30,177 bases of DNA from a virus, in IMG/VR virus record IMGVR_UViG_3300035698_002955, positions 1 through 30,177 of that record; one strand, 5' to 3'. The translations under genes were made by a program, and so were the position numbers. Below the pieces are notes generated by a model. That model saw only the letters and a list, made by a program, of their open reading frames with translations. It ran no database searches and was not told the origin of the DNA. This document shows positions 1 through 30,177 of the stretch, one piece after another. Within the stretch, counting starts at the first letter, position 1; the number at the start of each line of letters is the position of its first letter.

Positions 1-104
1 AAGAAACCGCCCAATTCATAACCCAAGCCGCCAACAGCCGCCAGTCGATAAAGTGGGCAATTACAGAGATTGAGCGCTTGACCAAGATAGCAGGGGGCGC
101 GTGA
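1..104 (+). CDS. C-terminal fragment of an unidentified phage protein
   Basis: An open frame enters from the left edge and ends at TGA 102-104, giving the last 33 residues of a protein (ending ERLTKIAGGA). The tail is mixed charged and helical, with no motif I recognise. Its stop overlaps the ATG of the next gene (ATGA at 104-107), the tight coupling used by all genes of this left-hand plus-strand group. The start lies outside the window, so no function is proposed. Confidence 0.55.
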   Translation, partial: ETAQFITQAANSRQSIKWAITEIERLTKIAGGA

Positions 105-331
105 TGACCACAAAAGAAATGAAGCAAGAACACGATGCGGCTGCGCGTGTGCCGAAAGGTTGGGTTTTGATGCCTGTTGAGCCTCTGGCTGAGCAAATGA
201 TGGCGGCTCAAGTTGTGCAGATATCGGAAGATAGTTTTAATTTTGACGGTAGTAGGAGTTGCGGCGGGGCGTCCTATGCTTTGTACAAAGCCCTAGTAGC
301 AGCCGCGCCAACTTATAAGGGGGATGTGTGA
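104..331 (+). CDS. small accessory phage protein, paralogue of the 29200-29382 gene
   Basis: A 75-residue protein starting MTTKEMKQEHDAAA and ending ALVAAAPTYKGDV. I chose ATG 104 rather than GTG 101 because the paralogue on the opposite strand at 29382 starts at the same codon and the upstream stop overlaps it (ATGA). The two copies share an identical first 42 nt and an identical last 44 nt, with a divergent and longer middle here. The core motif KGWVLMPVEP resembles short phage proteins built around a W-VLVP core, whose function is unknown. The gene is soluble, with no membrane segment. The next gene starts on its stop codon. Confidence 0.75.
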   Translation: MTTKEMKQEHDAAARVPKGWVLMPVEPLAEQMMAAQVVQISEDSFNFDGSRSCGGASYALYKALVAAAPTYKGDV

Positions 332-489
332 TGCACAGATTAATAATGCGTTTGATTTTTTACACGCTAGGATTGGTTCATGGGATAACAGCTTTAATGC
401 TTATGTGGGGTGGGCAACCACATTTCGAACCGCATGTTTTGGGTATTTTATTCCTAATCCTTGCAACCATATTAGGAGAAAACCAATGA
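331..489 (+). CDS. small two-helix membrane protein
   Basis: The ATG overlaps the preceding TGA (TGATG at 329-333) and the frame ends at TGA 487-489, giving 52 residues. Two hydrophobic stretches (about residues 8-25 and 36-48) are separated by a short polar loop, so an inner-membrane hairpin is likely. Its stop lies at the left edge of the 52-bp repeat. No family is recognised. Position in a run of accessory genes suggests a dispensable moron-type protein, but that is inference. Confidence 0.5.
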   Translation: MHRLIMRLIFYTLGLVHGITALMLMWGGQPHFEPHVLGILFLILATILGENQ

Positions 490-538
490 CGACCAAATGA
501 ATGAAACCCACCAAAAACAGAGAAAGAATAGTAAAATG
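487..538 (+). repeat. 52-bp direct repeat, copy 1 (gene-junction repeat)
   Basis: These 52 bp recur exactly at 1513-1564. The repeat begins TGACGACCAAATGAATG and ends AATAGTAAAATG. It covers a stop codon (AAATGA), an overlapping ATG, a purine-rich stretch that can serve as ribosome binding site, and a second in-frame ATG. It spans the junction between an upstream gene end and the downstream gene start, and the flanks on both sides differ between copies. Confidence 0.95.
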
Positions 539-1207
539 CAAGCATACCTAAATAATCCAGAACTAAAAACACAAGTCCTAGCAACAATGAAGGCACACCG
601 TGTGGCTGATACTCTGGTTAAAGGCCAATATTGGGGAGACGGAAAAGGGTGCGCCGTTGGGTGTCTTATTCATGGGTCAGACCACGAGGAATACGAGACA
701 CAGTTCGGCATCCCACAGGCTCTAGCGCAACTTGAGGACTCCATCTTTGAAGGGCTACCAAATGATCAAGCTATGGTTTGGCCTGAACGGTTCTTGAGTG
801 CCTTCGAGGTCGGTAAAGATTACTCTAAGGTTTGGAATCACTTTGCGGTATGGCTGCTTATTGATCCAGAAGTGGGGGTTATTCACTATGCAGACGAACG
901 CGGTAAAATCGCTATTAAAGGTGTGGCTGAACTTCACCAAAAAGAAATAGACGGGAAACCTGCGGGGGATGCTGCGAGGGATGCTGCGAGGGCTGCTGCG
1001 GGGGCTGCAGCGGGGGCTGCAGCGTGGGATGCTGCGTGGGATGCTGCGGGGGATGCTGCGAGGGCTGCAGCGAGGGCTGCAGCGAGGGCTGCAGCGTGGG
1101 ATGCTGCGGGGGATGCTGCGAGGGATGCTGCGAGGGATGCTGCTTATGAGCGGATGGCCGATAAGCTTATTGAGTTGATTGAGAATACGAAAACAGAGGG
1201 GGAATAG
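497..1207 (+). CDS. alanine-rich repeat phage protein of unknown function
   Basis: A 236-residue protein if started at ATG 497, which overlaps a stop (AAATGA). The in-frame ATG 536 (MQAYLNNPELK) is an alternative with the purine run AGAGAAAG upstream. The first 150 residues form a globular domain containing KGQYWGDGKGCAVGCLIHGS and a WPERFLSAF segment. Residues about 155-216 are repeats of four residues (D/A-A-A-R/W/G) followed by a short charged helix. The A-rich part would form a long amphipathic or Ala-packed helix. I recall proteins of this layout in phages and prophages, without a known role. The repeat DNA is described separately. Confidence 0.8.
   Translation: MNETHQKQRKNSKMQAYLNNPELKTQVLATMKAHRVADTLVKGQYWGDGKGCAVGCLIHGSDHEEYETQFGIPQALAQLEDSIFEGLPNDQAMVWPERFLSAFEVGKDYSKVWNHFAVWLLIDPEVGVIHYADERGKIAIKGVAELHQKEIDGKPAGDAARDAARAAAGAAAGAAAWDAAWDAAGDAARAAARAAARAAAWDAAGDAARDAARDAAYERMADKLIELIENTKTEGE
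963..1142 (+). repeat. tandem 12-bp repeat coding the Ala-rich helix
   Basis: About 15 imperfect copies of a 12-bp unit of the type GATGCTGCGAGG or GCTGCAGCGGGG. Each unit encodes a four-residue step (D/A-A-A-R/G/W). The unit is a multiple of three, so gain or loss of copies keeps the frame open on both strands. This explains the long antisense open frame at 755-1216, which I treat as a shadow. Confidence 0.9.
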
Positions 1208-1210
1208 AGG

Positions 1211-1354
1211 ATGCATTATGAAGACGAAGCTTTTTGCTCAGGACTATTGATTGGCGCTATTGTTGTGTCTTTGATCGTGTGGATTTGGCCTAATACTGAA
1301 CTCCCCCGAAACCAACACTGCGAGATCGTTGGGAAGGTGGTGGATGATGAGTGA
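1211..1354 (+). CDS. small single-pass membrane protein
   Basis: ATG 1211 follows GAGG by no more than a base or two, and the frame ends at TGA 1352-1354 (47 residues). A hydrophobic segment of about 19 residues (LLIGAIVVSLIVWIWP) follows a short acidic N-terminus. The C-terminus contains one Cys and is acidic. It starts 4 nt after the Ala-rich gene and overlaps the next gene, so it belongs to the same plus-strand transcript. Function unknown. Confidence 0.5.
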   Translation: MHYEDEAFCSGLLIGAIVVSLIVWIWPNTELPRNQHCEIVGKVVDDE

Positions 1355-1526
1355 AGAATACGAAGTTGAAGTTCAATTCAAATCACATAGCATATTTTCT
1401 GTAACTGCCGACTCCAAAAAAGAGGCGATAGAGCTTGTTAGGCATAACGCGGGAGACAGCGCATTAATATACATATCAGGAATTCAAGACTATCAATGGT
1501 CAACAGCGATAGTGACGACCAAATGA
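1347..1526 (+). CDS. small phage protein with beta-alpha-beta look
   Basis: Start at ATG 1347 (MSEEYEVEVQF) or the adjacent ATG 1344. GGGAAGG at 1331-1337 is a good ribosome binding site for either, whereas ATG 1329 upstream has none. The 59-60 residues read as a strand (YEVEVQFKSHSIFSVTA), a helix (SKKEAIELVRHN) and a C-terminal strand, like many small phage proteins with a strand-helix-strand layout. Its last codons (VTTK, stop) lie inside the second copy of the 52-bp repeat. Function unknown. Confidence 0.6.
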   Translation: MSEEYEVEVQFKSHSIFSVTADSKKEAIELVRHNAGDSALIYISGIQDYQWSTAIVTTK

Positions 1527-1564
1527 ATGAAACCCACCAAAAACAGAGAAAGAATAGTAAAATG
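1513..1564 (+). repeat. 52-bp direct repeat, copy 2
   Basis: Identical to 487-538. Here the repeat holds the last codons and stop of the gene ending at 1526 and the first 14 codons of the following gene. In copy 1 the upstream gene is different and ends at the left edge. The repeat therefore behaves as a linker between exchangeable genes. Confidence 0.95.
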
Positions 1565-1735
1565 AACTCAGTATATAACCCAAGCAGTACAATAAGAACA
1601 GCAGACAGAAAGCGTAAGAACGCGCAGCTCATTGATTTATGCAAAGATAAGTGCAACGAGCATAAAGGCGCTTGTGAGGTCGGTGAGGGCTACTTTATTG
1701 TCGATAGCAAGATTTATGATATTGAGGTTAAGTGA
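1523..1735 (+). CDS. small Cys-containing accessory protein
   Basis: Started at ATG 1523, which overlaps the upstream stop (AAATGA), it gives 70 residues. Starting at ATG 1562 (MNSVYNPSS) would give 57. The first 14 residues equal those of the Ala-rich protein because both lie in the 52-bp repeat. The rest is basic, then has three Cys (LCKDKCNEHKGACEVGEG) and a short beta end. A small metal-binding or disulfide protein is possible. It converges on the lysis operon, whose stop lies 3 nt away. I see no hairpin terminator between them. Confidence 0.55.
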   Translation: MNETHQKQRKNSKMNSVYNPSSTIRTADRKRKNAQLIDLCKDKCNEHKGACEVGEGYFIVDSKIYDIEVK

Positions 1736-1737
1736 TA

Positions 1738-1962
1738 TCAATTCTCTAACTGCTGCTTTAGCTTATCAATATCACCAAGCCATAGCTCTAACTCAGGACA
1801 CTCTTGCAGGTACTTCCCGCACTTTAATACTATCTCTTCCCGCGCCTCGTTACCCAATACAGGAAAGGGCGGGTTATTTGTCGTCTTGCAAGCTGTCAAG
1901 CAAAGACTTGCCACGCTTACGAGGCTTAGCTGATATAGCGATGTCTTTTTTAAGCGCCTCAT
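1738..1962 (-). CDS. outer-membrane spanin-type lipoprotein (Rz1-like)
   Basis: A 74-residue protein from ATG 1962, chosen over ATG 2019 and 1992 because AAGG lies 6 nt upstream and the result is a normal signal peptide (MRRLKK, then hydrophobic). The lipobox LTAC puts the lipidated Cys at residue 25. The mature part starts KTTNNPPFPV and ends in a helical segment with Cys pairs (CGKYLQEC). Its 5' part lies in another frame inside the preceding gene, the overlapping arrangement typical of Rz/Rz1. Known role of the family: complete lysis by linking inner and outer membranes. Last gene of the minus-strand late operon. Confidence 0.75.
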   Translation of the reverse strand: MRRLKKTSLYQLSLVSVASLCLTACKTTNNPPFPVLGNEAREEIVLKCGKYLQECPELELWLGDIDKLKQQLEN

Positions 1963-2068
1963 TCTCTGCCTTAACTTGCTTTTTCTGCTCATGTGAACGC
2001 CCAAAAGAAAAGGCCGCAAAGAAATTAAGCAACCAGCCTAACGCCTTCGCGACAATTCCACTAATCAC
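1874..2068 (-). CDS. inner-membrane spanin-type protein (Rz-like, short)
   Basis: A 64-residue protein with one hydrophobic N-terminal segment (about residues 3-22, VAKALGWLLNFFAAFSF) followed by a charged coiled-coil-like stretch (HEQKKQVKAENEALKKDIA) and a basic tail. This is the layout of short Rz-like i-spanins. ATG 2068 overlaps the stop of the holin gene (ATGA). The lipoprotein gene starts inside it at 1962 and continues past its end. It is shorter than lambda Rz, so span across the periplasm would be limited. Family call by architecture only. Confidence 0.65.
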   Translation of the reverse strand: MISGIVAKALGWLLNFFAAFSFGRSHEQKKQVKAENEALKKDIAISAKPRKRGKSLLDSLQDDK

Positions 2069-2274
2069 CCTTTGGTCACCAAGCGGCCATAAGCAGCAAT
2101 AAGTGCGCCAATGCCAGTAATTACAGCCTCTACGTTATCCAATACCAAGGACAGAACTCCGCCCAGCTCAGCCGCACCCAGTGGGGTTAGGTCATAGCCA
2201 ATAAGGCCAGCAATAGTCGGTGTGATTGCAATCATTAGTCCGATATATGTTTTTTTACCTGATAAAATACTCAT
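2065..2274 (-). CDS. holin-like small membrane protein
   Basis: A 69-residue protein with two hydrophobic segments (about 10-25 and 40-61) and a basic C-terminus. The start MSILSGKKTYIG is a form I know from small phage holin-type proteins. AAAAGGAG lies upstream of ATG 2274. It directly follows the amidase gene and is translationally coupled to the spanin-type gene. Likely role: inner-membrane permeabilisation or timing of lysis. Other membrane proteins in this cluster (3186-3530, 3521-4060) could share or own that role, so the assignment is moderate. Confidence 0.6.
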   Translation of the reverse strand: MSILSGKKTYIGLMIAITPTIAGLIGYDLTPLGAAELGGVLSLVLDNVEAVITGIGALIAAYGRLVTKG

Positions 2275-2288
2275 AGCATAAACTCCTT

Positions 2289-2789
2289 TTAAGTTTTCGA
2301 ATTATTGTACCACATTACAACCCATCTGCTCAAACGGTCAAACAATGTAGGCTCGTGGATTAAGATTGGCTGCATTTCGCCTTTGAGATTAAGGAGCAGG
2401 ACGCTCTTATATTCAAAGTTAGGGCAAGTCTTGCCGCTATCGACCTCATTGTGACCATGAAACGTCACGTTGTAATCATCATTAAGCTTGCGACAAAGCA
2501 CCGTGAGTGCATCAAATTGCTTTTGTGTGAAGTTATCACGCCCAGACAGGCAGATAGCTACGGAGCCAGTGTTATGCCCCCCTTGTGCGGCTGGTATCCT
2601 ACTTATTGGACGGCCAATCTGAGTATGACCCTCACTGGTGATAAAGAAGTGGTAAGCGACATCAGACCAAGGTTTGCTTGGATCTTTAGGGTCTGGCGAC
2701 ATATGCCACTTACGGATAACGCTTATGTCATCATGGTGGGCGTGGTCACTGTCTGAGCAGTGGATGTAAACTTTGTTTATTTTTCTCAT
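2289..2789 (-). CDS. N-acetylmuramoyl-L-alanine amidase endolysin
   Basis: A 166-residue Amidase_2/PGRP-type zinc amidase that cuts the bond between N-acetylmuramic acid and L-alanine. The zinc ligands of the T7 lysozyme family are all visible: His10 (YIHCS), His113 (HGHNE) and Cys122 (KTCPNF), with the catalytic Tyr46 (DVAYHF) and Lys120 equivalents. Length matches T7-like amidases (about 150) plus a short hydrophobic C-terminal tail (LSRWVVMWY). There is no signal peptide, so release would need a holin. It sits between a spanin-like pair and the holin-like gene. Confidence 0.93.
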   Translation of the reverse strand: MRKINKVYIHCSDSDHAHHDDISVIRKWHMSPDPKDPSKPWSDVAYHFFITSEGHTQIGRPISRIPAAQGGHNTGSVAICLSGRDNFTQKQFDALTVLCRKLNDDYNVTFHGHNEVDSGKTCPNFEYKSVLLLNLKGEMQPILIHEPTLFDRLSRWVVMWYNNSKT

Positions 2790-2799
2790 TTTAACCGCC

Positions 2800-2994
2800 T
2801 TATCTAAATATCACTTTTGGCTCTATACGAACCTTACATGCTAATCCGTCTCTGTCTTTTTCATGCCACTCGCAGGGCAACGATAAAGACGTTTGGAATG
2901 ATCTTTTGTTTTCGCAGCTAGCCACGACCGTCAGCGCCGCGATAAAGCAAAGCCCGCTCAATACTCGCTGCAATTTTATCACCGCTCTTTTCAT
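2800..2994 (-). CDS. small lipoprotein, second Rz1-like candidate
   Basis: A 64-residue protein with signal peptide (MKRAVIKLQR, then hydrophobic) and lipobox VASC, giving lipidated Cys27. GGAGG lies 3-4 nt before ATG 2994. The mature part is short, charged and has two more Cys (LPCEWHEKDRDGLACKV). Its first 77 nt overlap, in another frame, the end of the 88-residue membrane/coiled-coil gene upstream. That overlap plus the lipobox gives a second Rz/Rz1-like pair in the same operon, upstream of the endolysin. Confidence 0.6.
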   Translation of the reverse strand: MKRAVIKLQRVLSGLCFIAALTVVASCENKRSFQTSLSLPCEWHEKDRDGLACKVRIEPKVIFR

Positions 2995-3184
2995 GCGCCT
3001 CCGCCATTCTACTAAGTGCTTCAGTATTCTTGTTTATGCTATCCGCTTGTCTTTTGTCGCTTTCTTTAATGTGCGAAAAAACAGACTTCAACACAAACCA
3101 AATAAGGAATATAAGCATCACAACTGCAGCACCTAAAACGCTGTTTTGCAATGTCTCCGATGCCATCATTGCGGATTTCTCCAT
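2918..3184 (-). CDS. single-pass membrane protein with coiled coil (i-spanin-like or holin-like)
   Basis: An 88-residue protein with one strong membrane helix (about 17-36, VLGAAVVMLIFLIWFVLKSV) near the N-terminus. A long polar helix follows (HIKESDKRQADSINKNTEAL and onward) with spacing compatible with a coiled coil. The shape fits an inner-membrane spanin with a short periplasmic coiled coil, or a BhlA-like holin accessory protein. The overlapping downstream lipoprotein gene favours a spanin-type pair. It starts right after the stop of the three-helix membrane gene. Confidence 0.5.
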   Translation of the reverse strand: MEKSAMMASETLQNSVLGAAVVMLIFLIWFVLKSVFSHIKESDKRQADSINKNTEALSRMAEAHEKSGDKIAASIERALLYRGADGRG

Positions 3185-3185
3185 A

Positions 3186-3530
3186 CTACTCTCCTGCCTC
3201 TATAATGGCACGGCAGGCCTTAACAAGTCTAAAAATAATAAACGGTGATATAAGTAAAAGACCAACGCGGCAAACATAAGCTAGTTGCCAGAACGAATGG
3301 TCAACCGTTATAAATGCACCAATACCCATTAATACAGTTGTGAATGTAAGGGCGCACTCCATTACCATCTTATCACGCAAGGCGTCTGTTATTTGATGCC
3401 TTGTCTCCCACATAAGGCGAGCAGCCCACATATACAAAAACATATTGACGCACGCTAGAAAAACCGTGGCCATTCCGAAGAATTGGTACAGCGTGAAATT
3501 GTCAATTAATATAACTTCTCTTAGATCCAT
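3186..3530 (-). CDS. three-helix membrane protein of the lysis region
   Basis: A 114-residue protein with three hydrophobic stretches (about 13-35, 59-77 and 84-103) separated by charged loops. It overlaps the upstream membrane gene by 10 bp and is followed immediately by the 88-residue gene. Small size, three helices and lysis-cluster position make it a class-I-holin-type candidate, but I recognise no family sequence. Competes with 2065-2274 for that role. Confidence 0.5.
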   Translation of the reverse strand: MDLREVILIDNFTLYQFFGMATVFLACVNMFLYMWAARLMWETRHQITDALRDKMVMECALTFTTVLMGIGAFITVDHSFWQLAYVCRVGLLLISPFIIFRLVKACRAIIEAGE

Positions 3531-4060
3531 AAAACCACCATAATTGAAAATGCTAACAAAACACCAGCCATAAACTCAGCAACACCATGCGGGTCTATGT
3601 TGTACTGCTCAACACGCCCCCTAGCATGAGAACCAATTTCATAACCTAATGGCCAGAGGAAAGCGCCGATAACGCCGCCAACTGGCAATGATATAATAAA
3701 CCCCTTAGCTGCCATCCATAACCACGAATAACCCTCATCGCCAACCTTCCATTTAAACGGCTTAGCTAGGAAATCAACGAACGGCATTAATGTCGCGCTT
3801 CTGTTCGGGTATCTGTTTTCACCCTTAACCCAACGCAATGCTGGCCATGTTGCCGATTGCATTCCAAGGTAGGAGACAACAAACCCAATAACGCCCGCTG
3901 CATAAAGCCCACTCCACTCATACGCAGCCCAACCAAACGGCAAGCAAAACAAAACCTCTGGAAGCCATGTTAATTTAAAGCGGTCAAGATACTTAGCGCC
4001 AAAGCCACCTCCCGCCATGCGGGAGAAAAAGCCCATATATAGGGGTAATAGCCAAATCAT
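3521..4060 (-). CDS. multi-pass phage membrane protein of unknown function
   Basis: A 179-residue protein with about four hydrophobic stretches (about 1-16, 33-65, 114-140 and 159-178) and Trp-rich loops (SATWPALRWVKG, GYSWLWMAAKG). AAAGGAAG lies before ATG 4060. I have seen proteins of this type near the end of phage structural operons, without an assigned role. It could be a holin, antiholin or superinfection-related protein. An AT-rich gap of about 50 bp upstream contains TATAAT (minus strand), a possible start of a lysis transcript, though the -35 is weak. Confidence 0.55.
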   Translation of the reverse strand: MIWLLPLYMGFFSRMAGGGFGAKYLDRFKLTWLPEVLFCLPFGWAAYEWSGLYAAGVIGFVVSYLGMQSATWPALRWVKGENRYPNRSATLMPFVDFLAKPFKWKVGDEGYSWLWMAAKGFIISLPVGGVIGAFLWPLGYEIGSHARGRVEQYNIDPHGVAEFMAGVLLAFSIMVVLWI

Positions 4061-4112
4061 AAATATTGCTTCCTTTAATATTATAATATCATCATGTATG
4101 TTTTAAATAAAA

Positions 4113-5237
4113 TTAACCGACCATCTCAGGGCGAATAGTTGAGCGCGACACTTCCCCGTGGTCTTTGTGGTACGTAATAACACTAGCCCCACGTTTCGAA
4201 AGCCACCCACCACGAACAGCGTAAGCGTCCTTTGCGGCAAGCGTGGGGTGTTGCTCAACAATCATCAAGCTGTCTTCTTTAACATCTACATGATGTTTGT
4301 GACCTAGATGCGCATAAGAGTATTCAGTGCGCCCAAACATATCCCTATACAAACCAGCAAAGACGCTAGACGAATTGGTGACTGTTCTTTTGTGACCATG
4401 ATGGAAAAACAAACTTGTCTTACCCCATTCGTAAGCGTAATAAGGGCTGTTCGTGTCGTCAACCGTTACCCGTGGATCGTCTTCGTACTTCTCATAAAAC
4501 AGCTCACGCAACCAAACGCTTCCGCTTGCGTCGTGGTTGCCTTCTGCAAGTATAATGTGAACATGCCCGTGCTTTTCCAGTAGCATCTGCACTATCTGCC
4601 GTATACCACGAATAGCCGCTCGTACTATCTTGGGGTAGCGTGCGTCAGCGTCCAGCACATGCCCGCTGGCTGGCGTAACTGAATTTAGACTGTCATAGTG
4701 CAGGAAGTCGCCTAGCTGCGCTATGATGGCTGTGTCTGAGTGCGGAGCGGCCTCAATTGCAGAGCCAAACCAATCTATAAGCATCTTAGACGCTATTTCA
4801 GTATCCCACTCATCGCCAGTCTCACCAGCCCACGAAAGCATCCCCATATGGTAATCCGTTACTACATAGCATGATGCTAGATTGTCGTTTGTTAGTGGGG
4901 TGCTGTTGTTGGGCAGTTCGCGCGGGATATCTTCACGCAATGCGGCGATGGCTTCGCGCATCATCTCTTCTTTACGCTCCAGATCCTCAGTGGTTTTAAC
5001 CCACTCGATTTTCTTGTCGCCCGTCTGGGCATCACGTAAAAATGATGTTCCCTTTAGTTTCATACCATCAGGGATAGAAAACCCGTTATCAACTAAACAT
5101 TCACAATGTCTAATCCATCTGCGAACTGTGCTTGGGGACATTCCATTTGTGCGAGAGAAAGCACGAACGGAAACCTCAATATTAACCCTCTCCAAAAAGG
5201 ATAACGCCTCTGGCTTTGTTTCTGGTCTTGTATTCAT
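4113..5237 (-). CDS. HTH plus calcineurin-like metallophosphoesterase
   Basis: A 374-residue protein. Residues about 17-45 contain a helix-turn-helix-like segment (RAFSRTNGMSPSTVRRWIRH). From residue 121 it is a calcineurin-type metallophosphoesterase with all metal motifs in order: D128-x-H130 (TDYHMG), GD177 (QLGDFLHYD), GN234-H235-D236, H280-G-H282 and GH313-K-H315. Enzymes of this fold hydrolyse phosphomono- or diesters, often in nucleic acids, using two metal ions. AAGGGGG precedes ATG 5237. It lies between the tail fibre group and lysis genes. Substrate cannot be read from the sequence. Nuclease, 2',3'-cyclic phosphodiesterase or RNA-end processing are all possible. Confidence 0.85.
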   Translation of the reverse strand: MNTRPETKPEALSFLERVNIEVSVRAFSRTNGMSPSTVRRWIRHCECLVDNGFSIPDGMKLKGTSFLRDAQTGDKKIEWVKTTEDLERKEEMMREAIAALREDIPRELPNNSTPLTNDNLASCYVVTDYHMGMLSWAGETGDEWDTEIASKMLIDWFGSAIEAAPHSDTAIIAQLGDFLHYDSLNSVTPASGHVLDADARYPKIVRAAIRGIRQIVQMLLEKHGHVHIILAEGNHDASGSVWLRELFYEKYEDDPRVTVDDTNSPYYAYEWGKTSLFFHHGHKRTVTNSSSVFAGLYRDMFGRTEYSYAHLGHKHHVDVKEDSLMIVEQHPTLAAKDAYAVRGGWLSKRGASVITYHKDHGEVSRSTIRPEMVG

Positions 5238-5259
5238 GATACCCCCTTAGATATACGTT

Positions 5260-5541
5260 TTAAAGTTTGCTTCTTTCGACTTGAATAGCTGCTTCAACCC
5301 CAGCAAGCCAACCGCCATCGTCACCAACTAAAGCCTCACGAACACGCCTATTGGTGACGCTCGCCTCAAGCTCGTTAATGGCGTTGATAATAGCCATGTA
5401 ATCAGCATACTCACTGACGATAGTATTGATCTCTTTAGCCGTAGGACGCTTTCCTAGCTCCGCAGGAAAATCAACAAGAACACCATCCACAGATAAAATG
5501 CCTTCAGCGTATCCGTACTTCCAAACAAGTGCATCTATCAT
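5260..5541 (-). CDS. tail-fibre-adjacent small protein (XkdW-like?)
   Basis: A 93-residue soluble protein with a short beta N-terminus (WKYGYAEGILSVDGVLVDFP) followed by PTAKEINTIVSEYADYMA and helices. The pattern of a PT-x-E-E/I-motif before a helix ending in Y resembles XkdW-type or tail-fibre assembly accessory proteins. Its start overlaps the last codons of the fibre gene by 4 bp, supporting a role with that fibre. The similarity is weak, so the function remains a guess. Confidence 0.55.
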   Translation of the reverse strand: MIDALVWKYGYAEGILSVDGVLVDFPAELGKRPTAKEINTIVSEYADYMAIINAINELEASVTNRRVREALVGDDGGWLAGVEAAIQVERSKL

Positions 5542-6470
5542 ACCAAAATCTCCTCAATTGTTAATGTGTGAGCCAAAACACCGCCTAAGCGTCTTGTGCC
5601 GCCCGCGCCATTAAGTGTTACCACTATACTGTCCTCAGCCGCCTCTCGTACCTTGAATGTGGTTGCACTTGTTGTCCCTGCTACCATTACGTACTCAAGA
5701 AACATACTAGTCCCGTCCCCAGACACAGAAGAGTACCCCTGAACAGCATGGATTGCGCTTGTTGCGGAATCTTGGAATAGTGCCGCAGTAAAAGTCTCAT
5801 TGGAGCCACCAACTGAGATGTTGATCTGTGCGCGTATTCTTAATTTGTTTGTTGCACTTGTCGGGGTTATTGCCAGTGTTATAGCCTCCAAACCCTCCCC
5901 ACTCTGGGGGATAGTGTCATCATTTGGTATTTGCGCCGTCCCCGTTGCCACTGCCGCTACTGACGCATTAACAGTCTGCACAAAAACAGAAGCCGCCGCT
6001 GTCTCCGCGCCATTAAAAACAACCCTGAACTCAGTCCCAGCCAAATCGTACTTCGCAATATAAAAAACATTAGCTGATATATCATCCGCAGCAAGTGCAA
6101 CGCCGTCCTTGTCTTTTAGGTCGGTAACCCCAACCCCTGAAACGTTGATTGTGCTCACTCCAGTATTAGCGTTACCCGCCTGAAACAAAACCAGCATCCC
6201 ATCAGTATAGGCCGCAGGCTGTATAAATCCGCCTTGAGCCGTCAAGACGTAAGCATCAGCCGCACCGCCGTCCGTGTACGATATAGCGCCTTGTGAAGTT
6301 CTTGTGATGGCTTGCGCGAGCATTTCGTCATCAGTATCAGCGCCGCCGCTTGGGTCAAGCGTTATACCTGCGCTTGTAACGGCATTCTCTAGCTCTTGCA
6401 TGATAGAGCCGTTAAACTCTGCCGCCGATAACGTGCTTACATTGTCCGTCTTGTCTGCAATATTACGCAT
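5538..6470 (-). CDS. tail fibre / receptor-binding protein
   Basis: A 310-residue beta-rich protein. The N-terminal part (about 1-50) is helical and includes FNGSIMQELENAV, likely attachment to the baseplate. The middle part (about 65-160) carries the phage fibre motif Y-x-DGMLVLFQAGNANTG-x-STINVSG, seen in many tail fibres. The C-terminal part (about 175-310) is an independent Ser/Thr/Gly-rich beta domain ending in TLTIEEILV, which probably binds the host surface. It follows gp48 with a 2-bp gap, as fibre genes do in Mu-like genomes, and is followed by a small accessory gene. Confidence 0.8.
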   Translation of the reverse strand: MRNIADKTDNVSTLSAAEFNGSIMQELENAVTSAGITLDPSGGADTDDEMLAQAITRTSQGAISYTDGGAADAYVLTAQGGFIQPAAYTDGMLVLFQAGNANTGVSTINVSGVGVTDLKDKDGVALAADDISANVFYIAKYDLAGTEFRVVFNGAETAAASVFVQTVNASVAAVATGTAQIPNDDTIPQSGEGLEAITLAITPTSATNKLRIRAQINISVGGSNETFTAALFQDSATSAIHAVQGYSSVSGDGTSMFLEYVMVAGTTSATTFKVREAAEDSIVVTLNGAGGTRRLGGVLAHTLTIEEILV

Positions 6471-6472
6471 AT

Positions 6473-7084
6473 TTATATAACTCCATATCTAAATAATAAT
6501 TGACAATTGGCTGGCGCTAACTGTCTGAATAAGCACTCAATAATACCACTAACCCCGCTAGTAAACTGAATTGGAAAGTCCAAAGCGAAAACAGCTCTAC
6601 TTTCCTCTAAATCAACAATTATAGTATGCACCGCAGACTTGCGACTGTCAAAAAAGCGGACAGGAAAACCAAGGGCGAACGTTCCATTGTATATAGCATT
6701 ACCCACAGAGGCGTTAAAACCAAACAGTAACGCCAAAGCCTCAAACTCTGCCGCTGTCTGCACGCCGCCGTAGTTTGTGAGCTTTAAAAGTATATCCCTG
6801 CGCTGGTCTTCTAGTGTTCCGCTTACGGGCAGGCAATCGTCGGGGATGCCTACGGATTTTTGCCAGTCCAGTATTAAATCATTTGTTTGATTGATATCGA
6901 TCTCGCTCATGACATTCTCTACCAAGACCGATACACGAAAATACTCACTAGCAAGCCCCAACATAAGCTTACCAATATTGCTTTCCGTGTTGAACTTATT
7001 GTCCCACACAGCACCGTCTGGCATATGGCGAGCCAGTAGCCTAGATTGAGTACCTTTGTCCTTAGCTGAGAAATCTAAACTCAT
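6473..7084 (-). CDS. baseplate wedge / tail protein, Mu gp48 family (DUF2313)
   Basis: A 203-residue protein with the features of the Mu gp48/YmfQ family: N-terminal helical part with LLARHMPDGAVWD, a central LILDWQKSVGIPDDC motif followed by helix RRDILLKLTNYGG, and a C-terminal LECLFRQLAPA-type segment (here IIECLFRQLAPANC). In Mu-like and P2-like phages this protein (P2 gpI-like) caps the baseplate wedge and connects to fibres. ATG 7084 overlaps the end of the baseplate J gene (4 bp). Gene order J then gp48 then fibre supports it. Confidence 0.85.
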   Translation of the reverse strand: MSLDFSAKDKGTQSRLLARHMPDGAVWDNKFNTESNIGKLMLGLASEYFRVSVLVENVMSEIDINQTNDLILDWQKSVGIPDDCLPVSGTLEDQRRDILLKLTNYGGVQTAAEFEALALLFGFNASVGNAIYNGTFALGFPVRFFDSRKSAVHTIIVDLEESRAVFALDFPIQFTSGVSGIIECLFRQLAPANCQLLFRYGVI

Positions 7085-8385
7085 GAGTACAGCACACTCC
7101 CTAAACCTGCTATAGAACCAGTGCCGATAGTTATATCCGCGCTCGGACTTGATAAAACGAAACTATCAAGGAAATCACCAGTCTCGGTGTCTTGAGTTTC
7201 AATGATTGCTGATCTGTACTGATCCTCTGTTATATCGGTTTCAAATTCAGCTCTATCATCAAAGAACGCTTGCAAGTTTGCAGTAATGGCCGTCCTCATT
7301 GTTGGTGTATCTGGGCTTATAGATGTAAACGTGAAGCCCGTTGTTGTTATGGTCGGCGCTAACACATAAACATTACTTTCGTCAGATGTAGCGGGAAGCA
7401 ACTCTATTATCTTATTTTTAACGGTCGTAATGTTGGCTGCGCTTGGGATTGGGCTTGTATCACCATCGCGGAAAAAGTAAACCGTAACATCGCCGACATT
7501 CGGCGTAATCTTCTTAACGAATACTCGCGTAACCCCTGAAACTGTCTTCGCCTGTTTCTCTATAGCAAACGCGTTAAAGTTTGCCACTGGATTAGCTCGG
7601 CTATCCATCACGCGAACGCGTAATTCGTCGTCAGTCTCTAAGTCAGTCCCGCCGACTACGCCCTCGAATTGAGTGTATGCGTTACTATCAACGTTTGTAA
7701 TAGCGGAGTTAAGCGTCAATACCGCGCCATTATCGAGGTTGTAATCAACCCCCGATAGCTGGCTTTCTATAAGCACGCGGGCGCTATCGATAGCACCAAG
7801 AATTGTACCAGTAGCGGGGGTGGTTGGCGTGCCGCTTACCTCGTACGAAAAGGTATTAGCGTCAACAACCGTTACTTCAAATAATCCGTTGTATTCTGTT
7901 TGATCTGCGCCCGATACCGTCAATTCAACACCGCTGGCCAATGGGTGTCCTGTGGCTGTTGCTGTCGCTGTTGTCCCAACCCTAGTTATGCCTGAAATGG
8001 TGAACGAGTTAGCGGAAACCGACACGCCCGCTTGTGTTGAATAAACCCCGCCATTGGAGGAGCTAATCAGCGTGTTTGCTGGTATCGCTGTTCCTGCCGT
8101 TCCCGTGAAAACAACATAGCCGCTCGCTGTTGTTGCTGGGTTTTTTGTCAGGTCTTCGTAACCAGCCCACCTAGCAAGGAAGATCCCAGTGGCTGTTTGT
8201 GGAAAGAATTGGTTTAAGGCTTGCTGGATGAGTAAAACTAAATCATAGGAGCGCGACGCTAGGCTGTCAGTCATGGCGCGCAAGAACGAGCCAAATACAG
8301 TTGGGTCACTATCTGGCAACTCCGCACGAACGTCTGAACGTGTGCGGTCTACTAATTGGCGTAGCGTTGGGAAGTTAATCGGCAT
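7081..8385 (-). CDS. baseplate J-like protein, Mu gp47 family
   Basis: A 434-residue baseplate wedge protein. The N-terminus (FPTLRQLVDRTRSDVRAELP), the ARWAGYED motif around residue 72 and the G-T-D-LETDDELRVRVMDSRA region are typical of gp47/baseplate J. Residues about 130-196 are an extra beta domain (GHPLASGVELTVSGA, then YNGLFEVTVVDANTFSYEVS) not needed in the core family. A related domain occurs in the protein at 20375-21421. Wedge proteins of this family form the sheath-proximal ring that triggers contraction. The start overlaps gp46 by 11 bp. Confidence 0.9.
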   Translation of the reverse strand: MPINFPTLRQLVDRTRSDVRAELPDSDPTVFGSFLRAMTDSLASRSYDLVLLIQQALNQFFPQTATGIFLARWAGYEDLTKNPATTASGYVVFTGTAGTAIPANTLISSSNGGVYSTQAGVSVSANSFTISGITRVGTTATATATGHPLASGVELTVSGADQTEYNGLFEVTVVDANTFSYEVSGTPTTPATGTILGAIDSARVLIESQLSGVDYNLDNGAVLTLNSAITNVDSNAYTQFEGVVGGTDLETDDELRVRVMDSRANPVANFNAFAIEKQAKTVSGVTRVFVKKITPNVGDVTVYFFRDGDTSPIPSAANITTVKNKIIELLPATSDESNVYVLAPTITTTGFTFTSISPDTPTMRTAITANLQAFFDDRAEFETDITEDQYRSAIIETQDTETGDFLDSFVLSSPSADITIGTGSIAGLGSVLYS

Positions 8386-8824
8386 TTACAGTGTTCTCCC
8401 ATAAAGAAACATAATGGCTTTCGGTTTGGCCTGCAACGGTTGTCACGGCAATGCTAAGGGCTATGCCCTCGGTTGGCACAATAGACCCGCTAACACTAAC
8501 TGCGCTCGCTTGTCCTTGGTCTACTAGCCATTGTAGGGCGTTACGGGCAAATGAAACACACTTATTTAATGTGCTTTGCGTTAATCGTTCTTGCTGCACC
8601 AGCCACAACAAAGAGCCGTAATTCTGCCCCTCTATCGGCGTTGTTAAATCCCCGATCCACCCTTTACGGTATTGGGGCAATAAAACTTGCGTACTATCCG
8701 CCCGACCATCACTGAACAAACTGACCTCTATTGCGGTTTTGAAACTATTAAGCGCCTCAATATCACCATTTACGATATTAAAGTCATAGCCGTTCTGTGT
8801 TTGAAATAAAGCCGCGTCTAGCAT
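8375..8824 (-). CDS. baseplate protein, Mu gp46 (gpW-like) family
   Basis: A 149-residue protein with hallmarks of the gp46 family: an NGYDFNIVNGDI start, SLFSDGRAD, then YRKGWIGD and NYGSLLWLVQQERL. In Mu this small baseplate protein sits at the tip of the wedge next to gp47. Upstream there is no ribosome binding site near the ATG. Instead a minus-strand -10 (TATACT, 8831-8836) lies 6 nt from the ATG, predicting a leaderless mRNA. A plus-strand accessory cassette separates it from gp45, its usual neighbour. Confidence 0.88.
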   Translation of the reverse strand: MLDAALFQTQNGYDFNIVNGDIEALNSFKTAIEVSLFSDGRADSTQVLLPQYRKGWIGDLTTPIEGQNYGSLLWLVQQERLTQSTLNKCVSFARNALQWLVDQGQASAVSVSGSIVPTEGIALSIAVTTVAGQTESHYVSLWENTVNAD

Positions 8825-8830
8825 ACAGTG

Positions 8831-8859
8831 AGTATATAAAAAAAATCACCTTTTCGCAA
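8831..8859 (-). promoter_or_regulatory. predicted sigma70-type promoter of gp46 (leaderless)
   Basis: Minus strand TTGCGA (8854-8859), 17-bp spacer, TATACT (8831-8836). The gp46 ATG begins 7 nt after the -10, at the expected transcription start. The spacer contains an 8-T run. Confidence 0.65.
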
Positions 8860-8867
8860 AATAGTTA

Positions 8868-8920
8868 TTGACTGGCATTTAAAAATAAAATAAGATAGCC
8901 TTAGTTAAACAACGAAAGAC
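8868..8920 (+). promoter_or_regulatory. cassette promoter and conserved leader, copy 1
   Basis: TTGACT (8868-8873), 17-bp spacer, TAAGAT (8891-8896), then a leader with TTAGTTAAACAACGAA. The same block recurs at 12304 and 17121. The spacer is the A/T-rich near-palindrome TTTAAAAATAAA-type core seen in all copies. Confidence 0.8.
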
Positions 8921-8926
8921 GAATAA

Positions 8927-8989
8927 ATGAACCACGACAAAATAGAAGAAGATGACGGTTATTACAAAAACTATTATGGACGGAGGTAA
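8927..8989 (+). CDS. 20-residue leader-type peptide
   Basis: First ATG after the cassette promoter. It reads 20 residues, rich in Asp/Glu and Tyr (IEEDDGYYKNYYGRR), ending at TAA 8987-8989. The CGGAGG inside its last codons is the ribosome binding site of the next gene, so it may be a coupling peptide. Support comes from position only. Confidence 0.4.
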   Translation: MNHDKIEEDDGYYKNYYGRR

Positions 8990-8994
8990 AGCAA

Positions 8995-9099
8995 ATGACT
9001 ATAATCTACACCAACGAAGAGTATGACATGACGCACCCCATGCAGGTTCTACGGAATATGTGTGCCAACGATCAAAAATATATATGGAGAGAAAAATGA
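8995..9099 (+). CDS. 34-residue small protein
   Basis: ATG 8995 lies 8 nt after the strong site CGGAGG (8981-8986). The 34-residue product is mixed polar (MTIIYTNEEYDM start) without membrane segment. Its TGA overlaps the ATG of the next gene (ATGA, 9096-9099). No family recognised. The good ribosome binding site and coupling make translation likely. Confidence 0.5.
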   Translation: MTIIYTNEEYDMTHPMQVLRNMCANDQKYIWREK

Positions 9100-9278
9100 C
9101 ACAACCATTCGGAAACAAGTACGGCATACCATCAAACCCAATCGGGGTTAGGGCGGCTAACGAGTACCTTCATGGGAAATACTTAAAGCGGTTAAGCCGT
9201 AGTGATGACTTGTCCTTGTTTTTTTGCGGCGCTTTGGTAGTTGGTGCTTTGCTTCTGGCTTTAGTTTTGGGGGCTTGA
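9096..9278 (+). CDS. small C-tail membrane protein
   Basis: A 60-residue protein from ATG 9096 (MTQPFGNKYGIPSNP), preferred to ATG 9060 because AGAGAGAAAA precedes it and it overlaps the upstream stop. The first 38 residues are polar and basic. Residues about 39-60 are one hydrophobic helix (LFFCGALVVGALLLALVLGA), so a C-terminal membrane anchor with the bulk in the cytoplasm is likely. Moron cargo of unknown role. Confidence 0.6.
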   Translation: MTQPFGNKYGIPSNPIGVRAANEYLHGKYLKRLSRSDDLSLFFCGALVVGALLLALVLGA

Positions 9279-9279
9279 T

Positions 9280-9438
9280 ATGATGTGTTACAAGGATAAA
9301 ACGTTTTGCATATCTGAGCATTGCACAAACGAATGCGGGCGTAAGCTAACGGATCAGGTGAAGATAGACGCTGCTAAGTGGTGGGGTGGTGACGACGCAC
9401 CCATTGCTGTATCAAAGTTTTGCGAGAAAACTACTTAG
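9280..9438 (+). CDS. 52-residue Cys-rich protein, possible zinc binder
   Basis: ATG 9280 starts a frame ending at TAG 9436-9438. Cys residues at 3, 10, 15, 19 and 48 (FCISEHCTNECGRK) suggest a small zinc-binding or redox fold. The remainder includes AAKWWGGDDAPIAVSKFC. The stop lies 8 nt inside the end of the minus-strand gp45 gene, so the cassette runs right up to the tail gene with no spacer or visible terminator. Confidence 0.55.
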   Translation: MMCYKDKTFCISEHCTNECGRKLTDQVKIDAAKWWGGDDAPIAVSKFCEKTT

Positions 9439-9982
9439 GTATTCCAGTATTACCACCGCTATCGCCAGTATGGATATGCGTATTAAAGTCTACGCTTATT
9501 CCTGAACTTATAAAGTTAGTTGCTGTCACAGTGCCATTCACATCAAGATTTGCGTTGATTGTCGAGCCATGCACCGCATTAATGGTTAGGCTGTCTGTTG
9601 TTATTGCGGTGGCTCCATCAACGTCCGCCGTCAACGTGCCGCTTACGTTTGCGGTTAAGTCACCGCTAGGCACGTCAACGGTTACATTCCCATCCTTGTC
9701 AAACTTTATACTCGCTTGCGTTAGATAGTTACCAACTTGAACCTCACCCTCAGAAAGGTTTTTAAATCTGCCCGTCATAAAATCAAGTATAGCGTACTTT
9801 GTCGCGCTGTCTCCGTTCACCTTAAACAGCAAGCCATTGCTGCCGCTTGGAGGTGCTGAACAAACGCCGTATACGGACTGCCTGACCGCGTCAGTGTCTT
9901 TTCCCTTGTACGACACGCCAGCGCGGGGGTAATTCGTTGTGTCGCCCCTTAAAACCGATAAAACCACTTGAAATATATTCAT
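9431..9982 (-). CDS. baseplate central spike, Mu gp45 family
   Basis: A 183-residue membrane-piercing spike protein. The N-terminal half is an OB-like region (residues about 1-85, YPRAGVSYKGKDTD, GVCSAPPSGSNG). Then comes a repetitive beta-helix stretch (GDLTANVSGTLTADVDG, residues about 100-155). The C-terminal tip has the HxH motif (H169-I-H171, TGDSGG) which binds iron in Mu gp45 and P2 gpV. A trimeric needle at the tail tip is expected. It follows the hub gene directly. Confidence 0.9.
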   Translation of the reverse strand: MNIFQVVLSVLRGDTTNYPRAGVSYKGKDTDAVRQSVYGVCSAPPSGSNGLLFKVNGDSATKYAILDFMTGRFKNLSEGEVQVGNYLTQASIKFDKDGNVTVDVPSGDLTANVSGTLTADVDGATAITTDSLTINAVHGSTINANLDVNGTVTATNFISSGISVDFNTHIHTGDSGGNTGIPK

Positions 9983-11056
9983 TTAAAACTCATTCCCTAC
10001 TGATTGGCGTGCAGCTTCCCGCGCTTCCTGTTGCGCGTTCAATGTGAATGCGTCCTTGTATGTAGTCTGTAGCTTTGTAATGCTTCCTGTATTTAAGGAG
10101 TAGGAGTATTCAATAGAATGAATAAGCATATCAGATGATACACCACAAAAGCTATCCTCAACATAAGCAAGCGTATTAATGCTAAACGGCTGGCCGTTAA
10201 TTGAATGCCCCTGCACTACGCATGAATAGTTAACGGAATTAGCCCTGCGGATATTAGCCTCGAACTGTGCGCGGTTAAAGCTTGTTGAGTTGTCCATATC
10301 TTCTTCTACATTGAACTCCAAAACACGGCTCTTGCGGGCAGTGTTGTCAATAGCAGTTTCGCCTGATTGGTTCACAACCTCACTCGCTGGCGCGTCATCA
10401 AAACCTAATGGGTCAAGCTGCGCTCTTGATGTGTACTTGTAAAATATGTCGGTGGTTTTCTTTTTGAATGACGCGGACTTAATATTTTCACCACGCACAA
10501 GACGCAAACCAGACGCAGCGTTTCCAGCCCTCAACAAAAGAACATCACCGTCACCGTTTGTTGTCATCACAATTTGAAGCTTGCGGGCGTAAGGCTCAAG
10601 GAACCCTTGTATGGTCCGCCCAACCTCTGCCTCTATTGTATCCCCTTCCGCAAAACTAGCGGCGCTGGTGGCTTGGTTAACAATACCGATGTGAGACATA
10701 TTGCCAGCATCAAGAACGGAGCGCAGAATACTTTCAAAACTTAACGGCGCACTAAACGACTTTGACCCACTCACAGTGCTGTCAAACATATCGCCAGTTC
10801 TATCGCGCCCAAATATATAAATATCATGGCTTGCACCATCATAGCTCACTTCTAGGGTTTCAACATGTCCGTTCAAAACCGTAACCCCGTCTGCAAGAAC
10901 GCGCACAACATCCCCGACCTTAACGGGAAGCGAGTTTTCTGGATCTGCGCTAGAGTTTGCCTCGAAGTACCCGCATAGGTTATGCAGAGAACGGCTTACA
11001 CGTATATTTAAAGCCTTATCATAGATAACGCCATTAACTTCTAATTCAAGTGCCAT
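9983..11056 (-). CDS. baseplate hub protein, Mu gp44 (gpP) family
   Basis: A 357-residue protein starting ALELEVNGVIYD, with YFEANSS, VKVGDVVRVLADGVTVLNG and IFGRDRTGDMFDST. These are the split-barrel and hub elements of Mu gp44 / T4 gp27-like proteins that hold the spike trimer. Next come the QGFLEPYARKLQI and VLLLRAG segments. The C-terminal YTYKDAFTL-like region (TTYKDAFTLNAQQEA) ends in a helix. It stands between gp43-like and gp45 genes, as in Mu. Confidence 0.88.
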   Translation of the reverse strand: MALELEVNGVIYDKALNIRVSRSLHNLCGYFEANSSADPENSLPVKVGDVVRVLADGVTVLNGHVETLEVSYDGASHDIYIFGRDRTGDMFDSTVSGSKSFSAPLSFESILRSVLDAGNMSHIGIVNQATSAASFAEGDTIEAEVGRTIQGFLEPYARKLQIVMTTNGDGDVLLLRAGNAASGLRLVRGENIKSASFKKKTTDIFYKYTSRAQLDPLGFDDAPASEVVNQSGETAIDNTARKSRVLEFNVEEDMDNSTSFNRAQFEANIRRANSVNYSCVVQGHSINGQPFSINTLAYVEDSFCGVSSDMLIHSIEYSYSLNTGSITKLQTTYKDAFTLNAQQEAREAARQSVGNEF

Positions 11057-12259
11057 CTATGAGATGCCTTTTATGTCGCTATCGTTTACAGAAAAATTAA
11101 CGTTAGGGTTTAATTCTGATAGCGTGTCTATGTTTTCGATGTTGGCATAATATCTGTACGATGTCAGTGCTAGGCTGCTTTCACCGCTCTGAATATCAAC
11201 AACTCGCCATGTGTTTTGTTGTTTTTGGTCGAACACCTTGCGGCTCGTTGAGCGTAACTCATTCATCAGTGATTTCACGTCTGGATTGAAGATCAACCCG
11301 TCATCGGATGACGTTGCAATAATCGTATCGTATGTTTGCTCTAGGTCATTCTTTGTCTCTATTAGCTCATCATCCGTTTCATAATCAGCGTATGTAGCAG
11401 CCTCGTAAGCTGAAGCAAGGGCATTAACGCGGGTTAAGTCCTCAAACACACTAAGATTGTTTTCCTCATTAATACGCTTCTGCGTTGTAAGGCTATTTGA
11501 CACGCGGTCATTGCCGAATAATGTCAAACCTAAGAAACCAGAGTAGAAAGAGCCTATATTCTCGCTTACATTCTCAAGGGCGTTATAAGCACCTCGTATG
11601 CTTTGTATAAACGAAGCGCCGCTTCTTACTACCGAGCTTGAGGTGTGTTCGGCAATGTCTAAAACACCATCAAGTGTGGTTACGTTGTCTGGAATTAGAT
11701 CATCAACACCTGCGGGGAAGCTGCCTATTGTTGTTAGTGTATCCGTAAATTGAGCTGTACTTGCTTGTAGTATGTATGGCGTTTTAAGGTCTATAAACTG
11801 ATCTGTAAACGCAATATCAAGAGATGCTTTAACTTGGCTGGACACGGCGGAGACAAGGCTTGTACTGTCAACAGTGGCGGATAGCGTGATATTATCTTCG
11901 CTCTCCTTAAATGTTATTGAAAATTTAAACTCGCCAATTGCGGTATCTCTAGATTTTGAAGACCATTCAGTGGCAACAACCATTAGCTGCCCATAAGTAG
12001 GGTGAATTAAAAGCCCACGCCCAGCCTTGTCCAGTTCCCCTTCAAAGCTTATACGCTTTTGGATAGCGTCCACACCATGTATGATTGCCGTGACAGAAAA
12101 CGACCCAGCTTGCGCCCCCAACTCCTCCACAAAGCGCCTTTTGTTTGCGCTTGGGTATTCGTGGTCAACAGTCTTTTTACCACCAGAGCGTGTCTCGTCT
12201 GGGGTTAAAAATTCTATGCCATTATATGATGCTGATAGTAGGTTTTTAAATACGCTCAT
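11057..12259 (-). CDS. Mu gp43 (gpN) family tail protein / DNA circularisation-type N-terminus
   Basis: A 400-residue protein. The N-terminal domain (about 1-90: LLSASYNGIEFLTPDE, GGKKTVDHEYPSANKRRFVEELG, then LLIHPTYGQLMVVATEWS) matches the DNA-circularisation-protein N-terminal family, a T4 gp53/LysM-like baseplate element in contractile tails. The central part is helical and linker-like. I set the start at ATG 12259 (MSVFKNLL). The upstream ATG 12268 lies inside the perfect -10 TATAAT and cannot be on the transcript. The ATG is 8 nt after that -10, so the mRNA is probably leaderless. Confidence 0.85.
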   Translation of the reverse strand: MSVFKNLLSASYNGIEFLTPDETRSGGKKTVDHEYPSANKRRFVEELGAQAGSFSVTAIIHGVDAIQKRISFEGELDKAGRGLLIHPTYGQLMVVATEWSSKSRDTAIGEFKFSITFKESEDNITLSATVDSTSLVSAVSSQVKASLDIAFTDQFIDLKTPYILQASTAQFTDTLTTIGSFPAGVDDLIPDNVTTLDGVLDIAEHTSSSVVRSGASFIQSIRGAYNALENVSENIGSFYSGFLGLTLFGNDRVSNSLTTQKRINEENNLSVFEDLTRVNALASAYEAATYADYETDDELIETKNDLEQTYDTIIATSSDDGLIFNPDVKSLMNELRSTSRKVFDQKQQNTWRVVDIQSGESSLALTSYRYYANIENIDTLSELNPNVNFSVNDSDIKGIS

Positions 12260-12266
12260 AATTAAC

Positions 12267-12295
12267 ATTATATGTTAGAGGTGCAAAAAAAACAA
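12267..12295 (-). promoter_or_regulatory. predicted promoter of the gp43-type gene (leaderless)
   Basis: Minus strand TTGTTT (12290-12295), 17-bp spacer, perfect TATAAT (12267-12272). The coding ATG at 12259 starts 8 nt after the -10. The layout is the same as at 8831 and 17084. Confidence 0.65.
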
Positions 12296-12303
12296 AATAA
12301 CTA

Positions 12304-12356
12304 TTGACCTTTATTTAAAAATTAAATAAGGTAGTTGTAGTTAAACAACGAAAGAA
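12304..12356 (+). promoter_or_regulatory. cassette promoter and conserved leader, copy 2
   Basis: TTGACC (12304-12309), 17-bp spacer with TTTAAAAATTAAA, TAAGGT (12327-12332), and leader TAGTTAAACAACGAAAG, followed by AAGGA as ribosome binding site for the gene at 12367. Confidence 0.82.
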
Positions 12357-12366
12357 GGATTAGACT

Positions 12367-12822
12367 ATGGAAGATAACAAGCAAAGAGACGAAGAAATAT
12401 TCTTGATGAGAATTGGCGGTGATACGTTTGCTAATATAGCTAAAATGCACAACTTACCTGTACACACTTGCAGATCGGTATTCTCTAAAAAAATGAGGGC
12501 TTTCAATAGGAAGCATAAAGAATTTGAGATTGTTGAGCTTGATTTGTTGGCGAAAATTGCTGCCTTATCAATCGCCAACAAAAGGCTTAAACTACAAGCG
12601 ACAAACCACAAGGCTATCAAGGACGGGCTGTCCATAGTGCTTAACTATGGTTACTTTTCCAACAGAACTGCGACCTTATTCCAGAAGAACAATATTAAAA
12701 CTCTAGGGGATATACTCAAACGCAGCAGACGGGATTTTGAAAAAATGAAGGGGTTAGGTAAAGATGGTATGAAGGAAGTTTTAAAGTTCCTTGACCAAGG
12801 CGGCATGACTATCGGTGATTAA
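12367..12822 (+). CDS. HTH plus RNA-polymerase alpha-CTD-like protein (putative regulator)
   Basis: A 151-residue protein. Residues about 8-48 read as a helix-turn-helix of sigma-region-4/resolvase style (FANIAKMHNLPVHTCRSVFS). Residues 55-88 form a linker helix. Residues about 92-150 strongly resemble the C-terminal domain of the RNA polymerase alpha subunit: SNRTATLFQKNNIKTLGDIL, then MKGLGKDGMKEVLKFL and GMTIG. Arg100 aligns with alpha R265 and G131 with G296. N268 and K298 equivalents are replaced (T103, D133). In alpha this helix-hairpin-helix domain binds UP-element DNA and activators. A DNA-binding transcription regulator is inferred. The gene is alone in its cassette and overlaps the tape measure stop by 4 bp. 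Confidence 0.8.
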   Translation: MEDNKQRDEEIFLMRIGGDTFANIAKMHNLPVHTCRSVFSKKMRAFNRKHKEFEIVELDLLAKIAALSIANKRLKLQATNHKAIKDGLSIVLNYGYFSNRTATLFQKNNIKTLGDILKRSRRDFEKMKGLGKDGMKEVLKFLDQGGMTIGD

Positions 12823-14285
12823 TTGTATGCTATAGGGACGGCGGCACCACCACTAGAAACGTTCGTACCAATATTGGACGGTGCGTTAACCCCGAACTCT
12901 GCGCTATTAACTGAAGCGCCACCAGATGCGGTAACATCAATACTGCCGTTAAGCGTGTTTTGATTTGCTGCGCCTTGTGCGGCTGGGTTTCCGCCCATTC
13001 CGCCAGCAATGAACTCCTCAGAAGCTTTTTGCCTATACTGAGAGAAAGCCATAGCAGACTTGGAAACACCAGCTAAGTCTTTTAGGCTATCAGGGACTTT
13101 TATCATTGGTAACATATCAATAACCCGCAAAATAAGCTTGAACGGCATAAGGATAGCGTCCATAAGAACCGCGCCAATGCCAGTAAATACATCCAAAAGA
13201 AGGTTGCCTAAACCCAATGCGGCTGCGGTCATCGCCTGCCACACGCTGTCAGACTTAGCGAGAAGAAACACAAACGATGCAATAAGAACGCCGACAACAG
13301 CCACAAGCGCCGCAATGGGGCTGAATACAAGTACGAAGCCAGCCGCGATAAACGGCGCTGCCATGCCTATAGCGCCAAGGGCTATCAGTAGCGGGGCAAT
13401 AGCCGCGACAATTAAAGATATAGCAACTATAAGTTTTTTACTTTCTTCGCTAGTACCTATAAACGATGTCTGTAGCTTGTCTATAACGTTCAACGCCTTA
13501 GTTGCTTGCGGCATAAGAAGCTTACCGAAGCTCTCACTTAGTGTTTTATTATTCTCTGTAACTTTTCTTTGCATGTTAGCATAACTGGCTTTCGTGCGTT
13601 CATAGTCGCCGACAGCGTTCTTGCTTCTCTCCATAATGAGGTTTAACGTGGCCTGTGCTTTAGCCTCGTTCTCTGTCGCGAATACATACCCCTCGCGCTT
13701 CATTTGCGATAGCTTCCTTTTTATATCAACCTCCAATATCTTAATACCTAATGACTCAAGAGCGTCTCGCTGACCAAGAAGGGCTTTCGTTAGGATAACG
13801 TTTGCTTGAGACGCGCCACCAGCGAAATTCTTAAACGAAACTAAATCCTGAGAGGCTGAACCCAAAGACAAAGACAGAGCAAGCGCAGCGTCAGAAGTAA
13901 ACCCTATGCCTGTAAGTATGTCAGCACTGTATGATAGCATTTCTTGAGATGTGCTTTTTGCTAGACCAAATGATTTAGCAAAGCCATCAGCGGCAGCAAA
14001 TGCCCTGCTCTCTATATCCTTAAAAATAAACGCAAACTTACTTCGTGTCTCCTCCGCATCGGAGGCAGCATTAATCATACTCTTTCCAAGCAGGAGGATA
14101 GGTACTGTAGCCACAGCCCCCATAATAGCACCAGCCTTCACCATAGACTTACCCATCTTGCCAACTGATTTAGAAGTTTTGTCGAAGGTTTTTCTCATAC
14201 GGTTTGTGGTATCGCTAATTTTCGCGGCCTTGCGCGAATACTTATCAACTATCTCGTAAACATATGATATTGAAAACTTAGCCAT
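12819..14285 (-). CDS. tail tape measure protein
   Basis: A 488-residue protein with N-terminal helices (SDTTNRMRKTFDKTSKSVGK), then a TP901-type tape-measure core (FAKSFGLAKSTSQEM, LLGQRDALESLGIKILEVDI). A long hydrophobic region follows at about residues 280-345 (LIVAAIAPLLIALGAIGMAA and onward), as needed for membrane passage. A Gly/Ala/Asn-rich tail closes it. The protein sets tail length and is ejected with the DNA. With about 0.15 nm per residue (known rule) a short tail of around 70 nm is predicted. It follows the frameshifted chaperone gene. Confidence 0.92.
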   Translation of the reverse strand: MAKFSISYVYEIVDKYSRKAAKISDTTNRMRKTFDKTSKSVGKMGKSMVKAGAIMGAVATVPILLLGKSMINAASDAEETRSKFAFIFKDIESRAFAAADGFAKSFGLAKSTSQEMLSYSADILTGIGFTSDAALALSLSLGSASQDLVSFKNFAGGASQANVILTKALLGQRDALESLGIKILEVDIKRKLSQMKREGYVFATENEAKAQATLNLIMERSKNAVGDYERTKASYANMQRKVTENNKTLSESFGKLLMPQATKALNVIDKLQTSFIGTSEESKKLIVAISLIVAAIAPLLIALGAIGMAAPFIAAGFVLVFSPIAALVAVVGVLIASFVFLLAKSDSVWQAMTAAALGLGNLLLDVFTGIGAVLMDAILMPFKLILRVIDMLPMIKVPDSLKDLAGVSKSAMAFSQYRQKASEEFIAGGMGGNPAAQGAANQNTLNGSIDVTASGGASVNSAEFGVNAPSNIGTNVSSGGAAVPIAYN

Positions 14286-14286
14286 G

Positions 14287-14499
14287 CTACACCTTTGAAG
14301 CCTTATCCATGGCTTGCTTTGTTTCTTTATTAATTCTATTAGCTTCTGCGTCTATTTGCAAAATCTCATCAAGCGGCAACGACATTAGCATGTCATATTG
14401 AAGCCCGCCCTCACCCCATTTAACTAGGTTTAGAATTTTCGAATAAGCGTTCTGATATTGAGTGTCTAGCCAAAACGCTACTTGATAAAATTTTCGCAA
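14287..14499 (-). CDS. tail assembly chaperone, frameshift extension (T part)
   Basis: A 66-residue extension read by -1 frameshift from the preceding gene; the nominal frame opens at TTG 14499 and I see no independent start with a binding site. It begins YQVAFWLDTQYQ after the slip and ends with helices (LPLDEILQIDAEANRINKET). Small second reading frames of this type precede tape measure genes in almost all long-tailed phages and are produced as a minor fusion that binds the tape measure protein. It ends 2 nt before the tape measure start. Confidence 0.75.
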   Translation of the reverse strand: MRKFYQVAFWLDTQYQNAYSKILNLVKWGEGGLQYDMLMSLPLDEILQIDAEANRINKETKQAMDKASKV

Positions 14500-14933
14500 T
14501 ACTCAAAACATACGTTTTCAAAGTCTTTAAGGCACAGCTTCTCAATGTGTGCTGGCTTAATATCAACACCATCAAAGACAGTGCAAACACGAAGCATCAA
14601 CGTTTCAAAGCATTCGTAGAACTTCTCTAAGTCCTCACCTGAAGACGTAATCAAACCTCTTAGATTTTGGTCAGCGTCTTCACCGACTTCAATCTCTGTA
14701 TGTCCTTTGCTTTTAGCGTCATCAGCAAGCTGTTGCAGCTTATCAATTCCCATCAATCCAATGAACTTCTGCTCTTGGCACGATTGAGCGCGCGCAATGA
14801 ACTGCGCTAAGTTAGCAGCTTGCTTGCGGTCTTTCATGCTGGGGGCGATTAAAACAAGCTCGTAAACTTCCTCAAATCCCCCGTCTTTTGATACCTCAAT
14901 AGGCTTAGATAGTTTAAAGCTTAATTCAGTCAT
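14478..14933 (-). CDS. tail assembly chaperone (G part)
   Basis: A 151-residue protein of the Mu gp41 type: N-terminal beta part (LSFKLSKPIEVSKDGGFEEV) and an all-helical remainder (ANLAQFIARAQSCQEQKFIG, LKDFENVCFEYCENF). It sits between tail tube and tape measure genes, the universal position of this chaperone. Just before its stop is the heptamer A AAT TTT (14493-14487). A -1 slip there joins it to the downstream frame and gives a 215-residue fusion. ATG 14933 overlaps the last base of the tube gene stop. Confidence 0.85.
   Translation of the reverse strand: MTELSFKLSKPIEVSKDGGFEEVYELVLIAPSMKDRKQAANLAQFIARAQSCQEQKFIGLMGIDKLQQLADDAKSKGHTEIEVGEDADQNLRGLITSSGEDLEKFYECFETLMLRVCTVFDGVDIKPAHIEKLCLKDFENVCFEYCENFIK
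14487..14493 (-). other. -1 frameshift slippery heptamer
   Basis: On the minus strand the codons GAA AAT TTT contain A AAT TTT, the canonical X XXY YYZ form. After a one-base slip the ribosome reads TAT CAA GTA GCG and continues for 66 codons. The zero frame stops two codons later (ATC AAG TAG). Confidence 0.8.
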
Positions 14934-15322
14934 TATCCTGCATCTCCCAAAAATTCAACTTCTACTGTACCATCCGCGCCAACTGAAAACTCAGGGTCAG
15001 ACATTACATGCATGTTTGCAAACGAAAGTGGTGTCTTCATTACGCGGCTTGAAACTCGAACCGTGTTGCCGCCATTGAATTTGTTTGCTTGCCATGTGCG
15101 CACATACTCTTGATTTACGTCAGTAACCGCTAGGCTGAACTTAACCATGCCGATTTTTGTCTCTGCGTTTTCAGTAACAACTACCTCAACACTATCTCCA
15201 CCCGCGCTTTGTGCGCGAACATTAACATCACCAGCACCACGTTTGTACGATAGTGTGTTGGGGATGATAGCGATAACTTGATCGTTAATTTCTACTGTAG
15301 GATTTGATAAAGCGTTAGCCAT
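14933..15322 (-). CDS. tail tube protein, Mu gpM family
   Basis: A 129-residue beta protein with SNPTVEINDQVIAIIPNTLS and a tandem of strands including VEVVVTENAETKIGMVKFSL, ending TVEVEFLGDAG. Size and position directly after the sheath gene match Mu gp40 (gpM). Hexameric rings of this protein form the inner tube through which DNA passes. The start is 6 nt after the sheath stop, and the gene is coupled to the chaperone. Confidence 0.88.
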   Translation of the reverse strand: MANALSNPTVEINDQVIAIIPNTLSYKRGAGDVNVRAQSAGGDSVEVVVTENAETKIGMVKFSLAVTDVNQEYVRTWQANKFNGGNTVRVSSRVMKTPLSFANMHVMSDPEFSVGADGTVEVEFLGDAG

Positions 15323-15328
15323 GTTTTA

Positions 15329-16861
15329 TTAACCTCCAAAGTTAACTTGAATTGTTCCAATGATTGCGCGTAGCTGCGTTACAAACAACGGAGCCATGTT
15401 GACAGTCGCCGTACCCGTTGAAAGGTCAAGCGTGATGATTAGGTTATCTAAGAAGTCCTGCTCTGCATCGCTTCCAGCCTGCGTAAGCCCGCTTGCGGCT
15501 AGGGAGCGGTACACCTCAAGGGAGAACGCACGAATACTTGCCTCATTAGCCATGTCACGTCCAGCAATTAGATCACCGTTAGTCAAGCGCGTTTGCGCGT
15601 AACGGTCTTTATAGTTCACGAAGAATGTCTCGCGAATTGCTGAGGCCGTATCAACCGTGTTCAAGAATTTATATGATGTATCCGCGTTTCCAGCGTTGTC
15701 CGTTAGGTATGTCGTAACAACGTCACCAAAGATTGCTGTATTAAACGAACGGTTCGCACTAATCAATGATACCGCGCTGCCGTTTAACTCGTCTTGGTCT
15801 TCGAATGTAAACTCATCCTCGGCCAATGGTACGGGCAAACTGGGTAATGCTGTATTGAAGTAAGGTAATGATGCAAGCGCAACGCCACCGAATTGATCAA
15901 GAGCCGCTGTTGTTGTTAGATACTGTGTAAGGTTAGCGCCAGTTGTCAAGCGTAACGCACGAATAGCGCCCGCTTGTGCTGCGGTCACGTCTGGCATCTC
16001 ACGAAGGCTTGTGCCTTTGCGGTATGTTGCGTTAACTGTCTTGTCACCGATAATGGCTAAGCTTTGAGAATTAAGCGCCGCTACGTAGCTTTTAAGGCTT
16101 GAAAGCGTACCTTTCTTAACCTGAACAGCAACACCGTCCAGCACGTTGTTGGTGGCGTTAAAGCGAGCGTTTAAAAAATCTTCAATAACCGTAATATCAT
16201 AAACGGCTGGCCAAATAATGGTATGGTAACGTGTGGAACCAAGAACATCTAGCACACCCGTTAGCGTCGGGTCAGTAGCACCGCTTGCCCAACCAGTAAC
16301 AACGTATGTAATGCCCGCAACGGTTCCCTGTACCCGCACAGTCCAGTCATTAGCGTGTGTTCCGCCGTTTGAGGCTGTGGCCGTTGCTGTACCCGTTGCG
16401 GCTGCAACAGTGAAGGGGCTTGATGTATAAAGAGCAAACGCAGTTTGAACTGCCGCGCCTACGACGGTTGCCGTATCGCCGATTGTAATATCAATTTTTG
16501 TGTCGTAACGTTTATCAGATCCGAACGTCACAATCAAAGATCCAGCCGCCGTTGCTGTTCCAGAGAAAGCCACGTTAGCCTCCGCGTCTACCGCGCTGCC
16601 GTTATCGGCTAGGGGTAGCACATCAATAGGCGTGATTTTGTTAATCGTCTTGAACTCGCGAACCATCTCAGCAACTTGCGCACGCGCACCAAACTGCGCA
16701 TTGATTGCGTTTGTTGCGTCATCTACATCAGATTGCAACTCGCCGCCTGTTGCTGTGCCTGAAAGCAATTGGCCAACAATCAAAACGCGATGCGCTTGAA
16801 CCTTGGCGAGTTGCTCGGCTGAGATAACATTAAGCGTTACACTTGGTTTTGAAATAGGCAT
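15329..16861 (-). CDS. contractile tail sheath protein, Mu gpL family
   Basis: A 510-residue protein starting PISKPSVTLNVISAEQ, with HRVLIVGQLLSGTATGGELQ and an INAQFGARAQVAEMVREFK segment, then a Mu-type protruding insertion (about 90-200, Ala/Thr/Gly-rich). The C-terminal sheath core has LVGGV-like elements here as FGGVALASLPYFN, SANRSFNTAIFGDVVTTYLTD and the ending IGTIQVNFGG. Sheath subunits contract to drive the tube through the outer membrane. This proves the tail is contractile. It directly follows the gp38-like gene. Confidence 0.93.
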   Translation of the reverse strand: MPISKPSVTLNVISAEQLAKVQAHRVLIVGQLLSGTATGGELQSDVDDATNAINAQFGARAQVAEMVREFKTINKITPIDVLPLADNGSAVDAEANVAFSGTATAAGSLIVTFGSDKRYDTKIDITIGDTATVVGAAVQTAFALYTSSPFTVAAATGTATATASNGGTHANDWTVRVQGTVAGITYVVTGWASGATDPTLTGVLDVLGSTRYHTIIWPAVYDITVIEDFLNARFNATNNVLDGVAVQVKKGTLSSLKSYVAALNSQSLAIIGDKTVNATYRKGTSLREMPDVTAAQAGAIRALRLTTGANLTQYLTTTAALDQFGGVALASLPYFNTALPSLPVPLAEDEFTFEDQDELNGSAVSLISANRSFNTAIFGDVVTTYLTDNAGNADTSYKFLNTVDTASAIRETFFVNYKDRYAQTRLTNGDLIAGRDMANEASIRAFSLEVYRSLAASGLTQAGSDAEQDFLDNLIITLDLSTGTATVNMAPLFVTQLRAIIGTIQVNFGG

Positions 16862-17077
16862 TTATTTTTTGCTCCGTTTAGTTTCTGTAATGAGTTCTAG
16901 GCATCCGTCAGTTTCCGCGTCTTTAATCCGATCACGCCAATAACGAGACAGCGCAACGCCGTCCTTATCTGTGTCGATTTCCAACCTATGGCCAGCGGGG
17001 TAGTGCTTTAGCGGCGCGTTAAGCTTGATTTTTTGCTTGTAAGATTTAAAAGCTTTGTTTTCGTATGTATTTATCAT
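16862..17077 (-). CDS. Mu gp38-like small protein (DUF2635-type)
   Basis: A 71-residue basic protein started at ATG 17077 (MINTYENKAFKS). The earlier ATG 17092 lies upstream of the predicted -10 and would not be transcribed. The segment ending YWRDRIKDAETDGCLEL resembles the Y/F-W-x-R-R-x-x-D-G motif of Mu gp38-type proteins, which also precede the sheath gene directly. Function of that family is unknown. Its stop abuts the sheath ATG. The ATG lies 7 nt after TATTAT (17084-17089), so the mRNA would be leaderless and drives sheath, tube and tape measure. Confidence 0.65.
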   Translation of the reverse strand: MINTYENKAFKSYKQKIKLNAPLKHYPAGHRLEIDTDKDGVALSRYWRDRIKDAETDGCLELITETKRSKK

Positions 17078-17083
17078 GCCCCA

Positions 17084-17112
17084 ATAATACACGCCGTTTT
17101 AAAAAACTTCAA
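17084..17112 (-). promoter_or_regulatory. predicted promoter of the gp38-like/sheath transcript (leaderless)
   Basis: Minus strand TTGAAG (17107-17112), 17-bp spacer, TATTAT (17084-17089), then 6 nt and the ATG at 17077. Same geometry as the two other cassette boundaries. Confidence 0.65.
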
Positions 17113-17120
17113 ATTAACAC

Positions 17121-17172
17121 TTGCAATGCATTTAAAAATTAAATAAGATAGTTTTAGTTAAACAACGAAGGG
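17121..17172 (+). promoter_or_regulatory. cassette promoter and conserved leader, copy 3
   Basis: TTGCAA (17121-17126), 17-bp spacer containing TTTAAAAATTAAA, TAAGAT (17144-17149), leader TTAGTTAAACAACGAA, then GAAGGG as ribosome binding site for ATG 17181. Confidence 0.8.
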
Positions 17173-17180
17173 CGAAAACA

Positions 17181-17261
17181 ATGGATAATTTTGACATAGA
17201 TAACTGGGTAGATGAAAACGATTACGCAACAACTGATCTTTTAATCCTTGAGGTGATGTAA
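17181..17261 (+). CDS. 26-residue acidic small protein
   Basis: First ATG after cassette promoter copy 3, with GAAGGG 8-9 nt upstream. The product is acidic (DNFDIDNWVDENDY) and ends at TAA 17259-17261, which overlaps the ATG of the next gene. Function unknown. A translated leader peptide is equally possible. Confidence 0.5.
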   Translation: MDNFDIDNWVDENDYATTDLLILEVM

Positions 17262-17482
17262 TGGCAGACACGAAACACACGCCAGCAAGGGTAGCTTTAA
17301 GTGAGCAGGTGCGCTTAACTCAATCCATAATTGCACTAGAAGCCGCCGCGCCTGATATGTACAATGTTCTAATGGACTTAATTGAACACCGCAATTGGAA
17401 TGCCTCAAAATGTGCTGTTGAAATTGACATCCAATGGCTAAATGAGGCTGAGGAAGCAATCAAAAAAGCTAAAGGAGAATAA
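17261..17482 (+). CDS. small helical accessory protein
   Basis: A 73-residue protein starting MADTKHTPARVALSEQ, whose core LEAAAPDMYNVLMDLIEHRN is a pattern seen in short phage proteins (A-A-P-E/D-M/L-x-x-x-L). It is helical with an amphipathic C-terminus (WLNEAEEAIKKAKGE). The ATG overlaps the previous stop. It is moron cargo on the plus strand, with function unknown. The end of the frame provides GGAG for the next gene. Confidence 0.65.
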   Translation: MADTKHTPARVALSEQVRLTQSIIALEAAAPDMYNVLMDLIEHRNWNASKCAVEIDIQWLNEAEEAIKKAKGE

Positions 17483-17485
17483 CTA

Positions 17486-17701
17486 ATGACACCAGAAGAC
17501 AGGATAATAAAAGTATCGGCATTAACACACGCTAAAGATCACCTAGAACGCGGCATGGCTGTATTACGTATGGAGGGCTACACAGAATATAGCGATGTGA
17601 CCAAACGCGCACAATGCGCTATTGATCTGCTAATGATGGATATTAGAGGCCTACAAAGCGGGCGACTGCCTTTGGTATCAATTAACGGGGGTGTCGCATA
17701 A
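17486..17701 (+). CDS. small helical accessory protein
   Basis: A 71-residue protein (TPEDRIIKVSALTHAKDHLE, then MAVLRMEGYTEYSDV). It looks like two helices and a short hairpin and has no membrane segment. GGAGAA lies 8 nt before ATG 17486. The stop overlaps the ATG of the next gene (TAATG at 17699-17703). No recognised family. Confidence 0.6.
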   Translation: MTPEDRIIKVSALTHAKDHLERGMAVLRMEGYTEYSDVTKRAQCAIDLLMMDIRGLQSGRLPLVSINGGVA

Positions 17702-17991
17702 TGAGTAAGCTAGAACAGAGACGAGAAAAACTTAATGTCGAGCTTGCAAAAGCGAATAGGCTTGCGGTTGAGGGTTTTATCATGAGCGATATTGCGCTTG
17801 GGATTTTTATAGCTATAGTTGCCGCTGGTATATGTGTATGGATACCCTTTATTGGATGGATAGCTATACCATTTGTTTTGGTTTTTTCCCCATTCATGGC
17901 GACTAGCTCGAGGCAAAAACAATATACCAAAGAAGCCGAAAAACTAGAGAAGAAAATCAATAGGATTGATAAGTTTATCGCTAACTCATAA
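17701..17991 (+). CDS. two-helix membrane protein with flanking coiled coils
   Basis: A 96-residue protein. Residues 1-25 are a charged helix (LEQRREKLNVELAKANRLAV). About 29-49 and 50-67 are two hydrophobic segments joined by a short turn (WIPFIGWIAIPFVL). Residues 70-96 are another charged helix (YTKEAEKLEKKINRIDKFI). Both charged ends would lie on the same side, probably cytoplasmic. Such a hairpin could act in superinfection exclusion, but nothing proves that. Last protein gene of cassette 3, 4 nt before the tRNA. Confidence 0.65.
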   Translation: MSKLEQRREKLNVELAKANRLAVEGFIMSDIALGIFIAIVAAGICVWIPFIGWIAIPFVLVFSPFMATSSRQKQYTKEAEKLEKKINRIDKFIANS

Positions 17992-17995
17992 AATT

Positions 17996-18070
17996 GCGGG
18001 CGTAGCTCAGTGGTAGAGCCATCCGCTCATAACGGATTGGTCGCTGGTTCGATCCCAGCCGCCCGCACCA
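17996..18070 (+). tRNA. tRNA with CAT anticodon (elongator Met or Ile2)
   Basis: A complete cloverleaf. The acceptor is GCGGGCG paired with CGCCCGC, with A discriminator and encoded CCA. The D arm is GCTC/GAGC. The anticodon stem is ATCCG/CGGAT with loop CTCATAA (CAT at 18028-18030). The T arm is GCTGG/CCAGC with loop TTCGATC. It is not an initiator: G1-C72 is paired and the three G-C pairs of the anticodon stem are absent. The variable and T region (TTGGTCGCTGG) resembles E. coli tRNA-Ile2, so an AUA-reading lysidine tRNA is possible. Confidence 0.93.
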
Positions 18071-18082
18071 TTTACGATGGCA

Positions 18083-18117
18083 AACAGCCCGCATATCATG
18101 CGATTGTGCGGGCTGTT
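18083..18117. terminator. hairpin between converging transcripts
   Basis: Perfect 11-bp inverted repeat AACAGCCCGCA / TGCGGGCTGTT (18083-18093 and 18107-18117) with a 13-nt loop. It lies between the tRNA end and the end of the minus-strand gene at 18123, so it probably stops both converging transcripts. Flanking T-runs are weak on both strands. Confidence 0.7.
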
Positions 18118-18122
18118 AAATA

Positions 18123-18542
18123 TTAAACGATCTGCAGGATTCCGTTTGTAGGATCAAGATCAACGGTGAAGTCCGAACCGTCCGCCAGATCAACGGCGCT
18201 GCCGTTATCCCAGAAACCGATCAGCTCATCACTCGCCGCTGTGTCGTTGTATAACGCAACATAGCGAAAAGTAGCAATCGCACCGCCTGCCGCAGTGAAA
18301 ACAACATCACTACCAACAAGCTTATATGTTCCGCTCGTTTGTGAAGACGCTGTGATTGTCACGGCTGTACCGCCAGCAGTGTAGCCGTTACCTGCGGAGA
18401 TTTCGGTTAAGTTAGACTTCACTGTGTTTGTCGCGACTGGCGCTACGTTTGTAAGCATCATTTTTAGTGTATCAGCACCAAGATCATGCTTGCCCTCGGC
18501 CAAAGCTTCGACAAAAGAATTGAATTTATTGAAAGTTGCCAT
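18123..18542 (-). CDS. phage structural-type beta protein of unknown function
   Basis: A 139-residue protein starting MATFNKFNSFVEALAEGKHD, followed by LKMMLTNVAPVATNTV and a beta-rich region (GTYKLVGSDVVFTAAGGAIA, FRYVALYNDTAASDELIGFW). I recall this type as a frequent small protein in head or tail operons of phages from Gram-negative hosts, with no assigned role; a virion decoration or tail accessory protein is possible. The start overlaps the preceding secreted-protein gene by 17 bp. AAAGGAT lies upstream of the ATG. Confidence 0.7.
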   Translation of the reverse strand: MATFNKFNSFVEALAEGKHDLGADTLKMMLTNVAPVATNTVKSNLTEISAGNGYTAGGTAVTITASSQTSGTYKLVGSDVVFTAAGGAIATFRYVALYNDTAASDELIGFWDNGSAVDLADGSDFTVDLDPTNGILQIV

Positions 18543-18786
18543 GCGGGCTATCCTTTTTCTCTGTGGTTGTTAAGTCTATAATCGCTGGCTCAATAAAGCC
18601 GTCTATTTCTGCGCAGTCAATAACCTCGCCATTAATAGCACACTCGCCTTGATCGTTGATGGTCTGAAAATTCAAAACCTCGGCAGTGATTGCTATTGTA
18701 GCTGATTTGTTGCCCCCCGTAAAATTAACGGTTTTAGCGAAGGCGGGGCTTGCGAACAGTAATGCGATTAGAAATATTGTTTTCAT
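18526..18786 (-). CDS. small exported protein with signal peptide
   Basis: An 86-residue protein with a clean Sec signal peptide: MKTIFLIALLFASPAFA followed by KTVNF, predicted cleavage after AFA at residue 17. The mature part is short, beta-like and contains two Cys (GECAINGEVIDCAEID) that could form a disulfide. Signal peptides are unusual among virion structural genes, and it sits between an adhesin-like gene and a structural-type gene. It may act in the periplasm rather than in the virion. No family recognised. Confidence 0.65.
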   Translation of the reverse strand: MKTIFLIALLFASPAFAKTVNFTGGNKSATIAITAEVLNFQTINDQGECAINGEVIDCAEIDGFIEPAIIDLTTTEKKDSPHGNFQ

Positions 18787-18794
18787 TTTGTCTC

Positions 18795-20378
18795 CTATGA
18801 GTACGACAGCACCGCTATTTTGTTTGTTCTACAACAATAGACGACCTCACCTGCGTCGAAGGTATTAACGTCTCCTGTCAAACCATCCAAGCTGAGGGGC
18901 GCAAGGTCTAGCACATCTCCCAAGGTTATGTCTGTCCCGTCAAAGTCGAACTGCACCATGCGCTGCGTGTTCGGGCTTAGTGTGTAATAAGTCATACAGA
19001 AGCTTGTGCCGCTAAACGCGCCAAGTTCGGCCTCATTAACAGACATTGCAGGGCTAAAGGAAAGGGCAGTACCGAGGGCGGTGAATGTTGTGCCGTTAAA
19101 GCTGTAGGCGCGTATCAAGTCTGAGCCGTTACCTTCGTAAACGACAATCACTTCCGCATTTGGTGTATCATCAAGAACCTGTATAGCCATAGAACCAGCG
19201 ACCCCTGTCAGGGAGAACGTTGATCCAGTTTGTGACCACGTTGTGCCAGACAAGTCTTGACATTTAATCCCTATTGTCCTCTCGTAGGTGAATATTCTAG
19301 TGGAACTTGACCCACACACCGCAGAGAAGCTTTCTAGTGTGAATAGAGTTGCGGCGCTAGAGAAGTCAGTGCCATCAAAATCATAGGTCACGAAGTATTG
19401 TCCTTGTCGACTAATCATGATTCTGTTATCTGCAAGATATGTAGCCACGCCATAATTGGTTATTGCACCTGTAGCAAATGTGTTTCCAACAGTTGAGAAC
19501 GTTGAGCCATCCCAAGATAACGCCTGTAACCTGTCGCTTCCTGTATCAAAAGAAACCACATGCCCTGTTGAAAGCTTACATGTGTAACCGACGCCGTTGA
19601 TGCTGACGCCTGTATATGTTGTTCCCTCTTGCGCCCAACCTGCTGACGGGGTTGAGGCCGTAAGGGTTGCCGCTTGCCCAATTAAAACAAACGCGCCGTT
19701 GTTAGCCGCCATACTTATGCTCTGCGTTTCGATGAACGTCACGTCCTGACCAGTTAGGGCAAACGAACCGCCGCTTGCAATCATATTTACGCCGCGTGCA
19801 AATAGTGCATCTTGACCCGATAACGCAAATGATCCGCTATCGGCGATTATGCCGCTGCTTATCAATAGTGAAGCATCTTGACCTGATAGCGCGAACGACC
19901 CAACGCTAGCAATCATCAAGCTGGAAGTGTTTGTTCCTGCGTCCTGACCGTTTAGGGCGAAGCCTCCGCTGTCGGCTGCAAGTGTGGTGCTTCCGACAAT
20001 GGCGAACGTTGCGTCTTGACCAGCAAGGGCAAATATACCAGCGTTAGCGGCGAACCCGTTGCCTGTTAGCAAGCCAGCACTTTGGCCTGTGAGCGCAAAC
20101 GACCCATTGCTTGCAGCCATGTTAATGGACAGAACCACCGCAGCATCTTGTCCTAACAATGCAAATGAACCGTTATTAGCAATAAGCGTTACGCTTGAGG
20201 CTTCAGTTAAGGCCGCATCTTGTCCAGCCAATGCAAACGATCCGTTTGCGGCTGTCATAATTAAGTTCTCTCCTGATAATGCATCAAAGCCAGTAAGGGT
20301 AAACACCCCAACACTCGCGGAAATTGTGCTGGCGTTAAATGGCACAATGTCAAGGTTAATGTTGACCGTCATTGTCAT
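18795..20378 (-). CDS. repeat-rich adhesin-like protein (GSFALSGQDA repeats plus propeller-like domain)
   Basis: A 527-residue protein. Residues about 20-240 consist of ten copies of GSFAL-x-GQDA spaced 22 or 24 residues apart, each flanked by a short hydrophobic strand. This predicts an elongated beta solenoid or string of hairpins. Residues about 245-527 contain blade-like repeats (YDFDGTDFSS, YSFNGTTFTALG, FDFDGTDITLG) that look like a beta propeller. Virion surface adhesin or neck/head fibre is the best inference, from position between the tail-terminator-like and sheath regions. GGGAG lies upstream of ATG 20378, which overlaps the preceding stop. Confidence 0.7.
   Translation of the reverse strand: MTMTVNINLDIVPFNASTISASVGVFTLTGFDALSGENLIMTAANGSFALAGQDAALTEASSVTLIANNGSFALLGQDAAVVLSINMAASNGSFALTGQSAGLLTGNGFAANAGIFALAGQDATFAIVGSTTLAADSGGFALNGQDAGTNTSSLMIASVGSFALSGQDASLLISSGIIADSGSFALSGQDALFARGVNMIASGGSFALTGQDVTFIETQSISMAANNGAFVLIGQAATLTASTPSAGWAQEGTTYTGVSINGVGYTCKLSTGHVVSFDTGSDRLQALSWDGSTFSTVGNTFATGAITNYGVATYLADNRIMISRQGQYFVTYDFDGTDFSSAATLFTLESFSAVCGSSSTRIFTYERTIGIKCQDLSGTTWSQTGSTFSLTGVAGSMAIQVLDDTPNAEVIVVYEGNGSDLIRAYSFNGTTFTALGTALSFSPAMSVNEAELGAFSGTSFCMTYYTLSPNTQRMVQFDFDGTDITLGDVLDLAPLSLDGLTGDVNTFDAGEVVYCCRTNKIAVLSYS
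19659..20321 (-). repeat. ten-copy 66/72-bp coding repeat
   Basis: DNA coding the GSFALSGQDA repeats. Seven copies carry GQDA and the others show GFDA, GQSA, GQDV or GQAA variants. Copies start at residues 24, 46, 70, 92, 114, 138, 160, 182, 204 and 228. Third codon positions vary widely, so the repeat is old or under protein-level selection. Confidence 0.85.
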
Positions 20379-21421
20379 GTTGTTGTTCTCCCAACATCAA
20401 GAATGTAATTAACATCACGGAAAGCGCGTGTTTCTGTTGGTAAAACCGTATCATCATCAGTCAAGTCCATCGTGACTTGGAACTCGTAACGGTAAACTAA
20501 GTATGCTTTATTGTATGCCGCAACACCATGCCCGTTTAGTATGGTTCTAAAGTCAGCGGCATTGGAAAGCCCCGTATCGAACTTAGTCCCGTACAATGTT
20601 CTCATCATAGGCAACAAAAGGTCATGCCTGCAAACGTCTAGGCTTGTCTCGCCCGCTATCTGATCAGTGACAGGCGCAACGATATAACAAACAAAACCAT
20701 CGATAATACGCGTGCGCATCTCTTGCCCAGTTGTTATCGTTGCGGTGGCGTCAGAGTATGTGCTCCTGTCCTTGGACACTTCCGCATCCATAGGCTCAAC
20801 AAACAACCAGTAATCATTTACGACCTGCTTTGTGTATTCATCAATGGCACGGTCAATGTCAATCACAACGGCAATACGTGGGTTTAGATTAACCGAACCG
20901 TTGACGGGCGTGTATATGCCGTCATTCATGCCGCCAGTCACCGTGAACGTGTTTGCACCAGTTACGGTTACGGAGTAAACACCGTTAACGCCGTCTATGC
21001 GGTTTTTTTCAAGCAAATATTGACTGCCATTTAATACAGGCGCAGAGTTCGCGCTCATAACTTTAAACGTGCGGCGGTTATCAACTGCCTTGAGTGCGAG
21101 TTCAACGTTCCAATTCGTATTCGTGAACCCGCCCAGCTCTATGTTTTCATGTTCGGGCCAGCCAAGAGTTAAATCATGATCAAGGCCAGTTTCAAACACA
21201 AAGTTTAATCCGTCTTGGCTGAAGCCAGTAATGGGCGTGCGCGTTTCAACGCCAGCAATGGTCACGGCGCTTCCGTTTGCTAGCCCGTGAGCTGTGGCGG
21301 TGGTGACAGTGGCCACCCCGCCAGAGGCGCTCATGTTGTCAACAGCGATAGAGCTGCCGAACAAGCTCGTATAGTTGGGAAGCACCGCCCGAATTTGTTT
21401 TGCTACATCGCTAATCCGCAT
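20375..21421 (-). CDS. tail-terminator-like protein with inserted beta domain
   Basis: A 348-residue protein. Ends resemble a Mu gp37-type terminator: N-terminal ISDVAKQIRAVLPNYTSLFG and a C-terminal part with MMRTLYGTKFDTGL, AAYNKAYLVYRYEFQVTMDL. Residues about 34-167 are a beta insertion with AHGLANGSAVTIAGVE and VNGVYSVTVTGANTFTVTGG, which matches the extra domain of the baseplate J protein. A terminator stops tube growth and joins the head. The start overlaps the HK97-gp10-like gene by 11 bp. Position before the gp38-like/sheath genes supports this, but family assignment is moderate. Confidence 0.6.
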   Translation of the reverse strand: MRISDVAKQIRAVLPNYTSLFGSSIAVDNMSASGGVATVTTATAHGLANGSAVTIAGVETRTPITGFSQDGLNFVFETGLDHDLTLGWPEHENIELGGFTNTNWNVELALKAVDNRRTFKVMSANSAPVLNGSQYLLEKNRIDGVNGVYSVTVTGANTFTVTGGMNDGIYTPVNGSVNLNPRIAVVIDIDRAIDEYTKQVVNDYWLFVEPMDAEVSKDRSTYSDATATITTGQEMRTRIIDGFVCYIVAPVTDQIAGETSLDVCRHDLLLPMMRTLYGTKFDTGLSNAADFRTILNGHGVAAYNKAYLVYRYEFQVTMDLTDDDTVLPTETRAFRDVNYILDVGRTTT

Positions 21422-21845
21422 TGTAAGACCTTACCATATAATTTATGAATGTTTGCGCGTTACCGTCAGCAACACGCTTGATGTTAGGGCGCTCTTTCAT
21501 GTTTCGCGTGCCGTCCTCAAGGTATTCACCGTAATGAGCGGATGCGCCATAACCAAACTCGACTTGCTTATGCCCGCGAACGTTAAACGTTGCGCTTCGT
21601 GTTAGGTTTCCAGTTAAATGGGCGGGGGCTTCACCAGCAGCGGATGATCTATGAACCTTGCCGCCAACGCGATACGAGCGCCCTGTTTTCGCGCCCATCT
21701 TGATATTCTTACGTATGTCTAATTGGTTTCTGCGCCCTATATCGAACGCTCCAGAACGGATGGCTTGCTTGTGGCCTTTTGATATATTATCTAAACCGAA
21801 TAATACTTGCCTGTTCTTAGGGTCAGCCTTAACACGTATCGTCAT
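21411..21845 (-). CDS. HK97 gp10-like neck / tail-completion protein
   Basis: A 144-residue basic protein with the gp10-family pattern: N-terminal LFGLDNISKGHKQAIRSGAF helix, RSSAAGEAPAHLTGNLTRSA (the APA-x-x-TG-x-L motif), then FGYGASAHYGEYLEDGTRNM and PFLRP-like end here as ERPNIKRV. This family acts at the head-tail junction. The start overlaps the head closure gene by 4 bp. Confidence 0.88.
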   Translation of the reverse strand: MTIRVKADPKNRQVLFGLDNISKGHKQAIRSGAFDIGRRNQLDIRKNIKMGAKTGRSYRVGGKVHRSSAAGEAPAHLTGNLTRSATFNVRGHKQVEFGYGASAHYGEYLEDGTRNMKERPNIKRVADGNAQTFINYMVRSYNAD

Positions 21846-22228
21846 TGTGCGCTCTCCTTTGTTTCATCCCCATCAATCATACCGTAAAGCTCTAAATACT
21901 CCTCACGGCCTTCGTAGTCGTCAGTACGAAGCAAACGATATAAAACACCCTTCCACCTTACGCGGGTTTCATTTGTAACGTCATCACGGAAGCGTATTGT
22001 AAACTTATGGCTTGGTTTTTCGTCTATGGATACGCCATCAAACAATCGAGCGTTAAATTCTGTTTCTACCTTAGTAAAAACCTCTGCTGTTTGGGTGTAC
22101 CCCTCACTAAACCTAACGCTATCGAATGTGGGGGATTGAATGCCGCGCTCTTCAAGGGACACGCAATCACGCATATCACCTACGGATATTTTCCTTAGTT
22201 TTCTGCGTTGAATTTGTCTTACAGGCAT
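21842..22228 (-). CDS. head closure protein (head-tail adaptor, HK97 gp7/SPP1 gp16 type)
   Basis: A 128-residue protein with the adaptor pattern: basic N-terminus, VGDMRDCVSLEERG, a strand region VFTKVETEFNARLFDGV, KFTIRFRDDVTNETRVRWKG and YRLLRTDDYEGREEYLELYG. Proteins of this family bind the connector ring and close the head until the tail attaches. Start and stop overlap both neighbours in the order connector, closure, gp10, which is the standard HK97-like order. Confidence 0.85.
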   Translation of the reverse strand: MPVRQIQRRKLRKISVGDMRDCVSLEERGIQSPTFDSVRFSEGYTQTAEVFTKVETEFNARLFDGVSIDEKPSHKFTIRFRDDVTNETRVRWKGVLYRLLRTDDYEGREEYLELYGMIDGDETKESAQ

Positions 22229-22788
22229 TAGGCATATCCGATAACTAGCTTTTGTTTTCCGTATAGGTTCTTGATTTGTTGCGGTGGCTCACTCGGTGCG
22301 TCCCCACGGTTTTCATACAAGAACGATACATGCTCAAGTATAGCTTGTTTGATATTACTGGGCAACGTAGCGTAGCCACTTTGAAACGTAACCTTGTATG
22401 TGTATGATACGGTTGTATCGATAACCACATTAGTGTTCAGAAGCAAAATGCTGTAGCCTTGCTTTTTCTTTTCGATGTAATCAGAAAAGGCTGAATAAAC
22501 CCCAGCACTTGATGTTTCAACAGTGGTAACGGACGTTAATGGGCTGCGCTCCAATTTTAGATACGGCATAGGCTCATAAAGGTCGGAACAGCTCATATCA
22601 AAATATGCTATCCATTGTTTGTTAGAGAAGTCACGGCCAGAATACGCCTCACCCCACTCAACGGCAGCGGCTACCATATCAGTGATAACCGTATCATCTT
22701 TGGTGAAGTCAATCTTTAGGAATGACTTAGCATCCGCTAACGATACGGGGCTTGTTGGTGTATTCTGTAGCTCGTAATAGCTTCCCAT
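22228..22788 (-). CDS. head-tail connector protein (HK97 gp6-like)
   Basis: A 186-residue protein with the gp6/YqbG pattern: VSLADAKSFLKIDFTKDDTV, VAAAVEWGEAYSGRDFSNKQW, a beta middle part, and the ending LPSNIKQAILEHVSFLYENR. It forms a ring under the portal. The start overlaps the last base of the preceding small gene's stop. Confidence 0.88.
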   Translation of the reverse strand: MGSYYELQNTPTSPVSLADAKSFLKIDFTKDDTVITDMVAAAVEWGEAYSGRDFSNKQWIAYFDMSCSDLYEPMPYLKLERSPLTSVTTVETSSAGVYSAFSDYIEKKKQGYSILLLNTNVVIDTTVSYTYKVTFQSGYATLPSNIKQAILEHVSFLYENRGDAPSEPPQQIKNLYGKQKLVIGYA

Positions 22789-23072
22789 TATTTTACTTTC
22801 GACTTGCGACCGCGTTTTTTAGGTGCTGGCTCTTCTTCAACTACTGGCGCTGTTTCCGCCTCTGCTACTGGCTCGGCTACTGGCTCAACGTCTGGCATGA
22901 AGTTATCAACAGTCTTTGCGCCATTAATATGCGCGACAGCGATACCGTTGTCAATCAAAATAAGAGCAATGCCGCGCTCTAGTTCGCGCACTTCTTCGGC
23001 TTCGACTTCAATCATGCCGTCAATACCGTAGTTAAGAGCTACCTTACCTGTTTTGTGAAATTTTACTAACAT
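22788..23072 (-). CDS. small protein with acidic linker and basic tail
   Basis: A 94-residue protein starting at ATG 23072 (MLVKFHKTGKVALNYG), which has AAGGG 8 nt upstream; the longer frame from 23114 lacks a site and runs back into the terminator hairpin. The N-terminal domain is small (strands and helix, IEVEAEEVRELERGIALILI). It is followed by an acidic Pro/Val/Glu linker (about 59-84) and a basic tail PKKRGRKSKVK, which could touch DNA or RNA. Position between the capsid and connector genes suggests a head-related role. Function unknown. Confidence 0.65.
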   Translation of the reverse strand: MLVKFHKTGKVALNYGIDGMIEVEAEEVRELERGIALILIDNGIAVAHINGAKTVDNFMPDVEPVAEPVAEAETAPVVEEEPAPKKRGRKSKVK

Positions 23073-23096
23073 TGTTTTTCCCTTGTGTAATTCATT

Positions 23097-23132
23097 AAAA
23101 AAAGTGAGCCACACCCTAAGATGCAGCTCACT
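23097..23132 (-). terminator. rho-independent terminator after the capsid/decoration genes
   Basis: On the minus strand AGTGAGC (23126-23132), 16-nt loop, GCTCACT (23103-23109), immediately followed by seven T (23097-23103). It lies between the genes ending at 23142 and starting at 23072, so it would reduce transcription from the abundant capsid genes into the neck genes. Confidence 0.75.
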
Positions 23133-23141
23133 AATAAGTTT

Positions 23142-23549
23142 TTATTGATTAGCTACTGGTGCGTGAAAAGGTGAGAATTTAACAGCTACGCCGTCAAAAA
23201 CACCACCAGATGTCGTACCAGTTGAAACAACATTCAAACGAACGTAACGCTTCTTACCGATGTAACCAACGCGCTTAGCGGCGTTGTCTTCGGTTGCGGC
23301 AAAAGCAACAGAACCGAGCAAGTCAGCGGCGGCAACAGTTGCCCCGTCAGCAAGCGCAGCGTCATCGCCATGCGTTAGCGTTACAGTGTAAGCGCCGTCT
23401 GTGATAACTCCAGACTTGAGAACAAGCTCAAGGCCGTGGTATCCAGCAGTATCAACGATTTCACCGTTTGTAGTTGCGTCAGAGCTAATAGTTTGACTGT
23501 CAAGCGCATTCGCTACTTCACAGTTATCATGTAGATCAAAAAGTTTCAT
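23142..23549 (-). CDS. putative capsid decoration or head structural protein
   Basis: A 135-residue beta-rich protein (MKLFDLHDNCEVANALDSQT, GYHGLELVLKSGVITDGAYT, VTLTHGDDAALADGA, KKRYVRLNVVSTGTTSGG). Small Ala/Gly/Thr-rich proteins directly after the major capsid gene are often head decoration or head-completion proteins. I recognise this type as a common phage structural protein, without a proven role. A strong terminator follows it. AGGAGC lies upstream of the ATG. Confidence 0.65.
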   Translation of the reverse strand: MKLFDLHDNCEVANALDSQTISSDATTNGEIVDTAGYHGLELVLKSGVITDGAYTVTLTHGDDAALADGATVAAADLLGSVAFAATEDNAAKRVGYIGKKRYVRLNVVSTGTTSGGVFDGVAVKFSPFHAPVANQ

Positions 23550-23561
23550 AATAATTTGCTC

Positions 23562-24755
23562 CTATGCTTTGATTTTAAGTGCTTTGAACGCTTCTTCCAA
23601 AACAACCTGACCAGTGTTGTATTTGTGGAAACATAGCTCGATAATACGCTCTTTTTTACGTGTTACTTCATCACGAACAACAGCCAAGCCTGTACGATCG
23701 ATGATAGTGTAACCGCGCATAAAGTCACCGTAAACAACAGAAAGCGCACCAGTGGCAATCGAAGGCACATCTTGCATTACAAGATAGTCTTCACCAGCCA
23801 ATTGGTTAGGCTTACCGCCACCAAGACCAACATTCCAAAGGTACTGACCATTTGAGCCTTTAAGTGTACGCAAGAACGCTAGAGTTTGGCGATTGAAACC
23901 AAAGATAGGGTTGTAACCTTCTTTGAGGTCGCCTGTCATCAAGATGATGTCATCACCAGTGATAACGCCTGAGCTTTCACTCTCGCGCGCATTAGCAATA
24001 ACAGCCGCATTAGCAAGGATACCTTCTGGCTGGCGAACACCGTCACCGAGCAAGAATTTATTACCTTCTTTTTGTGCAAATGCTTCAGCAACATCACGAT
24101 TTATCTCTGCTTCGATATCGAAATCAGAAGACAAAAGCATGTCATAAGTAAACGGAACATTTACAGTCAAAGCGTTAGCTGTGATTGTTTCAGAACCATA
24201 CTCAGAAGTACTATCTTGCGCGCTCTCAGTTTCACCTTCGTAAGTAGCCGTTAGGATACCAGTACGCTTAGGCATTTCAAGAGTTTTCTTGCCGATTGTA
24301 CGAGTGCGTGCTACTTGGCGAATTGGTGAGATTTCAGTAATCAAACGAATTATTTCACTGTCCATCTCAGAAGACGTCAAGTAACCGCCAGCAGTATCGC
24401 TGTCAGTGCGCAACAAAGCTTTAGCATCCATGTCAAGAGCTTCAGCACCCTTAGACGCGAACAAGTTCAACGCTTTGTATTCAGATGTTTCTTTAAAGTC
24501 AACGCCGTTAGAACCAGCGCCCTTGCGAGCAAGTTCAACTTCGAGGTCTTTAACTTGATCCTTAACGTCTTCAAGGTCTTTACGCTCTTGAGCCAGTTTA
24601 GCAACAACATCTTGATTTGCTTTTTCTTGTTTTTCGAACGCAGACGAAGTTTTTTCTTCCATCGCCTTGTATTCTGGTGAATTGATGCCTGACTTTTCCG
24701 CTACTTCACGGATTTCTGCCAATGCACTCATCACCTCTTGGTTTTCTTCAGACAT
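23562..24755 (-). CDS. major capsid protein, HK97 fold
   Basis: A 397-residue protein. Residues 1-75 form the charged coiled-coil delta domain (FEKQEKANQDVVAKLAQERK, DQVKDLEVELARKGAG) removed by the prohead protease. The mature HK97-fold part includes TAGGYLTSSEMDSEIIRLI, ISPIRQVARTRTIG, VNVPFTYDMLLSSDFDIEAE, KEGNKFLLGDGVRQPEGIL and DRTGLAVVRDEVTRKKERI near the C-terminus. AGAAAGGG precedes the ATG. It follows the protease gene, the usual order. Confidence 0.95.
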   Translation of the reverse strand: MSEENQEVMSALAEIREVAEKSGINSPEYKAMEEKTSSAFEKQEKANQDVVAKLAQERKDLEDVKDQVKDLEVELARKGAGSNGVDFKETSEYKALNLFASKGAEALDMDAKALLRTDSDTAGGYLTSSEMDSEIIRLITEISPIRQVARTRTIGKKTLEMPKRTGILTATYEGETESAQDSTSEYGSETITANALTVNVPFTYDMLLSSDFDIEAEINRDVAEAFAQKEGNKFLLGDGVRQPEGILANAAVIANARESESSGVITGDDIILMTGDLKEGYNPIFGFNRQTLAFLRTLKGSNGQYLWNVGLGGGKPNQLAGEDYLVMQDVPSIATGALSVVYGDFMRGYTIIDRTGLAVVRDEVTRKKERIIELCFHKYNTGQVVLEEAFKALKIKA

Positions 24756-24769
24756 ATCATATGCCCTTT

Positions 24770-25762
24770 CTATTTAAAAGTTTTCATGAGTTTATTAATT
24801 TCCGCTTTCAAGTCAGCATCCCGCTGAGACTTCGCGTCAACATCCCGCTGCGCGTCATCATTCAAAAGTGATACAATTGCTTTAGCTGTTTTCTGGCTAA
24901 AACATACGCCGCCTTTCAGCAGTGTTTCTAGTTCGCGTTCGCTCAACGACTTAATGTCGTTCACGTAAAACGCGCCTTTATCTGTAAACGGGCTTTCTAG
25001 TCCCATTTGCTTGTAGCACTCCCCAAGAGTGCTCTTTATCTCTGTAATGTCGTGAACGGTCATCCCTTGCGTAACATCGCCCTTCTGGACTTGTATAGCG
25101 GCATCAAACACCGCGCTAGGGATTATTGATAGTGCATCATCCACAATACCAGCAACGGGCAATAGTTTTTCTTCACCGTTGTTGATAAGATATGTCATGT
25201 TTTCATCATCAAAAACTTGGCCAGCGCCAGCAAGTGGCAAAGCTTTAATTTCATGAGATTTAAATCCAGTCACAACGGCCTCTTCATTCATTGGGATTGT
25301 CACAAGAGACGTTTCAAACAATTGAGCGCGCTCGATGTTGCGGACATTACCTGTGAAGCTTTCTTTTTCAATGACGTAACCAATGGACATGTCAGAAATT
25401 GATCCAGCATCCATTTGAGGAATAACCCGACCGCGTACAAAATCATCCGCCTTAGGTAGAATACCTTTAACATACAATCCCTTTGCATCTTCGCGCATCT
25501 CAACGAAAGAACCGATAGGCTCGCTCAAGTTGTGCTGCCACAAAACAGGCACAAGCTTTTTAAACTCAGTGCCCTTTATTGGTGCAGCCTTGGCGTAAAG
25601 TTTCTTGATCGTGTCCTCAAACGCACCGCGAACAACAATGTCGCCGCCTCGATCTTCGTTCCCGAACGTGGAAGCGTAACCCTCGAACATAAAGTACTTT
25701 TCTGAAAAGTCAGAAGTCTTTACCTCAAGTAACGCGCAATCTAAAAAATGTTTATTCTTCAT
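24770..25762 (-). CDS. prohead protease, HK97 family, with long C-terminal extension
   Basis: A 330-residue protein. Residues 1-170 are the HK97-type serine protease: EGYASTFGNEDRGGDIVVRG, catalytic His77 (LWQHN), Ser126 (DMSIGY) and Glu150 (AQLFETSLVTIPMN). This unit usually is about 180-200 residues. The further 160 residues contain SIIPSAVFDAAIQVQKGDVT, then SLSERELETLLKGGVCFSQKT and a charged C-terminus (DADLKAEINKLMKTF), possibly a scaffold-like or capsid-binding part. AAAAGGC lies before ATG 25762. Confidence 0.92.
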   Translation of the reverse strand: MKNKHFLDCALLEVKTSDFSEKYFMFEGYASTFGNEDRGGDIVVRGAFEDTIKKLYAKAAPIKGTEFKKLVPVLWQHNLSEPIGSFVEMREDAKGLYVKGILPKADDFVRGRVIPQMDAGSISDMSIGYVIEKESFTGNVRNIERAQLFETSLVTIPMNEEAVVTGFKSHEIKALPLAGAGQVFDDENMTYLINNGEEKLLPVAGIVDDALSIIPSAVFDAAIQVQKGDVTQGMTVHDITEIKSTLGECYKQMGLESPFTDKGAFYVNDIKSLSERELETLLKGGVCFSQKTAKAIVSLLNDDAQRDVDAKSQRDADLKAEINKLMKTFK

Positions 25763-25820
25763 TGTAAGCCTTTTATTTTGTTACAAGTTTACATTACGCG
25801 CGGCCATGCCTCAAATTAGC

Positions 25821-25937
25821 TTAACTCGCTCTCCCAGAGATACCAACAAAACCGCCAAGAACAAGCTTATTATCCTTACGGCTTATTGACCTGTCTGGCG
25901 TTTGGAAGTAGTTGTACATATCGGGGGTTGATGCCAT
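25821..25937 (-). CDS. 38-residue small protein in the head operon
   Basis: ATG 25937 overlaps the TAA of the preceding gene (TAATG), then 38 codons (STPDMYNYFQTPDRSISRKD, then LVLGGFVGISGRAS) end at TAA 25821-25823. It fills most of a 175-bp gap between head genes, so translation by coupling is likely. The GGF and basic pattern is reminiscent of short phage head proteins, but no function can be read. Confidence 0.5.
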   Translation of the reverse strand: MASTPDMYNYFQTPDRSISRKDNKLVLGGFVGISGRAS

Positions 25938-26200
25938 TAGTACATGCCCACTAAATCCGTAGCCGAAGTGCTTGCCACATTAATGCGCTTCGCACGGAAC
26001 GGGATAATTGAGCCAGCAACTGCGTTCTTGCAAATCACAACAACATCATCTTTGGACACCATAGCAATGTCGCCACCTACGCCCACATAAACACCGCGCA
26101 CAACCTTATCTAAATCAGTTGTATTGTGTGGTGTAATAGCCACATGATTATCCGCTGGGTCACTCAAGCCTTCACGGTATGTATTGAAATCATCACTCAT
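25937..26200 (-). CDS. small head-operon protein, likely structural
   Basis: An 87-residue beta-rich protein: NHVAITPHNTTDLDKVVRGV, YVGVGGDIAMVSKDD, then PFRAKRINVASTSATDLVGM near the end. I recognise this as a widespread short phage protein (pattern V-A-x-x-P-x-x-x-T-D-L then R-V-x-x-T-x-T-A-T-x-I-V/L-G) annotated as virion-associated or hypothetical. It stands between the minor head protein and the protease genes. AAGGAG is 7-8 nt upstream of the ATG. Confidence 0.7.
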   Translation of the reverse strand: MSDDFNTYREGLSDPADNHVAITPHNTTDLDKVVRGVYVGVGGDIAMVSKDDVVVICKNAVAGSIIPFRAKRINVASTSATDLVGMY

Positions 26201-26215
26201 ATTTATTCTCCTTAG

Positions 26216-27061
26216 TTAAAAATCTACTTTAATGTTTGAGGCGCATCTACAGTTTGCCCACTCCTTAACTGGCGCACCTAAACTTGTATCGGCAGGGTGG
26301 CGCATCTTAAAGCCACCAACCTCGAACGTCGCGTCAATATCGACCGTTTGTTTATCGGCACTGATGTGGCTTGCGCGAACATTCCTATCGCCAACGGTTA
26401 TCCATTGCTTTGTTCCGTCTTTAATCTCCTCCTCGCGCGGGCGAGTGAGAGCAAACGGATCATTGCGTACCGTGTACGGCGTGCGTCCTGAACGTGCTTG
26501 CGCTGCAATAAGCTTTGTACTTTCCGCAGCGGTTTGCGTTTCTGTTATTGTAATGCCTGAAAGCCGTCCGAACAACTTACGGCGATTAAACACAGCCGCA
26601 ACAGTTGCAACGCCCAACGCAGTCAACTCAGCGCCGTTGTCTAGTATTGAGTTCATGGCCTCACGAACGGACTTGTTTGCGTCCTTTTGAGTTGTACTGA
26701 TTATAAATTCAGGCTGGGTTACAAGTTTATCCGCTTGCCATTCTGCAAGCCCTAGCTCTAAAAGATCATCATTGGAGACCTGCTTAGTGCTTGACTTGAA
26801 TGTTTTTTGGACGCGGTCGTAGTGTTTTCTAAGTATCGCCGCTACATCTCCACGATACACATCAAAATTAATAACCTGACCAGTAGCGGCGTATTTGCGC
26901 TTGAAGTCTCTATTCATTCGGTTCATAATAGGGCGCAGTTGCGCATCAAGAACCTTTTCAAGACGAAGCTTATCGTTTAACTCGCGCGTGGCTATATTCT
27001 TTTGCTCAATCGTGAGCCACTCGTTTTCCCGTATTGATTTAATGCTTATGCACTTATGCAT
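26216..27061 (-). CDS. minor head / head morphogenesis protein (Mu gpF, SPP1 gp7 type)
   Basis: A 281-residue protein from ATG 27061 (MHKCISIKSIREN), with GAGG at a normal distance and overlapping the portal end. ATG 27064 is the alternative. The helical N-terminal part (RPIMNRMNRDFKRKYAATG) is followed by the conserved C-terminal morphogenesis motif KQWITVGDRNVRASH, then GGFKMRHPADTSLGAPVKEW and NCRC. In Mu and SPP1 this protein is bound to the portal and enters the virion with few copies. Confidence 0.9.
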   Translation of the reverse strand: MHKCISIKSIRENEWLTIEQKNIATRELNDKLRLEKVLDAQLRPIMNRMNRDFKRKYAATGQVINFDVYRGDVAAILRKHYDRVQKTFKSSTKQVSNDDLLELGLAEWQADKLVTQPEFIISTTQKDANKSVREAMNSILDNGAELTALGVATVAAVFNRRKLFGRLSGITITETQTAAESTKLIAAQARSGRTPYTVRNDPFALTRPREEEIKDGTKQWITVGDRNVRASHISADKQTVDIDATFEVGGFKMRHPADTSLGAPVKEWANCRCASNIKVDF

Positions 27062-28337
27062 CATCCACCTCAAACGGTTCATCATCCGTTAGGTCTTCCC
27101 CCGCTGGTATAAGCATTGATGATTGATAGAATATATCGCCGCCCGCGATAGGGTCACGGTTTGGCAAGCCTTCACGCATTTCATTAACTGTTTCCAGATT
27201 AATGTCACGACGCTTCTTAAGCTCCTCCAACATGCGGCCTTTGAGGGCTGATATATCTTCTGGATTGTATGTTAAGCGTTCAAAGCTGTCGCCGTACCTC
27301 TTGCGCAGCATTTTGGTCAGGCCACTAAACAGAACCATCGTATAAGGCAGTACCGCACGGTCATATAAATCTTCAATAGCTCGGTCAAAGTTATTAAACG
27401 TTTGACGGTCAGGCGATACGATAGGCAATGGAATACCATACCTCATAAAGATGCTATCACGCGAAACATTATCAAGGTTAGAAAAGTCCATATCCTTGTT
27501 GTTCATGCCCATTTCTTTGATGTCCATGTCGGAGGCAGCGTATACAGCTACCTTGCCCGCATTGTCAGCCCCACTAAAGTCATTTAAAACGGACTGCTTA
27601 AACTCGTTGAATTGTTCTGGGCTGGGCTGGTGTTCGCCCTTCATGATTACTGCCATGGATAGGCGGCCACCGTTTTCAATAATTTTAAGGTTATGCTTGC
27701 GGCCTAGTATTTGCTGCTTAGCCTCTAATGCGGCAGCCTCAAGCGGGCTGTCTGCGTATGTGTTCTCAACTCGTGATGAATATCCGTGTATCTGATACAG
27801 CTCTCTAAGGTTGCCATCATAAAAGCGCATCTTGCCTTTTAGTTTCCTGCGAGAATACACGCCATTAGAGAAGCCTTGCGTTGTCTGGAATGTGCTGGGG
27901 TATTGGTCTAGACCATCGGGGGTGATTGTCACCGTTTGGTTTTTAACTGAGAAAAGCGTTGCGGGAGGCCTATTTGTTGACCCCTCCGCGTACAGGTATG
28001 CGTCATGGTTTAGCAAATAGTTACGGGATAGCTGCCCGATAAAATCGCGGTAATCTTCAAACTCATTCGGGTTTTCTAAAAGATTAAGCACCTCGTGCGT
28101 GTCGTTAAGCGTACCGTCCCGCATCTCTACAACTGGTTTTATCTGCTCAATCTCTTTTGCGATCGTATCAATTGCAGTAGCAACAGCGGATGATGTGCGG
28201 TAAAACTCAGCGGATCGGGTGGGGGTAACGCGACCACCGAAAAGGATTTGATCAGCAAAAGACCCCTCAAGGATGTTTGAGTAAGCAAAGTTTTTCGCTT
28301 CTGTTTTTGGCTTAAAGAATTTGTCTATGATTTTCAT
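27054..28337 (-). CDS. portal protein, HK97 family
   Basis: A 427-residue protein with portal features: FYRTSSAVATAIDTIAKEIE near residue 45, NPNEFEDYRDFIGQLSRNYL, then HDAYLYAEG, LEAAALEAKQQILGRKH and the crown-region RDSIFMRYGIPLPIVSPDRQ, then FNNFDRAIEDLYDRAVLPYT. Dodecameric portals form the DNA gate of the head. It is the first recognisable head gene of the operon. The large terminase that usually lies just upstream is not there; small accessory genes occupy that place. Confidence 0.95.
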   Translation of the reverse strand: MKIIDKFFKPKTEAKNFAYSNILEGSFADQILFGGRVTPTRSAEFYRTSSAVATAIDTIAKEIEQIKPVVEMRDGTLNDTHEVLNLLENPNEFEDYRDFIGQLSRNYLLNHDAYLYAEGSTNRPPATLFSVKNQTVTITPDGLDQYPSTFQTTQGFSNGVYSRRKLKGKMRFYDGNLRELYQIHGYSSRVENTYADSPLEAAALEAKQQILGRKHNLKIIENGGRLSMAVIMKGEHQPSPEQFNEFKQSVLNDFSGADNAGKVAVYAASDMDIKEMGMNNKDMDFSNLDNVSRDSIFMRYGIPLPIVSPDRQTFNNFDRAIEDLYDRAVLPYTMVLFSGLTKMLRKRYGDSFERLTYNPEDISALKGRMLEELKKRRDINLETVNEMREGLPNRDPIAGGDIFYQSSMLIPAGEDLTDDEPFEVDDA

Positions 28338-28381
28338 TCGCTAACCGTTTTTGTGCATGCGTATATTAGTATGCGATACGG

Positions 28382-28540
28382 CTAACGGTTTGGCAAATTA
28401 CCCCACACGGTTACGCACTCACCTGACTTGTGTAGCTTACAATCGGACAGGTTGAGCCGCTGCTCTTTAGCGTATGCGCGCGCCTCATCCAAGGCTTGGT
28501 CTTCACTTTCAAATATAGGGGCATAGAAAAGGCATATCAT
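28382..28540 (-). CDS. 52-residue small protein before the portal gene
   Basis: ATG 28540 overlaps the stop of the upstream gene (ATGA), and the frame ends at TAG 28382-28384. The product (MICLFYAPIFESEDQALDEA, then YAKEQRLNLSDC, ending GECVTVWGNLPNR) reads as strand-helix-strand with three Cys. It is soluble and of unknown function. The 44-bp gap to the portal gene contains AT-rich TACTAATATAC, but no convincing promoter. Confidence 0.55.
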   Translation of the reverse strand: MICLFYAPIFESEDQALDEARAYAKEQRLNLSDCKLHKSGECVTVWGNLPNR

Positions 28541-28959
28541 GTCTTACCCTCTAAGGCTTTGCGGATTGTTTCGTAGGTGTTGCAATAATCACAATTAACC
28601 TCACATAGTTCTTGCATATCTCCACAAGAACACCGCTTCTCGCTCAAACTTTCTAAAGCCTCCAAAGCCTCCGCATTATCGGGCTTGATTGGCGGGGTTA
28701 GGTAGCCTTGGGATTGTAGGTGGTCTACAATCTTAACAGCGTAATGTTTATCCTCTACATCAATATCGTGCGTGTCGCTAATGACCTCCTCTATATCTTC
28801 AAGCAAATACTCAACATCAATCGCCTCTTGTGGGGTGCTGCGGGTGTATTTAGTCGCATCACGCCCCGTATCCAAGGTTCTAAAGCTTCCACCGCATATT
28901 CCAATACAGCCTTCTTCTACCCATATTTTATCAGGCATCAATTCATTTTCATTCGTCAT
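28537..28959 (-). CDS. Cys-rich accessory protein, possible zinc finger
   Basis: A 140-residue protein from ATG 28959 (MTNENELMPDKIWVEEG), preferred to 28980 because AAGGA lies 8 nt before it. N-terminal region: MPDKIWVEEGCIGICGGSFR followed by YTRSTP, a form common in small phage proteins. Middle: acidic helices. C-terminal part: CSCGDMQELCEVNCDYCNTY, a six-Cys cluster that could bind zinc. Function unknown. Member of the small-gene group upstream of the portal. Confidence 0.65.
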   Translation of the reverse strand: MTNENELMPDKIWVEEGCIGICGGSFRTLDTGRDATKYTRSTPQEAIDVEYLLEDIEEVISDTHDIDVEDKHYAVKIVDHLQSQGYLTPPIKPDNAEALEALESLSEKRCSCGDMQELCEVNCDYCNTYETIRKALEGKT

Positions 28960-29203
28960 TGGTTTTATCCTTGTGCTCATAAATTAAAGAGCCGTCATCA
29001 TTAAGTATTTTCATTTTATAATACGGGTGGCAATTACTGATGACTCCATCATTAAATTTCACGTTGAAGTTTGCCGCGCTATTCCCGCCCCAAATCTTCC
29101 CCTCTTTGCCGTCGACTGTGCAGCGCGTACCCTTTCTTATTGGCGGAACACGCCGATACTCACAAACGCGGTCTATAAATTTTTGAGTATTTCGACCCAT
29201 CAC
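28949..29203 (-). CDS. small beta-barrel-like accessory protein
   Basis: An 84-residue protein: helical N-terminus (RNTQKFIDRVCEYRRVPPI) and then a small beta unit (GTRCTVDGKEGKIWGGNSAA, FNVKFNDGVISNCHPYYKMK) with an SH3-like feel. The ATG overlaps the stop of the paralogue gene upstream, and the end overlaps the next gene by 11 bp. I recall similar short proteins in phage accessory regions; role unknown. Confidence 0.65.
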   Translation of the reverse strand: MMGRNTQKFIDRVCEYRRVPPIRKGTRCTVDGKEGKIWGGNSAANFNVKFNDGVISNCHPYYKMKILNDDGSLIYEHKDKTNDE

Positions 29204-29382
29204 ACATCCCCCTTATAAGTTGGCGCGGCTGCTACTAGGGCTTCGTAAGCTTTATTGAAAGCATCTTCCGACATCCACCAAGCGAAACACATCACGTCTG
29301 TGTGTTTCTCAGGCACCAAAACCCAACCTTTCGGCGTATACGCAGCCGCATCGTGTTCTTGCTTCATTTCTTTTGTGGTCAT
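29200..29382 (-). CDS. small accessory protein, paralogue of the 104-331 gene
   Basis: A 60-residue protein beginning MTTKEMKQEHDAAA and ending EALVAAAPTYKGDV, identical at both ends to the protein encoded at 104-331 on the other strand. The first 42 nt and last 44 nt match exactly. The middle (VPEKHTDVMCFAWWMSEDAF) is shorter and different. ATG 29382 overlaps the upstream stop. No function known. The two genes form a long-distance inverted repeat of about 43 and 44 bp. Confidence 0.75.
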   Translation of the reverse strand: MTTKEMKQEHDAAAYTPKGWVLVPEKHTDVMCFAWWMSEDAFNKAYEALVAAAPTYKGDV

Positions 29383-29592
29383 TTTGTTTGCTCCTTTATG
29401 CCTTCCGAATCATCGGATTTAACACATAACTCGGTAGGAGGTTTAAGTCCCATATCAGTAAACACGCAGCCAGAGTCGGCGAGCGAAAGACCCGCAAGAG
29501 CCTTATCGACAATATCCCTATCAGCGTCAGAATTTACCTTCAGGGTCGCATAATACCGATTTTAATTCTTCTATATGTTTTTTGATATTCAT
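29379..29592 (-). pseudogene. split small gene: 21-codon frame plus +1 frame of about 50 codons
   Basis: ATG 29592 starts MNIKKHIEELKSVLCDPEGKF and stops at TGA 29527-29529. The +1 frame has no upstream ATG but stays open to TGA 29379-29381, reading DADRDIVDKALAGLSLADSG and ending SEGIKEQTK, and overlaps the next start. Joined, they give a normal 70-residue helical protein. Either the gene has suffered a one-base deletion/insertion or a +1 shift occurs at TTC TGA C, which resembles the RF2 recoding context (UGAC, with GAAGG a few bases upstream). Decay is the simpler reading. Confidence 0.5.
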
Positions 29593-29750
29593 TTTTCTTC
29601 TCCTGTGTTTTGCTTGATAAAATCTTCGTCGTAGTCTGCGCAACACCACCCCACAATTTTTATAGGCGGCTTCTTGCTGGTCGAGGAGTGGACAACCCTA
29701 TTACAGTGCTTACAAATTAACATTACCAGTTCTTCGTTTTCTTTAGTCAT
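29589..29750 (-). CDS. 53-residue protein with CxxC
   Basis: ATG 29750 lies 3 nt after the stop of the pentapeptide gene, and the frame ends at TGA 29589-29591, overlapping the next ATG. Product MTKENEELVMLICKHCNRVV and on to VGWCCADYDEDF. CKHC plus a later CC suggests a one-zinc ribbon of very small size. Function unknown. Confidence 0.55.
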   Translation of the reverse strand: MTKENEELVMLICKHCNRVVHSSTSKKPPIKIVGWCCADYDEDFIKQNTGEEK

Positions 29751-29753
29751 AAC

Positions 29754-30177
29754 CTATTCTCCTTCTTTGGTTGGGTTTAAAATCTTACGCTCTTTCGAAA
29801 CCTTACAAGCCGCACGAACCATCATCGTATAGCCAGATCGTGCGCCGTATTTTTTGGTAACTGCTACGAGAGCATCTTTTTCTGTACCCCAAAAACAACC
29901 AAGTCTAACCATTGTTCCATCTGGCGTCCAAATTGCGTAACCCGTGCGTACTTCCTCTCCTACTTGCCCGATACATATGGGGATTATTACGTTTTTGGCA
30001 TCGCTCAGGTCGGCATCGCGCAGGTTGGTACCGAGCAGGTCGGTACCGCGCAGGTCGGCATAGCGCAGGTTGGCATCGCTCAGGTTGGCATCGCTCAGGT
30101 CGGCATCGCGCAGGTTGGCATAGCGCAGGTCGGCATCGCGCAGGTTGGCATAGCGCAGGTCGGTACCGCTCAGGTCG
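29754..30177 (-). CDS. pentapeptide-repeat protein, N-terminus beyond the window
   Basis: The frame is open from the right edge to TAG 29754-29756. About 60 visible residues (30177-29998) are pentapeptide repeats of form A-D/N-L-R/S-x ([17 protein letters not shown]), predicting a right-handed quadrilateral beta helix. The last 80 residues form a separate domain ([40 protein letters not shown]) ending in a basic helix. Pentapeptide proteins can mimic DNA against gyrase, but in phages most have no known role. The start and full length are outside the window. Confidence 0.85.
29998..30177 (-). repeat. 15/30-bp tandem repeat coding pentapeptides
   Basis: Near-perfect 15-bp units (GCC GAC CTG CGC TAT type) coding the pentapeptide solenoid. 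The nucleotide identity between units is very high, including several GGTACC units, which suggests recent unit duplication. Confidence 0.85.

Follow-up and report, generated by a model that had tools for sequence, protein, structure and literature searches.

The C-terminal domain of the RNA polymerase alpha subunit (alpha-CTD) is best known as tethered to polymerase, and alone it does not bind the polymerase core. Its DNA contacts in E. coli are R265, N268, C269, G296, K298, S299 and E302 (RNCGKSE); N268, C269, K298 and S299 grip the UP element, which is positioned upstream of the -35 box, while D258, D259 and E261 contact sigma region 4 and E286, V287 and R317 contact CRP. Phage alpha-CTD proteins are already known as database annotations, several of them carrying nothing but that label, and the BFVD holds more phage proteins titled 'RNA polymerase, alpha subunit, C-terminal'. 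The literature searched contained no functional study of phage alpha-CTD proteins or fusions. Here we describe such a protein, of 151 aa, from a contractile-tailed phage.

The gene and its site in the phage

The window, i.e. the whole 30,177-bp IMG/VR contig that was analysed, carries sheath, hub, portal, capsid and protease genes. The sequence and an ORF check give an intact 151-codon frame with an ATG start, preceded by a ribosome-binding site:

12367..12822, plus strand: coding sequence, with its stop, of the 151-aa protein with sigma4-HTH and alpha-CTD-like domains
12353..12359, plus strand: ribosome-binding site AGAAGGA, 7 nt 5' of the ATG, read from the sequence

The flanking genes, both on the minus strand, are those for the tape measure (12819-14285) and the baseplate hub (11057-12268). 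The stop of our gene overlaps, in TTAA, that of the convergent tape-measure gene.

Some other features of the window are recorded here: (i) a DNA repair exonuclease (4113-5237) has about 50% identity to exonucleases from enterobacterial phages, LIMEzero and J8-65 among them, while the structural genes have no relatives as close; (ii) a tRNA-Met (CAT) gene (17996-18070) lies immediately 3' of the third accessory cassette; (iii) a perfect 52-bp direct repeat (487-538 and 1513-1564) has an ATG in each copy, the copies lying about 1 kb apart; (iv) tandem 12-bp repeats (929-1143) within ORF 497-1207 encode a repeat of the R/W-D-A-A type; and (v) tandem 15-bp repeats (29980-30174), cut by the record end, translate as pentapeptide repeats on the minus strand.

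The C-terminal domain

12616..12819, plus strand: RNA polymerase alpha-CTD-like domain, residues 84-151, by Pfam, NCBIfam, profile and fold match

Residues 97-143 match PF03118 at 27.8 bits (28.4 in a second run) against the curated cut-off of 23.8, and the top NCBIfam matches are all rpoA models, extending back to residue 58 or 76. Residues 100-150 align gap-free, over 51 residues, to the alpha-CTDs of solved alpha subunits. A profile made from 12 alpha-CTDs, with the 151-aa protein left out, scores it at 35.5 bits, compared with 13.0 for the best of 20,000 shuffles. In an AlphaFold2 model, residues 84-151 fit alpha-CTD chains with Z 10.6-10.7 and an rmsd of 1.6 Å over 67 residues, throughout which the numbering differs from that of E. 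coli alpha by a constant offset of 165, and the predicted helices (99-107, 113-117, 121-125 and 131-144) occupy the positions of the four alpha-CTD helices. Judged by profile statistics and predicted fold, the identification of residues 84-150 as an alpha-CTD domain is statistically firm. An earlier sequence-only reading had proposed such a C-terminus, to be checked by structure prediction, and had placed the alpha R265 position at R100; the Pfam cut-off, shuffles, homologues and modelled fold all bear out the domain, and the residue was placed correctly. The 151-aa protein gave no match to PF01000 or PF01193, which represent the alpha N-terminal assembly domain.

The five-row alignment used for the model (mean pLDDT 85) took in alpha-CTDs and one sigma4-alphaCTD homologue, so the model is not fully independent of the sequence argument; its pTM of 0.41 does not fix the arrangement of the domains. 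A single-sequence run gave pLDDT 44 and no usable model.

The N-terminal half and homologues of the same architecture

12385..12510, plus strand: sigma-region-4-type helix-turn-helix (HTH), residues 7-48, by profile, homologue alignment and model
12460..12627, plus strand: recognition helix that continues as a single long helix, residues 32-87, a possible dimer coil, by AlphaFold2 model and register

Taken alone, the HTH falls below cut-off for Sigma70_r4_2 (residues 7-37, E 0.014-0.038), and residues 1-48 resemble the DeoR HTH with a Z of 7.9 (rmsd 1.9 over 48) that is typical of common helical arrangements. The assignment to sigma region 4 rests on a homologue, the phage protein P0006, and not on the HTH profile alone. 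Residues 7-77 score 60 against the true Sigma70_r4 region of P0006; shuffles average 27.8 (sd 5.2) and none of 5000 reached 60, and the sigma-region-4-style HTH of the earlier reading is thereby supported. No profile match to sigma region 2, which serves -10 recognition, was found in the 151-aa protein. A register check of the long helix places leucines at 60, 67 and 74, with I64 and N71, and by this helix the protein may dimerise.

P0006 (MT835636.1) has HTH_17, Sigma70_r4 and PF03118 domains, each over cut-off, and its contig bears integrase, ParB, terminase and portal genes, as of a temperate gut phage; a near-identical copy is found in IMG/VR record 2906454065_000002. BLASTP joined the two proteins in a single unbroken alignment, residues 7-150 of ours against 117-266 of P0006. 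The order of HTH, long helix and alpha-CTD is also seen in MT837876.1, a second fecal contig (short and unverified). A profile of this sigma4-helix-alphaCTD order, whose rows were P0006, a plasmid protein described below and the MT837876.1 protein, with the 151-aa protein left out, scores the latter at 42.8 bits, and no shuffle among 20,000 exceeded 14.7. The N-terminal half alone also ranked first of 20,001, narrowly (14.1 vs 13.3). From recognition helix to R265 position there are 66 residues in the 151-aa protein and 73, 74 and 82 in the others.

The homologue survey that had been suggested thus turned up proteins of the same order in phage contigs and a plasmid, and no close homologue. Direct searches with the 151-aa protein in IMG/VR, GTDB genomes, and phage and plasmid records gave nothing usable, and a genome scan with a three-row alignment gave no homologue. 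The scans were seeded by patterns and pick up only close relatives, so that they are weak evidence of rarity. The best-preserved core-less 'upstream promoter' module found, a phage protein with excisionase-type HTH_17, sigma region 4 (RERVRQI) and alpha-CTD, is encoded at L023:8923-9921 and L026:4662-5660.

The cassette promoter and accessory status

12293..12360, plus strand: cassette promoter and leader block, copy 2 of 3 (direct-repeat family D4)
12304..12332, plus strand: sigma70-like promoter with -35 TTGACC, 17-nt spacer and -10 TAAGGT (consensus 5/6 and 3/6)
12313..12327, no strand: perfect inverted repeat ATTTAA-AAA-TTAAAT, candidate operator, read from the sequence
12269..12818, no strand: insertion of accessory DNA, about 550 bp, separating the tape-measure stop from the baseplate-hub start; missing in the closest relative

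The earlier reading had the gene as the sole one of a cassette with its own promoter, and this stands: a 68-nt promoter-leader block occurs in three copies (8857-8924, 12293-12360 and 17110-17177), of which the first shares 81% identity with the second and 78% with the third. Each precedes plus-strand accessory genes within the minus-strand structural region. Conservation among the three blocks is highest in the leader, TAGTTAAACAACGAA(A/G)G. At 12304 the promoter agrees with the consensus in 8 of 12 positions, and its -35/-10 spacing is kept in all three copies. The inverted repeat lies mostly within the spacer, its last base being the first of the -10 box; it is perfect also at 17121 and has one mismatch at 8868. 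As an idea from the sequence, it is a natural operator candidate.

The spacer itself, TTTAAAAATTAAA, had been likened to an UP element for its A/T-richness. This did not hold, since UP elements sit upstream of the -35 and this tract lies between -35 and -10. In the 24 bases directly 5' of the -35 box, A+T makes up 75%, compared with 54% on average in the window.

In the closest relative phage, whose sheath is 82% identical, only 2 bp separate the tape-measure stop from the hub start, and its record has no PF03118 match. It does have a diverged promoter-leader block ahead of its own accessory genes. Because the relative lacks the gene at this same site, we regard it as a moron-like accessory gene, the alternative being loss in the relative; this is judged against one contig, the only relative found in searches for more. 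Morons are recognised by an own promoter and terminator; here the promoter block is present, and no terminator was found 3' of the gene. A scan of IMG/VR with the promoter-leader pattern matched only unrelated sequence without the promoter.

Proposed function and alternatives

The 151-aa protein unites two promoter-reading parts of bacterial RNA polymerase without a core binder, and pieces like these recur in unrelated phages and a plasmid; it probably regulates transcription by binding DNA, as a nearly unstudied kind of regulator. Our preferred reading, held at slightly better than even, is that this accessory phage gene encodes a small basic regulator, made of the sigma4-HTH, a perhaps dimerising helix and an alpha-CTD-derived domain, that blocks or resets promoters. 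The HTH would recognise a particular operator through the major groove, and the alpha-CTD-derived helix-hairpin-helix would add a second, mainly non-specific DNA grip through R100, G131-K132 and a basic surface. Seated on A/T-rich promoter DNA, the protein would block or reset host polymerase. The first candidate targets are its own repeated cassette promoters, with the inverted repeat in the -35/-10 spacer.

The contact residues bear on this reading. At the seven DNA contacts the protein has R, T, L, G, D, G and E, i.e. three of seven kept (R100, G131 and E137), with N268, C269, K298 and S299 replaced by T103, L104, D133 and G134. As four contacts are lost, we infer DNA binding by this part from its charge and from the conserved residue at the R265 position. 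The whole protein has a pI of 9.9 and a net charge of about +11, and the pI of the CTD part is 9.6, against 5.1 for the E. coli alpha-CTD. The HTH has lost most residues that read the -35: R588 alone is kept among the sigma70 recognition-helix residues R584, E585, R588 and Q589, the sequence reading VHTCRSV where sigma70 has RER(V/I)RQI.

One alternative, which we consider unlikely, gives the alpha-CTD part a role in protein contact: it would touch host RNA polymerase, at sigma region 4 or some other factor, and with the HTH anchored on phage or host DNA the enzyme would be recruited or captured. Alpha-CTD folds are classical contact surfaces, complexes with Spx, CAP, CII and AfsR are among the fold matches, and other phages keep canonical alpha-CTD DNA contacts on different N-termini. 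The contacting residues themselves, however, are mostly gone. None of the acidic 261 determinant is kept (D258, D259 and E261 are N93, Y94 and Y96), and in the 287 determinant E286 and V287 have become R121 and R122, T285 and E288 are conservatively changed, and the chain stops before R317; nor is there any core-binding part in the 151 residues. The lost contacts and determinants and the strongly basic character suit a retargeted DNA binder better than they suit polymerase recruitment or competition for UP elements, and by sequence we judge promoter occlusion or reset more likely than recruitment. Thus the domains assigned by the sequence-only reading are upheld by sequence, homologues and fold, whereas its proposals that polymerase is redirected, or that UP elements and activators are competed for, lose ground with the missing determinants and core-binding part.

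Less probable still, the protein would serve host takeover or superinfection by coating A/T-rich DNA or host promoters without sequence specificity, in the manner of a small nucleoid protein. This would suit the high net charge and pI and an accessory insertion with its own promoter, and Bacillus phage Goe8 has an alpha-CTD gene among its first genes. Against it, the HTH is kept and is similar to sequence-reading HTHs, and PADLOC yields a weak match to PglW, a protein reported to have an alpha-CTD-like domain (PMC12839542), and nothing else.

That the C-terminus is a generic helix-hairpin-helix scoring as alpha-CTD by chance is very improbable: there is a sub-threshold match to a DUF3701 phage-integrase protein, but the curated PF03118 cut-off is passed, generic HHH families are missing among the matches, and the four helices and constant offset follow alpha-CTD. 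A decaying, functionless relic of a captured regulator, as the loss of most functional determinants and the lack of close homologues in searches might suggest, is likewise hardly credible beside an intact frame, a good ribosome-binding site, a promoter block in three copies and a confident fold.

A wider and rather doubtful speculation is that phages and plasmids have repeatedly fused sigma region 4 (for the -35) and alpha-CTD (for the UP element) into a core-less protein occupying the upstream half of promoters, our protein being a diverged, retargeted version that would rule its own cassette promoters.

Comparison with known systems

A scan of IMG/VR with a degenerate alpha-CTD alignment gave three further kinds of small phage protein with PF03118 (60-78 bits): L018 (147 aa, near helicase loader and invertase genes), L019 (208 aa) and L020/L021 (153 aa). 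Unlike the 151-aa protein, these keep all seven DNA contacts. Three other hits (L022, L024 and L025) were discarded as rpoA, full-length or cut by a contig end. In the third kind (L020:3818-4279 and L021:864-1325) the fully canonical alpha-CTD, at 78 bits, sits mid-way in a phrog_2201-like protein, a common phage type that is phrog-like at both ends, as a recent-looking insertion.

Two annotated phage proteins, Goe8_c00050 of Bacillus phage vB_BmeM-Goe8 ('RNA polymerase subunit alpha') and gp26 of Microbacterium phage Mazun ('DNA binding protein'), resemble ours in having the alpha-CTD at the end and differ in their N-terminal parts, which hit no Pfam HTH family at E up to 1. The Goe8 record (MN043729.1) has an alpha-CTD protein in its first genes (L029:1959-2591), and there is a second matching place in the record; such a position is a typical one for host-takeover genes.

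Stand-alone and fused alpha-CTDs of phages and plasmids, some with every DNA-contact residue intact, are natural tools for separating the DNA role of the domain from its role in the enzyme. They also point to a so far unstudied route by which mobile elements may act on host promoters.

P0006 shares with our protein the order of sigma4-HTH, long helix and alpha-CTD, but is longer (332 aa), has an excisionase-type HTH_17 in front and is 24% identical; it keeps RERVRQI as in sigma70 region 4 and five of the seven DNA contacts, which ours does not. WP_124785686.1, from a mobilizable plasmid of Chryseobacterium taklimakanense, has Sigma70_r4 and PF03118 in the same order, both over cut-off, and differs in its length of 294 aa, an extra N-terminal part and six of seven contacts kept. 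Ranked by these contacts, all seven are found in L018, L019 and L020, six in the plasmid protein, five in P0006 and three in the 151-aa protein. Our protein is unlike bacterial RNA polymerase alpha in having no alpha N-terminal domain, in being basic and not acidic and in its lost determinants, yet has in common with the alpha CTD both the fold and the gap-free alignment of 51 residues.
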